Shown here one piece after another: positions 1 to 64,000 of a DNA stretch of 64,000 nt. Both the position numbers and the translations under genes were made by a program. Origin of the DNA: Miniimonas arenae (GTDB lineage: Bacteria; Actinomycetota; Actinomycetes; Actinomycetales; Beutenbergiaceae); the NCBI RefSeq assembly GCF_006351005.1, contig NZ_VENP01000007.1, positions 1-64,000 on the forward strand. The letters run 5' to 3'. Under the pieces are notes generated by a model that saw only the letters and a list, made by a program, of their open reading frames with translations, searched no databases and was not told the DNA's origin. Every line of letters begins with the position of its first letter. Position 1 is the stretch's first letter.

Positions 1-803
1 CACGTGGTGGGCCGCGAGCGGCCGCACGCCCAGCACCACGGCCACGAGGCCGCCGTCCGGCGTCGTCACGAGGTCCGCGTGGCCCACGTTCTGCACGGGG
101 TGGGACTCACCGAGATGGCGGTGCGTGAGCAGCGGGCTGCGCGGGTCGGTCCGGAAGGGGCCGGTCACCGCGTCGGCGACGGCGCACGTCACGGCGTGGT
201 TGCGCTCGGTCCCACCCTCGGCGCCGACGAGCAGGTAGCGCCCGTCCCGCTCGTACAGGTGCGGACCCTCGACCCACGTGCTCGTCATCGCGCCGTGCCA
301 CAGCACGTGGGTCGGGCCCACGAGCTCGAGCGTGTCCAGGTCGAGCTCACGCAGCCAGATCTCGCCCGGCCCGAGGCCGGGCCGGTCGGGCTCGGCCGCG
401 TCGCGGGCACCGCACACCCAGGCCCGGCCGTCGCGATCGACGAACAGGTCGGGGTCGATGCCCTCGGCGGCGAGCCGCCGCGGGGGTGACCAGGGACCGG
501 CAGGGTCGCTCGCCGTCGTGAGGTAGTTCCCCGCGACCGGCGTGGGGCCGGCGACGGTCACGACGACGAAGAACGTCCCGGCGTGGTGCCGGATCGTCGG
601 CGCCCACACGCCCCACGAGGCGCCGAGGCCGCGCAGGTCCAGCCAGCTCTCCCCGACCAGCACGTGCCCGATCAGCTCCCACGTCAGCAGGTCGGTGTGC
701 GGTGCACGGGCAGCCCGGGGTGGTAGCCGAACGAGGACGTGAGGAGGTAGTAGACGCCGTCGACGCAGCACATCGATGGGTCGGCCCGCCGGGGACCGTT
801 CTC
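1..803 (-). pseudogene. GH43 family glycosidase, frameshifted and cut by window edge
   Basis: The reverse strand encodes a GH43 (beta-xylosidase / alpha-L-arabinofuranosidase type) five-bladed propeller. All three GH43 acidic motifs are visible: ADPSMC near the N-terminus, GIDPDLF, and EGPHLYE. The reading frame breaks around 704-710: the ...YHPGLPVHRTP frame hits a TGA at 684-686, while the continuation DLLTWELIGHV lies in another frame, as if one base were missing. No convincing start codon or ribosome site precedes ADPS; the only ATG in frame (771-773) falls after the catalytic Asp. The 5' end is therefore also doubtful, and the 3' end lies beyond position 1. It follows the GH2 gene on the same strand by about 55 bp and probably shared its transcript. 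It is either a decaying gene or carries a sequencing error. Confidence 0.75.
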
Positions 804-858
804 GCCGCAGCAGGCCGTTCTCGGCGCGCGGAGCGAGTGGGCTGGACCGTCAGTCCGC

Positions 859-3800
859 TCAGCCGCCGACCGTGAGCCGCACCCGCAGCCGCGCAGGCGC
901 CGGCCGCAGCGCAGCGTTGGCCAGCACGCCGGGGCCGCACGCCGCGGTCCCGACACCGTGCTGGGCGACGTCGAGGTGGACCCAGAGCACGCCGTCGGGC
1001 ACGAGGTCGTGCGGGTGCGCCGCCGCGTGCAGCGCCTGGTCCGTCCACGGCCGCAGCGTGAGCTCGAGCCCTGGCAGCGTGCGCGCGCCGAGCTCGCTGT
1101 CGGCGGCCTCGAGGTCGAGGGTGCGTCCGCCGTCGAGCGTGAGCGTCGCGGAGGTGACCCCGCGGCGCGCGCCGTTCTCCTGCGGGTGGGTGTAGCGCGT
1201 CTGCCAGTCGGCGACCGTGTGCCGCCACGCCCCGCCCAGCGCCGCCTTCGTCGAGTCGGCGTAGGACTCCTCCGGCCCCAGGCCCGCCCAGTCGACCTCG
1301 ACGGCCGCGACGGCCCCGGGGTCGGGCTGCTCCAGCCCGAGCAGCAGGCCGAGCCGCGGCACGCTGCCGAGCCACTGCCCCTCCGGCACGATGGTGAGGT
1401 CGAGGTCGACGGCGTCCGCCGCGACCGCGCGCCACGTCGCGGTGAACGCGAGCCCGACCTCCGTCGCCGGGCCCGCCACCCGGCCGCTCACCACGACCGC
1501 GTCGTCGACGACCTCCGCGGTGTCGAGGCGCTCGGTGAGCAGCGCGAGCCCCTGCAGGTACCAGGTCTCCTCGTCGCTGCGCGCGGCCTCCCACTGCTTG
1601 GCGTGGTCGTTGTCGGTCGAGGCGCGCCACGCGTCCACGCGCGCCGTGCGCACCGCGACGCCGCCCAGGGCCGTGAGTCGTCCGGCGCGGTCGAACCGCG
1701 CGGGCCCGACGGCGAACCCGCCGTCCGCGCCCTGGCTCGCCGCGCCGTCGCCCGCCTCGGGCAGGGCGCGCTGCGCGCGCAGGAGCAGCTGTCCGGCGCC
1801 GAGCACGTGCTCGCCGTCGAGACCGTCGAGACCGTCGAGCCACGCGGCGTCAAGTCCGGCGCCGGCGTTCGCGCGCTGCACGGCGCGCACCGTCCACCAG
1901 ACCGGCTCGCGCCCCGGCGCCTGCGCGGCCAGCGCGACCGCCTCCTCGGGAGCGTCGAGCAGGAGCTCCTCGCCCGGGGCGAGCAGCGTGTCCTCGTCGT
2001 CCAGCTCGCCCGCGGCGAGCACCTCGTGGCCCTGGTGCAGCGACCACGCGAGCCGCACGTGGGCGGTGTCGCGGAACGTGTAGCGGTTGCGGACGAGCAG
2101 GTGGTCGCTCACGCCGTCGCCGTCGACGTCGAGCGGGTCGACGCGCACCGGCGCGTACACCGCGGCCATCTCGACCATGCCGGGCGACGGCGTGCGGTCG
2201 GGCAGCAGCAGGCCGTCGGCGATGAACGTGCCGTCGTGGAAGGTCTCCCCGAAGTCGCCGCCGTAGCCGTAGAACGTCTCACCCGTGCCGGCGTCGAGGT
2301 CCTCGCGACGCGAGATGCCGTGGTCCTTCCACTCCCAGACGAACCCGCCCATGAGGCGCGGGTGCGCGTCGAACAGGTCGTCGTAGTCGGTGAAACCGCC
2401 CGGGCCGTTGCCCATCGCGTGCACGTACTCGCACTGCATGAACGGCAGGCCGCGCCGGCGCGCGTCGAGCTCGCCGTCGGCCAGGGCGTCCTCCTCGCCG
2501 CGGCCGATGAGCGCCACCTCCTGCGTGGACGCGTACATCCGCGAGTAGACGTCGACGTGCTCGCTGGACCAGTCGCCCTCGTAGTGGATCGGACGGCTCG
2601 GGTCGAGTGCGCGGATCGCCGCGCTCATCGCCGCAAGGTTGCGGCCCTCGCCCGCCTCGTTGCCCAGCGACCACAGGATGATGCTCGCGTGGTGGGCGTC
2701 GCGGTGCACCATCCGGGTCACGCGGTCCACGAGCACGTCGGTCCACGCCGGGTCGTCGGTGGGGTTGCCGCGCCAGCCCGCGGCGATGAACCCGTGCGTC
2801 TCGAGGTCGTTCTCGTCGACGACGTACAGGCCGTACTCGTCGCACAGGTCCAGGAAGTGCGGGTGCGGGGGGTAGTGGCTGGTCCGGACCGCGTTCACGT
2901 GGTGCCGCTTCATCAGCAGCACGTCCTGCCGCATCTGCTCGGGGCTCACGGTGCGCCCGGCGGTGGGCTCGAACTCGTGCCGGTTGACGCCCTTGAGCTT
3001 GACCGGGGCGCCGTTGACGAGGAACACCCCGTCCACGATCGACACCGTGCGGAAGCCGATCCGCAGGGCGACCGTCTCCGCGTCGGTCGTGACGCTCGCG
3101 TCGTACAGGCGCGGCACCTCCGCGCTCCAGGGGTCGACGGCGAGCGTCACCTCCTCACCCGCGCCCACCTCGATCCCGAGCTCGGCAACGGTGACGCGCG
3201 CGCCGGGGGCGGGCTCGCCGTCGGGCCCGGTGACGTCGACGCGCAGGGTGCCCTCGCCGCTGGTGTGGTCGTACTCGGCGCTGACGCGGACGTGCTCGAT
3301 CCCGCCGACGGGGCGGTGCTCGAGGCTCACGCTGCGGAAGATCCCCGACAGCCACCACTGGTCCTGGTCCTCGACGTAGGTGAACGCCGACCACTGCGTG
3401 ACGCGGACCGCGAGCAGGTTGGCGCCCGCGCGGACGTGCTCGGTGACGTCGATCTCGGTGGGCAGGCGCGAGCCGTGCGAGACGGCGAGCGGGGTGCCGT
3501 TGACGGCGACCGTGAACCACGAGTCCACGCCCTCGAACCGCAGCACGACCCGGCCTTCGGCGAGCCATGACTCCGGCACGTCGAAGGTGCGGCGATACTC
3601 CCCGGTCGGGTTGTCGCGGGGCACGCGCGGGGGGTCGAGCGGGATCGGATAGAGGACGTTGGTGTAGGCGGGCTTGCCGTAGGGCCAGGCGTCGGGCGCC
3701 CCCGCGAGCTGCCAGTGGCCGGGGACGGTGAGGATGTCCCAGGGGTCGGAGGCGGGGCTGCTGTTGCTGCTGCTGCTGCCGTCGTCCGCCGGGTCGGCGC

Positions 3801-4023
3801 CCGTCTCGGCCCCGGGAAAGAGTCGGAAGCGCCAGTCGCCGTCGAGGCTCACCGTCTCAGCGCTGCTCGCGCCGGTCGGTGGGCGGAAGCGCGCGGGGCG
3901 GATGCCCACGGGAGGGGCGACGGTCTCGTGGGTGACGCCGTCAAGTGCGGCAGGGACGTGCGCGGAGCCCGTCCCTGCGGCGAGCTCAGGCAAGGGCGGA
4001 GCGATCGACTTGGCGGCAGACAC
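859..4023 (-). CDS. lacZ: Beta-galactosidase, LacZ type (GH2)
   Basis: This is a 1054-residue GH2 enzyme that hydrolyses terminal beta-D-galactosides in the cytoplasm; no signal peptide is present. The order is N-terminal jelly roll, immunoglobulin-like domain, TIM barrel, and C-terminal beta-galactosidase small-chain domain, as in E. coli LacZ (1024 aa). The acid/base Glu is E456 in WSLGNEAGEG and the nucleophile is E532 in MQCEYVHAMGNG. The 76-residue spacing equals that of E. coli E461/E537. A Ser/Asn-rich stretch near residue 85 is an unusual insertion. The start is GTG with GGAG eight bases upstream. The upstream 570 bp contain a repeat element rather than an obvious operator, so regulation is unclear. 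Confidence 0.95.
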   Translation of the reverse strand: MSAAKSIAPPLPELAAGTGSAHVPAALDGVTHETVAPPVGIRPARFRPPTGASSAETVSLDGDWRFRLFPGAETGADPADDGSSSSNSSPASDPWDILTVPGHWQLAGAPDAWPYGKPAYTNVLYPIPLDPPRVPRDNPTGEYRRTFDVPESWLAEGRVVLRFEGVDSWFTVAVNGTPLAVSHGSRLPTEIDVTEHVRAGANLLAVRVTQWSAFTYVEDQDQWWLSGIFRSVSLEHRPVGGIEHVRVSAEYDHTSGEGTLRVDVTGPDGEPAPGARVTVAELGIEVGAGEEVTLAVDPWSAEVPRLYDASVTTDAETVALRIGFRTVSIVDGVFLVNGAPVKLKGVNRHEFEPTAGRTVSPEQMRQDVLLMKRHHVNAVRTSHYPPHPHFLDLCDEYGLYVVDENDLETHGFIAAGWRGNPTDDPAWTDVLVDRVTRMVHRDAHHASIILWSLGNEAGEGRNLAAMSAAIRALDPSRPIHYEGDWSSEHVDVYSRMYASTQEVALIGRGEEDALADGELDARRRGLPFMQCEYVHAMGNGPGGFTDYDDLFDAHPRLMGGFVWEWKDHGISRREDLDAGTGETFYGYGGDFGETFHDGTFIADGLLLPDRTPSPGMVEMAAVYAPVRVDPLDVDGDGVSDHLLVRNRYTFRDTAHVRLAWSLHQGHEVLAAGELDDEDTLLAPGEELLLDAPEEAVALAAQAPGREPVWWTVRAVQRANAGAGLDAAWLDGLDGLDGEHVLGAGQLLLRAQRALPEAGDGAASQGADGGFAVGPARFDRAGRLTALGGVAVRTARVDAWRASTDNDHAKQWEAARSDEETWYLQGLALLTERLDTAEVVDDAVVVSGRVAGPATEVGLAFTATWRAVAADAVDLDLTIVPEGQWLGSVPRLGLLLGLEQPDPGAVAAVEVDWAGLGPEESYADSTKAALGGAWRHTVADWQTRYTHPQENGARRGVTSATLTLDGGRTLDLEAADSELGARTLPGLELTLRPWTDQALHAAAHPHDLVPDGVLWVHLDVAQHGVGTAACGPGVLANAALRPAPARLRVRLTVGG

Positions 4024-4258
4024 GACGGAGACTCCATGTTCGGTGGCGTGGTGGGCGGCGGACTGGGTCGGGCTGAGTGGGCGGGGTTGTCGGCGCGGGC
4101 GTTCGTTGACGGCACGTGCTGGCTCAGGCGGTCTCGGCTGCCCTCAGCGGCGCGGACTCACTAGATGGTGACGTCGCCACGAGCGTACCGCCATCGAGGC
4201 GGGCGGTGTTGCGAGCGAGCGGCGGCGGCGCCCGTCCGGCCGGTTCCCCACCCGCCCA

Positions 4259-4479
4259 TGTGACGCTCCGCGCGGCACTCGCGCCGAGTGTGACGCTCCG
4301 CGCGGCACACCCACCCCCACCGCGCCCAGCGTCACATCCGACGATCCAAGCGAACGCGTCGCGACGCTCCCCCGCCGGGTGTGACACTCCGCGCGGCACA
4401 CCCACCGGGCGTGACACTCCGCGCGGCACACCCACCCCCAACCGCGCCCAGCGTCACATCCGACGATCCAAGCGAACGC
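4259..4479. repeat. Intergenic repeat element A (30-bp spaced copies, duplicated block)
   Basis: Four copies of TGTGAC[G/A]CTCCGCGCGGCAC start at 4259, 4289, 4380 and 4410. They form two pairs, each with 30-bp spacing. A longer block of about 70 bp starting at 4289 recurs almost identically at 4410, with a one-base indel and one or two substitutions. Within each block an inverted half-copy, AGCGTCACA (4328-4336 and 4450-4458), can pair with the TGTGACGCT arm to make a hairpin. No coding potential is evident. Confidence 0.85.
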
Positions 4480-4520
4480 CTTCGCGCCCATAGCCGCCGA
4501 GCCACCGAGCCACCAAGACG

Positions 4521-4561
4521 CCGAAGGGCCGGCGCACCCTGACGGTGCGCCGGCCCTTCGG
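4521..4561 (-). terminator. clpC terminator, perfect 18-bp stem
   Basis: An 18-base arm (4521-4538) and its exact complement (4544-4561) flank a 5-base loop CTGAC, 35 bp beyond the clpC stop codon. There is no T-tract, as usual in high-GC actinobacteria. The stem would work in either direction and also separates clpC from the repeat element. Confidence 0.85.
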
Positions 4562-4595
4562 CTCGTGGGTGGCGGCGTGGGCCGCGACGCCCAGA

Positions 4596-7148
<2,553 letters not shown>

Positions 7149-7246
7149 CGCGCACCTTCCCTTCCGGCTACGACGGGTCGCGACAACGGCCCGCTGACGG
7201 TGTCCACCCAGGCTAACGAGCGAGTCCGACATTGCATGCCCCTGTT

Positions 7247-7257
7247 CGCCCCCGGCG
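7247..7257. promoter_or_regulatory. Possible ClgR operator upstream of clpC
   Basis: The sequence CGCCCCCGGCG matches the published actinobacterial ClgR core CGCYNANRGCG at all but one fixed position. It lies about 100 bp upstream of the clpC start. ClgR activates clp genes in several actinobacteria, so the location is sensible, but a single 11-base match in GC-rich DNA is weak evidence. Confidence 0.35.
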
Positions 7258-7328
7258 GATCACGGTTCGGTGGCGATGCGGCGCGTCGCGCCCACGTCCA
7301 CGCACGACGGCGTCGCGCCGGTCGCGCT

Positions 7329-7377
7329 GTCAGCCACCGTCAGCCACGCTGTCAGCGGAGCGTCAGCGACCTGTCAG
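7329..7377 (+). promoter_or_regulatory. Five phased GTCAG direct repeats (SARP/OmpR-like operator)
   Basis: GTCAG occurs at 7329, 7339, 7351, 7362 and 7373, usually as TGTCAGC or CGTCAGC, with spacings of 10, 12, 11 and 11 bp, i.e. one per helical turn. Regulators of the SARP/AfsR and OmpR winged-helix families bind such heptad direct repeats. The array ends 23 bp before the ATG of the ABC gene, and the neighbouring regulator gene encodes an AfsR-like protein, the obvious candidate ligand (inference). Confidence 0.55.
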
Positions 7378-7399
7378 TCCTCGGGCGCACCCTCGTCCC

Positions 7400-7750
7400 A
7401 TGACACCCACCACCCCCACGGCCACACCGGCCGTCCGCACCCGCGGCCTCGTCAAGGACTTCGGGAGCAACCGCGCGGTCGACCACGTCGACCTCGAGGT
7501 GGCGCGCGGCGAGATCGTCGGCGTCCTCGGCCCCAACGGTGCGGGCAAGACGACCACCCTGCGCATGCTCGCCACCCTCCTCCCGGTCGACTCCGGGACC
7601 GCCGAGGTCTTCGGCGTCGACGTCATGAAGCACCCGCACCGGGTGCGTCAGCTCATCGGCCTCACCGGGCAGTACGCCTCGGTGGACGAGGACCTCACGG
7701 CCCTGGAGAACCTGCGGATGTTCGGCCGGCTCCAGGGCCTGCCGGGGCGT
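7400..7750 (+). pseudogene. DrrA-type ABC transporter ATP-binding protein, 3' truncated
   Basis: The first ~115 residues are a clear drug-export type ABC ATPase: [21 protein letters not shown], Walker [10 protein letters not shown] and a Q-loop region [21 protein letters not shown]. After RLQGLPGR (about 7745-7756) homology stops abruptly and the sequence becomes the antisense of the regulator gene. Signature, Walker B and H-loop motifs and the expected permease partner are all missing. The frame happens to stay open to 8761, giving a chimaeric reading that should not be taken as a protein. No ribosome site is visible before the ATG; translation may be leaderless. Confidence 0.8.
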
Positions 7751-8959
7751 CAGCACGCGCAGCCCGGGCACCGCCGCGGCGAGGAACGCGGCGAGGTCGG
7801 CCACGGCCTCGACCACCTGCTCGCAGTTGTCCAGGACCAGCAGCACCGGCGGTCCGGCGAGGTGAGCCGCGATCCGGGCGAGCACGGCGCCCGCGTCCGC
7901 CCGCTGGTCGTGCCGCTCGGCGGCCCCGTCGCGCGCCCCGATCGCGGCGGCGACGGCGGGCGCGACGTCCGCCGGTGCCGTCACCGCCGCGAGCGCGACC
8001 ACGTGCACGACGGGCTGCCGCGCGGTCCGCGCGACGCGCTGCGCGAGGGTCGTCTTCCCGAGGCCGCCCGACCCCAGGATCGTGACGACCCGCGCCTCCT
8101 CGAGCGCGGTGCGCACGGCGGCAAGGTCGCGCTCCCGGCCGATGAGCGGCGTCGGGTCCTGCACCACACCGGTCCGCACGGGACGGTCGGCAGCCAGCAG
8201 CTCCGCGTGCACGACGGCGAGCGGCGCCGACGGGTCGACCCCCAGTCGGTCTGCGGTGCGGTCGGCGAGCGCGGCGTACGCCGCGAGGGCGCGCGGCGGT
8301 CCGTGGACGGCCGCGAGGGCGCGCAGGTAGGGAACGGCGACGTCCTCGTCGTCGGGTCGGGCGGCGTGGGCGCGCTCGAGCGCCTCCAGGGCCTCGGCGT
8401 CCCGGCCGAGCGCGAGCAGGACGCTGCCGAGCGCCGCGTCGAGGCGGCTGCGGTCCGCCGTCGCGCGGGCGTGCAGCTCGCGCTCCGCCGGACCGCGCTC
8501 GGTCCAGCGCTCGGCGGGGCCGACCGGCTCGGCGCGCGCACCCTCGCCGTCGCGCCCGCCCTCGTGCCGCGAGCCGATGTCGGCGACGTGCCTCGCCGCG
8601 GCGAGCACGCCGTCGGGGTCGGCGGACGCGAGCGCACGGGCGGCGGCGTGCGCCGCCTCGGTGAGCGCCCACGCGTCGACCTCGCCGGCGTCGAGTGCGA
8701 GCCGGTAGCCCGTCGCGGTCCGCGCCACGGCCTCGGCCGTCAGCGCGCGGCGGGCGCGTGAGACGACGGTCTGCAGCGCGTTGCGGCCGGGCGGGTCCGC
8801 CCAGAGCGCCTCGAGCAGCGCGCCGTCCGAGCTCCCGGCGGGGCCCGCGACCACCAGCGCGCGCAGCAGGTCGCGCACGATCGGCCCGGTGACCGGCACG
8901 CCGTCCCAGGTCACGTCGTCGATCACGGCGAGCCGGGGCACGGGCCCCAGCGTAGGCAC
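7745..8959 (-). pseudogene. AfsR/BTAD-type transcriptional regulator, 3' truncated
   Basis: The N-terminus (GTG at 8959) has a winged-helix domain (residues ~1-85) followed by a bacterial transcriptional activation domain rich in TPR-like helices ([27 protein letters not shown]). An NTPase domain with Walker [10 protein letters not shown] and Walker [10 protein letters not shown] comes next. Homology ends at PGLRVLT, just where such proteins continue with a sensor motif (TSR), and the sequence passes into antisense of the ABC gene. The NTPase C-terminal half and repeats are lost. The antisense frame stays open to 7352 by chance. DNA-binding and BTAD parts look intact, so a shortened protein could still bind DNA. 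Confidence 0.75.
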
Positions 8960-9001
8960 CCGCGGACGAGGGGTCGTCGCGGCACGGGGACGTCGCGGGC
9001 C

Positions 9002-9424
9002 TCAGGCCTCCAGCAGGATCGTCACCGGTCCGTCGTTGACGAGCTCGACGGCCATGTCGGCCCCGAACACGCCCGTGGCCACGGTGAGGCCGCGCCCGCG
9101 CAGGTCGGCGACGACGGCGTCGACGAGCGGCTCGGCCACGTCGCCCGGGGCGGCGGCGATCCACGTGGGGCGGCGGCCCTTGCGCGCGTCGCCGTACAGC
9201 GTGAACTGCGAGACGACGAGCACGCCGCCGGCGGTCTCGGTCACGGACCGCTCCCCCGGCATGATGCGCAGGTCGGCGATCTTGCGCGCGATCGTGGCGG
9301 CCTGCGCGGCGCCGTCGTCGTGTGTCACCCCGACCAGCGCGAGCAGGCCGAGGCCGATCTCGCCGACGACGTCGTCCGCGACCGTGACGCGGGCGCGGGT
9401 CACCCGCTGGACGACGGCGCGCAC
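9002..9424 (-). CDS. dtd: D-aminoacyl-tRNA deacylase
   Basis: A 140-residue Dtd that removes D-amino acids mis-attached to tRNA. The family motifs SQFTLYGD (residues 72-79) and the C-terminal NDGPVTI, carrying the Gly-cisPro substrate-rejecting element, are present. Start is the GTG of [13 protein letters not shown], matching the usual N-terminus (MRAVVQRV). It lies 4 bp after the DUF2516 gene on the same strand, so the two are probably co-transcribed. Confidence 0.95.
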
Positions 9425-9428
9425 GCCG

Positions 9429-9773
9429 TCACCAGCGCCCGGTCGAGGGCCCCGGTCGGCGCAGGTACCGGATGACCTCGGGCTTGACGTCCGCGAGGTA
9501 GATGGCGCCGGGCAGCACGGCCAGGAGCGTGAACAGCCACGGCAGCCCGAACCCGATCCGGACGCCGAACACCGAGAAGCCCGGGATGGCGAGGTACCCG
9601 ATGAGGGCACCGACGGCGGTGAGCGAGACCCAGAAGACCTTCGTCCGCTTCTCCGCGGTCACGAAGGAGTGCGCGGGCCGGCGCACGGCGTCGACCAGGG
9701 CCCACGCCTCGATCGCGAAACCGACGAGGGCGAGTCCCAGGAAGACGTAGAACGTGATCAGGCCGATGAGCAC
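9429..9773 (-). CDS. DUF2516 family membrane protein
   Basis: A 114-residue protein with a hydrophobic helix at residues 1-28 and two more at about 48-64 and 70-92, the size and pattern of the actinobacterial DUF2516 family. Conserved stretches such as [16 protein letters not shown] and PKPEV-like VKPEVIRYL support the family call. The function is unknown. It is the first gene of a pair with dtd. Confidence 0.8.
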
Positions 9774-9783
9774 GGGTGCGAGC

Positions 9784-10980
9784 CTACGGGGTCGGCGCGC
9801 CGTCCTCGCCGGGCGCGGGCGGCGTGCTCGGGCCAGGCCGGGCGTCCGGCGCCCCGGGCACCCCGGCGCGACCGAGCGCAGCCGTGGCCTGCGCCTCGGT
9901 GCAGCCCGCCACCCGGAGCAGGTCGAACGTGATCGAGCGCAGCAGCGTGAGCACGACGTGCCGGCCCGGGTCGCGCTCCCCGCGCGTGTCCAGCCGCACC
10001 GCGACGGCCTCGAGGTCCTCCCGCGGCGCGATCGGCTCGCGTCCCTCCCCGAGGGCCACGCCGAGCCGGCGCGCGGCCAGCCCGACCTCCTCGACGAGGC
10101 CGGCGAGGCAGGGGTCGCGCACGCCCTCGCGCACCGAGACGCCCGCGCGCCGCGCGAGCACGCGCGAGGTGCGCACGGCGCGGTCGGTGAACTCGCTCGC
10201 GGCGTCGAGGACGACGAGCTCGTGGGCGTGGCGCCGCCACGCGGGCGAGATCCTCGCCGTCGAGCCCGAGGCGGTGACCGCCTCGGCCCACGCGACGAGC
10301 AGACCCTGCGTCGCCCGGCCGCGGCGGAGCGACTCCGCGGCGGCCACGGTGTCGCCCTGCGCGAGCGCGCGCCCCACGAGCGCCAGGACGTCGCCGAGCT
10401 CGGCGAGCACGGTCCGCGCGAGCATCCGGGGTCGGCGGCGCGGATCCTTCGGCACGAAGAGCGAGAACACGAGCGCCACGAGGCCGCCGAGCAGGGCGTC
10501 GGTCCACCGGCCGACGGGACCCCCGCTCGACGCGGCCGCCGGCAGTCCGAGCACGACGATCGCCTGCACGGCGGACTGGGTCGTCACCACGGGCGAGGGG
10601 TCGATCGCGCGGCCGATCAGCGCGGCGAGGAACACCACCACCGTCGTCTGCACGGGCCCGGAGCCGAACTCGTGCTGGATGAGCTCGCCCATCGCGACGC
10701 CGAGCGACACCCCGAACGCCAGCTCGCCCACTCGACGCGGCTGCACGTCCGGGGAGAAGCCGAGCGCCGAGAACGCCGCGACCGAGGCGAAGAACGGGTA
10801 GGGGTGGCCGAGCAGCGCGCCGGCGACGGCGTACGCCACCCCCGCTGCGAGGCTCGCCCACGCGACGGGCTGGGCAGCCACACGCACCCGCCCGAGCCCG
10901 GCCCGCACGCGCGGACGCCCGAGCACCGGCGTCACGAGGGCGGACCAGGGCCGCCGCCCGGGTGGGGGCGGCGTGCTCAC
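9784..10980 (-). CDS. FUSC-like aromatic acid exporter family membrane protein
   Basis: A 398-residue protein with about six N-terminal membrane segments (residues 35-175, e.g. PVAWASLAAGVAYAVAGALL and SALGFSPDV) followed by a cytoplasmic helical domain. This is the layout of half-size FUSC/ArAE permeases. The GTG start (VSTPPPPGRRPW) overlaps the YgfZ stop by 4 bp (GTGA), indicating translational coupling. The substrate is unknown. The tail is Pro/Gly/Asp rich and probably disordered. Confidence 0.75.
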   Translation of the reverse strand: MSTPPPPGRRPWSALVTPVLGRPRVRAGLGRVRVAAQPVAWASLAAGVAYAVAGALLGHPYPFFASVAAFSALGFSPDVQPRRVGELAFGVSLGVAMGELIQHEFGSGPVQTTVVVFLAALIGRAIDPSPVVTTQSAVQAIVVLGLPAAASSGGPVGRWTDALLGGLVALVFSLFVPKDPRRRPRMLARTVLAELGDVLALVGRALAQGDTVAAAESLRRGRATQGLLVAWAEAVTASGSTARISPAWRRHAHELVVLDAASEFTDRAVRTSRVLARRAGVSVREGVRDPCLAGLVEEVGLAARRLGVALGEGREPIAPREDLEAVAVRLDTRGERDPGRHVVLTLLRSITFDLLRVAGCTEAQATAALGRAGVPGAPDARPGPSTPPAPGEDGAPTP

Positions 10981-12143
10981 CGACGCAGGCCGGGCGTCAC
11001 CGGCCCACGGGCCTGCGGCCGGCCCTCGCCGTAGCCGTCGGTCGGGACGATGACCTCCTGCGACGCCGCGACGGGGCCCGCGGGCCCGGCGACCTCGACG
11101 TCCACGTCCGGGTCGAGCGTTCGCTTGACCACCGCGAGCGCCACGGGACCGAGGTCGTGGTGGCGTGCCACGGAGGTCACGCGACCCACGACCCGGCCGC
11201 CCCAGCCCACGTCCGCGCCGGCCTCGGGCACCAGGTGGTCGGAGCCGTCGAGGTGCAGCAGCACGAGGCGGCGCGGCGGCCGGCCGAGGTTGTACGTCCG
11301 CGCGACGCCCTCCTGCCCCTTGTAGCAGCCCTTGTCCAGGTGCACGGCGGTGCGCAGCCAGTCCAGCTCGTGCGGCAGCGCCTTGTCGTCGACGTCGCGC
11401 GCGAGCCGGGGCCGCCACGCGGCGATGCGCAGCGCCTCCCAGGCGAGCACGCCGGCGACGGCGATCCCCGCCGCGCGCAGGTGCGTCACCACCGCGTCGA
11501 CCGCGTCCGCGGCCAGCAGCACGAGGACGAACGTCGTCGCCTCACCGGGGTGCGGCTGAGCGAGGGCGTAGCGCGTGCCGCCCGGGACGACGCCGGGCCA
11601 CGGGTCGACCCACACGGCGCGCAGGGCGTCGGGGCCGAAGGCGTGGCTCGCCGTCGCGGCGTCGGACGTGTCCGATCCTGCGAGGGCAGCGCGCGTCTCG
11701 GCCACCACGCGGGAGGCGCCCCCGCGCCCGGGCACGACCGTGCCGAGCACGGCGACGTCCTCCTCGCGGGCGACCGCGACGTCGAGCATGAACCGCATCG
11801 AGTCGAGGAAGGCGGCCAGCGCGTCGGCGCGGCCGGCCTCGGTGGTGAGCCACGCCGTCGTGCCGTCGTCCACGAGCGCCGCGGCGTGCTCGACGCGGCC
11901 GTGCACGTCCAGGAGCAGGAGCTCGGCGCTCTCGCCGGGCGCGAGGCCGCGCACGCGCTGGCTGGAGAGGGTGTCGAGCCAGCCGAGGCGGTCGCGGCCG
12001 CGCACGCTCACGACGGCGAGCGGCAGCTCCACGACCCCGCGGCCTGCCTCGAGCAGGCGCTGCTCACGCATCGGGTCGCCGTAGTGCGCGGCGACCCCGG
12101 CGTCGGGGCCGGCCGCCGCGACGGCGCCGTGGATCGGGAGCAC
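10977..12143 (-). CDS. ygfZ: YgfZ-type folate-binding protein (GcvT-like)
   Basis: A 388-residue GcvT-fold protein carrying the YgfZ signature KGCYKGQE (residues ~271-278). YgfZ proteins bind tetrahydrofolate and help maintain Fe-S enzymes. The C-terminal half has the expected barrel segment. Start is GTG (VLPIHGAVAAAG) one base after the end of the nitrobindin-like gene; a longer upstream frame would overlap that gene completely and is rejected. It is coupled to the downstream exporter gene by a 4-bp overlap. Confidence 0.92.
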   Translation of the reverse strand: MLPIHGAVAAAGPDAGVAAHYGDPMREQRLLEAGRGVVELPLAVVSVRGRDRLGWLDTLSSQRVRGLAPGESAELLLLDVHGRVEHAAALVDDGTTAWLTTEAGRADALAAFLDSMRFMLDVAVAREEDVAVLGTVVPGRGGASRVVAETRAALAGSDTSDAATASHAFGPDALRAVWVDPWPGVVPGGTRYALAQPHPGEATTFVLVLLAADAVDAVVTHLRAAGIAVAGVLAWEALRIAAWRPRLARDVDDKALPHELDWLRTAVHLDKGCYKGQEGVARTYNLGRPPRRLVLLHLDGSDHLVPEAGADVGWGGRVVGRVTSVARHHDLGPVALAVVKRTLDPDVDVEVAGPAGPVAASQEVIVPTDGYGEGRPQARGPVTPGLRR

Positions 12144-12144
12144 G

Positions 12145-12726
12145 TCAGTCCGCCACGCGGGCCAGCCGCCCGGACGCGTAGTTGGCGAGCTCGTGGCCGA
12201 ACGCCGCGAGCTCGTGGGCCCAGAAGATCTCCCCGCGCACCCAGCCGTACATCCGGCGGATGGCGGTGACGCGGCCGGGGCTCGTGGCGGTGCTCGCGAC
12301 CCAGTCGCTCGCGACGTCGATCCGCGGGCCCTGCGCGCTGCCGTCCAGCACGGCCGCGAAGCCGCTGGGGTCGGTGGCGAGCACCTCGATCGCGGTGGGG
12401 GCTGGTCCGTCGGCGGGGGCGCCCTGGACCGGGCGGGCCTCGGACCCGGTGGCAGGGCGCCAGAACCCGCTCTCGCGCGACCAGATCTCACCCGCGACGA
12501 GGGCCTCGGGGTCGAAAGGCGCCTCGTGGTCGACCCGCTCGCCGAGGCGAAGGGTGGTGGTGTACGCGAGGTAGGGCCCGCCGTCGTGCGTGACGACCAT
12601 GTCGGCGACGATGCCGCGCTCGGGGATGCCGGGGTAGGCGAGGACGCCGGGTCCGCGCCAGGAGCCGAGGAGCCACGCGAGCGGGTAGAGCTCGGGCGCG
12701 ACGTCGTCGGCGATGGTGAACGTCAT
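12145..12726 (-). CDS. Nitrobindin-like / FABP family heme-binding protein
   Basis: A 193-residue beta-barrel protein of the DUF1794/nitrobindin family (M. tuberculosis Rv2717c type). The N-terminal motif LAWLLGSWRGPGVLAYPG is diagnostic. Family members bind heme in a lipocalin-like barrel and are linked to nitric oxide or peroxynitrite chemistry. Candidate C-terminal His ligands lie in FWAHELAAFGHELANY. The start (MTFTIADDV) overlaps the stop of the upstream 34-codon gene by one base (TGATG); a start 16 codons further upstream would run into that gene. Pairing with ygfZ suggests a redox or Fe-S/heme maintenance operon (inference). Confidence 0.88.
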   Translation of the reverse strand: MTFTIADDVAPELYPLAWLLGSWRGPGVLAYPGIPERGIVADMVVTHDGGPYLAYTTTLRLGERVDHEAPFDPEALVAGEIWSRESGFWRPATGSEARPVQGAPADGPAPTAIEVLATDPSGFAAVLDGSAQGPRIDVASDWVASTATSPGRVTAIRRMYGWVRGEIFWAHELAAFGHELANYASGRLARVAD

Positions 12727-12830
12727 CAGCGCGACTGCTTGTACAGCCGGTAGACGACGTAGGCCGCGAACCATCCGACGGCGACGACCACGACGCCGAT
12801 GAGTGCGGTGAAGATCAGGTGGATCGACAT
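12726..12830 (-). CDS. 34-residue single-pass membrane microprotein
   Basis: An ATG-started frame of 34 codons encodes a basic-ended peptide with one long hydrophobic helix (residues 3-27, LIFTALIGVVVVAVGWFAAY) and the tail YRLYKQSR. The stop overlaps the next start as TGATG, the tight coupling expected of a real gene. Spacing and strand match the operon below it. I do not recognise a named family; the peptide may be an operon-specific membrane adaptor. It is too short for most gene callers. Confidence 0.65.
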   Translation of the reverse strand: MSIHLIFTALIGVVVVAVGWFAAYVVYRLYKQSR

Positions 12831-12924
12831 GGGCCGATGCTACCTACTGCCTCGCGCGCGGTCCGGGGTCGGTCCGGGCGGGCTCGCCTGCTGCGCGGGC
12901 CGACGCGGCTCCCGCGGACGCGAT

Positions 12925-13066
12925 GCCGGCGATACGTGCCGCTGCTCAACACGGAGCCAGCGATCCGTGCCGCTCACACTCGCGAAGCCAGCGATCTGTG
13001 CCAGTTCCGAGCCCCGACCCGCGACAGATCGCTGGGTCAGCCTCCCGACAAGGCACAGATCGCTGG
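12925..13066. repeat. Intergenic repeat element B (31-bp period, then inverted copies)
   Basis: The core GCCAGCGATCTGTGCC or a variant starts at 12925, 12956 and 12987, exactly 31 bp apart. The same core then appears inverted (GACAGATCGCTGG and GGCACAGATCGCTGG) at 13021 and 13052, again 31 bp apart. The first copy is the most degenerate. Arms can fold into a long imperfect hairpin. The spacer sequences are dissimilar. Confidence 0.85.
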
Positions 13067-13160
13067 ATCCGCGCCGCCGGGAAGGCCGCCCGTGAACCGG
13101 CTGTGCGGTAGGGTGACGCCATCCCACCCGACTTCGGTCGGTGGCAACGCAGCCGGGGAT

Positions 13161-13170
13161 TGAATCGATT
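13161..13170. promoter_or_regulatory. LacI-family operator before the GH105 cluster
   Basis: The sequence TTGAATCGATTTT contains the perfect palindrome AATCGATT centred on CG, the hallmark of LacI-family operators. It sits directly upstream of the ribosome site of the LacI gene, so autoregulation is likely. Confidence 0.55.
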
Positions 13171-13184
13171 TTGCAGGAGTGGCC

Positions 13185-14231
13185 GTGAGCACCGCCCCGT
13201 CACCCGCGACGATCCGGGACGTCGCGCGCCTCGCGGGCGTGTCCCCCGCCACCGTCTCCAACGTGCTGCGCGACCACCCTCGGGTCTCCGACGCCACCCG
13301 CGCCAGGGTGCGGGCCGCCGCCGACGAGCTGGGCTACGAGCCGAACGCGCTGGCGCGGTCGCTGCGCTCGGGCCGCTCGGGCACCATCGCGCTCGTCGTG
13401 CCGGACCTGCGCAACGCCTACTTCGCCGAGCTCGCCAGCGAGGTCATCGGGGCGGCATCGCGGTACGGGCTGCGCGTCGCGGTGGAGGTGCTCGCCGGCG
13501 ACCGCGCGCACGAGGTCTCGGTCCTGACCGGCAGCATGACGGCGTTCGTGGACGGCCTCGTCTACGTGCCGCAGAAGCTGCTCGGCACGGAGATCGACGA
13601 CGTGCTCGAGACCCGCCGCGCCCATCGCGTCCCCGTGGTCCTGCTCGGGGAGCGCGGGGCGGACTCGCACTGCCCGCAGGTCGGCTACCGGAACGTCGAG
13701 GCGAGCCGCGCCGTCACCGAGCTGCTCCTCGCGGGCGGAGCGCGGCGGATCGCGGCGATCGGGCCGCACGAGCGCGCGGGGTCGGCCACGCCGCGCCTCG
13801 AGGGCTACCTCGCCGCGCTCGACGCCGCCGGCATCCCCCGCGACGACGCCCTCATCCGGCCGACGACGGCGTGGCACCGCACCTCCGGGGCGCAGGCCGT
13901 CGCCGAGCTGCTCGCCGACGGGGTCGAGGTCGACGCTGTGTTCGGCTTCAACGACATGCTCGCGCTCGGCGCGCTCAGCACGCTGGTGCGCGCCGGTCTC
14001 GACGTGCCCGGCCAGGTGCAGGTGGCCGGGTTCGACGACCTGGAGGAGTCCGCCTTCGCCCTGCCCGCCCTGTCCACGGTCGAGCCGGGCAAGCGGCACG
14101 CCGCCGGCCTCGCTCTGGAGGTCCTCGCGCACCTGCTCGAGCACGACGACGAGGACGACCCCGGTGCGGTCGACTCACGCCTGGCCGACTTCACCGTGAT
14201 CCCGCGTGGCACGACCCGCAGCGCGCGTTAG
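13185..14231 (+). CDS. LacI-family transcriptional regulator
   Basis: A 348-residue sugar-responsive repressor. It has an N-terminal helix-turn-helix and hinge (TIRDVARLAGVSPATVSNVL, then ELGYEPNALARSLRSGRSGTIALVVPDL) and a periplasmic-binding-protein-like ligand domain. A GTG at 13179 is overlapped by the AGGAG ribosome site itself, so the GTG at 13185 with 5-base spacing is chosen. It precedes GH105 and esterase genes on the same strand and probably controls them together with its own gene. The ligand is likely an unsaturated galacturonyl-rhamnose or related pectic sugar (inference). Confidence 0.93.
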   Translation: MSTAPSPATIRDVARLAGVSPATVSNVLRDHPRVSDATRARVRAAADELGYEPNALARSLRSGRSGTIALVVPDLRNAYFAELASEVIGAASRYGLRVAVEVLAGDRAHEVSVLTGSMTAFVDGLVYVPQKLLGTEIDDVLETRRAHRVPVVLLGERGADSHCPQVGYRNVEASRAVTELLLAGGARRIAAIGPHERAGSATPRLEGYLAALDAAGIPRDDALIRPTTAWHRTSGAQAVAELLADGVEVDAVFGFNDMLALGALSTLVRAGLDVPGQVQVAGFDDLEESAFALPALSTVEPGKRHAAGLALEVLAHLLEHDDEDDPGAVDSRLADFTVIPRGTTRSAR

Positions 14232-14325
14232 CTCCGACCACCGACAGCACCACGCCCCGGCACCACAGCAGCAACACGACACCGACAGCACCGCCCCCCA
14301 GCTCCCACCGAGAGGACACCCCGAG
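14232..14325 (+). other. C/A-rich, G-poor leader of the GH105 gene
   Basis: The 94-base gap is dominated by ACC, CAC and ACA triplets in the sense strand and ends with an AGAGGA ribosome site. It is markedly poorer in G than the flanking genes. Similar leaders precede several other glycan genes in this window. Confidence 0.5.
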
Positions 14326-15474
14326 ATGATCCGCGTCAGCACGGACGACGCACGCCTGCGCACCGCCCTGGACGCCATGGTCCGCCGCACGATGGCGATG
14401 GACCTCACGTGGGACTGGCCGTGCGGCGTCGCGTACTACGGCGTCGCGCAGGCGTACGAGGCGACGGGCGAGGACGCCTACCTCGAGCTGCTGCAGGCGC
14501 GGGTGGACGAGCTCATCGACGTCGGCCTGCCGGGCTGGACGGTCAACACGTGCGCGATGGGCCACAGCCTGCTCACGCTCCAGAAGGTCACCGGCGAGCA
14601 GCGCTACGGCGACATCCTCGAGCAGAAGATGGACTACCTGCGCCACCGCGCGCTGCGCTTCGGCGACGGCGTGCTCCAGCACACCGTGTCCGCCAACAAC
14701 GACTTCCCCGAGCAGGCGTGGGCCGACACCCTGTTCATGGCGGCGTTCCTCATGCTGCGGGTCGGCGCACGCGACGAGGACCGCGCGCTCGTCGACGACG
14801 CGCTCAACCAGTACTTCTGGCACATCGAGTACCTGCAGGACCCCGCGACCGGCCTCTTCTACCACGGCTACGACAACGTCCGCGGCGACCACATGTCGGG
14901 CTTCTTCTGGGCCCGCGCCAACGCCTGGGCCGCCTACACGATGAGCCAGGTCGGCCGCACGATCCCGCAGCCCTACCTCTACCCGCAGTTCATGGACGTC
15001 GACAGCTCGCTGCGCGACCAGCTCGCAGGCGTGCGGGCGCTGCAGACCCCCGACGGCCTGTGGCGCACCGTGCTCGACGACGAGGAGAGCTACGAGGAGC
15101 TCTCGGCCTCGGCCGGGATCGCCGCGGCGATGCTCGCGGGCGGCAACCCGCTGCACACCCGCGCCGTGGCCGCCGCGCAGGAGGGCGTCCTCGCCAACGT
15201 CTCCCCCGACGGCCGGCTCCTCAACACCTCGGCCGGCACCGCCGTCATGCGCGACCGCGAGGGCTACCGCTCGATCTCCCGCAAGTGGACGCAGGGCTGG
15301 GGCCAGGGCCTCGGGCTCACGTTCCTCGCCGGGCTCCTCACGGCGGGCGAGGCGACCCGCGCCGCCGAGGCGGAGACCGCCCGGACCGCCGAGACCGTCT
15401 CCGAGAGCGACGCGAGCACGACGGCGAGCACGGGCGCGTCGGGCGCCGGCGGCTCCGCCGACACCGCCGAGTAG
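14326..15474 (+). CDS. GH105 unsaturated rhamnogalacturonyl hydrolase
   Basis: A 382-residue (alpha/alpha)6-barrel enzyme of the YteR/YesR type. It removes the delta-4,5-unsaturated galacturonic acid left at the non-reducing end of rhamnogalacturonan-I oligosaccharides by lyases. Supporting segments are the substrate-facing DWPCGVAYYGVAQAY, AWADTLFMAAFLM with the likely catalytic D134, HGYDN, and GFFWARANAWAAY, a variant of the common WARGNGW. There is no signal peptide, so it acts inside the cell. The last ~35 residues are an Ala/Thr/Ser-rich low-complexity tail not typical of the family. ATG start with AGAGGA nine bases upstream. Confidence 0.9.
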   Translation: MIRVSTDDARLRTALDAMVRRTMAMDLTWDWPCGVAYYGVAQAYEATGEDAYLELLQARVDELIDVGLPGWTVNTCAMGHSLLTLQKVTGEQRYGDILEQKMDYLRHRALRFGDGVLQHTVSANNDFPEQAWADTLFMAAFLMLRVGARDEDRALVDDALNQYFWHIEYLQDPATGLFYHGYDNVRGDHMSGFFWARANAWAAYTMSQVGRTIPQPYLYPQFMDVDSSLRDQLAGVRALQTPDGLWRTVLDDEESYEELSASAGIAAAMLAGGNPLHTRAVAAAQEGVLANVSPDGRLLNTSAGTAVMRDREGYRSISRKWTQGWGQGLGLTFLAGLLTAGEATRAAEAETARTAETVSESDASTTASTGASGAGGSADTAE

Positions 15475-15479
15475 TCCCC

Positions 15480-16682
15480 GTGCGCATCCCGTTCCCCGAC
15501 GCCCGGCTCGACGTCCGCGGCGCGGCCTGGCTCGAGCCGACCGACGCCGGCCTGCTCCCGCAGCGCCTCCCGGCGTGGACCCGCGCGCAGTACCCCGACC
15601 CGCTGTACGCGGTCAACGTCGCGCACCCCTCGGGCGTCCGCGTGCGGTTCCGCACCACCTCGGACGCCTGCGTGCTGCACGCGCGCGTCAGCCGCACCCT
15701 CGTTCGCCCGGTCCCGCCCGCCGTCGAGACACCGCCGCGCCCGCCCGGCCCGATCGACGTCGTGCTCGACGGCGAGCTCCACTGCGCCATCGAGCCCATC
15801 GGCACCGGGCTCGTCACGCTCGACCTCGCAGCGATCACGCAGCACGAGGACCTCGGGGCGCCCGAGGCCCTCGCGGTGGACCTCCCGCCCGGCGACGGCC
15901 GCCCGCGCACCGTCGAGCTCTGGCTGCCCTACCGCGACCGGGTGCGGCTGGTCGCGCTCGAGGCCGACGACGTCGCGGCCCCGCCCGCCGTCGACCAACC
16001 GCGGTGGGTGCACCACGGCTCCTCGATCAGCCACGGCGCGGAGGCGGCGTCGCCGACCGGCACGTGGCCCGCCGTCGCGGCGCGAACGGCCGGCCTGGAC
16101 CTCGTCAACCTCGGGCTGTCCGGCGCGGCGATGCTCGACCCGTTCGTGGCCCGCACGATGCGCGACGCGCCGGCGGACCTTCTCTCGCTCAAGATCGGGA
16201 TCAACGTCCTCAACGCCAACGCGTACGGCCGGCGGATGTTCGCGCCGCTGCTGCACGGGTTCCTCGACACCGTGCGCGAGGGCCACCCCGACACGCCGTT
16301 CCTCGTGATCTCCCCGCTGTTCTGCCCCATCGCGGAGGACACCCCCGGGCCGACCGTGATCGACCCGACCGTGACCGACCACGTCGAGTTCGTCTCGCTC
16401 GGCAAGCCGGAGCAGGTGGCCGAGGGCCGCCTCACGCTGCGGGACATGCGGGTACTCGTGGCCGACGTCGTGGCCGCCCGCCGCGCGGCCGGCGACACCG
16501 CGCTGCACCACCTCGACGGCCTCGCGCTGTACGGCGAGCAGGACGGCGTCGAGCTCCCGATGGCCGACCTGCTGCACCCCGACCCGCCCGCGCAGCGGCG
16601 CATCGGGGAGCGCGCCGCCGAGCACCTCTCGCGGCTGGCTCAGCCGCCGGCCCAGCCGGCCCAGACGACTCAGACGAGGTAG
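15480..16682 (+). CDS. SGNH-hydrolase family carbohydrate esterase
   Basis: A 400-residue two-domain protein with an N-terminal beta-sandwich (about 1-165) and a C-terminal SGNH hydrolase. Block I is HHGSSISHG with the nucleophilic Ser, block II the Gly of NLGLSGAA, block III the Asn of IGINVLN, and block V is ADLLHPD with the Asp-His pair. This layout is known from polysaccharide acetyl-esterases, so it probably deacetylates pectic oligosaccharides delivered with the GH105 substrate (inference). GTG start 5 bp after the GH105 stop. The 3' end overlaps the convergent membrane-protein gene by 13 bp. Confidence 0.82.
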   Translation: MRIPFPDARLDVRGAAWLEPTDAGLLPQRLPAWTRAQYPDPLYAVNVAHPSGVRVRFRTTSDACVLHARVSRTLVRPVPPAVETPPRPPGPIDVVLDGELHCAIEPIGTGLVTLDLAAITQHEDLGAPEALAVDLPPGDGRPRTVELWLPYRDRVRLVALEADDVAAPPAVDQPRWVHHGSSISHGAEAASPTGTWPAVAARTAGLDLVNLGLSGAAMLDPFVARTMRDAPADLLSLKIGINVLNANAYGRRMFAPLLHGFLDTVREGHPDTPFLVISPLFCPIAEDTPGPTVIDPTVTDHVEFVSLGKPEQVAEGRLTLRDMRVLVADVVAARRAAGDTALHHLDGLALYGEQDGVELPMADLLHPDPPAQRRIGERAAEHLSRLAQPPAQPAQTTQTR

Positions 16683-17410
16683 AACCGCGCGATCACGTAG
16701 ACCGGCACGCCCACCACGACCACCGGCAGCACCGCGGCCGCGAGCGCCGGCACGAGCCGGTTCGCCGCGGGGTAGCGCCCGAGCAGCTGGTGCAGCGCGG
16801 CGCTGAGCAGGCCGGACGCGAAGCCGATGATGGCGCCGACGTAGCCGAGCTCGGGCAGCACGAGCCCGGCGACGGCGCCGACCACGGTCGCCCCGACGAT
16901 CGTGACCCCGGCGTGCACCCACGGCGGCAGGTGGATCGCGGCGCACGCCGCGCCGGCGGCGAGCGTGCCCGCGGCGGTGAACACGACGGCGACCTCGAGC
17001 GGCGTGCGCCCCATGCCGACCCAGCCGGCGCCGGACACCACCACCACGACCCCGGCGCACGACGCCGAGAGCGAGTCCACGAGGCGTGGTCGCCCGTCGT
17101 CGCGGGTCAGCTCGAGCACGAAGGCGCCGATCACGCCGGCGGCGGCGACCACCGCGAGGTACTCCAGATCGCCCGTCAGCAGCACCGCGGAGAGCGAGAG
17201 GACGGCGACGACGGCGAGCAGCACGGCGCGTCGACCGGCGACGGGGAGGCCGACCAGCCGCGGCCATCCCCAGGCGAACGCGAGGAGGAGGACGGCGACC
17301 ACGGCGAGCACCGCCGTCGTGCCCGCGTAGGAGGCGATCGCCACGAGGGCCGCCGCGGCGGCGCTCACGACGGCGCGCGTCGAGGCGCCGAGCGTGCGCA
17401 CCTCTGCCAT
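16670..17410 (-). CDS. Polytopic membrane protein of unknown function
   Basis: A 246-residue, very hydrophobic protein with about eight membrane helices and few charged loops (e.g. RDDGRPRLVD). No catalytic motif is seen and I do not recognise the family beyond permease-like. ATG start (MAEVRTLGAS) with a GGGGGAGAG ribosome site. Divergent from glnR with 131 bp between starts. It could be a small transporter or an envelope protein. Confidence 0.7.
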   Translation of the reverse strand: MAEVRTLGASTRAVVSAAAAALVAIASYAGTTAVLAVVAVLLLAFAWGWPRLVGLPVAGRRAVLLAVVAVLSLSAVLLTGDLEYLAVVAAAGVIGAFVLELTRDDGRPRLVDSLSASCAGVVVVVSGAGWVGMGRTPLEVAVVFTAAGTLAAGAACAAIHLPPWVHAGVTIVGATVVGAVAGLVLPELGYVGAIIGFASGLLSAALHQLLGRYPAANRLVPALAAAVLPVVVVGVPVYVIARFYLV

Positions 17411-17541
17411 GACTCTCCCCCGGCGCGAACGCGCTCTGGCCGACGACTCTCCCGGCAGCTCCGGGCGCCCCGACGGGGCCCGTCCACGGTACTGCAATAC
17501 ACTCCAACCACTCCCCCTGTCCGACCCGAGGAAGGAACGGC

Positions 17542-18351
17542 GTGGCCGATCTGCTCCTGCTGACGTCGGAACCCGGTGGCTCGTCCCAGGTGCTGCCCGC
17601 TCTCGGCCTCCTCAGTCATCGCGTGCGCGTGCTGCCCGTGGAGCCGTCGGCCCTGCTGGAGGCACCCGACGCGGACGTCGTCATCCTGGACGGTCGGCGC
17701 GACCTTGCGACCGCGCGCACCACCTGCCGCCTCATCCGTTCCACGGGCCTGACCGTGCCGCTGCTCCTCGTGCTCACCGAGGGCGGGCTGACGGTCGTGA
17801 ACGCCGACTGGGGCACCGACGACATCGTCCTGGACACCGCAGGACCGGCCGAGCTGTCCACCCGCCTTCGCCTGCTCGGGGAGTCCGACCGCTCGCAGCG
17901 CCTCGCCGACGAGGACGCCGAGATCGAGGCCGGCGACCTCGCGATCGACCCGAGCGGCTACACCGTGCGGCTGCGCGGTCGGGCGCTCGACCTCACGTAC
18001 AAGGAGTTCGAGCTCCTCAAGTACCTCGTCCAGCACCCCGGCCGCGTCTTCACGCGTGCCCAGCTGCTGCAGGAGGTCTGGGGGTACGACTACTACGGGG
18101 GCACGCGCACCGTGGACGTGCACGTCCGCCGGCTGCGCGCGAAGCTCGGGATCGAGCACGAGTCGCTCATCGGCACGGTGCGCAACGTCGGCTACCGGTT
18201 CGAGCCGCCGCGGCCCGATCTCGCGCAGGCCCCGATCGTCGCGCCCGTCGTCGCGCCCACCGGCACGAACGCCCCCGACGGCGCGGCGTCGCCCGTCCCC
18301 GGGCGCGTCGCCCCCGCGCGTCCCAGCACCCGGGCGGGCGCCCGCTCCTGA
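17542..18351 (+). CDS. glnR: GlnR, orphan OmpR-family global nitrogen regulator
   Basis: A 269-residue regulator with an atypical receiver domain ([25 protein letters not shown] by segments; conserved LDGRRDL and [13 protein letters not shown]) and a C-terminal winged helix ([35 protein letters not shown]). These receiver features are characteristic of GlnR, which controls ammonium assimilation and nitrogen scavenging without a partner kinase. A Pro/Ala-rich extension of about 40 residues follows the DNA-binding domain. GTG start with AAGGA seven bases upstream; a TACACT -10-like box lies at 17498-17503. Its neighbourhood with phosphate genes and mshD resembles the glnR-mshD-phoT order of M. 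tuberculosis. Confidence 0.93.
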
Positions 18352-18352
18352 C

Positions 18353-18393
18353 GTTCACCCGCCGGACACCCCGTCACCTTCGGCAGGTAGAGT
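18353..18393 (+). promoter_or_regulatory. PHO box and -10 element before the DUF47-pit operon
   Basis: Direct repeats GTTCACCC (18353), GGACACCC (18364) and GTCACCTT (18373) resemble the actinobacterial PhoP box GTTCACC, with 11- and 9-bp spacing. A -10 hexamer TAGAGT follows at 18388-18393. The 120-base leader downstream contains two small hairpins (18438-18450 and 18455-18468). The layout parallels the pstS promoter. Confidence 0.55.
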
Positions 18394-18513
18394 GTCCGCG
18401 GACGCCGGGCCGGGCAAGCCCCGGGCTCCAATCACAGCCGCTTCGAGCGGCCACGCGCCGAGAGGCGCTTCCCGGTCCGGTGTCCACTACCCCCTTCGAC
18501 TTCGGGAGAGCTC

Positions 18514-19146
18514 GTGCGCCTGCGCCTCAAGCCCCGCGACTCCTCGATCCTCCACCTCCTGACCGCCCTCGCCCAGCACCTCCCGTCGACCGCGGACCTG
18601 CTCGCCCAGCTGGTGGCCGCCCCGACTGCCGCGCGCGCCGAGCTCGCCGCCCGACTCGGCGCCGCGGAGCAGGCTGCCGACGAGAGCGCGCACGCGGTGC
18701 TCCACCGCCTGGCCGAGACGTTCGTGACGCCGCTGGACCGTGAGGACATCGCGCGGCTCACCGCGTCCCTCGACGACTGCGTCGACCTCCTCGAGGAGGT
18801 CGGCGACCGCGTCGTGTCGTTCCGGGTGGGCGAGCTGCCCGCGGGGGTGGTCGCGCAGGTCGACGCGATCCAGCGGTGCGCCGAGCTGACGTCCGACGCC
18901 GTGCCCCGGCTGCGCACCATGGCGAACCTGCGCGAGTACTGGGTCGAGCTGAACAGCATCGAGAACGCGGCGGGCATCATGCACCGCGCGGTGCTCTCGA
19001 CGATCTTCGACGGCACCTCCCCCGCCGGCCGCGACGCCGTGGAGGTGCTCAAGCTGAAGGAGATCACTGACGGCCTCGAGCGCGCCGTGAACGCCTTCGA
19101 GCGCGTCGCGGCCGTGATCGAGACCATCGCGATCAAGGAAGCCTGA
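18514..19146 (+). CDS. DUF47 (PhoU-like) phosphate transport accessory protein
   Basis: A 210-residue all-helical protein of the DUF47/PhoU-like family that accompanies Pit transporters and is thought to modulate their activity. Typical helices include HAVLHRLAETFVTPLDREDIARL and NLREYWVELNSIENAAGIMHRAVLSTIF. GTG start with a GGGAGAG site. The stop lies only 3 bp before pit. Confidence 0.93.
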   Translation: MRLRLKPRDSSILHLLTALAQHLPSTADLLAQLVAAPTAARAELAARLGAAEQAADESAHAVLHRLAETFVTPLDREDIARLTASLDDCVDLLEEVGDRVVSFRVGELPAGVVAQVDAIQRCAELTSDAVPRLRTMANLREYWVELNSIENAAGIMHRAVLSTIFDGTSPAGRDAVEVLKLKEITDGLERAVNAFERVAAVIETIAIKEA

Positions 19147-19149
19147 TCG

Positions 19150-20163
19150 GTGGAGGTCGCCCTCGTCCTCCTCGTCGTCGCGCTCGCCCTGGGCTTCGAC
19201 TACACCAACGGGTTCCACGACGCCTCGAACGCGGTCGCCACCTCGGTCTCCACGCGCGCCCTCACCCCGCGGGTCGCCGTGGTGATGGCCGCGGTGATGA
19301 ACTTCGTGGGCGCGCTGCTCGGCACCTCGGTCGCCGAGACGATCGCCACGAGCATCGTCACGCTCGACCTCCGCGAGGGCTCGCACGCGAACGCCGCGCT
19401 CGTCGTCGTGCTCGCGGCGCTCGTCGGCGCGATCGGCTGGAACCTGCTGACCTGGTGGCGCGGCCTGCCGTCGTCCTCCTCGCACGCCCTCATCGGCGGG
19501 CTCGTCGGCGCGGGCCTTGCGGGCTCGTTCGTAGTCCAGTGGGGCGAGGTCCTGGACAAGGTCGTCATCCCCATGGTGCTGTCCCCCGTGATCGGTTTCA
19601 CGCTCGCGTTCGCGCTCATGATCGGGGTGCTGTGGCGGTTCCGGAACGCACGGCCGGGACCCACCACGCGCGGGTTCCGCCTCGCCCAGACCGTCTCGGC
19701 GGCGGCGATGGCGCTCGGCCACGGCCTGCAGGACGCCCAGAAGACGATGGGCGTCATCTTCCTCGCGCTGCTGTCCGCAGGCTGGGTGCGCGCCGACGAC
19801 GCGATCCCCCTGTGGGTGAAGCTCCTCGCGGCGCTGGCGATCTCGCTCGGCACGTGGTCGGGCGGGTGGCGGATCATGCGGACGCTGGGGCGGCGACTGA
19901 TCGACCTGGACCCCCCGCGCGGGTTCGTCGCCGAGTCGGTCTCCGCATTCGTGCTCTACGTCATGGCGATGGGGCTGCACGCCCCGGTCTCGACCACCCA
20001 GACGATCACGTCGGCGATCATGGGTGTCGGCGCCACCCGACGACTGTCCGCCGTGCGCTGGGGCGTCGCGGGCAACATCGGCGTGGCGTGGCTGCTCACG
20101 ATCCCCGCTGCGGCGCTGGTCTCCGCCGGGAGCTACGCCGTGCTCGCCGCCGTGCTGCTCTGA
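19150..20163 (+). CDS. pit: Low-affinity inorganic phosphate transporter Pit
   Basis: A 337-residue PiT-family symporter with about ten membrane helices and the duplicated family signature GFDYTNGFHDASNAVATSVSTR near the N-terminus and ALGHGLQDAQKTMGVIFLAL in the second half. It moves metal-phosphate with protons. Translationally close to the DUF47 gene and followed by a bidirectional terminator. Confidence 0.95.
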   Translation: MEVALVLLVVALALGFDYTNGFHDASNAVATSVSTRALTPRVAVVMAAVMNFVGALLGTSVAETIATSIVTLDLREGSHANAALVVVLAALVGAIGWNLLTWWRGLPSSSSHALIGGLVGAGLAGSFVVQWGEVLDKVVIPMVLSPVIGFTLAFALMIGVLWRFRNARPGPTTRGFRLAQTVSAAAMALGHGLQDAQKTMGVIFLALLSAGWVRADDAIPLWVKLLAALAISLGTWSGGWRIMRTLGRRLIDLDPPRGFVAESVSAFVLYVMAMGLHAPVSTTQTITSAIMGVGATRRLSAVRWGVAGNIGVAWLLTIPAAALVSAGSYAVLAAVLL

Positions 20164-20164
20164 C

Positions 20165-20200
20165 GCGAAAGGCCGGCTCCCGTTCGGGAGCCGGCCTTCG
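20165..20200. terminator. Bidirectional terminator between pit and pstB
   Basis: A 13-bp GC-rich stem (20169-20181 with 20186-20198) and GTTC loop is extended by GCGA/TCGC with one bulged A. It lies directly after the pit stop and 60 bp beyond the pstB stop on the other strand, so it can serve both convergent units. Confidence 0.85.
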
Positions 20201-20257
20201 CCGTCGTGCGTGCGTGCGCGTGGTGCGAAGCGGTGCGCCGGGGCGCACCGCCGCGGC

Positions 20258-21037
20258 TCACCCGAAGCGGCCGGAGATGTAGTCCTCGGTCTGCTTCTGC
20301 GAGGGCGCGGAGAACATCGTGGTGGTGTCGTCCATCTCGACGAGCTGGCCGGGCTTGCCCGTGGCTTCGAGGTTGAAGAAGCCCGTGCGGTCGGAGACGC
20401 GCGAGGCCTGCTGCATGTTGTGCGTGACGATGACGATCGTGTAGTCGGCCTTGAGCTCCGCGATGAGGTCCTCGATCGCGAGCGTGGAGATCGGGTCGAG
20501 CGCCGAGCACGGCTCGTCCATGAGGAGCACCTGCGGCGACACCGCGATCGCGCGGGCGATGCACAGGCGCTGCTGCTGGCCGCCGGACAGGCCCGAGCCG
20601 GGCTTGTCAAGGCGGTCCTTGACCTCGTTCCACAGGTTCGCGCCGCGCAGGGAGCGCTCGACGAGGGCGTCGGCGTCGGAGCGCGAGAGGCGCTTGTTGT
20701 TGAGCTTCACCCCGGCCAGCACGTTCTCCTTGATGGACATCGTGGGGAACGGGTTCGGCCGCTGGAACACCATGCCGATCTGGCGGCGGACCTCGACCGG
20801 GTCGACGTCGCGGCCGTAGATGTCCACGCCGTCCATGACGGCCTTGCCCTCCACGCGGGCCTTCGGGATCACCTCGTGCATCCGGTTGAGCGTGCGCAGG
20901 AAGGTGGACTTCCCGCACCCGGACGGGCCGATGAGGGCGGTGACGGAACGCGGCTCGATGGCCATGTTCACGCCCTTCACGGCCAGGAAGTCGCCGTAGT
21001 AGATGTCGAGGTCGCTGACGTCGATGCGCTTGGACAT
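20258..21037 (-). CDS. pstB: Phosphate ABC transporter ATP-binding protein PstB
   Basis: A 259-residue ABC ATPase energising high-affinity phosphate import. It has Walker [10 protein letters not shown] (K43), a Q-loop ([14 protein letters not shown]), signature LSGGQQQRL, Walker [13 protein letters not shown] and an H-loop [10 protein letters not shown]; the RPNPFP segment is typical of PstB. Last gene of pstSCAB; no phoU follows it, the PhoU-like function perhaps lying with the nearby DUF47 gene. Confidence 0.98.
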
Positions 21038-21083
21038 GGGTTCTGGGTCTCCTTGTGCGGTGGCGGCTGCTGGTCCGAGCGCG

Positions 21084-22019
21084 CTACTTCTCGGCGATCG
21101 AGAACCGGCGGCTGATGAACCGCGCGACGAGGTTGAGCAGCATGATCATGACGATGAGGACGAGCGCGGCGCCCCAGGCGCGGTCGGCGCCCACCCCCTG
21201 GGAGTCCTGCGCGTACTGGCTGTAGGCGAACACCGGCAGCGTCGCGACGCGACCGTCCAGCATGTTGGTGTTCACGGTCGTGACGATGCCCACGGTGAGC
21301 AGGAGCGGAGCGGTCTCGCCGATGACGCGGGCGATCGCGAGCACGATCGAGGTCACGATGCCGGCGAGCGAGGTGCGCAGCACGACCTTGATGATCGTGA
21401 GCCACTTCGGCACGCCGAGCGCGTACGCGGCCTCGCGCAGCTCGTTCGGCACGAGCCGGAGCATCTCCTCGCAGCTGCGCACCACCACGGGGATCATCAG
21501 CACCGAGAGCGCGACGGCGGCCATCAGCCCCGAGCGGTACGCGGGACCCACGAGGAGCGCGAAGAGCGCGACGGCGAACAGGCCCGCCACGATCGACGGG
21601 ATGCCGGTCATCACGTCGACGAAGAACGTGAGCGTCTTCGCCAGCCGGCCGGTGCCGTACTCCACGAGGTAGATCGCCGCGAGCAGGCCGATCGGCGCCG
21701 AGATCAGCGTCGCGAGCGCCGTGATCTGGAGCGTGCCGAGGATCGCGTGCTCGACGCCGCCCGTCGTCATGTCGCCGAAGACGCCCGCCATGTCGGTGGT
21801 GAGGAAGTCCCAGCTGATCATCTTGCCGCCGCGGACCACCACCTCGACCAGCAGCGAGATCAGCGGGATGAGCGCGATGAGGAATGCGACGGTGACGACG
21901 ACGGCCATGATCGTGTTGGTCCGCTTGCGGCGCCGGCCGCTCGCCGTCGTGGCGAACGACGGCGCGGCGTCGGTCGGCGTGGGCGTCGGGCCGGTCGGTG
22001 ACTGGGTCTGGACGGCCAT
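21084..22019 (-). CDS. pstA: Phosphate ABC transporter permease PstA
   Basis: A 311-residue six-helix permease. It has a Thr/Pro-rich cytoplasmic N-terminus, then [20 protein letters not shown] as helix 1 and the EAA-type loop ([18 protein letters not shown]). ATG start overlaps the pstC stop by one base (TGATG). Confidence 0.96.
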
Positions 22020-23014
22020 CAGTTGGCTCCCGAGAAGGCGGCGCGGCGCGAGACGATCCAGCGCGCGATCATGTTGACGACGAGGGTGATGGCGAACAGC
22101 GCGAGACCCGAGGCGATGAGCACGCTCACGCTGAGCCCGTGCGCCTCGCGGATCTGCTGGGCGATGTTCGCGGCGATCGTCTGGTGCTGCGCGCTCTGCA
22201 GGATGTGCCAGCTGAAGAACGACGAGCCCTTGGCGAACGGCGCCAGGATCATCAGCACGGCCATCGTCTCGCCGAGCGCGCGGCCCAGCCCGAGCATCGA
22301 CGCGGAGATCACGCCGGACCGGCCGAACGGCAGGATGGCCATCCGGGCGACCTCCCAGCGCGTCGCACCGAGCGCGAGCGAGGCCTCGATGTGCAGGCGG
22401 GGGGTCTGCAGGAAGACCTCGCGCGACACCGCGGTCACGATGGGCAGCACCATGACGGCCAGCACGACCGCGGCCGAGGTGATGTTCTTCGCCGGCGGGG
22501 CGTAGTCCGCGAGCAGCGGGATGAAGCTGAACGTCGTCGAGACCCAGTCGAAGAACGGGCCGACGAGCGGCACGAGCCAGTAGAAGCCCCAGAGGCCGTA
22601 GACGACCGACGGGATCGCGGCGAGCAGGTCGATGGCGTAGGCGACCGGCCCGGCCAGGCGCTTCGGCGCGTAGTGCGCGATGAACAGCGCGATCGCGATC
22701 GACAGCGGGACCGCGATGACGAGCGCGATGATCGCGGCGAGCACGGTGCCGAAGACGAGCGGGGCGATGTACTGCCCGAGGCTGAGGCCGCGGGTGAAGT
22801 CGGCGATGTCCTGCGTCGACGACGTGATCGCCGGCAGCGCCTCCCGCAGGAGGAACGCGGCGACGGCCACGAGGGTCGCGAGGATGAGGATGCCGGAAGC
22901 GAGCGAGATGCCCGAGAACAGCCGGTTGCCGAAGCGGCCCGGGTGCTTGGTGTGGTCGCTGAGCGGCTCGGGAGCCACCGCGTCCACGGGGTCCGGCCTC
23001 ACGTCGGTGCTCAC
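22019..23014 (-). CDS. pstC: Phosphate ABC transporter permease PstC
   Basis: A 331-residue permease with six helices and the EAA-like loop ASLALGATRWEVARM. The proline-rich loop IPSVVYGLWGFYW is a conserved PstC feature. GTG start. It is separated from pstS by two strong hairpins, which probably lower expression of pstCAB relative to pstS. Confidence 0.96.
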   Translation of the reverse strand: MSTDVRPDPVDAVAPEPLSDHTKHPGRFGNRLFSGISLASGILILATLVAVAAFLLREALPAITSSTQDIADFTRGLSLGQYIAPLVFGTVLAAIIALVIAVPLSIAIALFIAHYAPKRLAGPVAYAIDLLAAIPSVVYGLWGFYWLVPLVGPFFDWVSTTFSFIPLLADYAPPAKNITSAAVVLAVMVLPIVTAVSREVFLQTPRLHIEASLALGATRWEVARMAILPFGRSGVISASMLGLGRALGETMAVLMILAPFAKGSSFFSWHILQSAQHQTIAANIAQQIREAHGLSVSVLIASGLALFAITLVVNMIARWIVSRRAAFSGAN

Positions 23015-23056
23015 GCTGCGCCTTTCTGCACGGTGGCGGGGGAAGGTCGAGGGTTC

Positions 23057-23098
23057 GCGGCGGCGCCCCGGTTCGGAGCGGACTTGGGGCGCCGCCGC
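23057..23098 (-). terminator. Intra-operon hairpin, pstS-pstC gap (proximal to pstC)
   Basis: Exact 13-bp complementary arms lie at 23057-23069 and 23086-23098 with a 16-base loop. No T-tract is present. It probably acts as an attenuator or mRNA 3'-end stabiliser. Confidence 0.6.
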
Positions 23099-23111
23099 TG
23101 ATCACTCGGCT

Positions 23112-23157
23112 GGGGCGGCGCCGCGGGTCCTCGATGAGGACCCGCGGGCGCCGCCCC
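23112..23157 (-). terminator. Intra-operon hairpin directly after pstS
   Basis: About 21 paired bases with one bulge (23112-23132 with 23136-23157) enclose a GAT loop, starting 19 bp after the pstS stop codon. It fits partial termination giving a surplus of the binding protein. Confidence 0.8.
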
Positions 23158-23175
23158 GGAGCGGTCGCAGGGTGA

Positions 23176-24315
23176 TCAGGCGCCCTTGATCTGCGCGATC
23201 GCGGCGTCGATCTTGGTGCGCAGGTCGTCCGAGATCGGCGCGGAGCCCGCGACGCTCGGCTCGGCGGCGCGCGCCTGACCCTCCTCGCTCGTCACGTACG
23301 TGAAGTACGCGGCGACGTTCGCGGCGTCCGACGCGGAGTCGTACGTGCTGCAGCCCGCGAGGTACGACACGAGGATCAGCGGGTAGGCACCGGCCTCGGT
23401 CGTGGTGCGGTCGATCTTGTAGGTGATGCGCAGGTCGGTCGCGTCGTCCGTGAGCGGCGAGGCGTCCAGGCCCTTGGCGGCGGCGTCCGCGTCGGGGCCG
23501 ACGAAGTCCTCGCCGACCTGCACCGCGACGGTACCGAGGTCGCCGGCCTGGGACGCGTCGGCGTAGCCGATCGCACCCACGGCGGCGCCGACCGTCGCGA
23601 TCATGCCGGACGTGCCGTCACCGGACTGCACCGACGCGATCGGCCACGCGTCGTCGGCCTCGTAGGTCCACACGTCGGGCGCGGTCTGACCGAGGTAGTC
23701 GGTGAAGTTCTTCGTCGTGCCCGAGTCGTCCGAGCGGTTCACCACCGTGATCTTGGTGGCCGGCAGGGTGGCGTCCGGGTTCAGCGCCGCGATGGCCGCG
23801 TCGTCCCAGGTGGTGATCGCACCGGAGAACACCTTCGCGAGGGTGTCGGCGTCGAGCTGGATGTGCTCCACACCCGCGTCGGGGAGGTTGTACACCACGG
23901 CGATCGGGGAGATGTAGACCGGGAGCTCCACGACCTCGCCGCCCGCGCAGCGCTCGGTGCCCGAGGCGAGCTCGTCGTCGTTGAAGTTGGAGTCCGTGCC
24001 GGCGAAGAGCGTGCCGCCGGCGAGGAACTGCTCGCGGCCACCGCCCGAGCCGACCGGGTCGTACGTCACGGTGACGTCGGGGTTCGCCTCGGTGAAGCCG
24101 GCGACCCAGCCCTCCTGGGCCTTGGCCTGGGACGACGCCCCCGCGCCGGCCAGGTTGCCGGACAGGTCGCCGGACGCCGCGGACTCGCCACCACCGGCGG
24201 TCGAGTCGCTGCCACCGGAGTCACCGGACGACGCCGACGACCCACAGGCCGCAAGCACGAGTGCCGTGCTCGCGGCGAGGATCGCGTACGTGCCACGACG
24301 GATCGACTGCTTCAC
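23176..24315 (-). CDS. pstS: Phosphate ABC transporter substrate-binding lipoprotein PstS
   Basis: A 379-residue lipoprotein that captures phosphate outside the membrane. The signal peptide ends in the lipobox LAAC (ALVLAACGSS) and is followed by a Gly/Ser-rich tether. Phosphate-binding segments are present: GAGASSQAKAQEGWVAGF, DPVGSGGGREQFLAG, and NRSDDSGTTKNFTDYL. The GTG at 24315 is preferred because GGGGAAC lies six bases upstream; an ATG four codons earlier has no ribosome site. Driven by a PHO-box promoter. Confidence 0.96.
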   Translation of the reverse strand: MKQSIRRGTYAILAASTALVLAACGSSASSGDSGGSDSTAGGGESAASGDLSGNLAGAGASSQAKAQEGWVAGFTEANPDVTVTYDPVGSGGGREQFLAGGTLFAGTDSNFNDDELASGTERCAGGEVVELPVYISPIAVVYNLPDAGVEHIQLDADTLAKVFSGAITTWDDAAIAALNPDATLPATKITVVNRSDDSGTTKNFTDYLGQTAPDVWTYEADDAWPIASVQSGDGTSGMIATVGAAVGAIGYADASQAGDLGTVAVQVGEDFVGPDADAAAKGLDASPLTDDATDLRITYKIDRTTTEAGAYPLILVSYLAGCSTYDSASDAANVAAYFTYVTSEEGQARAAEPSVAGSAPISDDLRTKIDAAIAQIKGA

Positions 24316-24367
24316 TTCGTTCCCCATTCGTCGGGTCTGCGGGCACGCGTGTGTCCGCCATGACGAG

Positions 24368-24422
24368 AAGGTAGGAAGGGCGGGTGACGCGCCGCCCGGC
24401 GCAGGGTGAATGCGAGGTGAAC
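24368..24422 (-). promoter_or_regulatory. pstS promoter with PHO box
   Basis: On the reverse strand GTTCACCTCGC (24412-24422) and ATTCACCCTGC (24401-24411) are adjacent 11-bp direct repeats, matching the PhoP box of actinobacteria. A third unit GCGTCACCCGC lies at 24380-24390, and a -10 hexamer TACCTT at 24368-24373. Induction by phosphate limitation through PhoR-PhoP is expected; the regulators themselves are not in this window. Confidence 0.8.
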
Positions 24423-24490
24423 GAGCGGCGACACCTTGCCCGATCGTGGGAACGATCACACCGAACGGCGTCCTCCGTGACTCAGCCGTG

Positions 24491-25726
24491 TCAGCTCTTG
24501 GCCGCCAGCACGTGGGCCGCGGCCTCGTCGACCCGGGCCGCGAACGTGGCGTCGGACTGCGCCTTCGCGAGCACGGCGGCCACCATCTCCGCGGCCACCG
24601 TCGGGTCGGCCGAGACGAGGATGACGTCGCAGCCCGCCGCGATCGCGTTGACCGCGCGGTCGCCCGGCGACCACGCGGCGACGGCCTCGGCCGCCGACAC
24701 GTCGTCGGTCATCACCGCGCCCGTGAAGCCGAGAGTGCCCCGCAGCAGGTCGGTCACGATCGACGAGGAGAACAGCGCGGGGTCGGCCGGGTCGAGCTGG
24801 GTGTAGATCGCCGAGGAGACCATCACCCACGGCGCCCCCTGCCCGATGACCGTGGCGAACGCCTGCACGCTGGGCGAGCTCGCCGTCGTCTGCGTGTCGG
24901 TGACGTTCGCGGTGGTGTCCGTGTTCTGCGTGACGAGGCCCAGACCGGGGAAGTGCTTGAAGACCGTGCCGACGCTCGCCGTCGCCATGCCGTCCGCGAA
25001 GGCGCGGCCCGCCGTCGCCACCGCCTGCGCGTCGTACCCGAACTCCCGGTCGAACGCGCCGATGGGCGCGTTGCCCGCCGCGGCCTCGGCGCTCGCCGGC
25101 ACGTCCAGCACGGGCGCGAGGTTGAGCGTGACTCCGGCGGCGTGGAGCTCCCCGCCCCACGTCGCGGCCGAGGACTCCAGGTCGCTCGTGGCCAGCTGGC
25201 CCTGCTGGAGCGCGGACGGCATCGTGGAGAACCCCGGACCGCTGAGCACCTGCACCTGACCGCCCTCCTGGTCGGTGGCCACGAGCACCGGCACGGGCGA
25301 CGTCGAGGCGGAGGTCAGCGTCGTGACCACGGCGCTGGTCGCGTCGACGCCGGCGCTCGAGCGGCCGTGCAGGAACACGCCGCCGACGGCGAGCCTGCTC
25401 ACGGCGTCCAGGGTCACGGCGTCGGCGCTGGACGCGCTCGAGCCCACGACGAAGAGCTGGCCCACCCGCTGCTCGAGGGTGAGGGACTGCACCGGGTCGG
25501 GCGTCGGGCTGGGGGTGGGGCTCGGCGTCGGACTGGGCGCCGGGCTGGGCGTCGGGGCGGTCGTCGACGGGGCCGTGCTCGGGCTGGGGGACGGAGCGGA
25601 CGACGGCGAGGAGCACCCGACGAGGGCGAGCGCGGCCAGCACGGTGGCCGCGACGCCCGCGGCGCCTCGCGCGTTCCGCAAGCCCCGAGCGGTGCGTCGC
25701 ACGGGCCGGGCGAAGGTCTGCGACAT
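24491..25726 (-). CDS. GH3 lipoprotein, NagZ-like beta-N-acetylglucosaminidase
   Basis: A 411-residue lipoprotein with lipobox LVGC (LAALALVGCSS), a ~45-residue Pro/Ser/Thr linker and a single-barrel GH3 domain. KHFPGLG corresponds to the NagZ KHFPGHG loop, but its His is replaced by Leu; His in that loop is the acid/base in NagZ enzymes. TDDVSA holds the nucleophile Asp, and DQEGGQV is also typical. NagZ-type enzymes release GlcNAc from peptidoglycan. The variant loop suggests weak, altered or lost catalysis. ATG at 25726 is chosen; another ATG four codons upstream is possible, neither with a strong ribosome site. Confidence 0.82.
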   Translation of the reverse strand: MSQTFARPVRRTARGLRNARGAAGVAATVLAALALVGCSSPSSAPSPSPSTAPSTTAPTPSPAPSPTPSPTPSPTPDPVQSLTLEQRVGQLFVVGSSASSADAVTLDAVSRLAVGGVFLHGRSSAGVDATSAVVTTLTSASTSPVPVLVATDQEGGQVQVLSGPGFSTMPSALQQGQLATSDLESSAATWGGELHAAGVTLNLAPVLDVPASAEAAAGNAPIGAFDREFGYDAQAVATAGRAFADGMATASVGTVFKHFPGLGLVTQNTDTTANVTDTQTTASSPSVQAFATVIGQGAPWVMVSSAIYTQLDPADPALFSSSIVTDLLRGTLGFTGAVMTDDVSAAEAVAAWSPGDRAVNAIAAGCDVILVSADPTVAAEMVAAVLAKAQSDATFAARVDEAAAHVLAAKS

Positions 25727-25864
25727 GGGGGCGATCATGCCGGACCGGGAGCGCCGCGTCGGCCAGCTGGACGCAACAATCTCGCCAAGGGCCGGCCAAG
25801 GGGCGGGCGGCACGGGGCACGTGCGCGCACGGGCGTGCGCCCGGTGATCGTCCGGTGGGCCGCG

Positions 25865-26869
25865 TCAGACGGGCGGCCTGCTCCGCTCGGCGGCGACGAT
25901 CCGCACACCCCGGCGGTGGCGCGGGAGCACGTGCACGACGAGCAGCTCGCCGGTGCGCAGGTACGGGTTCTCCCGCGGCAGCGTGGCGCGCACGCGCGAG
26001 GACGCACGGCTGGCGAGCGCCTCGAGAACAAGCGGGAGCACGGGCCGGTGGGTACAGAGCACGGCACCCTCGGGCACATCGACCCCGCGCCGGTGCCGGA
26101 ACTCCCCGACGAGGCGCGTCACCGCGCTGCGGGCCGCGCCGGGCCGACGCTTCGCGGCGGCCTCCGTCAGCTCGGGCACCGCGACGGACGTGAGCCCCGA
26201 CGCGAGCGCGTACGGCCGGACCGACGCGGCACACCGCTCCCACGGACTCGTGTAGACCTCGGACACCCCGTACGCGGCGAGCATCCCGACCGCCGCGACG
26301 GCCTGGTGCAGTCCGACGGCGGTGAGCGGCCGGTCGTCCTCGCCGCCCTTCCACGCGCTTCGCTTCTTGGCCCGGCCGTGCCGCAGCACCACTAGCGCGC
26401 GGGTGTCGAGGTGGCCGTCGTCCCACAGGTCCACGAGCGCGTCGAGCGGGAGTCGGTCGGCCGCGCGGGTGAGGACACGGCGCGCCTCGGGCACCGTCAC
26501 CCAGCGGGCCTCGTCGATCTCCTCGGGCGAGCACCGCGGCACGACACCGCGCGCCGCGAGCGCGGGTGACCCGGAGTCCAGCACGCGGGCGGCCCAGTAG
26601 TGGCACTGCTTGAGGCGGCCGTCGGAGAGCCGGTAGCGCACGCCGGGCAGCGGCTGCCCGAGCACCACGGGCAGCCCGGTCTCCTCGCCGACCTCACGGA
26701 CCGCGCAGACCGGCAGGCTCTCCCCCGGCTCGACCTTGCCCTTCGGCCAGGACCAGTCGTCGTACCGGGGCCTGTGCACGAGCAGGACCTGGAGGTGTCC
26801 GCGGTCCACGCGCCAGACGACTGCGCCGCCGGCGTGGATCGTCGGCGCGGGGAGCGGTGGGGTGGTCAC
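25865..26869 (-). CDS. mutT1: MutT1-type Nudix hydrolase fused to histidine phosphatase domain
   Basis: A 334-residue two-domain enzyme. The Nudix box (residues 44-66, GKVEPGE...REVGEETGL) is intact. A SixA-like histidine phosphatase domain begins with LRHGRAKKR (H164). This fusion is the actinobacterial MutT1, which sanitises 8-oxo-(d)GTP and hydrolyses diadenosine polyphosphates. GTG start 47 bp after ppk1. The location beside polyphosphate kinase is conserved in related genomes. Confidence 0.93.
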   Translation of the reverse strand: MTTPPLPAPTIHAGGAVVWRVDRGHLQVLLVHRPRYDDWSWPKGKVEPGESLPVCAVREVGEETGLPVVLGQPLPGVRYRLSDGRLKQCHYWAARVLDSGSPALAARGVVPRCSPEEIDEARWVTVPEARRVLTRAADRLPLDALVDLWDDGHLDTRALVVLRHGRAKKRSAWKGGEDDRPLTAVGLHQAVAAVGMLAAYGVSEVYTSPWERCAASVRPYALASGLTSVAVPELTEAAAKRRPGAARSAVTRLVGEFRHRRGVDVPEGAVLCTHRPVLPLVLEALASRASSRVRATLPRENPYLRTGELLVVHVLPRHRRGVRIVAAERSRPPV

Positions 26870-26916
26870 GGGTGCACTGCGGGAGGCGCGGGGTGCCCTC
26901 AGGACTGCGGCCGGCA

Positions 26917-29109
26917 CTACCGCACGCTCACCCGGCCGCGCGGCCGCGAGATCAGCGCGCTCTGCAGGTCGAGGAGGGGCTCGCCGTCGGGGCCCAGGTG
27001 GTGACGCACCCACTGCTGCTCACCGTCGACGTGCACCTGGTGCCAGGACGAGGTGGTGTCGGCGACCGACAGCGCGAAGAGGTTCGCGAGCTGCGCGAGG
27101 TGGTCGGGATCGGTGAGCCGCACGAGCACCTCGACCCGGCGGTCGAGGTTGCGGTGCATGAGGTCGGCCGAGCCGATGAAGTACTCGGGCTCACCATCGT
27201 TGGCGAACGCGTAGATCCGCGAGTGCTCGAGGAACCGCCCGAGGATCGAGCGCACCGTGATGTTCTCGCTCAACCCCGGCACACCTGCCTTGATCGCGCA
27301 GATGCCGCGCACCACGATCTCGACGGGCACGCCGGCCTGGGACGCGCGGTACAGCGCGTCGATCGTGGCCTCGTCGACGATCGAGTTGACCTTGATCCGG
27401 ATCCAGGCGTCCTTGCCCTCGCGGCGGTTGACGATCTCCCGCTCGATCCGCTCGATCAGGCCCGCGCGGATCGAGCGGGGCGCGACGAGCAGCCGGTGGA
27501 ACCGGCTCTTGGGCGCGTAGCCCGAGAGCTGGTTGAAGAGCCGGGTGAGATCCTGGCCGACCTCGCCGTCGCACGTGAGCAGCCCGAGGTCCTCGTACAG
27601 CCGCGCGGTCTTGGGGTTGTAGTTGCCCGTACCGATGTGGCAGTAGCGGCGCAGGCCGTCGGACTCCTGGCGCACCACGAGCGAGAGCTTGCAGTGCGTC
27701 TTGAGGCCCACGATGCCGTACACGACGTGGACGCCGGCCTGCTCGAGCTTGCGGGCCCAGGAGATGTTCGCCTGCTCGTCGAACCGGGCCTTGATCTCCA
27801 CGATCGCGAGCACCTGCTTGCCCGCCTCGGCGGCGTCGATGAGCGAGTCCACGATCGGGGAGTTGCCCGACGTGCGGTAGAGCGTCTGCTTGATCGCGAG
27901 GACGGCGGGGTCGGCCGCCGCCTGCGCGAGGAACTGCTGCACGCTCGTGGAGAAGGAGTCGTACGGGTGGTGGAGCAGGATGTCCCGCTCGCGGATCGTG
28001 GCGAAGAAGTCCGTGGGGCTCGCGCTCTCGACCTCGGCGAGCGCACGCGGGGTGCGACCGGCGAACCGCGGGTACTGCAGGTCGGGGCGGTCCAGGTCCG
28101 CCACGACGTTGAGGCCCGTGAGGTCGAGCGGGGCCGGCAGCTCGTAGACCTCGTGCTCGACCACGCCGAGCTCGCGCACGAGCAGGCGGCGGATCTGCGG
28201 CGAGATGTCCGGGGCGAGCTCGAGCCGCACGGGCGGGCCGAACCGGCGCCGCAGCAGCTCCTTCTCGAGCGCCTTGAGGAGGTTCTCGGCGTCGTCCTCC
28301 TCGACCTCGAGGTCCTCGTTGCGCGTGACGCGGAACGAGTGGTGCTCCACCACGTCCATGCCCGGGAAGAGGTAGTGCAGGTGCGCCGCGATGAGCTCCT
28401 CGAGCGCGATGAGCCGGTTGGCCCCGCGCTCGTCGGCCTCGCCGGTCAGCGCCTCCTCCACCTTGACGAAGCGCGGGAGCGACTGCGGCACCTTGACCCG
28501 GGCGAAGTGCTCCTTCTCCGTGGCCGGGTTGCGCACCACCACCGCGAGGTTGAGCGAGAGCCCCGAGATGTACGGGAAGGGGTGCGCCGGGTCCACCGCC
28601 AGCGGCGTGAGCACGGGGAAGATCTGCTTGCGGAAGAACCGGTGCAGGCGGTCCTGCTCCTCGTCCGCGAGGTCCTCCCAGTGCACGAACGTGATGCCCT
28701 CGCCCTCCAGGGCGGGCACGAGCTCGGACCGGAAGAGCTCGGCGTGCCGCGCCGTGAGCTCGTGGGCCCGGACCGAGATCGCCTCGAGCACCTGACGCGG
28801 CGTCAGCCCCGATGCGGCCGTGACGGCGATCCCCGTCGCGATGCGCCGCTTGAGTCCGGCGACCCGGACCATGAAGAACTCGTCGAGGTTCGAGGCGAAG
28901 ATCGCCGCGAACCGGCACCGCTCCAGCAGCGCCAGCCCCGGGTCCTCGGCGAGCTCGAGGACGCGCTCGTTGAAGGCGAGCCAGGACAGCTCGCGGTCGG
29001 CGAACCGACCCTCGGGCAGCTGGACCTCGTCGGCCTCCGCCTGGCTCGCCACGTCCGGGAGCTCGTCGGAGAGGGTGTCGGGGGCGGCGGCGAACGCCTG
29101 GTCGGTCAT
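26917..29109 (-). CDS. ppk1: Polyphosphate kinase 1
   Basis: A 730-residue PPK1 that polymerises the gamma-phosphate of ATP into polyphosphate. The N-terminal domain ([18 protein letters not shown]) and the paired phospholipase-D-like domains are complete. The phospho-acceptor His is H491 in [12 protein letters not shown], and the second conserved cluster is around [19 protein letters not shown] start overlaps the mshD stop by 4 bp. Together with pit, pst and mutT1 it makes this a phosphate-handling neighbourhood. Confidence 0.97.
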
Positions 29110-30116
29110 GCCCCTATCGTGACACCACCGCGGGGGGGTCGCGAAAGGGTCAGATACTGGACATCCCGGGTTCGCTCCGCGTAGCCCGTGCGTTCGTACA
29201 GGGCCCGGGCGCGCGTGTTTGCGCCGTCTACGTAGAGCTCGAGACTCGTCGCGCCGCGCGCGGCGACCTGCGCCGTCGCCCACCGCAGCAGTGCCCGGCC
29301 GACGCCGCCGCCCGACGCCGGGTGCGCGGCGAGCACGTAGATCTCCGCGCGCTCGGGACCGACCGGCTTCACCCACACGCTGCCGACGACGGCGCCCGCG
29401 CGGGTCGCCACCGCCAGGAGCGCCGGGTCGTACCAGGGCTCGGCGAGCCGAGCGTCGAGGTCGGCCCGGGTCCAGCGGCCCTGCTCGGGGTGGTCGGCGA
29501 ACGCGAGGGCGTTCAGCTCCAGCCACGCCGACAGCAGGGCGTCGGCCGCTCCTCGCCCCTGGCTCGGGCGAGGGACTCCGGCGCCCGCGTCGGTCGCCAC
29601 TGCGTCGGCGTGGGTGGTCACGGTCAGCCCGGCGGCGGCGAGCGCACCCGCCACGTCGGGATCGAGGTCGGCCGGGCCGACCGGGCGTTCGAGCACGAGG
29701 AGCGACCGCGCCGCCTCGAGCCCGGCCGAGGCCGCGAGGGCGCGCGCGCCGGGCAGGTCGCCGTGCGCCCAGAACCCGACGTTCGGGTCCTGCGCGAGGA
29801 CGCCGGCGACGAGCGCCGCGCCGTGCCCGCGGCGGCGGCGCGCCGGGTCGACCACGACCTCGGCCGCGGAGCCCGACCGCGACGCCGCCGCGACGATCGC
29901 GCCCGCCTCGCGGTGCACGAGCACGTGGGCCTCGGGCGTGCGCAGCGCGAGGAGGTGCTCCTCGGAGAGGGGGGCGACGCCGTCGTGCGCCTGCGCGCGG
30001 GCGGCCAGCGCGAGCACGGCGCGACGGTCCACCTCATGCAATGGACCGGGGGCGACGGCGTCGCCCGACTCGATGCGGTCGGCGGGAGACGGTGGCCGCC
30101 CGGGAACCGTGGTCAC
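29106..30116 (-). CDS. mshD: Mycothiol synthase
   Basis: A 336-residue tandem GNAT protein that acetylates Cys-GlcN-Ins, the last step of mycothiol synthesis. Both acetyl-CoA loops are visible ([13 protein letters not shown] and [15 protein letters not shown]). Typical MshD segments are [15 protein letters not shown] and [18 protein letters not shown]. The GTG start overlaps the upstream stop by 4 bp; the stop overlaps ppk1 by 4 bp. Confirms an actinobacterial host. Confidence 0.95.
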
Positions 30117-30751
30117 TCCAGCGTCCCGGCCCGCGCCCGGCGCGCGGCGTCCCGCAGCTCCTCCCCGGTGCGCACGAGGTTGGCGGCGCTGCGCGTGGCG
30201 TGCGCGGCCTCGGGGCCGTGCGGGGCGTCGTGCAGGTCGGCGTCGAGCGCCGTCCCGGTCCCGACGACGCGGTAGAAGGCGGCGGCGCGGTCGAGCGCGA
30301 CGTCGAGGTCCGCGGTGACGGCGCCGGCGAGCACGGCGTCCGCGAGCGCCGCGACCTCCTGCGGCGTGGGCGGCGCGGGCACGCCGGCGACGGCGTCGTC
30401 CACCTCCGCGCGCTGCGCCCCGAGCGCGTACCGCGCCGTGACCTCGACCGGCGTGCGGCGGATCCACTCGCGCAGCACGTACAGCCGCCACAGGGCGCCG
30501 GGGAGGGAGGCGGCGTCACTGTCGGCCCAGAGCGAGGCGACGACCTCGAGCCCCTCGGTCTCCACGAGGCGGACGAGCCGGTCGACGGTCTCGACGTCGA
30601 CGTCGGACTCGTGCCCGCGCCGCAGCACGGCCTGCGCCGTGGCGTGCGCGGCGCGCAGGCGCAGTGCGGGATCGGCTCCCCCGGCGATCCGGTCGGCCTG
30701 GGCGGGGTCGAGCGAGGCGGGCCGGCGCGGGCGGTGCGGGCGTTCGGTCAT
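30113..30751 (-). CDS. Conserved hypothetical protein upstream of mshD
   Basis: A 212-residue, Ala/Arg/Asp-rich, probably all-helical soluble protein. Residues 40-110 contain regular helices (VDVETVDRLVRLVETEGLEV, LPGALWRLYVLREWIRR). No catalytic motif was recognised and I would not assign a function; similar proteins sit beside mshD in related actinobacteria as far as I recall. ATG at 30751 chosen; another ATG lies 3 codons upstream. It is coupled to mshD by GTGA overlap and appears to be the first gene of the mshD-ppk1-mutT1 unit. Confidence 0.75.
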   Translation of the reverse strand: MTERPHRPRRPASLDPAQADRIAGGADPALRLRAAHATAQAVLRRGHESDVDVETVDRLVRLVETEGLEVVASLWADSDAASLPGALWRLYVLREWIRRTPVEVTARYALGAQRAEVDDAVAGVPAPPTPQEVAALADAVLAGAVTADLDVALDRAAAFYRVVGTGTALDADLHDAPHGPEAAHATRSAANLVRTGEELRDAARRARAGTLE

Positions 30752-31136
30752 GCGCCCCATTGTCACCCCCGCGGCGCCGGCAGCCGGGTGCGGGGCCCGG
30801 GTGGGCGACTGCGGGCCCGTGCGGGCGACTGGGAGGCCCATGCGGGCCGCCTTTCGTGACACATTGACTGGTGGCTCCGACACATTGACTGGTCGGACCC
30901 AGCGGCGACCGCACCCGGGAGCATCGTAGCAGGTCACAGCGGCGGGTCCGGTCTGAGTTCCGGCGATCTGCAATCTGACCAGTCAATGTGACGGAGCCAC
31001 CAGTCAAAGCGTCGGATGCCACCGGTCCCGACGTACGGGTGGCTCGCGCACGCTCGGCCGGTCAGGCCCGGCCGAACGGCCGGGTGCGGACCCGCGCGCG
31101 GCCGGGCGAGCCCCCGCGTCATGGGATCCTTCAGAG
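30752..31136. other. 385-bp divergent intergenic region with repeat element C
   Basis: It separates two divergent genes and contains the inverted-repeat element at 30858-31013. The remainder shows no gene and no well-supported promoter. Confidence 0.65.
30858..31013. repeat. Intergenic repeat element C (37-bp inverted arms, doubled core)
   Basis: The core GACACATTGACTGGT appears at 30858-30872 and 30879-30893, 21 bp apart and joined by GGCTCC. The inverse complement of the whole 37-bp arm recurs at about 30977-31013 (cores at 30978-30992 and 30999-31013, also 21 bp apart), with about three mismatches. The 83 bp between arms is unique sequence. It resembles a small cruciform-forming or non-autonomous element. 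No target-site duplication could be confirmed by eye. Confidence 0.85.
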
Positions 31137-31997
31137 GTGCGTCGCAACGTCTCCGCCACCCTCGAGCTCACGCTCAGCGAGGGTCCCGCCGATCTGGCTT
31201 TCATGGTCGCCGTCGCGCGGGTTCCCGGGCTGCTCATCGAGGAGCGACTGACCATCCATCTCGGCGAGACCGAACTCGTCCCCACCGAGATCCCCGCGCC
31301 CCACCACGGCGTGATCCACAACCTCCAGGTGGACCCGGGCGTGTCCGGCACGCCCCTCGTGCTCAGCTACCACGCGAACGTCGACACGAACTGGGACGAG
31401 GTCGACTCCTCGCACGACGACGCCGAGGGTGAGGAGATCGTCGGCGACGCGGGCGGCCCCGTGGACCTGCTGACGTACCTGCGTCCGTCCCGGTACGTCG
31501 AGTCCGACCGTCTGCTCGGCACGGCCTACGCGGAGTTCGGCGGGCTCAAGGGGCGCGAGCTGGTGCTCGCCGTCGGCGACTGGGTGCACCGCCAGACGCG
31601 CTACACCCCGGGGATCTCCCGGCCCACCGACGGCGCGGTGGAGACCCTGCTCGCGCGGCGCGGCGTCTGCCGCGACTACGCGCACGTCGTCATCGCGATG
31701 CTGCGGGCGCTCGACGTGCCCGCCCGGCTCGCGGCCGTGTACGCGCCGGGGCTGTTCCCGATGGACTTCCACGCGGTCGCCGAGGCGTGGGTCGATGGCG
31801 CGTGGCACGTCGTCGACGCGACGCGGCTCGCACCGCGGCACACCCTCGTGCGCGTCGCGACCGGCCGGGACGCCTCGGACACCGCGTTCCTGTCCAACTA
31901 CGGCGCCCGGCTCACGCTGGACCGGATGAAGGTGCTCGCGACGGCGGAGCCCTTCCTCCCCCCGGACGACCACTCCCTCATGCTCAAGGTGCCCTGA
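31137..31997 (+). CDS. Transglutaminase-like cysteine protease family protein
   Basis: A 286-residue cytoplasmic protein with an N-terminal beta domain and a transglutaminase/protease-like core. The triad is visible: C178 in RRGVCRDYAH, H212 in MDFHAVAEAW and D227 in VVDATRL. Family members hydrolyse or crosslink peptide amides; the substrate here is unknown. GTG start with GAGG immediately adjacent, so the ribosome site is poorly spaced and the start is less certain. Confidence 0.88.
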   Translation: MRRNVSATLELTLSEGPADLAFMVAVARVPGLLIEERLTIHLGETELVPTEIPAPHHGVIHNLQVDPGVSGTPLVLSYHANVDTNWDEVDSSHDDAEGEEIVGDAGGPVDLLTYLRPSRYVESDRLLGTAYAEFGGLKGRELVLAVGDWVHRQTRYTPGISRPTDGAVETLLARRGVCRDYAHVVIAMLRALDVPARLAAVYAPGLFPMDFHAVAEAWVDGAWHVVDATRLAPRHTLVRVATGRDASDTAFLSNYGARLTLDRMKVLATAEPFLPPDDHSLMLKVP

Positions 31998-32023
31998 CCC
32001 GCGGGTCTCGCGCGACGAGCGCC

Positions 32024-32045
32024 GGCGCGGACCGAGGTCCGCGCC
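32024..32045. terminator. Terminator hairpin after the transglutaminase gene
   Basis: GGCGCGGACC (32024-32033) is followed by GA and its exact complement (32036-32045), starting 26 bp beyond the stop codon. Confidence 0.65.
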
Positions 32046-32057
32046 CGCACTCGTCCG

Positions 32058-32079
32058 CCGGCGGCAGGGATGCCGCCGG
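32058..32079. terminator. Terminator hairpin after the META lipoprotein gene
   Basis: CCGGCGGCA (32058-32066) and TGCCGCCGG (32071-32079) flank a GGGA loop, just past the META gene stop on the reverse strand. With the previous hairpin it insulates the convergent pair. Confidence 0.7.
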
Positions 32080-32083
32080 TGGC

Positions 32084-32557
32084 TCAGGCCTGGTCGTAGG
32101 TGAGCTCGATGTCCGGCCCGGTGAGCACGAGCTGCTCGCCGTCGAGGTCACCGGTCGTCACGGCGCCGAGCGCCGAGCCGTACGCGGTCGCGACGTCCAT
32201 GATCGGCTGCTCGCACGCCATCATCGTCGAGGCGATCGGCGCGAACGTGACCGTGTCGCCGTCGACGGTCACGGTCGAGACGATGTTGTTGCAGCCGTCC
32301 TTGCCGCTCACCGCACCCTCGCCGTCGACCATGAGCGTGATCGGGGCCCCGTCCACCGGCGTGATCTCGCCGTCGGGGCCGCTGCCCGAGACGAGCGTCC
32401 AGGAGCCCTCCAGCGAGAGCGCCTCGGCGGTCGCGCCGCCGGAGCCGGAGCCGCCGGAGGCGCACGCGCTGAGCGCCGAGGCGCCGAGCACGACGGCGAG
32501 CGAGACCGTCGCGAGCGAGCGGCGGCGGGTGGTGGGTCGGGTCCGGACCTGGGTCAT
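32084..32557 (-). CDS. META-domain lipoprotein (HslJ-like)
   Basis: A 157-residue secreted lipoprotein: twin-Arg-containing N-terminus, hydrophobic segment, lipobox LSAC (ASALSACASG), Gly/Ser tether, then one META domain. The META signature is present: LEGSWTLVS, KDGCNN and PIASTMMACEQPIMD. META proteins are linked to heat shock or antibiotic tolerance in other bacteria; the role here is unknown. Preceded by 11-bp tandem repeats. Confidence 0.88.
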   Translation of the reverse strand: MTQVRTRPTTRRRSLATVSLAVVLGASALSACASGGSGSGGATAEALSLEGSWTLVSGSGPDGEITPVDGAPITLMVDGEGAVSGKDGCNNIVSTVTVDGDTVTFAPIASTMMACEQPIMDVATAYGSALGAVTTGDLDGEQLVLTGPDIELTYDQA

Positions 32558-32576
32558 GGTGTCTCCTGCTGCGTGA

Positions 32577-32609
32577 GTCGGGCGTGGGTCGGGCGTGGGT
32601 CGGGCGTGC
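32577..32609 (-). repeat. Three 11-bp tandem repeats before the META gene
   Basis: GTCGGGCGTGG on the plus strand (CCACGCCCGAC in the transcribed sense) starts at 32577, 32588 and 32599, the third copy with its last base changed. It lies 20-52 bases upstream of the start codon, in the position of a leader or proximal promoter. Confidence 0.7.
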
Positions 32610-32702
32610 GTCGGACATCGGTCCGACGGGGGGCCGAGGTGCGATCGCGGGGGCCGCTCCCCTGCGGCGCCCGTCTGCCCTGCACGTGTCCCGGGCAGGG
32701 CA
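32610..32702 (-). terminator. Two hairpins after the GH43 arabinanase gene
   Basis: GTCGGAC-ATCG-GTCCGAC at 32610-32627, and an 8-bp stem TGCCCTGC/GCAGGGCA at 32676-32702 with an 11-base loop, lie between the arabinanase stop and the META gene. They probably end the GH51-GH43 transcript. Confidence 0.55.
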
Positions 32703-32774
32703 ATCCTGGCCGGAAGTGAGCCAGGTCACCACCCGGGGGCGGCGCGCCGACCCTCACCCGCGACGCGCGCGCCA

Positions 32775-33854
32775 TCAGGACGACGCCGAGGCGTCCTCGA
32801 AGGCGCGCCGCTCCTGCGCCGTGCGCGCCACCGGCCAGCCGTCCTCGGTCCAGGCGAGCTCCCGCAGCCCGAGGCGGAACGCCCCCGCCGCGGCGGCGTC
32901 GTAGTAGTGGAACGCGAGCACGCCGTCGGACACCGACTGCCCGCCCGGCCCGACCATGTCGCCGTCCGTGCTGAGCAGCGACAGTCCCCCGCCCGAGGTC
33001 ATCGGCGCATCGTCGGGGCCGAGGTAGGGGCCCGTGACGTCGCGCGCGCGGCCGACCGCGATGTTGTACGTGGAGTCGGTGCCCCGGCAGCAGAAGTCGC
33101 GCGAGACGAACAGGTAGTACCAGTCGTCGTGCCACACGAGGTACGGCGCCTCGATCGGGTTGGGCGAGAAGCCGCGGGCCGCCAGCAGGGTGGGCTCGGC
33201 GTCGGCCACGGGCTTGCCGTCGGGCCACGCCAGCTCCACGAGCTGGATGCCTCCCCAGAACGACCCGAACGCCATCCACGGCGTGCCGTCCTGCGCAGTG
33301 ATGACGCCGGGGTCGATGGCGTTGTAGTTCACGCCCGGAGCCGACTGCCACACCACACCCTGGTCCGTCCACCCGTAGTCCGGGTCGTTGGGGTCGAGGG
33401 ACGCGCTGGTGGTGAGCCCGATCGCCGAGGCGTTCTTCCCGAAGGTCGAGGCCGAGTAGTAGAGGTAGTAGGTGCCGTCGTGCTCGATCACCTCGGGCGC
33501 CCAGAAGTTCGTGACGCCCGGCACCGCCGCGTAGGCCCACTCGGGCCGGGTGGCCGAGTCCCAGACGGTCCCGATGCGCTCCCACGTGACGCCCTCGTCG
33601 GTGGACCGGCGGATCTGCGGCGCGCCGCTGCCGATCGAGAGGTCGCCCGTGGAGAAGACGTACCAGGCGTCGTCGGTGATCACGAGCGCGGGGTCGTGGG
33701 TCGCGGTGTCCCCCTCGGCCGCGATCGCCGTCGCCGTCGGGGCCGCGCCCGCGCACGCCGCGAGCACCCCCGAGAGGGCGACCGCGACGACCGCGAGGGC
33801 GGTGCCGGCGAGCCTGCTCGCCGGCACCGCCCGCGACGGGCGGGTCTCACGCAC
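32775..33854 (-). CDS. GH43 arabinan endo-1,5-alpha-L-arabinanase-like lipoprotein
   Basis: A 359-residue secreted lipoprotein (lipobox LAAC after ALSGVLA). The propeller has all GH43 catalytic motifs: THDPALV (base Asp), NAIDPGV (modulator Asp) and PIEAPYLV (acid Glu). FCCRGTDSTYNI is typical of endo-arabinanases. It would cut alpha-1,5-arabinan outside the membrane, feeding arabino-oligosaccharides to import and to the adjoining GH51. GTG start overlapping the GH51 3' end by 8 bp. Confidence 0.92.
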   Translation of the reverse strand: MRETRPSRAVPASRLAGTALAVVAVALSGVLAACAGAAPTATAIAAEGDTATHDPALVITDDAWYVFSTGDLSIGSGAPQIRRSTDEGVTWERIGTVWDSATRPEWAYAAVPGVTNFWAPEVIEHDGTYYLYYSASTFGKNASAIGLTTSASLDPNDPDYGWTDQGVVWQSAPGVNYNAIDPGVITAQDGTPWMAFGSFWGGIQLVELAWPDGKPVADAEPTLLAARGFSPNPIEAPYLVWHDDWYYLFVSRDFCCRGTDSTYNIAVGRARDVTGPYLGPDDAPMTSGGGLSLLSTDGDMVGPGGQSVSDGVLAFHYYDAAAAGAFRLGLRELAWTEDGWPVARTAQERRAFEDASASS

Positions 33855-35364
33855 GGCGCAGCCGCACGACGTTCCACGAGATCGCGGGGAGGCTGAGGGT
33901 GACGCGGCCGTCCGCCGTCGTGCGTGCGCTCTCGTTGGCGACCGGCAGGACCGTGGTGTCGTCCTCGGGCGAGGCCTGCCACGTGTGGTCGCTGTGGGAG
34001 TAGCTCGTCGCCTCGACGAGCTCGAGGCCGGCCATCCGGACGTCGACCGCGAGCTCGGTCGCCTCGTCCTGGGCGCGGTTGACGGCGAACACGACGAGCT
34101 CGCCGCTCTCGGAGTCCCACGTCGCGACCGCGTCGACGAGGCCCGCGGTGCCGTGCACGGCGGTCTCGTACGTCGGCGTGTCGACGAGGGTGCGCAGCAC
34201 GGCGCCCTTGGCGAGGGAGGAGGCCTGGGCGAACGGGTGGAAGATCGTCTGCTTCCAGATGCCGCCGCCCTGCTGCGTCATGATCGGCGCGATGACGTTG
34301 ACGAGCTGCGCCTGCGACGCCGAGTGCACGCGGTCGGTGTGCCGCAGCAGCGAGATGAGCAGGTTCCCCACGACGACGGCGTCCGCGACCGTGTAGTGGT
34401 CCTCGAGCAGCGGCGGCGCGATCGGCCAGTCGTCGCCCGTCGGGGAGGGGATGTAGGACTCCACCCGCTTCTGGTCCCACACGTTCCACTCGTCGAACGA
34501 GATGTGGATCCGCTTGGTGTGCTTGCCCGCGGCGCGCACCGCGTCCGCCGTCGCGACGACCGACTCGATGAAGTGGTCCATGTTCACCGCGGAGGCGAGG
34601 AAGGACCCGAGGTCGTTGTCGCCCTCGCAGTAGTAGACGTGCGCCGAGACGTAGTCGACGAGCTCGTAGGTCTCCGTGAGCACGGTGTGCTCCCACGAGC
34701 CGAAGGTCGGCATGAACGCGCTGGAGGAGCCGCAGGCCACGAGCTCGAGGTCGGGCTGGATCTGCCGCATCGCGCGCGCCGTCTCGGCGGCGAGTCGGCC
34801 GTACTCGGCAGCCGTCTTGTGGCCGGTCTGCCACGGGCCGTCCATCTCGTTGCCCAGGCACCACATGCGGATGCCGTAGGGCTCCTCGGCGCCGTTCGCG
34901 CGCCGCTGGTCCGATCGCGCGGTGCCGCCGGCGATGTTCGCGTACTCGAGCACCTCGAGCGCCTCCGCGACCCCGCGGGTGCCGAGGTTGACCGCCATCA
35001 TCGGCTCGACGTCGGCTTTGCGCGCCCACGCCATGAACTCGTCCAGGCCCACGGTGTTCGGCTCGGTGGAGTGCCACGCGAGGTCGAGGCGCTTGGGCCG
35101 GTCCTCGACCGGGCCCACGCCGTCCTCCCAGCGGTAGCCGGAGACGAAGTTGCCGCCCGGGTAGCGCACCGTGGAGATGCCGAGCTCCTTGACGAGCTCG
35201 ATGACGTCGCCGCGGAAGCCGTCCTCGTCGGCCGTCGGGTGGCCGGGCTCGTAGATGCCCTCGTAGACGCAGCGGCCGAGGTGCTCGACGAACGAGCCGA
35301 ACGTGCGGCGGCGCACGGGTCCGATCGTGAAGGCGGGATCGATGGTGAGTGTGGCCTGGGCCAT
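33847..35364 (-). CDS. abfA: GH51 alpha-L-arabinofuranosidase
   Basis: A 505-residue cytoplasmic GH51 enzyme that releases terminal alpha-L-arabinofuranose. Acid/base E173 lies in CLGNEMDGPWQ and nucleophile E292 in ISFDEWNVW. The C-terminal beta-domain is complete. ATG start (MAQATLTIDPAF) with GGAG six bases upstream. First gene of a two-gene operon with the arabinanase, behind a perfect LacI-type palindrome. Confidence 0.96.
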   Translation of the reverse strand: MAQATLTIDPAFTIGPVRRRTFGSFVEHLGRCVYEGIYEPGHPTADEDGFRGDVIELVKELGISTVRYPGGNFVSGYRWEDGVGPVEDRPKRLDLAWHSTEPNTVGLDEFMAWARKADVEPMMAVNLGTRGVAEALEVLEYANIAGGTARSDQRRANGAEEPYGIRMWCLGNEMDGPWQTGHKTAAEYGRLAAETARAMRQIQPDLELVACGSSSAFMPTFGSWEHTVLTETYELVDYVSAHVYYCEGDNDLGSFLASAVNMDHFIESVVATADAVRAAGKHTKRIHISFDEWNVWDQKRVESYIPSPTGDDWPIAPPLLEDHYTVADAVVVGNLLISLLRHTDRVHSASQAQLVNVIAPIMTQQGGGIWKQTIFHPFAQASSLAKGAVLRTLVDTPTYETAVHGTAGLVDAVATWDSESGELVVFAVNRAQDEATELAVDVRMAGLELVEATSYSHSDHTWQASPEDDTTVLPVANESARTTADGRVTLSLPAISWNVVRLRRA

Positions 35365-35384
35365 GGGTGCTCCTCGCACGAGTT

Positions 35385-35398
35385 CTACAACGTTGTAG
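35385..35398. promoter_or_regulatory. LacI-type operator of the GH51-GH43 operon
   Basis: CTACAACGTTGTAG is a perfect 14-bp palindrome with central CG, 20 bp upstream of the GH51 start. It is the likely target of the LacI protein encoded just upstream. Confidence 0.7.
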
Positions 35399-35479
35399 AT
35401 CGGGATTTTAGCGGGTGGCGGTGCGGCTGTCGACGGGTGTGGTGCGCGGCTTTCATGCGCGCTGCTCGGGTCACTCGAG

Positions 35480-36643
35480 TCACGCCCGGCGGGTGCTCCC
35501 GCGCTCCTCCACCCGAACCGGCGCGACGACGAGCCGCGGCGCCTGCTCGACGCCCTCGATCCGTCGCAGCAGCAGGTCGACGGCGGAGCTCGCGATCACC
35601 TCGCGCCCCGGCGACACCGACGTGAGCGCCGGTGTCGCGAACGCGCCGTCGATCGTGTCGTCGAACCCCACGACCTGCACCCGCCCGGGCACGTCGACGC
35701 CCGCCAGCTGCAGCGCGTGCAGCGCGCCGAGCGCGACGGAGTCGTTCAGTCCCAGCACGGCGTCCACCTCGAGCCCGACGGCGAGCGCCCGGTCCATCGC
35801 CGCCGCACCGGAGGTGCGGTGCCAGTCGCCGGTCGGCAGCAGCAGGGCGGGGTCGGGCTCGAGGCCGGCCTCGACGAGCGCGTGCAGGTACCCGGCCAGG
35901 CGCAGGCGCGCCGTGGTGGTGGTGAGCGGACGCGCGGAGCCGAGCTCGCCGTCGGGCACCCCGGCGCCGCGGGCGAGCGCGGCGAGCTCGGCGAGCCCGG
36001 TGAGCTCCGTGAGCGGGCCGAGCGGTTCGGGCTCGCCGGGCGCACCGGGGGCGCCGACCACCGCGATCCGGTGCGCGCCGCGGTCCAGCAGGAGTCGGGT
36101 CGCGAGCCGAGCGCCCTCGACGTTGGCCATCGTCACGTGGTCCAGCCCTACGCCGAACACCCGCTCACCGAGCAGGACGAGCGGAGAGGTCGGTCGCAGC
36201 TCGCGCAGGTCCTCGGCCGTGACCGCGAGCGGGGACAGCAGCAGTCCGTCGGTGAGCGAGCGGCGCGCGCTCGTGAGCACGTCGAGCTCCTTGGCGCGCT
36301 CGCCGGCGGTGTGCTCGACGAGCACCGTGACCCCGCGGGTCTCGGCCACGCGCACCACGGTGTCGGCGAGCTCGCCGAAGTAGGGCTCCGCGAGCCCGGG
36401 CAGTGCCAGGCCGATCACGCCCGTGCGACCGCGCCGCAGGTTCCGCGCCGAAGCGTTGACCTGGTAGCCGAGCTCGGCGATCGCGGCCTCGACGCGGGCG
36501 CGGGTGGTGGGCCGGATGTGCGGGTAGTCGTTGAGGACGTTCGAGACGGTCTTGAAGGACACGCCCGCGAGCGCTGCGACGTCGTGCATCGTGACCCCGC
36601 CGCGCGCGCGCACCTCGCGCGGGCCCTTCGCACCCGTCGTCAT
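35480..36643 (-). CDS. LacI-family transcriptional regulator (arabinan operon)
   Basis: A 387-residue LacI protein: HTH TMHDVAALAGVSFKTVSNVL, hinge ELGYQVNASARNLRRGRTGVIGLALP, and a ligand domain with GDWHRTSGAAAMD and GLNDSVALGAL. ATG at 36643 is chosen because GGAGG lies five bases upstream. Same strand and directly before GH51, so it probably represses the arabinan genes until arabinose or an oligosaccharide binds. Confidence 0.94.
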   Translation of the reverse strand: MTTGAKGPREVRARGGVTMHDVAALAGVSFKTVSNVLNDYPHIRPTTRARVEAAIAELGYQVNASARNLRRGRTGVIGLALPGLAEPYFGELADTVVRVAETRGVTVLVEHTAGERAKELDVLTSARRSLTDGLLLSPLAVTAEDLRELRPTSPLVLLGERVFGVGLDHVTMANVEGARLATRLLLDRGAHRIAVVGAPGAPGEPEPLGPLTELTGLAELAALARGAGVPDGELGSARPLTTTTARLRLAGYLHALVEAGLEPDPALLLPTGDWHRTSGAAAMDRALAVGLEVDAVLGLNDSVALGALHALQLAGVDVPGRVQVVGFDDTIDGAFATPALTSVSPGREVIASSAVDLLLRRIEGVEQAPRLVVAPVRVEERGSTRRA

Positions 36644-36715
36644 CGGACCTCCCGCGGGCATGCTAGGGGCGCGAGCACCCCCACGGGCCGGCCCGTCCGC
36701 CGGGCGCGGCGCTCC

Positions 36716-36940
36716 TCAGCCCTCGTGCTTGGGGCGCAGACGCTCGATCGCCTCGGCGTTGGCCGGGTCGGCGAGCGCACCGAGCACCGCGGCGCCCTCG
36801 GACTCGTCCTCCTCGAGCTCCTCCTCGGGCACGTCGGGGGTCTCGAGCTCCTCGACCTTCTCGGCCTCGGTCTCGGCGTTCAGGGCGGCGGGAAAGCCCA
36901 TCGCGGGGTAGGGCGAGTTCCCGGTGTACGGCGTGGTCAT
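36716..36940 (-). CDS. 74-residue acidic protein of unknown function
   Basis: Encodes a small soluble protein. Residues 22-50 are strongly acidic (KVEELETPDVPEEELEEDESEG), and the C-terminus is helical (ADPANAEAIERLRPKHEG). Clean ATG with GGAGA ribosome site. No family recognised. It lies between GH31 and LacI on the same strand, in a 390-bp gap that otherwise looks unassigned. Confidence 0.6.
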   Translation of the reverse strand: MTTPYTGNSPYPAMGFPAALNAETEAEKVEELETPDVPEEELEEDESEGAAVLGALADPANAEAIERLRPKHEG

Positions 36941-37030
36941 CGCGGTCTCCTTCGTCCGTGTGGTGCTGTCGATCCTAGGCGGCCCGCCGGCCGGCGGGGG
37001 CGTGGCCGGCGGGTTCACGCGTCGAGCGGG

Positions 37031-39139
37031 TCACCCCGCGTCTGCGGCGCCGACAGCAGCGCCGCGGTAGGCGACCCCGACGAGCCCGGCGAGCGCGCCG
37101 TCGCGCACGAGGACGGGCGTGCGCTCGAGGGGAGCGTCGAGGTCGACCCAGGCTCCGCCGTCGTGCACCTCGCCCGTGGCGAGGTCCGTCCACGTGGCTC
37201 CGGCCGGCAGGTACGCCCGGCGACGGCGAGCTCCGGCCTCGAGGACGGGCGCCACGAGGACGTCACAGCCGAAGAGGAACTGGTCGCCGATGCGCCAGGC
37301 CTCGGCGTCGTCGGGGAACCCGTGGAAGAGTCCGCGCATCACCGGCTGACCGTCCTCGTGCGCGGCGCGCATGGCCTCGCGCGTGTAGTCGCGCAGCGCC
37401 TCACGCAGGTGCACGTGCCGTGCGAGCACCTCGTAGACCGCCTCGCCGTAGCTCCACAGCTCGTTGCCGGCGCCGGAGTGGCAGCGCGCCGAGCCGTCGG
37501 CGGCCGTCACGCCGCGCTGCGGCGACCGGTCCCCGTGCAGCCGCATCACCGGCATGAACGTCGCCATCTGGAACCAGCGCACCAGGAGCTCGTGGAAGGC
37601 GGGGTCGTCGACGTGACCGCCGTAGAAGCCGCCGATGTCCGTGGTGAACCACGGGATCCCTGCGGCGCCCATGTGGATCCCGGCCGTGACCTGGCGCCGC
37701 ATCGACTCGAACGAGGAGTGGATGTCGCCGGACCAGACGAGCGCGCCGTAGCGCTGGGAGCCGGCCCACGCGCAGCGCACGAGGTTGACCGGGCCGGACG
37801 CGTCACGAGCGGCACCGCCCGCCTGCCGGTCCGCGACCTGGCCCTCCGCCACCGCGCGCGAGAACAGCTGCGGGTAGACGTTGCCGACCTGGATCGCCGG
37901 GCCGGCGTGGTAGCGGTAGGCCTCGTACTCGTAGAAGACGAACTCGGGCTCGGCCTCGTCCAGCCAGAACAGCGACACCCCCGGGTAGTTCCGCCGCAGC
38001 GTCTCCCAGAGCCACGCCCGCGCACCGGGGTGGGTGACGTCGAGGAACCGCGAGGGCCCCTGGAAGGACATCTGCGCGTCCACGCCGCGGTCGGACCGCA
38101 CGAGGTACCCGCGTCGCGCGAGCTCCGCGTAGTTCTCCGACTCGTAGGAGACCTGCGGCCAGACGGACACCATGAGCGCGACGCCGAGCTCGGCCAGCTC
38201 GGCGACCATCGCCGCGGGATCGGGCCAGAACTCCTCCTCCCACCGGTAGTCGCCCATGTGCGGCCAGTGGAAGAAGTCCGCCACGATGACGTCGAGCGGC
38301 AGGCCCCGCCCGGTGTGCTCGCGGGCCACCTCGAGCAGCTCGGCCTGCGTGGTGTAGCGCAGCTTGCACTGCCAGAAGCCCAGCCCGAGCTCGGGCATCA
38401 TCGGGGCGTGACCGGTCGCGTCCGCGTACGCGCGCGCGATGTCCGACGGCGTGTCCCCCACCGTGAGCCAGTAGTCCACCTGGTCGGTGAGCTCGGCGAC
38501 CCACTCGGTGCGGTTGCTCGCGAACGTGGCACGACCGACGGCGGGGTTGTGCCAGAGGAAGCCGTAGCCGGCGCTCGAGACCACGAACGGCACGCTCGCC
38601 TGGGAGTTGCGGTGCGCGAGCTCGAGGGTCGAGCCCTTGAGGTCCAGCAGGTCCTGCTGGTACTGACCCATCCCGACCAGGCGCTCCTCGCGCGGTCCGA
38701 CCAGCGACACCGTGAGACGGTGCCCGGCGCCGCGCGGGTCGTACTGGCGCGCGCGGCGCTTGAGTGCGCCGCCCTCGTGCTCCTCCTCGAGCACGAGCCG
38801 GTCCCCGCGGTAGAACGCGAGGTGGCAGCTCGAGCGCAGGTACCCCGCCTGACCGTCCATCCCCTGTCGCGCGGTCAGGACGACCCGGAGGTCGCCCTGC
38901 ACGAGCGTCCCGACGGCGCCGTCCGCGGTCTCCGTGACGGTGAGCTTCGGGCCGGCGTCGCCGCCCACGTCGGTGATCGCGGGGTCGGGCGGCAGGAGCG
39001 CCCAGTCGTGGTCGCGCAGCTCCCCGCTCAGGGTCGCCCGCACGCGGACGGCGCTCCGGCCCCAGGACTCGACCCGGACGGTCTCGCCGTCGCCGGTCCA
39101 CTCGAGGGCGGGTCCGGACACCTGGACGTGGCTGCTCAC
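37031..39139 (-). CDS. GH31 alpha-glycosidase, probable alpha-xylosidase
   Basis: A 702-residue cytoplasmic GH31 enzyme. Nucleophile D394 is in FWLDEAEPEF and acid/base D472 in WSGDIHSSFE. The N-terminal beta-sandwich carries VGMGQYQQDLLDLKG and the long WLD-E-EPE loop, as in alpha-xylosidases and related enzymes; alpha-glucosidase or alpha-galactosidase activity cannot be excluded. GTG start with GGAGGAG. Last gene of the first transporter operon, preceded by C/A-rich decamer repeats. Confidence 0.88.
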   Translation of the reverse strand: MSSHVQVSGPALEWTGDGETVRVESWGRSAVRVRATLSGELRDHDWALLPPDPAITDVGGDAGPKLTVTETADGAVGTLVQGDLRVVLTARQGMDGQAGYLRSSCHLAFYRGDRLVLEEEHEGGALKRRARQYDPRGAGHRLTVSLVGPREERLVGMGQYQQDLLDLKGSTLELAHRNSQASVPFVVSSAGYGFLWHNPAVGRATFASNRTEWVAELTDQVDYWLTVGDTPSDIARAYADATGHAPMMPELGLGFWQCKLRYTTQAELLEVAREHTGRGLPLDVIVADFFHWPHMGDYRWEEEFWPDPAAMVAELAELGVALMVSVWPQVSYESENYAELARRGYLVRSDRGVDAQMSFQGPSRFLDVTHPGARAWLWETLRRNYPGVSLFWLDEAEPEFVFYEYEAYRYHAGPAIQVGNVYPQLFSRAVAEGQVADRQAGGAARDASGPVNLVRCAWAGSQRYGALVWSGDIHSSFESMRRQVTAGIHMGAAGIPWFTTDIGGFYGGHVDDPAFHELLVRWFQMATFMPVMRLHGDRSPQRGVTAADGSARCHSGAGNELWSYGEAVYEVLARHVHLREALRDYTREAMRAAHEDGQPVMRGLFHGFPDDAEAWRIGDQFLFGCDVLVAPVLEAGARRRRAYLPAGATWTDLATGEVHDGGAWVDLDAPLERTPVLVRDGALAGLVGVAYRGAAVGAADAG

Positions 39140-39180
39140 GCGTGCTCCTCCTGCTTGCGACGGCGACGGCGACGTCGCGG

Positions 39181-39220
39181 TTCGTCGTGGTTCGTTGTGG
39201 TTGGTCGTGGTTCGTTGTCC
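39181..39220 (-). repeat. Four decamer repeats in the GH31 leader
   Basis: The 10-mer TTCGTYGTGG or close variants is repeated head-to-tail at 39181, 39191, 39201 and 39211 (last copy degenerate). Read in the direction of the GH31 mRNA it is C/A rich and poor in G. It lies 42-81 bases upstream of the GH31 start, in the gap after the YesL gene. Confidence 0.75.
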
Positions 39221-39255
39221 GTGCGGGTCGTGGTGCTGGGTGGGGTGGTGCTCGG

Positions 39256-39954
39256 TCAGCGCGAGGGCGCGAGCGCCGGCGTCGGGGCGCCGTCGGACGC
39301 GGCCGTGGGCTCGCCGTCGGACGTGTCGGCGGGCCGCGGCAGGATCCCGCTGCGCCACACCAGGGCGGTGGTCACCCAGGCGGGTGCCATGATCCCGAGC
39401 ACGACCGCGAGGCCGGGAACGACGTAGTAGAGGCAGGCCGTCGCCGCCAGCACAGCGGCTCCGCCGAGCGAGATCAGCGGGCGCGCGACGACGAGCACGG
39501 CGGCCCGCCGCAGCACGCGCAGCGGCCCCTCGGCGAAGTGCGCCTGAAGCACCCACACCGTCGCGGACATGCACATCAGCACGAGTGTGACGACCCAGAG
39601 CAGCACCTGCAGCGCGCCCGCGCCGGCCACCTCGGTCGTGCCCAGCAGGCGGTGGTCCAGAAGGACGAACGCCCATCCCGCCACGAGCGGGAGTCCGACG
39701 GCGTTGGCCGGGACGAGCTCACGGCGCCATGCCCGGTGGAACTCGCGCGGCAGTCGCTCGCGCTCGGCGGTGCCCGGCCAGCCCTCTCCCGCCATATGGT
39801 CGCGCCTGAGCACCGCGTGCACGGCGGCCGTGGCGGGGGCGATCCCCAGCACGACGGCGCCGAGCAGCGTGTGCGCGACCCACAGCAGCTGCAGCCACAG
39901 CAGGCGGCGACCCAGGTCGGCGATCCGCACGTGCCAGTCCAGGACGTTCCTCAT
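39256..39954 (-). CDS. DUF624 (YesL-like) membrane protein
   Basis: A 232-residue protein with four to five membrane helices and the DUF624 pattern (LLWLQLLWVAHTLLGAVVLGIAPATAAVHAVLRR). B. subtilis YesL lies in the rhamnogalacturonan operon beside a similar transporter; its precise function is unknown. The start overlaps the preceding permease stop by 4 bp. Confidence 0.87.
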   Translation of the reverse strand: MRNVLDWHVRIADLGRRLLWLQLLWVAHTLLGAVVLGIAPATAAVHAVLRRDHMAGEGWPGTAERERLPREFHRAWRRELVPANAVGLPLVAGWAFVLLDHRLLGTTEVAGAGALQVLLWVVTLVLMCMSATVWVLQAHFAEGPLRVLRRAAVLVVARPLISLGGAAVLAATACLYYVVPGLAVVLGIMAPAWVTTALVWRSGILPRPADTSDGEPTAASDGAPTPALAPSR

Positions 39955-40853
39955 CCCTTCACGCTCCCGATCATGACGCCCTTCTCGAAGTACTTCTGCA
40001 GGAAGGGGTAGAGCATGATGACGGGCAGCGAGGACACGATGATGACCCCGTACTTGATCTGGTCGGCGTACTGCTGCCCGTAACCGCCACCGGTCCCGCC
40101 TGCGCCGCCCGCCCCGCCGGCGAAGGCGGTGTTGGAGATGAGGATGTCCCGGAGCACGATCTGCAGCGGCTGCTTCGCGTAGTCACGGATGAACACGAGA
40201 CCCGTGAAGAAGTCGTTCCAGTGCTGGACGAGGTAGTACAGCATGATCACCGACAGGATCGCCTTGGACAGCGGGATGGCGATCGTGAAGAAGAACCGGA
40301 ACTCGTCGGACCCGTCGAGCGTCGCGGCCTCGTGCAGCTCCTCGGGAATCGAGTTCTCGTAGAACGCGCGCGCGATGATGAGGTTGTAGACGTTGAGCGC
40401 GCTCGGCAGGATGAACACCCACATGTTGTCGAGCAGATTGAGGTCGCGGTACAGCAGGTAGGTGGGGATCAGCCCGCCGTTGAAGAACATCGTGAACGCG
40501 AAGAAGAACATGAGCGGCCGGCGGGCGGCGAACTCACGGCGCGACAGCGCGTACGCCGCCGGGATCGTCACGAGCATGTTCACGGCCGTGCCGAGCACGG
40601 TGTAGACGATCGTGTTGCGGTACCCGGTCCAGATGCGCTGGTCGCCGAGGATCTGCTCGTACCCGAACCAGTTGATGCCGCGCGGGAAGAACCAGACCTG
40701 GCCACCCTGCACCAGCTGAGGCTGGGAGATCGAGGCGATCGCCACGAAGAAGATCGGGTACAGGGTGACGAAGACGATCAGCACGATGCTGACCGCGACG
40801 AGGGCGGCGAAGACGATGTCGCCGGGGCGGTGGTAGCGGACCTTGGTCGTCAT
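39951..40853 (-). CDS. Oligosaccharide ABC transporter permease (LplC/YtcP type)
   Basis: A 300-residue CUT1 permease with six helices, an EAA loop (EELHEAATLDGSDEFRFFFTIAIPLSK) and the family C-terminus QKYFEKGVMIGSVKG. A Gly-rich insert near residue 250 (AGGAGGAGGTGGG) is unusual. Partner of the upstream permease and solute-binding protein. The ATPase is not encoded here, as usual for CUT1 systems that share an MsiK-type ATPase. Confidence 0.94.
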   Translation of the reverse strand: MTTKVRYHRPGDIVFAALVAVSIVLIVFVTLYPIFFVAIASISQPQLVQGGQVWFFPRGINWFGYEQILGDQRIWTGYRNTIVYTVLGTAVNMLVTIPAAYALSRREFAARRPLMFFFAFTMFFNGGLIPTYLLYRDLNLLDNMWVFILPSALNVYNLIIARAFYENSIPEELHEAATLDGSDEFRFFFTIAIPLSKAILSVIMLYYLVQHWNDFFTGLVFIRDYAKQPLQIVLRDILISNTAFAGGAGGAGGTGGGYGQQYADQIKYGVIIVSSLPVIMLYPFLQKYFEKGVMIGSVKG

Positions 40854-40866
40854 GGCGTCTCTCCCC

Positions 40867-41835
40867 TCACCACAGGCTCGTGTTGGCGAGACGCTTGGCG
40901 AGCTGGTTCGCGCCCACGAGGAACGCGAAGTTGATGAGCGTGTTGAACAGGCCGATCGCCGTCGAGTAGCTGAACTGGTTGCCGATGATGCCGATCTTGT
41001 ACACGTAGGTCGAGATGACCTCGGAGATGGGCAGGTTCAGCGTGTTCTGCATGAGGAAGATCTTCTCGAAGCCCGTGTTGAGCACCCCGCCCATCGTGAG
41101 GATGAAGAGGATCACCATGGTCGGTACGAGCGAGGGCAGGTCGACGTTGCGAATGATCTGGAACCGGCTTGCGCCGTCGATCTTCGCGGCCTCGTAGAGC
41201 TGGGTGTCGACGTTGGACAGCGCCGCGAGGTAGATGATGCTGTTCCACCCGCAGTGCTGCCACACCTCGGAGATCACGTAGACGGGGATGAAGGCTTTGG
41301 GATCACCGAGGAAGTTGATCCCGCTCACGCCGAACCACTCCATCACCCGGGTGATGAGACCCGTGCTCGGGGAGAGGAACACCTGCAGCATGCCCACGAT
41401 CACGACGATCGAGATGAAGTGCGGCAGATACGTCGCGGTCTGGCTGAACCGCTTGCGGCGCGGTCCGACGACCTGGTTGACGAGCAGCGCGAGGCCGATC
41501 GGGGCGAAGAAGCCGACCACCAGCGTCGTGACACTGATGAGGACGGTGTTGCGCATCAGCTGCCAGAACTGCGGCGAGTCGAAGAACTGCCGGAAGTACT
41601 TCAGTCCGACCCAGTCGCCGCCGGTGAGGCCGGCCTCGAAGTCGAACTCGCGGAACGCGAGCTGGATGCCGTACATCGGCGCGTAGGCGAAGACCGCCGT
41701 CGCGACGATGGCCGGCGCGAGCATGACCCACAGCTGCCAGCGCCGGCTCAGGTGCTGCCGCAGCCGCTGGGGCCACGGCGATCTCGTGCGCGCGGGCGGC
41801 GTCGTCGCCACCTTCGTCTCCAGGGCCACGGCCAT
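40867..41835 (-). CDS. Oligosaccharide ABC transporter permease (LplB/YteP type)
   Basis: A 322-residue CUT1 permease. The signature PMYGIQLAFREFDFEAGLTGGDWVGLKYF is typical of the LplB/YteP subfamily, and the EAA loop is QLYEAAKIDGASRFQIIRNVDLP. The C-terminus NQLAKRLANTSLW is also typical. Preceded by a 12-bp stem hairpin after the binding-protein gene. Confidence 0.94.
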   Translation of the reverse strand: MAVALETKVATTPPARTRSPWPQRLRQHLSRRWQLWVMLAPAIVATAVFAYAPMYGIQLAFREFDFEAGLTGGDWVGLKYFRQFFDSPQFWQLMRNTVLISVTTLVVGFFAPIGLALLVNQVVGPRRKRFSQTATYLPHFISIVVIVGMLQVFLSPSTGLITRVMEWFGVSGINFLGDPKAFIPVYVISEVWQHCGWNSIIYLAALSNVDTQLYEAAKIDGASRFQIIRNVDLPSLVPTMVILFILTMGGVLNTGFEKIFLMQNTLNLPISEVISTYVYKIGIIGNQFSYSTAIGLFNTLINFAFLVGANQLAKRLANTSLW

Positions 41836-41856
41836 GGCTACCTGCCTCTCCGGGCT

Positions 41857-41891
41857 GCGCCCGGGCCGGTCACGCGGAGCGGCCCGGGCGC
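41857..41891 (-). terminator. Intra-operon hairpin after the solute-binding gene
   Basis: GCGCCCGGGCCG (41857-41868) and its exact complement (41880-41891) flank an 11-base loop in the 63-bp gap. It probably attenuates transcription so the binding protein exceeds the permeases. Confidence 0.75.
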
Positions 41892-41898
41892 GGGGTGA

Positions 41899-43542
41899 TC
41901 AGGACTTCGACGCGATGTAGTCGTCGTAGTACGTCTGCAGGATGTCGAGGTTGGCCTGGATCCCGGCGCCCTCGACCTGGGAGACGTAGGAGTTCCACCC
42001 GTCGGTGGCACCGCCGGACGTGACCCACTGCGCGAAAGCCGGCATCGTGATGCCGTCGATAGCCGTCTGGTTCACGGCCGAGGTGGACTGGTCCGCTGCG
42101 CTGAGCTTGAGGAACAGGCTCGGGAACACGTCCTTGTCGATGTCCAGGTCCTCGAAGGCGGGCGCCAGGGGAACCGCGTTCTCCACCGCCTCGGCGAGGT
42201 CGGTCGGCGGCTCGACCTCCATCGACTCCCGGATGAAGATCGGGCCGTTGTCCGCGAGGCTGGAGGTCCACTTCCACGTCGACGGGTCGAGGTTCGCATC
42301 CGCGGGCGGCAGCACCTTGTACTCGGTGTCGCTGACCTTCTCGACGTTCGGGCCGATGTCACCGAAGAGCACCTGGATCGAGATGTCCGGGGAGTAGAAC
42401 GCGTTGATGACGCGCAGCACCGCGTCCTTGTCCGACGGGTCGGCGGACATCGTGACGTGGTTGCGGGTGAGGTTCTCGAAGTCGTAGGACCAGCGCACCG
42501 GGGCGGACTGACCCTCCTCCTGCAGGAGCGGCGCCATCGCGGTGTACTGCTCGTAGACGCCCGGACCGAAGCGGTCGGAGCCGGACCAGCCCCACGAGAA
42601 GCCGACGCGGGCGGTGTCGCCCGTGCCGCGGGCCACCGACTGGTACGTGGAGTAGTCCTGGGTGAAGGCGTCCGCGCTGATCAGGCCGGCCTGCCAGCAG
42701 CGGTTGAGGAACTCGACGACGTCGCGGTAGCGCTCGTCGACGAAGAAGTTCTTCACCTCCCCGTCCTCGAGGAAGTACCCGCCACCACCGCCGCCGACGA
42801 TCTGCATCCCGGTCAAGCCCAGCAGTGCGGACGGCTGGAAGTAGCCGAACCCGGTCGTGCCGACCGGCGCGAAGTCGAACGGGATCTCGTCGGCCTGGCC
42901 GTTGCCGTTCGGGTCCAGCTCCTTGAACGCGACGAGCACGTCGAACAGCTCGTCCCACGTGGTCGGCATGTCGAGGCCGAGCGCGTCGAGCCACTGCTGG
43001 TTGATGTACTGGTGCGTGATGGCGGTGGGCCAGAACTTCTTGTACGACGGCACCGACTTCTCGGCGTCGTTGAACGTGGCCATCGCCTGGGCGCCGTCGA
43101 CCTCGTCGAACATCGCCTGGACGTTCGGCAGGGCGTCCATGTCGTCGGAGAGGTCCTCGAACAGCGAGCCGAAGGTGGCCAGGTCCGCATCGGTGATCGC
43201 GTTGTTGCCGATGATGAGGTCGGGAACGTCGCCCGCGGCGAGCATCGGGTTCTTCTTCTGGTCCCAGTCGGCCGACACCTCCTCCCACGTGATCGTCACG
43301 CCGGCCTCCTCCTCGAGCTGCTTGACCCAGGCCATGTCGGCCATCGGCTTCGTGAGGGGGTGCTTGATCACCATGATCGAGACGTTCGGGGTCTCGCCGT
43401 CACCGGCACCGCCCGAGGCGTCGGGGTCGGTGTCCGAGCCACCGCCGCCGCACGCGGCGAGCACGAGGCTCAGGACGGCCGCGAAGGACGCGGCTGCGGC
43501 GGTCCGGGTGTACCGGCGCCGGGTGGGTGGGGCAGCGGTCAT
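41899..43542 (-). CDS. Solute-binding lipoprotein of the oligosaccharide transporter (YtcQ type)
   Basis: A 547-residue lipoprotein with lipobox LAAC (SLVLAACGGGG). It belongs to the long CUT1 binding-protein class (LipO/YtcQ) that takes complex oligosaccharides. It has a typical calcium-like loop DPNGNGQADEIPF and aromatic-rich C-terminal lobe. ATG with GGAGGAG. It lies between GH127 and the permeases, indicating arabinose-containing oligosaccharides as cargo (inference). Confidence 0.93.
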   Translation of the reverse strand: MTAAPPTRRRYTRTAAAASFAAVLSLVLAACGGGGSDTDPDASGGAGDGETPNVSIMVIKHPLTKPMADMAWVKQLEEEAGVTITWEEVSADWDQKKNPMLAAGDVPDLIIGNNAITDADLATFGSLFEDLSDDMDALPNVQAMFDEVDGAQAMATFNDAEKSVPSYKKFWPTAITHQYINQQWLDALGLDMPTTWDELFDVLVAFKELDPNGNGQADEIPFDFAPVGTTGFGYFQPSALLGLTGMQIVGGGGGGYFLEDGEVKNFFVDERYRDVVEFLNRCWQAGLISADAFTQDYSTYQSVARGTGDTARVGFSWGWSGSDRFGPGVYEQYTAMAPLLQEEGQSAPVRWSYDFENLTRNHVTMSADPSDKDAVLRVINAFYSPDISIQVLFGDIGPNVEKVSDTEYKVLPPADANLDPSTWKWTSSLADNGPIFIRESMEVEPPTDLAEAVENAVPLAPAFEDLDIDKDVFPSLFLKLSAADQSTSAVNQTAIDGITMPAFAQWVTSGGATDGWNSYVSQVEGAGIQANLDILQTYYDDYIASKS

Positions 43543-43560
43543 GTCTCCTCCTCGAGACGG

Positions 43561-43594
43561 CTCGTCCGCGTGGGTGCTGGGTGGGTCGGACGAG
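43561..43594 (-). terminator. Short hairpin between GH127 and the solute-binding gene
   Basis: CTCGTCCG (43561-43568) pairs with CGGACGAG (43587-43594). The surrounding 88-bp gap is C/A rich in the sense direction. An RNA processing or stability role is as likely as termination. Confidence 0.4.
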
Positions 43595-43630
43595 AGGTGA
43601 TGGACAGGGTGGGGATGGGCAGCGGTCGGG

Positions 43631-45574
43631 TCAGCGGTCGACCGGGAGCCACACCCGCATCGCGCCCGGAGAACGGTTGCCCCAGGTCGCGAACGGGATG
43701 GCGGCGACGTCCAGGCTCGGCGAGCCCTCGGTCGCGACCGGCGCAGCAGCGCCGGAGTAGAGGGTGTCCGGGCGGTCCACGAGCGCGCAGTGGACGGTGA
43801 GCGTGCCGTCGTCGGCCACGTCGATCCCCTGCTCGGGCAGGAGGACGAGGTCGTCGACGGCGACGCCGTCGGGCAGGTCGGCCTGCTCCACGCAGTGCAC
43901 GACGGGACCGCGCTCGACGGCGAGGCACCCACGCACGGCGTCGACCCGGTGGTGGGCGCGGGTCAGACGGGGCGTGAGGTCGAGGGAGAGCGTGTAGCGC
44001 GCGCCGTCGACGAGCGGCAGGCGCGCGTAGCCGTCCGCATCGGCGCGGGCGGCGCCCGAGCCCCCGTCTGCCCGTGAGGTGAGCTCGGCGTCGGGCGACC
44101 AGCTCGGGACACGTACGGCGAGCCGGACGCCGTCGCGCACGTGCCCGTGCACGCTCACCTCGACGCGCCCGTCGGCGGGGTAGGCCGTGGTGACGCGGAC
44201 GACCGCCTCGCCGAGGTCGGCCGGCAGGTCGATCTCGGCGGCGGCCAGCTGGTGCAGCCACAGCGCGTCGGCGGTGGTCGAGGCGACGTAGGCACCCAGC
44301 TGCGCGACGGTGCGTCCGATGTTCGGGGGGCAGCACGCGCACACGTACCAGGGCGTGCGCTCGCGCGGCGCGTTCTCCTCGGAGTAGCGGTCCGGACGCT
44401 GCTGGAGCGGGTTGGAGTAGAAGAACCGGGTGCCGCCTCCGTCGATCGAGGCCGCGAGCGCGTTGTGGATCTCGCGCTCGATGGTCTCGGCGTACGTCGC
44501 GGCGCCCGCCGCCCCGCCGGCCAGGAGCATGCGCCAGGTCCAGTGGATGTCCGCGATCGTGGCGCAGGTCTCGGCGTAGGCCCGCTCGCTGGGCAGCTCG
44601 TAGTCGTCGCCGAACGCCTCGTCACGGTGTCGCGAGCCGAACGCGCCCGAGAGGTACATCTTCCGCTCGTGCGCGCTGGACCACTGCGCGTCCATCGCCG
44701 CCAGGAGCGTGGCATCGCCCTGCTCGAGGTAGACGTCGGTCACCCCCGCGTTGAGGTACAGCTGGCGCACGGCGTGCCCGACGGCGTCGCGCGCCTCGCG
44801 CACGGGGGCGTGGTCCTGGAAGTACCGCGCCCCGAGGCCGCCGACCTTGAGCAGGCCCTGTCCGCGCAGCTCCACCATGTGCGCCGCGAGCGCGAGGTAG
44901 CGCTCCTCACCCGTGTGCCGGTACAGCTCGACGAGCGCCGTCTCGATCTCGGGGTGACCGCAGATGCCCTGCTCGCGCCCCGGTCCGAACCGGCGGTCCA
45001 GGAGGTCGGCGAACCGGCGGGCCAGCACGAGCAGGTCGTCGCGCCCGTTGGCGCGGTCCAGCGCGACGGCCGCCTGGATCATGTGGCCCAGCACGTACAT
45101 CTCGTGCGTGAGCTCGAGCTGGACGAACTTGAGCTCCGGGTGGACGCCCTGGATCCACGAGTGCACGTAGCCGCTCGGCTCCTGGACGCGGGCGACCAGG
45201 CCGATCACGTCGTCGAGCCAGGCGTCGAACTCGGTGGTGCCGGTGCGCGCGATCTCCCACGCGACCGCCTCGATCACCTTGTACAGGTCGGAGTCGGCGA
45301 ACCAGAAGCCGCGGAACTCGGCGCCGGACTCCCCGATCACCCGCCGCAGGTTGTCCAGGATCCCCCACTCCTCGATCTGCTCGATGCAGTGCGGGAGCGT
45401 CGCGCTCGCGTTGAGCGACTGCCAGCTGGCGAGCGGACCGTCGGTGAGGCGCACCTCGCGCACACCGAGCGGGGTGTGGACGGCGTGCGCCGCGCTCGGC
45501 AGAGCGGGCGCGGCGACGTCACGGGCGTCGTCGACGCGGCTCACGGCCGTGCTGCTGGTGGTGCTGGCGGTCAT
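43631..45574 (-). CDS. GH127 beta-L-arabinofuranosidase
   Basis: A 647-residue GH127 enzyme of the HypBA1 type, which releases beta-L-arabinofuranose from plant glycans. The zinc/cysteine active site is visible in WYVCACCPPNIGRT (C412, C414, C415, close to HypBA1 C417/C418), with other motifs GHPEIETALVELYR and AYAETCATIA. There is no signal peptide, so it acts on imported sugars. ATG with GGAGA ribosome site. First gene of the operon GH127 - binding protein - permeases - YesL - GH31, behind two CGTTGTCAA half-operators. Confidence 0.95.
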   Translation of the reverse strand: MTASTTSSTAVSRVDDARDVAAPALPSAAHAVHTPLGVREVRLTDGPLASWQSLNASATLPHCIEQIEEWGILDNLRRVIGESGAEFRGFWFADSDLYKVIEAVAWEIARTGTTEFDAWLDDVIGLVARVQEPSGYVHSWIQGVHPELKFVQLELTHEMYVLGHMIQAAVALDRANGRDDLLVLARRFADLLDRRFGPGREQGICGHPEIETALVELYRHTGEERYLALAAHMVELRGQGLLKVGGLGARYFQDHAPVREARDAVGHAVRQLYLNAGVTDVYLEQGDATLLAAMDAQWSSAHERKMYLSGAFGSRHRDEAFGDDYELPSERAYAETCATIADIHWTWRMLLAGGAAGAATYAETIEREIHNALAASIDGGGTRFFYSNPLQQRPDRYSEENAPRERTPWYVCACCPPNIGRTVAQLGAYVASTTADALWLHQLAAAEIDLPADLGEAVVRVTTAYPADGRVEVSVHGHVRDGVRLAVRVPSWSPDAELTSRADGGSGAARADADGYARLPLVDGARYTLSLDLTPRLTRAHHRVDAVRGCLAVERGPVVHCVEQADLPDGVAVDDLVLLPEQGIDVADDGTLTVHCALVDRPDTLYSGAAAPVATEGSPSLDVAAIPFATWGNRSPGAMRVWLPVDR

Positions 45575-45628
45575 CGTGGGTCTCCTTCGACCGGGTGGCT
45601 GGGGGCGAGTCTGTCCCGTCGAGTTCAG

Positions 45629-45660
45629 CGTTGTCAACAGCGAGCCATCATCGTTGTCAA
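45629..45660 (-). promoter_or_regulatory. Paired CGTTGTCAA half-operators before GH127
   Basis: CGTTGTCAA occurs at 45629-45637 and 45652-45660, 23 bp apart, in the promoter region of the GH127 operon. The first is followed by CAG and the second is in AT-richer sequence. The motif is half of the LacI-type palindrome TTGACAACGTTGTCAA and recurs before the GH27 gene. Confidence 0.5.
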
Positions 45661-45740
45661 TCGTTACTCGACCGTGACACTTTCCAAGCGGTGGGCCGAT
45701 GTGAACGTTCGACACGCATTCTCGAGTCCAGCGGCCGCCG

Positions 45741-45780
45741 AGGCGACCCGAGGGCCCCGCCGGGGCTCCGCGGGTCGCCT
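45741..45780 (-). terminator. Terminator of the tandem LacI genes
   Basis: AGGCGACCCG (45741-45750) pairs exactly with 45771-45780, and the interior GCCCCGCCGGGGC (45754-45766) makes a second stem. It lies 43 bp after the LacI stop and before the GH127 promoter. Confidence 0.8.
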
Positions 45781-45822
45781 GCTCGTCAGACGGCGCGAGT
45801 CAGCGGGCAGGTCTGCGTGCGG

Positions 45823-46836
45823 TCAGGCCTTGCCGTCCGCGCGCGAGCGGCTCGACTCCCGCACCACGAGGTCCGCTCCGGTGCGGATCTGGCGAGGCTC
45901 GCCGTCGTACCCGTCGAGCCGTTCGACGAGCATCGCGACGGCGTGCTCGACCATCTCCGCCTTGCGCGGGTTGACCGTCGTGAGGGTCGGGGTCATGAAC
46001 TCCCCCTCCGCCGTGTCGTCGAACCCGGTGACCGCGACGTCGTCCGGGATGCGCCGACCGTGGCTGCGCAGCGCGCGAGTCGCCCCGATCGCCAGGGCGT
46101 CGTTGATGCACAGCACCGCGTCGAAGGACCGCCCCGAGAGCAGGAGCGCCACCATGGCCTCGTACCCGGACATCCGGCGGTCCCAGTCCGAGCCGAAGGC
46201 GAACAGTGCGGGATCGGGCTCGAGTCCCGCCTCGGCGAGCCCGTCCACGTACCCCTGGTACCGGTCGCCGTGCGGAGTGCTGGAGCCCAGGTCGTTCCAG
46301 AGCAGCGCGATGCGGCTGCGCCCGGTGGACAGCAGGTGCCGAGTCGCGGCTCGCGCACCCTCGTGCTCACCCATCACCACGCAGTCCACGCTCTGCATCG
46401 GCGGACCCCCGAGCGTCACGAGGGGTCGGTGCTCGACCCCGTCCACCATCTCCTCGACGAAGGCGTGCGGACACAGGATCACGCCGTCGACGTCCGGGGT
46501 CGTGGTTCCGATCACCGCGTCGCGCTCGGCTGCGCCGTCGGGGGCGATCCGCAGGGTGGTGGCGTAGCCCCGATCTGCGAGCGCCAGGATGAGACCCTCG
46601 GCCACCTCGGCGAAGTACGGCTGGTAGAGCATCGGCACCACGACCGCCACCCGTCCCGTCCGTCCGGACGACAGGCCCCGGCCGGCGAGGTTCGGCTGGT
46701 AGCCGAGCTCCTCCACCAGCCGCAGCACCCGCTCGCGTGTCGCCGGCGAGACCCCCGGACGCCCGAGCAGGACGTTGGAGACCGTCTTGGTCGAGACGCC
46801 GGCGGCGGAGGCGACGTGCGCCATCGTCGTCGTCAT
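45823..46836 (-). CDS. LacI-family transcriptional regulator
   Basis: A 337-residue regulator: HTH TMAHVASAAGVSTKTVSNVL, hinge ELGYQPNLAGRGLSSGRTGRVAVVVP, and a complete ligand domain with the ending FDDTAEGEFMTPTLTTV. ATG overlaps the stop of the next LacI gene by 4 bp, so the two are co-translated. It is the nearest regulator to the GH127 operon. Confidence 0.94.
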   Translation of the reverse strand: MTTTMAHVASAAGVSTKTVSNVLLGRPGVSPATRERVLRLVEELGYQPNLAGRGLSSGRTGRVAVVVPMLYQPYFAEVAEGLILALADRGYATTLRIAPDGAAERDAVIGTTTPDVDGVILCPHAFVEEMVDGVEHRPLVTLGGPPMQSVDCVVMGEHEGARAATRHLLSTGRSRIALLWNDLGSSTPHGDRYQGYVDGLAEAGLEPDPALFAFGSDWDRRMSGYEAMVALLLSGRSFDAVLCINDALAIGATRALRSHGRRIPDDVAVTGFDDTAEGEFMTPTLTTVNPRKAEMVEHAVAMLVERLDGYDGEPRQIRTGADLVVRESSRSRADGKA

Positions 46837-47816
46837 GCGACCCCCTGGCCGAGGGTGGTCTCGCGGCGCACGAGGCTCACGGGCGCGAGCACGTGTCGAC
46901 CCGCCTGGGGCGGCGTGGAGGACAGCCCGTCCAGCAGGAGGTCGAGCGCGTGCCGCGCGAGTGCGGCCGGACCCGGGTCGATCGTCGTGAGCGACGGCGT
47001 GGCGAACAGTCCCTCGTCGATCCCGTCGAACCCTGTGACCGCCACCGCGCGCGGCACCTCGATGCCCCGTTCGGCGAGGACGTGCAGGACGCCGGTGGCG
47101 ATCTCGTCGCTGGCGCAGACGACGGCGTCGACGTCGGGCGACGACGCCAGGAGGGACTCGGCCGCCGCCGCTCCGTCGGCGCGCGTGGTGACCCCGGAGA
47201 CCCGCGGCAGCGTGTCCGGGGAGTCGGGCGACAGCGCGGCCGCGATCACGGCCTCCCCGCTGGTGAACCTGTCCCAGCCGATGAGCGCGGGCCGCCGCCG
47301 CCCCATCACGACGAGGTGCCTGGCCAGCAACGACGCCGCCTCCACCAGGTCCACGCTGACCGCGTCGACCCCGTCGACCGGCTCGGCCTGGACGAGCACG
47401 ACGGGCCTCGTGCGCAGCAGCTCGGGATCGAGCCCGTCAGGTAGCCGTCCCATGACCAGCGCCCCGTCGAAGGAGCGCCCGACCGACGAGAGCACCGCCT
47501 CCACGCGTGCGGGATCGCGGTGGGTCGGCTCGACGGCGGCCTGCATGCCGCGTCGGTTCGACTCGACCACGAGGGCCTCGGCGAGCAGCGCGTGGTAGGG
47601 CCGTTGCAGGTGCGGCACCGCGACGGCGACGACGTTGGTGCGGCCGGTCCGCAGGGCGCGCGCACTGCCGTTGGGCACCCAGCCGAGCTCTGCGATCGCC
47701 GCGCGAACGCGTCGGATCACCTCGGGGCGGATGTGGGGCTCGAGGTTGACCACACGCGACACCGTCTTCAGGGAGACGCCCGCCAGCGCGGCGACGTCGC
47801 GCATCGTGGCGGCCAT
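46833..47816 (-). CDS. LacI-family transcriptional regulator
   Basis: A 327-residue regulator: HTH TMRDVAALAGVSLKTVSRVV and hinge ELGWVPNGSARALRTGRTNVVAVAVPHL. It is divergent from GH27, whose promoter region carries CGTTGTCAT. It is only moderately similar by eye to its overlapping partner, so the pair looks like two separate regulators rather than a fresh duplication. Confidence 0.94.
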   Translation of the reverse strand: MAATMRDVAALAGVSLKTVSRVVNLEPHIRPEVIRRVRAAIAELGWVPNGSARALRTGRTNVVAVAVPHLQRPYHALLAEALVVESNRRGMQAAVEPTHRDPARVEAVLSSVGRSFDGALVMGRLPDGLDPELLRTRPVVLVQAEPVDGVDAVSVDLVEAASLLARHLVVMGRRRPALIGWDRFTSGEAVIAAALSPDSPDTLPRVSGVTTRADGAAAAESLLASSPDVDAVVCASDEIATGVLHVLAERGIEVPRAVAVTGFDGIDEGLFATPSLTTIDPGPAALARHALDLLLDGLSSTPPQAGRHVLAPVSLVRRETTLGQGVA

Positions 47817-47865
47817 GGGCCACAGGGTAGACGCAGGGGAGCGCCGCGCGGTGCGGTAGGTTCAT

Positions 47866-47874
47866 CGTTGTCAT
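47866..47874 (+). promoter_or_regulatory. CGTTGTCAT half-operator between LacI and GH27
   Basis: ATCGTTGTCAT at 47864-47874 repeats the half-site found before GH127 (ATCGTTGTCAAT). It lies between the divergent LacI and GH27 starts, so one regulator could control both units. Confidence 0.5.
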
Positions 47875-47904
47875 TTCGGACTTCGCCCGTCGAGGGAGAC
47901 GCAC

Positions 47905-49221
47905 ATGGCGACGACGCCCACCCCCACGCCCCCGATGGGCTGGAACAGCTGGGACTCCTACGGCACCACCGTCACCGAGGCCGAGGTGCTCGCCAACGCC
48001 CGCTTCATGGCCGAGCACCTCCTGCCCCACGGCTGGGACACGGTGGTCGTGGACATCGACTGGTCCGACCCCACCGCGCGCTCCCACGGGTACAACGCCG
48101 ACGCGCCGCTCGCGATGGACGCCTGGGGTCGCCTTCAGCCCGACGTCGCTCGGTTCCCGAGCTCGGTCGACGGCGCCGGCTTCGGCCCGCTGGCCGACGC
48201 GGTGCACGCGCTCGGACTGCGCTTCGGCATCCACACGATGCGCGGCATCCCGCGCCGCGCGGTCGCGCAGGCCACGCCGATCCTCGGCACCGCTGGCACC
48301 GCAGCCGACGTCGCGGACGCCACCAACGTGTGCGAGTGGAACCCCGACATGCTCGGCCTGAACCACGACCACCCCGCCGCGCAGGCGTACTACGACTCCA
48401 CGCTCGCGCTCTACGCCTCCTGGGGCGTGGACTTCATCAAGTGCGACGACATGCTCTGGCCCTACCAGGCGCGCGACATCGAGGCCTACGCGCTCGCGAT
48501 CGAGCGCTCGGGCAGGACGATCGAGCTCAGCCTCTCCCCCGGGCGTGACCTCTCGCTCACCCGGCTGGACCACCTGCGCGAGCACGCCACGATGTGGCGG
48601 ATCTGCGACGACCTGTGGGACCGGTGGGAGGACGTCGAGGCCAACTTCGCCCGGTTCGCGCGCTGGGCGCCGCACGCCGGCTCCCACGGCTGGCCCGACG
48701 GCGACATGCTCCCCCTCGGCCGCATCGGCCTGCGGGCCGAGCGCGGCGAGCCGCGCGACAGCCTCCTCACGCCGGCCGAGCGCCGCACCCTCATGACGCT
48801 GTGGTGCGTAGCGCGCTCGCCCCTCATGGTGGGCGGAGACCTGCCCACGTCCTCCCCGGAGACGATCGCCCTGCTCACCAACCCCGGCGTGCTCGCCCTC
48901 CTGCGCACGACGGCGTCGCGCGAGGTCTTCCGCGAACCTCCCCTCGTGCTGTGGTCGGCACAGGGGCACGACGGCGCCGCGTACGTCGCGGCCTTCAACA
49001 CCGGCGAGGCGCCGCTCGCCGTCGCGCTCGACGCCGGCAACGTCGACCTGCCCGTGACCCTGGAAGGAGAGGTGCGCGAGCTCTGGAGCGACGCCGTCGT
49101 GCCCCGCACCGCGGTGACCGAGCAGAGCGACGCGGCGCGCGGGGTCGCCCCGGGCAGCGTGGCGCTGCAGGTCCACATCGCGCCGCACGACGTCGTGCTG
49201 CTGCGACACACCGCAGGGTGA
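47905..49221 (+). CDS. GH27 alpha-galactosidase or beta-L-arabinopyranosidase
   Basis: A 438-residue GH27 enzyme, complete: PPMGWNSWDSYG at the N-terminus, nucleophile D181 in DFIKCDDM and acid/base D235 in WRICDDLWDRW. C-terminal beta-sandwich included. There is no signal peptide. GH27 contains both alpha-galactosidases and beta-L-arabinopyranosidases; the context of arabinose enzymes makes the latter plausible (inference). ATG with GAGGGAG eight bases upstream. Confidence 0.92.
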   Translation: MATTPTPTPPMGWNSWDSYGTTVTEAEVLANARFMAEHLLPHGWDTVVVDIDWSDPTARSHGYNADAPLAMDAWGRLQPDVARFPSSVDGAGFGPLADAVHALGLRFGIHTMRGIPRRAVAQATPILGTAGTAADVADATNVCEWNPDMLGLNHDHPAAQAYYDSTLALYASWGVDFIKCDDMLWPYQARDIEAYALAIERSGRTIELSLSPGRDLSLTRLDHLREHATMWRICDDLWDRWEDVEANFARFARWAPHAGSHGWPDGDMLPLGRIGLRAERGEPRDSLLTPAERRTLMTLWCVARSPLMVGGDLPTSSPETIALLTNPGVLALLRTTASREVFREPPLVLWSAQGHDGAAYVAAFNTGEAPLAVALDAGNVDLPVTLEGEVRELWSDAVVPRTAVTEQSDAARGVAPGSVALQVHIAPHDVVLLRHTAG

Positions 49222-49320
49222 CGCGCCCTGTCCCGACGCTCGACGAGCCGCGCGAGGAGGTGAGAGACTCGGCGGCGCGCGTCGCTCGAGCGCCGCGCGC
49301 CTGACGTCCGAACGGAACGC

Positions 49321-50907
49321 ATGCTCGCGCTGCAGCTCCTCGCCCACCTCCTGCCGGCCCTGACGGCCGGACTGCTGTGGGTGCTCGCGCGGCGCGGCTC
49401 CGACGCGGGTGCCACCCTTGGACCGACGGGGGTCACGCCGTCGTCGTCGGGGCCTGGGGCCGCGGGCCGGGTCGCGCATCTCGCGCCGCTCGCGCTGGTG
49501 CCGGTCGCGGTCCTCGACGTGCTCGGGGCGAGCGAACCGGCCGCGTGGGGCGTGGGCCGGCTCGACGTCGTGAGCCGTCCGCTGCTGCTCGTCACGGTGA
49601 CGCTCTACGCCGGGGCGCTCGTGCTCTCCGCCCGGTCCGGGTCGGCCGCGGCGTCGCGGCTGACCAGCAGGCTGCTCGTGTGCTTCACCGGGAACGCCCT
49701 CGTCCTGTCCGCCGTCGACGTGGCGACGTTCGCCGTCGGCTGCGCGATCGTGACGTCGATGGTCTACGCGATGATCCTCGGACAGGAGTCACCGCTCGCG
49801 CGCAGGGCCGCGCGGACCTACCTCGCGTTCGGCCTCGTCGGCGACGCGTTCGTGCTCGCGGCGCTCGTGCTCGTGGTCGCCGCGGGCGGGTGGCGGGTGG
49901 CCGACGCCCCGGCGGCCGTCGCGGCGTCGCCCCTCGCGCCGCTCATCGTGGCGCTGCTGCTGCTGGGGTTCGGCGAGTGGGCGTGCACGTTCCCGCTGCA
50001 CGGCTGGCTGCCGCTCGTGGAGTCCGGCGTCTCGATCCCGGTCGGCGCGGTGCTGAGCGGCTGCGTCATCAAGATCGGCCTCGTCGGGTGGCTGCGGTTC
50101 CTGCCGCTCGGCGAGGCCGCGCTGCCGGTGTGGGGCGGTGGCCTCGTCGTGCTCGCGCTGCTGGGTGCCGGTGTCGCGCTGCTGCCCGGCGTGCGCAGCA
50201 ACGACCCGGACGCGTCCCTCGCGTTCAGCTCGGTCTCCCAGATGGGCTTCCTCGGCGTCATCGTGGGCGTCGCGCTGAGTGCGCCGGAGCTCGCGACGGC
50301 GTGCGTGCTGTCCGCCGTCGTGTACGCGGTGCACCACGGCATGGCGAAGGGCGGGCTCATCCTCACGGTCGCCGTGTGGGCGCGCTACGGCGGCGGACCC
50401 CAGCGGCGCTGGGTCGTGGCGGGTGGCGTGGTGCTCGCGCTCGCCGTCGCCGGGGCGCCGCTCGGCAGCGGCGCCGTGGCGAAGTACGCCGCCAAGAGCG
50501 CCGTGGCTGCGGCGCCGTTCCTGCTCGACGTCACCGCGCTGCTCCCCTTCGTCGCGACCGCCACCACGCTGATCCTCGCGCGTGCGGCGTTCACGCTGCG
50601 CAGCCACATCGCGCCGGCCAGGCAACGCGCCGACGGGTGGTTCGTGGCGTGGGCGGCGCTCGTGCTCGGCGGCACCGCGGCCACCTGGTACCTCGCCGGG
50701 CAGTGGGTCCCGATCGTCTCGGTCCCGAGGCTCGACGCCGTCACGGTGGCCGCTGCCTCCTGGCCCGTGCTGCTCGGGCTCGCGATCGCGGCGCTGGTCT
50801 GGTACGCGTCCCGGCGGGGCTGGCTGCCGAGCTGGGCGACCGACCGAGGCCTGCCCCGCGGGGCGCTCGAGGTGGTGCTCGACGAGGGCGGCCGCCCGCG
50901 GCACTGA
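49321..50907 (+). CDS. Lone NuoL/M/N- or MrpD-like proton-translocating membrane subunit
   Basis: A 528-residue protein with about 14 membrane helices and the proton-conducting transporter core: TFPLHGWLPLVES, LSGCVIKIGLVGWLRF with the half-channel Lys, FSSVSQMGFLGVI and YAVHHGMAKGGLI. Such subunits normally belong to complex I, Mrp antiporters or group 4 hydrogenases, yet no partner gene is nearby. ATG start 99 bp after GH27. It may be an orphan antiporter-like protein or part of a membrane complex encoded elsewhere. Confidence 0.82.
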   Translation: MLALQLLAHLLPALTAGLLWVLARRGSDAGATLGPTGVTPSSSGPGAAGRVAHLAPLALVPVAVLDVLGASEPAAWGVGRLDVVSRPLLLVTVTLYAGALVLSARSGSAAASRLTSRLLVCFTGNALVLSAVDVATFAVGCAIVTSMVYAMILGQESPLARRAARTYLAFGLVGDAFVLAALVLVVAAGGWRVADAPAAVAASPLAPLIVALLLLGFGEWACTFPLHGWLPLVESGVSIPVGAVLSGCVIKIGLVGWLRFLPLGEAALPVWGGGLVVLALLGAGVALLPGVRSNDPDASLAFSSVSQMGFLGVIVGVALSAPELATACVLSAVVYAVHHGMAKGGLILTVAVWARYGGGPQRRWVVAGGVVLALAVAGAPLGSGAVAKYAAKSAVAAAPFLLDVTALLPFVATATTLILARAAFTLRSHIAPARQRADGWFVAWAALVLGGTAATWYLAGQWVPIVSVPRLDAVTVAAASWPVLLGLAIAALVWYASRRGWLPSWATDRGLPRGALEVVLDEGGRPRH

Positions 50908-50943
50908 CCGTGCCGCGCCGACCCCCGCCCCGCCGTCGGCGCC

Positions 50944-52179
50944 TCAGAGCCCGACGGGCACCCGCGTGACGAGCCCGACGTCGGCCAGGAACCAGGTCAG
51001 CGCCGAGACCGCCATTCCGGTGGCCACGGAGTTGCCGCGCACGGTGGAGATGCGGAGCGTCATGTCGACGGCCGACTCCCCCGGCGCCTGCGCGACCAGG
51101 GTCGAGCGAGTCAGCGGCAGCAGGTGCTCGCCGAGCGCCCACGCCGTCCAGCCCGTCAGGGCGACGGCCTCGGGGTTGAGGATCGCCACCAGGTCGGCGA
51201 TCGCCGACCCGAGGTAGCGCGCGGTGCGCGCGATGGTCTCCAGAGCGGCCGGGTCGGGCTCCGGCGCGGCGAGCTCGCCCGCGAGCGCCTCGATGACGTC
51301 GCGCTGAGCGCCGACCCGCACGAGCGGGTTGTCGGGGTCGATCTCGCGCAGCGTCTCCAGGATGCCCGGCGCGCCGACGTAGGCCTCGACGCACCCGCGC
51401 CGCCCGCACCGGCAGGCGCGGCCGTCCAGCACGAGGAGGGAGTGACCCCACTCGCCGGCCGAGCTCGTCGCGCCGCGCAGGATCTCCCCGCCGATCACGA
51501 TCCCGGCGCCCACGCCGGTGCCGAGGTTGATCGTGATCATCGAGTCGCAGTCGCGCCCCTCCCCGAACCAGAGCTCGGCAGCCGCGACCGCCTTGAGCGG
51601 GTTGTCGACCACGACCGGCAGGGCGAGCCGCTCCCGGATCCGGTCCACGCCGGTCTCGTGCCACGTCAGCTCGGGCACCACGACGGACGTGCTCCCGCCC
51701 CGCACCACGAGACCGGGCAGCGAGACGCCGACGGCGAGCACCGCCTCCCGCTCGGCGCCCGCGCTCGCGAGCGCGGTGTCCACCGCGCGCTCGATGCCGT
51801 CCACGACGTACTCGACCGTGTGCTCGTGCTCGTCCCGGTGCACGACGGCGGACTCGACCTCGTCGAGGGAGGTGTTGAAGACCGTGGCACGCACGTACGT
51901 CTCCGCCACGTCGACGCCGACCACGAGACCTCGTGCGGCGTTGATGTGGAGCACGCGGGTCGGGCGCCCGATCCCGCCGGAGGTGGTCCGGCCCTCGGTG
52001 ACGATGCCCGCGGTGATCAGCTCGCCCACCACGGTCGCCACCGTCGCCGGGCTCAGCCCGGTCTCGCGCACGAGCTCGTTGCGGGACGCCTCCCCCGCCA
52101 CGAGCAGCGCCTTCATCACGTCGAGTCTCGACTCGCTCCTGATGTCGCGCGACGTCAGTCGCTGGACCGCCACGCTCAC
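50944..52179 (-). CDS. ROK-family transcriptional regulator (NagC/XylR type)
   Basis: A 411-residue regulator with an N-terminal winged helix (VMKALLVAGEASRNELVRETGLSPATVATVV) and a ROK sugar-kinase-like domain. The zinc motif CRCGRRGCVEAYVG is intact, as is the LGTGVGAGIVI segment. These repress sugar genes until bound by a sugar. Two GTG codons (52179 and 52173) are possible starts behind AGGTGGGGGTGA. Same strand and directly after GH35, so it probably controls the second transporter operon. Confidence 0.92.
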   Translation of the reverse strand: MSVAVQRLTSRDIRSESRLDVMKALLVAGEASRNELVRETGLSPATVATVVGELITAGIVTEGRTTSGGIGRPTRVLHINAARGLVVGVDVAETYVRATVFNTSLDEVESAVVHRDEHEHTVEYVVDGIERAVDTALASAGAEREAVLAVGVSLPGLVVRGGSTSVVVPELTWHETGVDRIRERLALPVVVDNPLKAVAAAELWFGEGRDCDSMITINLGTGVGAGIVIGGEILRGATSSAGEWGHSLLVLDGRACRCGRRGCVEAYVGAPGILETLREIDPDNPLVRVGAQRDVIEALAGELAAPEPDPAALETIARTARYLGSAIADLVAILNPEAVALTGWTAWALGEHLLPLTRSTLVAQAPGESAVDMTLRISTVRGNSVATGMAVSALTWFLADVGLVTRVPVGL

Positions 52180-52300
52180 CCCCACCTGGTTCCGGTCATG
52201 GTAACCACGAGCAGCTCTGCGCACCGCTGAGCCTCGGTGAGCACACGTCTCGCGCCGTCGGACAGGGCCGCCCGACACGTCGTCCGGCGGCGTGGCGCCG

Positions 52301-54930
<2,630 letters not shown>

Positions 54931-54934
<4 letters not shown>

Positions 54935-55581
54935 GCGACACCCTCCGGGGCGGTCGGGACGTACTTCGCGAAGATCGCGCTGAACAGGAACGCGTTGACG
55001 ACGGCGATCGCGGCGAACCCGAAGGCCAGCCACAGCAGTCCGTAGCCCACGAGGTGGGGGTAGAAGATCGTGATGACCACGGGCAGGCCCGTCGTCAGGA
55101 GCATCGCGAGCGACGCGAAGAGGTGGCGCAGCGACATCTTGCGGGCGTTGCCCAGCACCTCTCTGGTGGACCCCTCGAACTTCGCGAGGTACGGAAACAC
55201 GAAGAGCGCGCCGATCACAGCCTGGAACGTGACGAGGAACAGCACGATGTAGAGCGCGAACCGGATGATCGAGGCGATGGCCAGGCCGTCGGCGATGAGG
55301 AACCACGCGACCAGCACGACGGCGAGCCCCACCACGATCCCGAACAGCGCCGTCGCCTGCCGCAGGTTCTGTCGGAAGGACCGGCGGTAGCAGTCCAGGA
55401 CCGACTCGCACTCGCGGTCGACGATCTTCAGCGCGGTGTAGTTCAGCGCGGTCAGCGACGCGCCGATCGTCACGATCGGCAGCGAGGTGAGGACGAACAC
55501 CAGGTTCAGCACCATCACGTCCGCGACCTTGCTGAGGAACCGCAGGAGCGCGGAGTCCGCCTCGAAGATGCTCGTGCTCAC
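54931..55581 (-). CDS. DUF624 (YesL-like) membrane protein
   Basis: A 216-residue protein with about five helices and the DUF624 opening FLSKVADVMVLNLVFVLTSLPIVTIGASLTALNYTALK, a closer match to YesL than the first copy. GTG start with GAGGA. It lies between the solute-binding gene and GH35 and is coupled to GH35 by a 4-bp overlap. Confidence 0.88.
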
Positions 55582-55607
55582 GTCGTCCTCGTCTCGTCGT
55601 GGTGGGC

Positions 55608-55646
55608 GGGTGGAGCCGGACGTCCGATCGACGTCCGGCCCCACCC
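55608..55646 (-). terminator. Intra-operon hairpin after the second solute-binding gene
   Basis: GCCGGACGTC (55615-55624) pairs with 55630-55639, extended by GGGTGG/CCACCC with one mismatch. It lies between the binding-protein stop and the YesL start. Confidence 0.75.
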
Positions 55647-55690
55647 GGATCGTGCTGGGTGTCGTGCGGGATCGTGCAGGGGGAAACGGA

Positions 55691-57274
55691 CTACTTCAGG
55701 CCCTGCTCCGAGGCCCAGGCGTCCATGTCCGCCTGGAGGGACTCCCGCACCTCGTCGTAGCCGGCGGCCGCCAGCTCGGCCCGCATGTCCTCGATGGCCG
55801 CAGCCGGGTCGTCGAACTTCCCGTACATGAGCTGGGGCAGGTAGGTCGAGAGCACGCCGCCGATCGTGGCCAGCGAGGAGTCGATCGAGTCCTTGTTGAA
55901 GACGAGGGTCTCGTACGGGTAGTCCTCCGCGACGGCGTCGAGCGCCTCGTACGTCTCCCACTTGTTCGGGGCGTCGGTCACCTTGTCGTACTCGTACTCG
56001 TCCATCCGGCCGCCCCAGAAGTTCGAGCCGAGCGCGTCGGTGGAGGAGTCGTAGCCCTCGGGGTAGTCCAGCTTGCCGTCGTCGGTGAGGATGTAGTCGG
56101 TGCCCTCGATGCCGAAGTTCAGCAGGTCGTAGTCCGTCTGGTCGTTGCGGATCAGGTCGTAGACCTGCAGCGCCTTCTCGGGGTTCTTCGAGGCCGCGCT
56201 CACCGCCATCGCGCCGTGCGTCTTGAGGTCCTTGAAGATGTTCCCGTTCTCCTGACCGAAGTAGAACATCTTCGGGCCCGAGCCCTCCTGCTTGGTCGTC
56301 ATGTTGTTGACGATCTGGGTGAGGAAGGTCTGGGTGTGGTGCTGGTCCGCGCCGGACAGGCCCGCGTAGAACTCCTCACGGGTGTCGCCCGTGTAGTTGA
56401 TCGCGTCCTCCCGCCACACGCCCATGTCGTTCCACTCCTTGGCGAGCTCGGCGGCCTCGAGCAGCGCGTCACCCTCCATGAAGTTGGAGCTGATCGTGTA
56501 CGGGTCCGACTTCGTGGTCTCGAAGATCGAGTAGTTGCCGGTCGCGACACCCTGGAGCGTGATCGCGTCCGTGTGCCCCTGCAGGTAGCCGGTGAGCGCG
56601 GCCATGTTCGCGCCCGCCACGTCCCAGGGGTAGGCCTCGGGCTGGTTGTCCTTGACCCACTGGAAGTACTGGGTGAAGTCCTCGAACTTCGTGATCTCGC
56701 CGTTCGCGAAGCCGGCCTCCTTGGCCCAGTCGCCGCGGTAGAAGAACCCGTGGTTGGTGTACTGCGTGTAGTTGTCCTCCGGGATGAAGTAGATCTCGCC
56801 GTCGAGCTTGGTGAGGTCCCAGTCGCCGGAGGCCGAGACCTGCTCCCAGGTCTTCGGGGCGTTCTCCTTGAGCATGTCCTCCGACAGGGGCAGGAACGCG
56901 CCCTTCTCGGCGTTCTCCCAGGCGAACAGCCAGTCGGTCGCGGTGGTGACGAGGTCGACCGAACCGTCGTTGGCGAGCAGCTGCACGTTGTACTGGGTCT
57001 GCCAGTCGGCCCACTCCACGTAGTACAGCGAGAGCTCGGCGCCCGCCTGCTCGCGCAGGTTCGCGTTGAGCTCGTCCAGCATCGCCTCGAGCCGGCCGTT
57101 GGTCGGCTTGTCACCGAGCACGAGCATCGTGATCGGGGTGATGTCGCCCGACGCGCCGCCGTCGGCGTTGCCGCCGTCGCTGTCGCCGCCGCTGCCGCAG
57201 GCGGCGAGAGCCACGCTGGACAGCGCGAGGGTGGCGGCGACCGCCCCCGCCTTGGTGATCGTTCTGCGCTTCAT
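55691..57274 (-). CDS. Solute-binding lipoprotein of the second oligosaccharide transporter
   Basis: A 527-residue lipoprotein with lipobox LAAC (SVALAACGSGG). It is of the long YtcQ/LipO class, with a pattern of TWEQVSASGDWDLTKLDGEIYFIPED and aromatic residues in the C-terminal lobe. ATG start. Unlike the first operon, it comes after the permeases. The preceding leader contains 45-bp tandem repeats. Confidence 0.93.
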   Translation of the reverse strand: MKRRTITKAGAVAATLALSSVALAACGSGGDSDGGNADGGASGDITPITMLVLGDKPTNGRLEAMLDELNANLREQAGAELSLYYVEWADWQTQYNVQLLANDGSVDLVTTATDWLFAWENAEKGAFLPLSEDMLKENAPKTWEQVSASGDWDLTKLDGEIYFIPEDNYTQYTNHGFFYRGDWAKEAGFANGEITKFEDFTQYFQWVKDNQPEAYPWDVAGANMAALTGYLQGHTDAITLQGVATGNYSIFETTKSDPYTISSNFMEGDALLEAAELAKEWNDMGVWREDAINYTGDTREEFYAGLSGADQHHTQTFLTQIVNNMTTKQEGSGPKMFYFGQENGNIFKDLKTHGAMAVSAASKNPEKALQVYDLIRNDQTDYDLLNFGIEGTDYILTDDGKLDYPEGYDSSTDALGSNFWGGRMDEYEYDKVTDAPNKWETYEALDAVAEDYPYETLVFNKDSIDSSLATIGGVLSTYLPQLMYGKFDDPAAAIEDMRAELAAAGYDEVRESLQADMDAWASEQGLK

Positions 57275-57311
57275 CGGAGAATCCTCTGCTCCCTTGTAGG
57301 TGATTCCGGGT

Positions 57312-57392
57312 GGTGCTGGTCGTGGTGGTGGATCCGGTGGTGCTGGTTCTGGTTCTGGTGCTGGTCGTGGTGGTGGATCCGGTGGTGCTGGT
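57312..57392 (-). repeat. 45-bp tandem repeat in the solute-binding gene leader
   Basis: A 36-base block beginning GGTGCTGGTCGTGGTGG at 57312 is repeated exactly at 57357, a 45-bp period. Shorter GGTTCTGG repeats lie between. The sense strand of the downstream gene is C/A rich and low in G. It ends about 40 bases upstream of the start codon. Confidence 0.85.
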
Positions 57393-57484
57393 GGTGCTGT
57401 CTGGTGAGTCCTGCGGGTGCCGCGCGACGCTGCGGGTCGGGACGGCGCGAACCAGCCGCCCCGCAGAGCCGGCGGGTCCGGGGG

Positions 57485-58420
57485 TCAGCCCTTGACGGCG
57501 CCGACCGTGAGGCCGGTGACGAAGTACTTCTGGACGAACGGGTACATGAGGACCACGGGCCCGGTCGCGATCACGGCGGTCGCCATCTTGAGCGTGTTCG
57601 ACGGCAGCTGCGCCACGCTGACGTTCGCTCCGGCGACCGAGTTCTTCAGCGCGTTCGCCGTGTTGACCACGTTGTAGAGGTAGTACTGCAGCGGCTTGAA
57701 CTCGACGGCGCTGCCGAGGTAGAGCGAGGAGAGGTACCACTCGTTCCAGTAGCCCAGTGCGAGGAAGAGCCCGACGGTGGCCAGCGCCGGCTTGAGCATC
57801 GGAAGGACGAGCTGGAGGAAGATGCGCAAGTCGCCCGCGCCGTCGATCTTCCCGGACTCCACGACCTCCCACGGGATCGAGCGGCAGAAGTTCTTCATGA
57901 GGATGATCAGCCACGGCGTCATGAGCAGCTGCAGGAACACCGCCAGGTACGAGCCCTTGAGGCCCAGCACCTGCGTCACCCACAGGTAGGTGGGAGCGAG
58001 GCCCGCGGAGAACAGCGTCGTGAAGTAGATGAAGAACGAGAGATAGTTGCGGTAGGCGAAGTCGCGGCGCTGGAGCGCGAAGCCCGTCATCGCGATGACG
58101 AAGAGCCCGATGGCCGTCCCGAGCACGGTCATGACGATCGTCACGACGTAGGAGCCGGCGATCGCGCGTGGGAAGCGGAAGATGAACTCGTACGCCTCGG
58201 TGGAGAACTCCCGCGGGAAGAGCCCGAAGCCGTCTCGCATGATCGAGGCCTCGCTCGAGAAGGAGGCCGAGATGATGAGGATGAACGGCAGCGCGCAGAA
58301 GATCGTGAAGAGTGTCACGACGACGTAGGAGACCCCGCGCAGCGCGTAGTCGCTCGCGCCGAGCTTGACCTTGGTGGTGCCCGCCTTCGTCGCCGGCAGG
58401 GCTGCAGCTGTGGTGGTCAT
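57485..58420 (-). CDS. Oligosaccharide ABC transporter permease (LplC type)
   Basis: A 311-residue CUT1 permease with six helices, EAA loop WEVVESGKIDGAGDLRIFLQLVLP and C-terminus QKYFVTGLTVGAVKG. ATG start. Only 12 bp after its partner permease gene. Confidence 0.95.
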   Translation of the reverse strand: MTTTAAALPATKAGTTKVKLGASDYALRGVSYVVVTLFTIFCALPFILIISASFSSEASIMRDGFGLFPREFSTEAYEFIFRFPRAIAGSYVVTIVMTVLGTAIGLFVIAMTGFALQRRDFAYRNYLSFFIYFTTLFSAGLAPTYLWVTQVLGLKGSYLAVFLQLLMTPWLIILMKNFCRSIPWEVVESGKIDGAGDLRIFLQLVLPMLKPALATVGLFLALGYWNEWYLSSLYLGSAVEFKPLQYYLYNVVNTANALKNSVAGANVSVAQLPSNTLKMATAVIATGPVVLMYPFVQKYFVTGLTVGAVKG

Positions 58421-58432
58421 GGTGGCTCCCGG

Positions 58433-59398
58433 TCAGAACAGCGCGTAGTCGGGATTCATCCGTCGCACGATCCAGTTGCACAGCATCACCAGGGCGAAGC
58501 CGAACAGCGACTGGTACAGGCCGACGGCCGTGGACGAGGTGAAGTTGTTCTGGGAGACGATCATGCGGTAGACGGAGGTCTCGATGATGTCGGTCGTCTC
58601 GAAGAGCACGGCGTTGTTGCCGATGAGGTTCCAGAACAGCCCGAAGTTTCCGCGCATGATCCCGCCGAGCGAGAAGAGCAGCAGGATGATGAAGGTCGGC
58701 TTCAGGCTCGGCAGGATGATGTAGCGGATCCGCTGCCACGCCGAGGCGCCGTCGATGGCCGCGGCCTCGAACATGGTCGAGTCGATGCCCATGATCGCCG
58801 CGAAGTACACGATCGATCCGTATCCCGTGCTCTGCCAGAGGAAGAACAGGATGATGATGAGCGGCCAGATCCCGGCGGCACTGTAGATCTTCACGGGGTC
58901 GCCGCCGAACTGCTCGATCAGCGCGTTGACGGCGCCGGTGTCGTAGTTCAGGAGGTTGAACGCGATCACGCCGATCAGGACCACCGAGATGAAGTACGGC
59001 AGGAACATGATCGTCTGGCTGATCTTCTTGAAGTACTTCATGCGCATCTCGTTCAGCATGATCGCGAGCGCGATCTGCGAGATGTTGCCGAGCACGATGA
59101 AGGCCAGGTTGTACAGGATCGTGTTGCGCGTGAGCAGCCACAGCTGGCCGGACTGGATGAGGAACTCGAAGTTCTTCATCCCGACGAACGGGCTGCCGAA
59201 GATCCCGTCCCGGTAGTTGTAGTTCGTGAACGCGATCCAGCTGCCCGGCATCGGCCCGTAGGCGAACACGAGGAAGTAGATGAGCGCAGGCAGGCACATG
59301 ACGATGAGGACGCGCGACTGCTTGAGCCGGCGCATCGTCGTCTGCTTCCGGGTCGGTGGCGGCTCGAGCTCCGTGAGCACGGCCGTAGCGGCCGTCAC
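58433..59398 (-). CDS. Oligosaccharide ABC transporter permease (LplB type)
   Basis: A 321-residue CUT1 permease: FAYGPMPGSWIAFTNYNYRDGIFG, EAA loop TMFEAAAIDGASAWQRIRYIILPSL and ending NWIVRRMNPDYALF. GTG start with GAGG seven bases upstream. First gene of the second transporter operon, behind a well-formed promoter. Confidence 0.95.
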   Translation of the reverse strand: MTAATAVLTELEPPPTRKQTTMRRLKQSRVLIVMCLPALIYFLVFAYGPMPGSWIAFTNYNYRDGIFGSPFVGMKNFEFLIQSGQLWLLTRNTILYNLAFIVLGNISQIALAIMLNEMRMKYFKKISQTIMFLPYFISVVLIGVIAFNLLNYDTGAVNALIEQFGGDPVKIYSAAGIWPLIIILFFLWQSTGYGSIVYFAAIMGIDSTMFEAAAIDGASAWQRIRYIILPSLKPTFIILLLFSLGGIMRGNFGLFWNLIGNNAVLFETTDIIETSVYRMIVSQNNFTSSTAVGLYQSLFGFALVMLCNWIVRRMNPDYALF

Positions 59399-59511
59399 GG
59401 TCGCCTCGGGCGTCGTCGTGTGGCACTCATCCCAGGTTCTCCGCCTCTCTGCGGTGGGTCCGACGTCGGCCCGGCGCCTCAGCGCACCGGCCCTCGGTCG
59501 TTGTCGTGGCC

Positions 59512-59559
59512 GTTACATTAACCCTTAGAACAACTCCTGACCAGTGGGTCGGGTCACTG
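59512..59559 (-). promoter_or_regulatory. Promoter and possible operators of the second transporter operon
   Basis: On the reverse strand a -35 TGGTCA (59538-59543) and -10 TAATGT (59515-59520) are 17 bp apart. An inverted repeat GTTA-ATG-TAAC overlaps the -10 (59512-59522), and CAGTG/CACTG arms (59542-59559) overlap the -35. This is an AT-rich island in GC-rich DNA. The predicted leader is about 110 bases. Confidence 0.65.
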
Positions 59560-59570
59560 TTTGATAACGA

Positions 59571-60611
59571 TCACATCGCCGGCACGCGGCGTCCGACGAC
59601 GCGCAGGCCCGTGGGCGTCGCGACGACGTCGTGCACCTCCGCTCGCACCCGCGGGGTGTTCATGCCGCGGTGCAGGACGAGCACGAGCTCGCCGTCGTGC
59701 GTGGTCAGGAGCATCCCGTGACCCGCGTTCCCCGCCACGAGGACCTCGCCCTGCTGCCACGGCCCGAGGAGCGAGCCGGACGGTGAGATCGCCTGCGTCT
59801 CGACGTACTCGCCGGTCACGACGTCGCTCCCCGGCCGGTAGGACGCCCAGAGCATCGCGAGCGCACCACCCGGCAGCCGGTACGGCTGCGGGCCGTCGGT
59901 GACGTAGGGCGCGAGGGCCTGCGTCGAAGGGGTGATCGCGGTGAACCACGGCGCCTCGGACGCCCGGAAGAGGTGCACCGGCGCTCCGGCGACGGCGAGC
60001 TCCTCCGTCAGCGGTACCGCCTCCATCGTCCCGTCGAGCACCTGCACCCACTCGTGCGCGTACACGAGCCACGGCGCGCCGTGCTCGTCCCGCACGAGCG
60101 TGCCGTCCAGCGCCATGAAGTCCCCCGGGGTGTGGGGCGCCGAGGGGTCCAGGAGCTCGAACGGCCCGCGGGGGTCGTCGGCGACGGCGAGCACCGTGCC
60201 TCGGCGGATCGGCCGCAGCGTGTGCTCCCCCGCCGCACCGATCAGGTCCACGACCGTCCCGCGCTGACGCGTCGGGGGCAGCGGGTCCTGCGGCGCGTGC
60301 AGCGTCGTCGCGAGCACGAAGCGGTCGCCCCACGCGTGCACCTCGGGTGCCCACGGCGCCGCGTCCGGGCTCGCCCAGGCGCCGTCCGGCACCGTGAACA
60401 CCACCTCCGGCGACCCCCACGTGCGCAGGTCGGGACTCCACCAGGCCAGCACGCCGGTGCCGACCGGTGCGGCGTAGTCGCTGCCGTCGGGGATGTGGTG
60501 CGCCCACCGCCGGGAGTCGAACGAGGTGTACAGGAGGTACCCGTCCTCGACGGCGAGGACGTACGGGTCGTGGCAGGGCACCTCGTCGAGGGCGTGGGGA
60601 TGCGCGCGCAT
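59571..60611 (-). CDS. GH43-like glycosidase
   Basis: A 346-residue cytoplasmic five-bladed propeller of the GH43/GH62/GH117 clan type. Candidate catalytic residues are the Asp in CHDPYVLAVEDGYLLYTS and the Asp in MALDGTLVRDEHG; the Glu in WVQVLDGTMEAV is a plausible acid. This pattern matches GH43 members without close characterised relatives known to me, so the substrate is uncertain; arabinose or galactose oligomers are likely from context. It lies upstream of the transporter operon on the same strand. Confidence 0.85.
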   Translation of the reverse strand: MRAHPHALDEVPCHDPYVLAVEDGYLLYTSFDSRRWAHHIPDGSDYAAPVGTGVLAWWSPDLRTWGSPEVVFTVPDGAWASPDAAPWAPEVHAWGDRFVLATTLHAPQDPLPPTRQRGTVVDLIGAAGEHTLRPIRRGTVLAVADDPRGPFELLDPSAPHTPGDFMALDGTLVRDEHGAPWLVYAHEWVQVLDGTMEAVPLTEELAVAGAPVHLFRASEAPWFTAITPSTQALAPYVTDGPQPYRLPGGALAMLWASYRPGSDVVTGEYVETQAISPSGSLLGPWQQGEVLVAGNAGHGMLLTTHDGELVLVLHRGMNTPRVRAEVHDVVATPTGLRVVGRRVPAM

Positions 60612-60699
60612 CGCGCCAGCGTAGGAGCGCGCACCGCGTCAGCCCGGCATGACGGCGCGCCATGGCCCCCTCCCGCGCCCGAACGGGACTGAAGTCCCA

Positions 60700-60712
60700 C
60701 GAAATCGTTCCG
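60700..60712. promoter_or_regulatory. Possible LacI-like operator between GH43 and the UroD-like gene
   Basis: CGAAATCGTTCCG is an imperfect palindrome around CG in the 227-bp divergent region. It matches the general GAAA-N-CG-N-TTTC form only partly; low confidence. Confidence 0.3.
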
Positions 60713-60838
60713 GCATCCGGGACGCCTGCCGCGTTGCCCTCGCGCGAGCGCGTCGGCCCCGACCGTGGGAGCACCCGCCCGACCGAGCGGCCGTCGCACC
60801 GGCGACCGACTCGGCACCGCACCCCCGAGGAGCCCGCC

Positions 60839-61954
60839 ATGACCACTGACACGACCACGCTCGTCCCGCCGGCCGAGTCCACCACTCCCACCCCCGCTCC
60901 CACCCCGACCCCGTCCCCGCAGCGCCGCCGGTTCGAGGCCACGCTCACGGGCGGCACGCCCGACCGCGTCCCCGTCACCGCGTGGCAGCACCACATCCCC
61001 GCGGAGTCCGACGTCGAGGCCCTCGCCGACCGGGTGGCCGCCGACACCGCGCGCTTCGGCTGGGACTGGATCAAGATCAACCCGCGCGCGACCTACCTGC
61101 CCGAGGCGTTCGGCAACACCTACGACCTCGCCCGCTACACCGGCGTCCTCCCGGCGCGCACCCGCACCCTCGTGCGCACCCCCGCCGACCTCGACCTCGT
61201 GACCGACGCCGCCGACGCAGCGGTGCTCGCCGACCACGTGCGCCTCGTCGCGCTGCTGCGCGAACGCGTCGGCGACCTCCCGCTCCTGCCCACCGTGTTC
61301 TCGCCGCTGTCGGTGCTGCTCGAGCTGACCGGCACGCCGTCGTACGTCTCGGCGCTCCAGCCGGGCGACGCCCGGCCCACCGAGGTGCTCGCCGGCCTCC
61401 TCGCCGAGCGCCCGACGGCGGTCCACGCCGCCCTGCGCGCGATCACCGACACCCTGGTCACCTATCTCGGGCGCACGCGCGAGGCCGGCGCGGACGGGGT
61501 GTTCTTCGCCGTGACGGGGACGGCCCACCGCGACGTCGCGTCGCCGCAGCAGTTCTCCGAGCTGTCCACGCCGTACGACGACGAGGTGCTCGCCTCGGTC
61601 CAGGGCTGGCGCGTGGTGCACACGTGCGGCCCGTGGGCGCACCCGGAGTGGCTGGACCGTCCCGGCGTGCACGCCGTGCACTGGGACCAGACGGCGCCGG
61701 GCAACCCGACGCTCGCCGAGGCCGGCCGCACGCTGCGCGCGACCGGCGTCGGCGGCGTCGCGCACCTCGCGGCGGGCGACGGCGAGGTCGCCACCGTCCG
61801 CGACCAGGCCCGCGCCGCGCTCGAGGGTGCGGGGCGCGCGTTCCTGCTCGCGCCGTCGTGCTCCGTCCCGCCGAGCGTGCCGGACGCCGTCTACGCGGCG
61901 CTGCGCGACGCCGTCGGGCACGAGGAGGGCGCCGAAGCCGCCGAGACGCGCTGA
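60839..61954 (+). CDS. Uroporphyrinogen decarboxylase (URO-D) superfamily protein
   Basis: A 371-residue protein of the URO-D barrel superfamily: FEATLTGGTPDRVPVTAWQHH near the N-terminus, DWIKINPRATYL, GADGVFFAVTG, and HTCGPWAHPEWL. The heme-pathway HemE arginine-rich pattern is absent, so it is not HemE. The superfamily also includes corrinoid-dependent methyltransferases (MtaA/MtbA/CmuA) and uncharacterised proteins found in sugar clusters. His/Cys in HTCG could bind metal. A ~30-residue Pro/Thr-rich N-terminus is unusual. ATG with GAGGAG. Confidence 0.8.
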   Translation: MTTDTTTLVPPAESTTPTPAPTPTPSPQRRRFEATLTGGTPDRVPVTAWQHHIPAESDVEALADRVAADTARFGWDWIKINPRATYLPEAFGNTYDLARYTGVLPARTRTLVRTPADLDLVTDAADAAVLADHVRLVALLRERVGDLPLLPTVFSPLSVLLELTGTPSYVSALQPGDARPTEVLAGLLAERPTAVHAALRAITDTLVTYLGRTREAGADGVFFAVTGTAHRDVASPQQFSELSTPYDDEVLASVQGWRVVHTCGPWAHPEWLDRPGVHAVHWDQTAPGNPTLAEAGRTLRATGVGGVAHLAAGDGEVATVRDQARAALEGAGRAFLLAPSCSVPPSVPDAVYAALRDAVGHEEGAEAAETR

Positions 61955-61970
61955 GGCGCGCCGCCGAACC

Positions 61971-62018
61971 GCGCGACCCCGCGCCGCCGCTCCCACGAGC
62001 GTCGGCGCGGGGTCGCGC
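61971..62018. terminator. Bidirectional terminator between the UroD-like and GH36 genes
   Basis: A 16-base arm (61971-61986) is matched exactly by 62003-62018 around a 16-base loop, between two convergent stop codons. Confidence 0.85.
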
Positions 62019-62036
62019 CCGGCCCGACCTCCGCCG

Positions 62037-64000
62037 TCAGTCGACGGCCTCCGCGCTGTAGAGCAGCACGTGGTCGGGATTGACGCGTGCGTCGACGAGT
62101 CCCGTGTGCACGAGCACCGAGCCCGGCAGCTCGACCCCGAGGTGCTCCCCCACCTGCCGCAGCCGGGGCGCGTGCCCCTCGTGCAGGTCGGCGAGGTAGG
62201 CGGAGTGGTCGCGCTCGACACCCCACCACTGCGGCGGGAGCAGGCCCGACGGCGCGCTCCCCACCAGGACGGGCGCCACCCGGTAGCGCCGGTCCGGGTC
62301 GAGCCCCGGGAACCGGAGCCGGCCCAGCAGCGCCGTCTCGTGCGTCGCGACCGAGGCGAAGGAGTAGATCGCTCGGGAGCGGTCCGGGCTCACGACGCCC
62401 GACGCCGTGAGCGAGGCGTTCGGGAAGTCGACGCGGACGAGGTCGCCGCGCAGCAGGAGGCCGCGCTCACGCTTGTAGAACGCGATCCACTCGGCGAGCT
62501 CGGCGCGCTCGCGCTCGCTCGCCCGGCGCAGGTCCCACTCGATGCCGAGGTGGCCGAACAGGGCGGTCGCGGCGCGGAAGTCGAGGTCGTGGGACCGGCC
62601 CGTGGTGTGCGAGACGCCCGAGGCGATGTGCGAGCCGAGCAGCTCCGGCGGGAGCAGCTGACCGCTCCAGCGCAGCATCTGCTGCCGCTCGAGCGGGTCG
62701 ATGCAGTCCGACACCCACACGCGGTCGGTCCGCTCGAGGATGCCGAGGTCCACGCGCGCACCACCCGAGGCGCACGCCTCGATCTCCAGCCCCGGGTGGG
62801 CGGCCCGGATCTCGTCCATCAGCCGGTAGACCGCGAGGGTCTGCGCGTGCACGCCCGGCCGGCCCGCGGGTCCGCTGCCGGCGTCGACGAGGTCGCGGTT
62901 GTGGTCCCACTTGATGTAGTCGATCCGGTACTCCGCGAGCATCGCCACGATCGCGTCGCGGATGTAGGCGTAGGCGTCGGGGTTGCCGAGGTCGAGCACC
63001 TGCTGGTGGCGCGAGGGCACCGGCATCCGGCCGCCGGTCGCGAGCACCCAGTCCGGGTGCGCGCGGGCGACGTCGGAGTCGAGGTTCACCATCTCGGGCT
63101 CGAACCACAGGCCGAACTGCATGCCGAGGTCCTTCACCCGGTCGACGAGCGGGTGCAGCCCGTCCGGCCACACGTCGGCCGACACGGTCCAGTCGCCGAG
63201 GCCGGAGTAGTCGTCGCGCCGGGAGCCGAACCAGCCGTCGTCGAGCACGAACCGCTCGACGCCGAGCGACGCCGCGATCTCGGCGAGCTCGAGCAGCGGC
63301 GGCAGGCGGTGGTCGAAGTAGACCGCCTCCCACACGTTGATCGTGACCGGTCGCTCGACGTCGGGGTGCTGCGGGCGCGACCGGAGGTAGCGGTGGAAGC
63401 GGTGCGCCACGCCGTCGAGCCCCTCGCCGTAGGAGCCGTAGAGCCACGGCGAGGAGTAGTGCTCGCCCGGGGCGAGGACGACCTCGCCGGGGAGCAGGAG
63501 CTCGCCGCCGCCCAGCACCTGCTCGCCGGTGGACAGCCGCTCCGCGAGGTGGGTGTGGTTGCCGCTCCAGGCGATGTGCACGCCCCAGACCTCCCCGGAG
63601 CCGAACGAGAACGACGGCGTGCCGGCGTGCAGCACGGTGGCCGCGTCCGCGCCGGTGCGGCCGCGGCGACCCTCGCGCAGGTGCGTGCCGACCGTGAGGG
63701 CGCGCCGCTGCGGCGAGCGCTCGCGACCCCACTGACCCGCGAGGTCGAGCAGCTCGCGCGCGACCGGCGGCACCGGGTAGGCCAGCACGAGGTCGTCGAG
63801 CTGGTACGCGTCGGCACCGGTGTTGCGCAGCAGCGCGCGGGTACGCAGCAGACCGCCCGGCGTCAGGCCGATCCGCAGCTCGAGCGCGAGACCCGCGACG
63901 TCGTCGACGGCGAGCACGGTCGCCTCCGCGGTCCCGCGCTCCAGGAGCACGGGAGTCTCGCCGTTGGCGTCCTGGTCCACGCCGTCGATCACCAGCGCGG
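62037..64000 (-). CDS. GH36 alpha-galactosidase (5' end beyond window)
   Basis: At least 650 C-terminal residues of a GH36 enzyme are present. The nucleophile Asp is in YIKWDHNRDL and the acid/base Asp in VSDCIDPLERQQ; FVLDDGWFGSRRDD, GLWFEPEMVN and CASGGARVDLGILERTD are all typical. Complete members have about 700-730 residues, so some 60-80 N-terminal residues lie beyond position 64000; the apparent GTG near 63992 is internal. It should remove terminal alpha-galactose from imported oligosaccharides. Confidence 0.95.
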   Translation of the reverse strand, partial: ALVIDGVDQDANGETPVLLERGTAEATVLAVDDVAGLALELRIGLTPGGLLRTRALLRNTGADAYQLDDLVLAYPVPPVARELLDLAGQWGRERSPQRRALTVGTHLREGRRGRTGADAATVLHAGTPSFSFGSGEVWGVHIAWSGNHTHLAERLSTGEQVLGGGELLLPGEVVLAPGEHYSSPWLYGSYGEGLDGVAHRFHRYLRSRPQHPDVERPVTINVWEAVYFDHRLPPLLELAEIAASLGVERFVLDDGWFGSRRDDYSGLGDWTVSADVWPDGLHPLVDRVKDLGMQFGLWFEPEMVNLDSDVARAHPDWVLATGGRMPVPSRHQQVLDLGNPDAYAYIRDAIVAMLAEYRIDYIKWDHNRDLVDAGSGPAGRPGVHAQTLAVYRLMDEIRAAHPGLEIEACASGGARVDLGILERTDRVWVSDCIDPLERQQMLRWSGQLLPPELLGSHIASGVSHTTGRSHDLDFRAATALFGHLGIEWDLRRASERERAELAEWIAFYKRERGLLLRGDLVRVDFPNASLTASGVVSPDRSRAIYSFASVATHETALLGRLRFPGLDPDRRYRVAPVLVGSAPSGLLPPQWWGVERDHSAYLADLHEGHAPRLRQVGEHLGVELPGSVLVHTGLVDARVNPDHVLLYSAEAVD

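Follow-up and report, generated by a model that had tools for sequence, protein, structure and literature searches.

The window, by which we mean the whole 64,000-nucleotide stretch of Miniimonas arenae DNA analyzed here, carries a URO-D-superfamily gene at positions 60839–61954 on the plus strand. It is a stand-alone gene with a product of 371 aa, as defined by the ORF, a Pfam match, alignments and an AlphaFold2 (AF2) model. The reading frame is intact and has a GC3 of 0.976. Judging by its sequence, GAGGAG at 60827–60832 (+), 6 nt before the ATG at 60839, is the likely ribosome-binding site. An alternative in-frame ATG at 60662 would yield a 430-residue form. The start at 60839 is preferred, since most relatives first match around residue 28 as counted from this start. 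Comparison with the copy at locus L004 gave a dN/dS (NG86) of 0.32/0.54, a value that we set aside because dS is unreliable at such extreme GC3.

Both flanking genes encode glycosidases and lie on the minus strand. The GH43 gene (59571–60611, −; Pfam Glyco_hydro_43, 78.4 bits) is divergent from the URO-D gene and shares its 227-bp upstream intergenic region, and the GH36 (melibiase) gene (62037–63998 and past the window end, −; Pfam Melibiase, 397.8 bits) is convergent with it. Since both are on the opposite strand, the URO-D gene lies outside any operon of theirs, and neither is part of the function that we propose. The neighbors belong to a glycoside-use region (35480–63998) with GH31 (37031–39676, −), melibiase_2 (47905–49221, +), GH35, GH43 and GH36 genes, three LacI regulators, a ROK regulator, a DUF3502 solute-binding-type protein, permeases and DUF624. 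A gene for a Proton_antipo_M (NADH dehydrogenase/Mrp-type) membrane protein (49321–50907, +) sits in the middle of these glycosidases. The sole NCBIfam match of the window GH36 protein was beta-L-arabinopyranosidase, far under the cut-off. No riboswitch reached the gathering threshold between positions 50000 and 64000.

The URO-D family (PF01208) was the only Pfam match of the protein, at 88.7 bits against a cut-off of 23.9, and Meth_synt_2 (PF01717) was not found at E 0.001. A score above the gathering cut-off, together with a barrel fold, places the protein in the URO-D superfamily. It is not HemE: the NCBIfam hemE equivalog model scored 17 bits against a cut-off of 302.95, and the genome has a separate HemE-type gene on another contig, its second URO-D match (366 bits). 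In an 87-row alignment, the segment RQAGRSLPEYRELR is present in the row of this HemE and is a gap in all other rows. Curated MtaA/CmuA/CoM methyltransferase models also stayed far under their cut-offs (TIGR01463, 40.1 vs 235.4 bits; NF040654, 37.5 vs 400; NF004889, 54.7 vs 244).

A profile built from 52 relatives matched MtaA from M. mazei (4ay7) with an E-value of 1.5e-28, compared with 5.2e-12 for the best HemE. The AF2 model of the window protein had a mean pLDDT of 93.7 and a pTM of 0.90. Foldseek searches with this model ranked MtaA first (E 9.6e-16, TMq 0.74) and HemE next, with ApcE and MetE lower. The VIA Z scores were 33.7 for MtaA, about 32 for HemE, about 21 for MetE and 20.6 for ApcE, and the alignments with the MtaA and HemE chains extended across 312–320 residues. 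MtaA and HemE are thus nearly tied by predicted fold, and the profile score and the residues are what separate them.

In the profile alignment, the region around H261-x-C263 falls on LHICG of MtaA and the region around C341 on APGCGI. These His-x-Cys and Cys positions are the zinc ligands of MtaA. The corresponding codons in the window are 61619–61627 (+) for H261-T262-C263, which begin the motif HTCG, and 61859–61861 (+) for C341, which aligns with the C-terminal Cys of MtaA. Clade conservation and the alignment with MtaA suggest that H261 and C263 are zinc ligands and that C341 is the third. All three residues were present in 54 of 54 clade copies, including the one in the window. H261 was also invariant across a broader set of 52 aligned rows, in which C263 and C341 were conserved in at least 90%. 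In the 87-row alignment, apart from the HemE row, the triad was incomplete only outside the clade: C263 is absent from L108, L111, L115 and L116, C341 is absent as well from L116, and H261 is absent from L100. In L108, L111, L115 and L116, which are Chloroflexota relatives, H or E replaces C263. Metal use may differ in these branches because the second residue of the triad is absent. A sequence-only reading of this DNA had described the protein as a barrel of the MtaA type distinct from HemE, with a possible metal-binding HTCG. The first two points were borne out by the profile, the predicted structure and the hemE results, and the third gains support in that HTCG begins a conserved triad of a putative metal-binding type.

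The triad bears on which kind of methyl transfer is plausible. According to PMC10418091, a preprint, S-methyltransferases of the UroD superfamily have a His-Cys-Cys set that is tied to S- or Se-methyl transfer, and in O-methyltransferases of the superfamily carboxylates or non-coordinating residues take the place of one Cys or of both. The zinc ligands of MtaA agree with this His-Cys-Cys set. No replacement of a Cys ligand was seen in the clade, as C263 and C341 are retained in all 54 copies. By the distinction drawn in PMC10418091, this suggests that the window protein transfers methyl (alkyl) groups at S rather than at O. PMC539065 describes thiol alkylation at zinc by MetE, MetH, MtaA and BHMT, and states that MetE needs no intermediate carrier.

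We searched for relatives in one genome per species across 84,980 species, which returned 199 relatives, of which the best 80 loci were kept. In a quick tree with SH-aLRT support only, in which the pairs L005/L069, L006/L054 and L008/L093 are each the same sequence twice, the window copy formed a group (SH-aLRT 100) with 12 Actinomycetota and Bacillota rows. This clade was apart from Chloroflexota, Dormiibacterota, Eiseniibacteriota, Zixiibacteriota and other rows. At E up to 1e-60, the family to which Paenibacillus oryzae (L044) belongs has clade members in 65 of 394 genomes, and the family that includes Bacillus canaveralius (L038) has them in 12 of 193.

Gene neighborhoods were compared by tblastn with one query protein per gene, counting the best match per locus; some of the stretches end at contig ends. 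Across 62 clade loci other than the window, a MetQ-type binding protein was found at 51, a ProC-like reductase at 52 and a Glyoxalase_3 protein at 52. Fifty-two of these loci were searched within 7 kb and had ProC-like (43), Glyoxalase_3 (43), MetQ (42), the C-terminal part of MetN (38), MetI (38), M20 (38) and GntR (33) genes. A Cys/Met PLP enzyme (13), an Opp-type binding protein (3), LivK (2) and HyuB (2) were rarer. The 10 further loci, from Bacillaceae and searched over whole stretches of 9.8–12.5 kb, contained MetQ (9), ProC-like (9), Glyoxalase_3 (9), MetN (8), MetI (8), GntR (6), Cys/Met PLP (2) and M20 (1). One of the Bacillaceae loci, L214, had no partner among those searched. The typical gene order is GntR, an optional Cys/Met PLP enzyme, M20, MetN, MetI, URO-D, MetQ, ProC-like and Glyoxalase_3. 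Paenibacillaceae dominate the sample, with 40 of the 66 places of that family's clade matches used, and the loci are therefore not independent. The best independent repeat of the operon context is Bifidobacterium subtile, where ProC-like (48%) and Glyoxalase_3 (38%) genes lie beside a clade copy.

The genes at one such locus, L150, were assigned by Pfam and NCBIfam to FCD/GntR, Cys_Met_Meta_PP, Peptidase_M20, an ABC protein with a NIL domain, URO-D, an NlpA lipoprotein, ProC and Glyoxalase_3. The M20 amidohydrolase and ProC models scored above their cut-offs. The MetN-type (397.4 vs 499.7) and MetQ/NlpA-type (96.8 vs 228.85) proteins fell under the curated methionine-transport cut-offs, and methionine gamma-lyase, the best NCBIfam model for Cys_Met_Meta_PP, was also under its cut-off. 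The imported nutrient thus need not be methionine.

A SAM riboswitch (RF00162) was located directly upstream of the URO-D-family gene at 2 of the 35 clade loci scanned, both from one family. These are L038 (9799–9908, +, with the gene start at 9986) and L212 (6765–6870, −, with the gene match running from 6685 down). No MetI or MetN C-terminal homolog was found upstream of the gene at either locus, so that the operon there apparently starts with the URO-D gene. The other 33 scanned loci had no SAM riboswitch by the gene. Among them were L181, L184, L186 and L187, where MetNI is likewise not upstream on the strand of the gene, and we conclude that the riboswitch link is real in two genomes and not general. 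Outside the clade, 18 of 69 relatives have one homologous gene group directly downstream of the URO-D gene (for example L060, 10984–11424). The member of this group tested by Pfam belongs to the glyoxalase family, echoing the Glyoxalase_3 of the Bacillota operon.

Most sampled Bacillota relatives are linked to MetQ and MetNI. The window gene and the relative nearest to it (L004/L032) are not, and tblastn found none of the operon partners beside either. The L032 gene has a Dyp peroxidase, a copper chaperone and a thioredoxin-like gene as neighbors. MetQ, M20 and Glyoxalase_3 homologs do occur elsewhere in the window's genome and in the related genome G009. These homologs are only 25–29% identical to the operon versions and are syntenic between the two genomes, so we rejected them as unlinked orthologs of the Bacillota operon and take them to be ordinary genes. 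A MetI homolog elsewhere in the window and related genomes is 45% identical to the operon version. Because the partners are absent beside the gene and the homologs elsewhere are so divergent, the role of the protein in Miniimonas arenae is less certain than its chemistry.

A related explanation is that the window copy was acquired laterally and the pathway lost, leaving an inherited activity with no defined role in this host. The distribution of the gene in the host family is patchy (2 of 24 genomes), no common neighbors were seen between the two loci, and the window copy sits on a long branch to the rest of the clade in the quick tree. However, the two family copies, which are 60% identical, both have intact frames, and the window copy keeps the majority residue at all 24 tabulated positions, although these were chosen as conserved. 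We consider this explanation unlikely.

A few clade members are found in other surroundings, described here from Pfam searches of one representative of most groups. Branched-chain-type ABC genes are near the URO-D gene in L037 and L048. In L042, L044 and L045, Opp-type ABC, M20, amidohydrolase and HyuA genes follow a PucR regulator, and L041 and L188 have HyuA, HyuB and a Pot-type ABC context. L043 has MmgE/PrpD, mandelate-racemase-type and RidA genes, and L046 has serine-dehydratase-alpha and M20 genes. These contexts suggest amino acids or amides, rather than glycans, as the nutrients. The hydantoinase- and serine-dehydratase-type contexts, along with the partnerless L214, indicate that substrates may differ across the clade.

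HyuA and HyuB adjoin the URO-D gene in L041 (397–4468) and L188, which could reflect a carboxylase or hydantoinase partnership. This leads to a different view of the zinc site, in which it would serve a lyase, carboxylation or decarboxylation reaction with hydantoinase/carboxylase-type partners. The epsilon subunit of acetophenone carboxylase, ApcE (9fou), has a similar fold (Foldseek E 2.1e-6, VIA Z 20.6), but MtaA and HemE are much closer matches. HyuB was within 7 kb at 2 of 52 loci, against 42–43 for MetQ, ProC-like and Glyoxalase_3. A lyase or carboxylase role is, in our judgment, quite improbable.

The proposal of an S-methyl(alkyl)transferase raises the question of a corrinoid partner. 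The window's genome (3.40 Mb) had no match to the B12-binding families PF02310 and PF02607, for which controls matched in 12 and 9 of 14 genomes, and by these two domains shows no corrinoid partner of the kind with which soluble CoM methyltransferases work. A corrinoid gene could have been missed, since the assembly consists of 148 contigs, although its completeness is given as 99.73%. None of the eight annotated neighbors in the window is a corrinoid-protein or activase gene, in agreement with the sequence-only reading, which had seen no corrinoid protein beside the gene. None was seen among the annotated neighbors of clade members either. PMC10418091 describes type 1 mlp clusters of anaerobes, in which several Mlps are encoded together with a corrinoid protein and a Ram/RACE activase. 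No cluster of this kind, with a corrinoid protein, Ram/RACE and at least two Mlps, was seen among the eight annotated window neighbors or in the annotated clade neighborhoods.

Other clade-member genomes were scanned for PF02607 only, and 11 of 12 had a match. In seven of these 11, all matches were in open frames of at least 819 aa, which we read as MetH. The other four had an extra match in a shorter frame (213–564 aa). The genome of Bifidobacterium subtile (G459), with two clade copies, had no PF02607 match. Given this and the lack of B12-domain matches in the window's genome, a corrinoid is probably not obligatory for the clade. The protein might instead be a thiol methyltransferase that uses methylcobalamin, drawing on free, scavenged cobalamin in place of a dedicated corrinoid protein. 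This would fit the closest solved structure, MtaA, a methylcobalamin:CoM methyltransferase, as well as the frequent PF02607 matches and the shorter frames just described. The window's genome, which matches neither B12-binding family and has MetE, and the two-copy Bifidobacterium subtile genome argue against it, and we give scavenged cobalamin only a small chance.

The sequence-only reading had proposed, from the position of the gene between GH43 and GH36, that the enzyme acts on O-methylated plant sugars. The position is as described; the gene is opposite in strand to both neighbors and not part of their operon. The sugars in question would be O-methyl galactose, O-methyl glucuronate or a related sugar released by GH43, GH36 or GH35. 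The region also has GH35, GH31 and melibiase_2, sugar ABC parts, and ROK and LacI regulators, and the shared upstream region makes joint control with GH43 possible. Several kb from its URO-D gene, L032 has a Sugar-bind regulator and ABC permeases, and in L152, one of the 52 loci, a weak homolog (22%) of the sugar-binding protein in the window is encoded 5.9 kb away. The same reading had named loss of sugar context in relatives as evidence against its proposal, and this loss is largely what we found. Within 7 kb of the gene, tblastn found no homolog of the GH43, GH36 or GH35 enzymes in the window at any of the 52 non-window clade loci, and this included the nearest relative, L032, which is 60% identical. 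Among the 10 further Bacillaceae loci, only L213 had a GH36 homolog (34%), which was 5.8 kb away. Judged by these three enzymes, there is no conserved glycosidase linkage of the kind expected of a glycan cluster. With the gene opposite in strand to its neighbors, absent from 22 of 24 family genomes and unlinked to glycosidases in relatives, with His-Cys-Cys rather than the set reported for O-methyltransferases, and with no PF02310 or PF02607 match in the genome, sugar O-demethylation is rejected as the leading view and has a very slim chance of being correct. Glycosidase neighbors on the opposite strand are a poor guide to function.

We place about even confidence in the reading that the window protein is an S-methyl(alkyl)transferase of the URO-D/MtaA superfamily that depends on zinc and not on a corrinoid. 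H261, C263 and C341 would bind Zn2+ in the barrel. A small thiol or thioether would bind to this Zn2+ through its sulfur and be activated there, and the enzyme would pass a methyl or alkyl group between the activated sulfur and a second small molecule, such as a sulfonium, a methylpterin, or another thiol or thioether, without a corrinoid protein. The clade gene probably acts on sulfur compounds, moving methyl groups, rather than on sugars. In many Bacillota, it would do so within an apparent uptake-and-salvage operon for a sulfur-amino-acid-like nutrient. This operon would combine a GntR regulator or SAM riboswitch, an optional methionine-gamma-lyase-like enzyme, M20, MetN-MetI, the URO-D protein, MetQ, the ProC-like reductase and Glyoxalase_3. 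In Miniimonas arenae, the lone copy beside the glycosidases probably carries out the same chemistry on a sulfur metabolite that may come from other loci.

On our best reading, what is new is the operon context of a zinc S-methyl(alkyl)transferase. Searches of the open-licence PMC literature turned up neither a MetNIQ/ProC/Glyoxalase_3 operon with a URO-D gene nor a URO-D gene with a sugar role. More tentatively, direct methyl or alkyl transfer between sulfur metabolites by an MtaA-type zinc barrel, with no corrinoid at all, could be the core of an undescribed sulfur-amino-acid salvage operon that is frequent in Paenibacillaceae and has spread to actinobacteria, among them the host of the copy beside glycosidases; we regard this as possible rather than probable. 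If zinc S-alkyl transfer is correct, it gives a function to a conserved Paenibacillaceae operon. Since the clade genes match the uroporphyrinogen-decarboxylase family, they may be annotated as such by default, hiding a probable enzyme of sulfur metabolism.

The known systems differ from this reading in distinct ways. HemE shares the fold and Pfam family PF01208 with the window protein, but carries the segment noted above, which is missing from the protein and its relatives. MtaA (4ay7), the best profile and structure match, shares the barrel fold and the His-x-Cys...Cys positions, which are common to MtaA, CmuA and other soluble CoM methyltransferases. However, the two proteins are only about 22% identical, the curated family cut-offs are far from reached, and MtaA uses CoM, whereas no finding on the window protein indicates CoM use. 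The Mlp proteins, as described in PMC10418091, belong to the UroD superfamily and have in common with the clade the His-Cys-Cys set and a sulfur/methionine gene context. The corrinoid O-demethylases/haloalkane demethylases MtvB, OdmB, VdmB and CdmB are members of the same superfamily, but work with corrinoid proteins, unlike the window protein as we read it. The ligand set for O-substrates in UroD-superfamily O-demethylases also differs from its His-Cys-Cys (PMC10418091), and CdmB shows no zinc according to PMC13222342. In the portions of PMC10418091, PMC539065, PMC13222342, PMC5214803 and PMC3766115 that we draw on, the methyl-transferring UroD-superfamily members work with corrinoids. MetE, in turn, is related in fold (VIA Z about 21) and is a zinc barrel in which a thiol is alkylated with no corrinoid. 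It is a double barrel with Glu as the fourth ligand (PMC539065), and the window protein has no PF01717 match. A methionine synthase role for the window protein is unlikely, since the genome already has a MetE match in an 830-aa frame. If the window protein is indeed a zinc-only member of its superfamily, it would connect the chemistry of the MetE type with that of the MtaA type in a simple and testable way.
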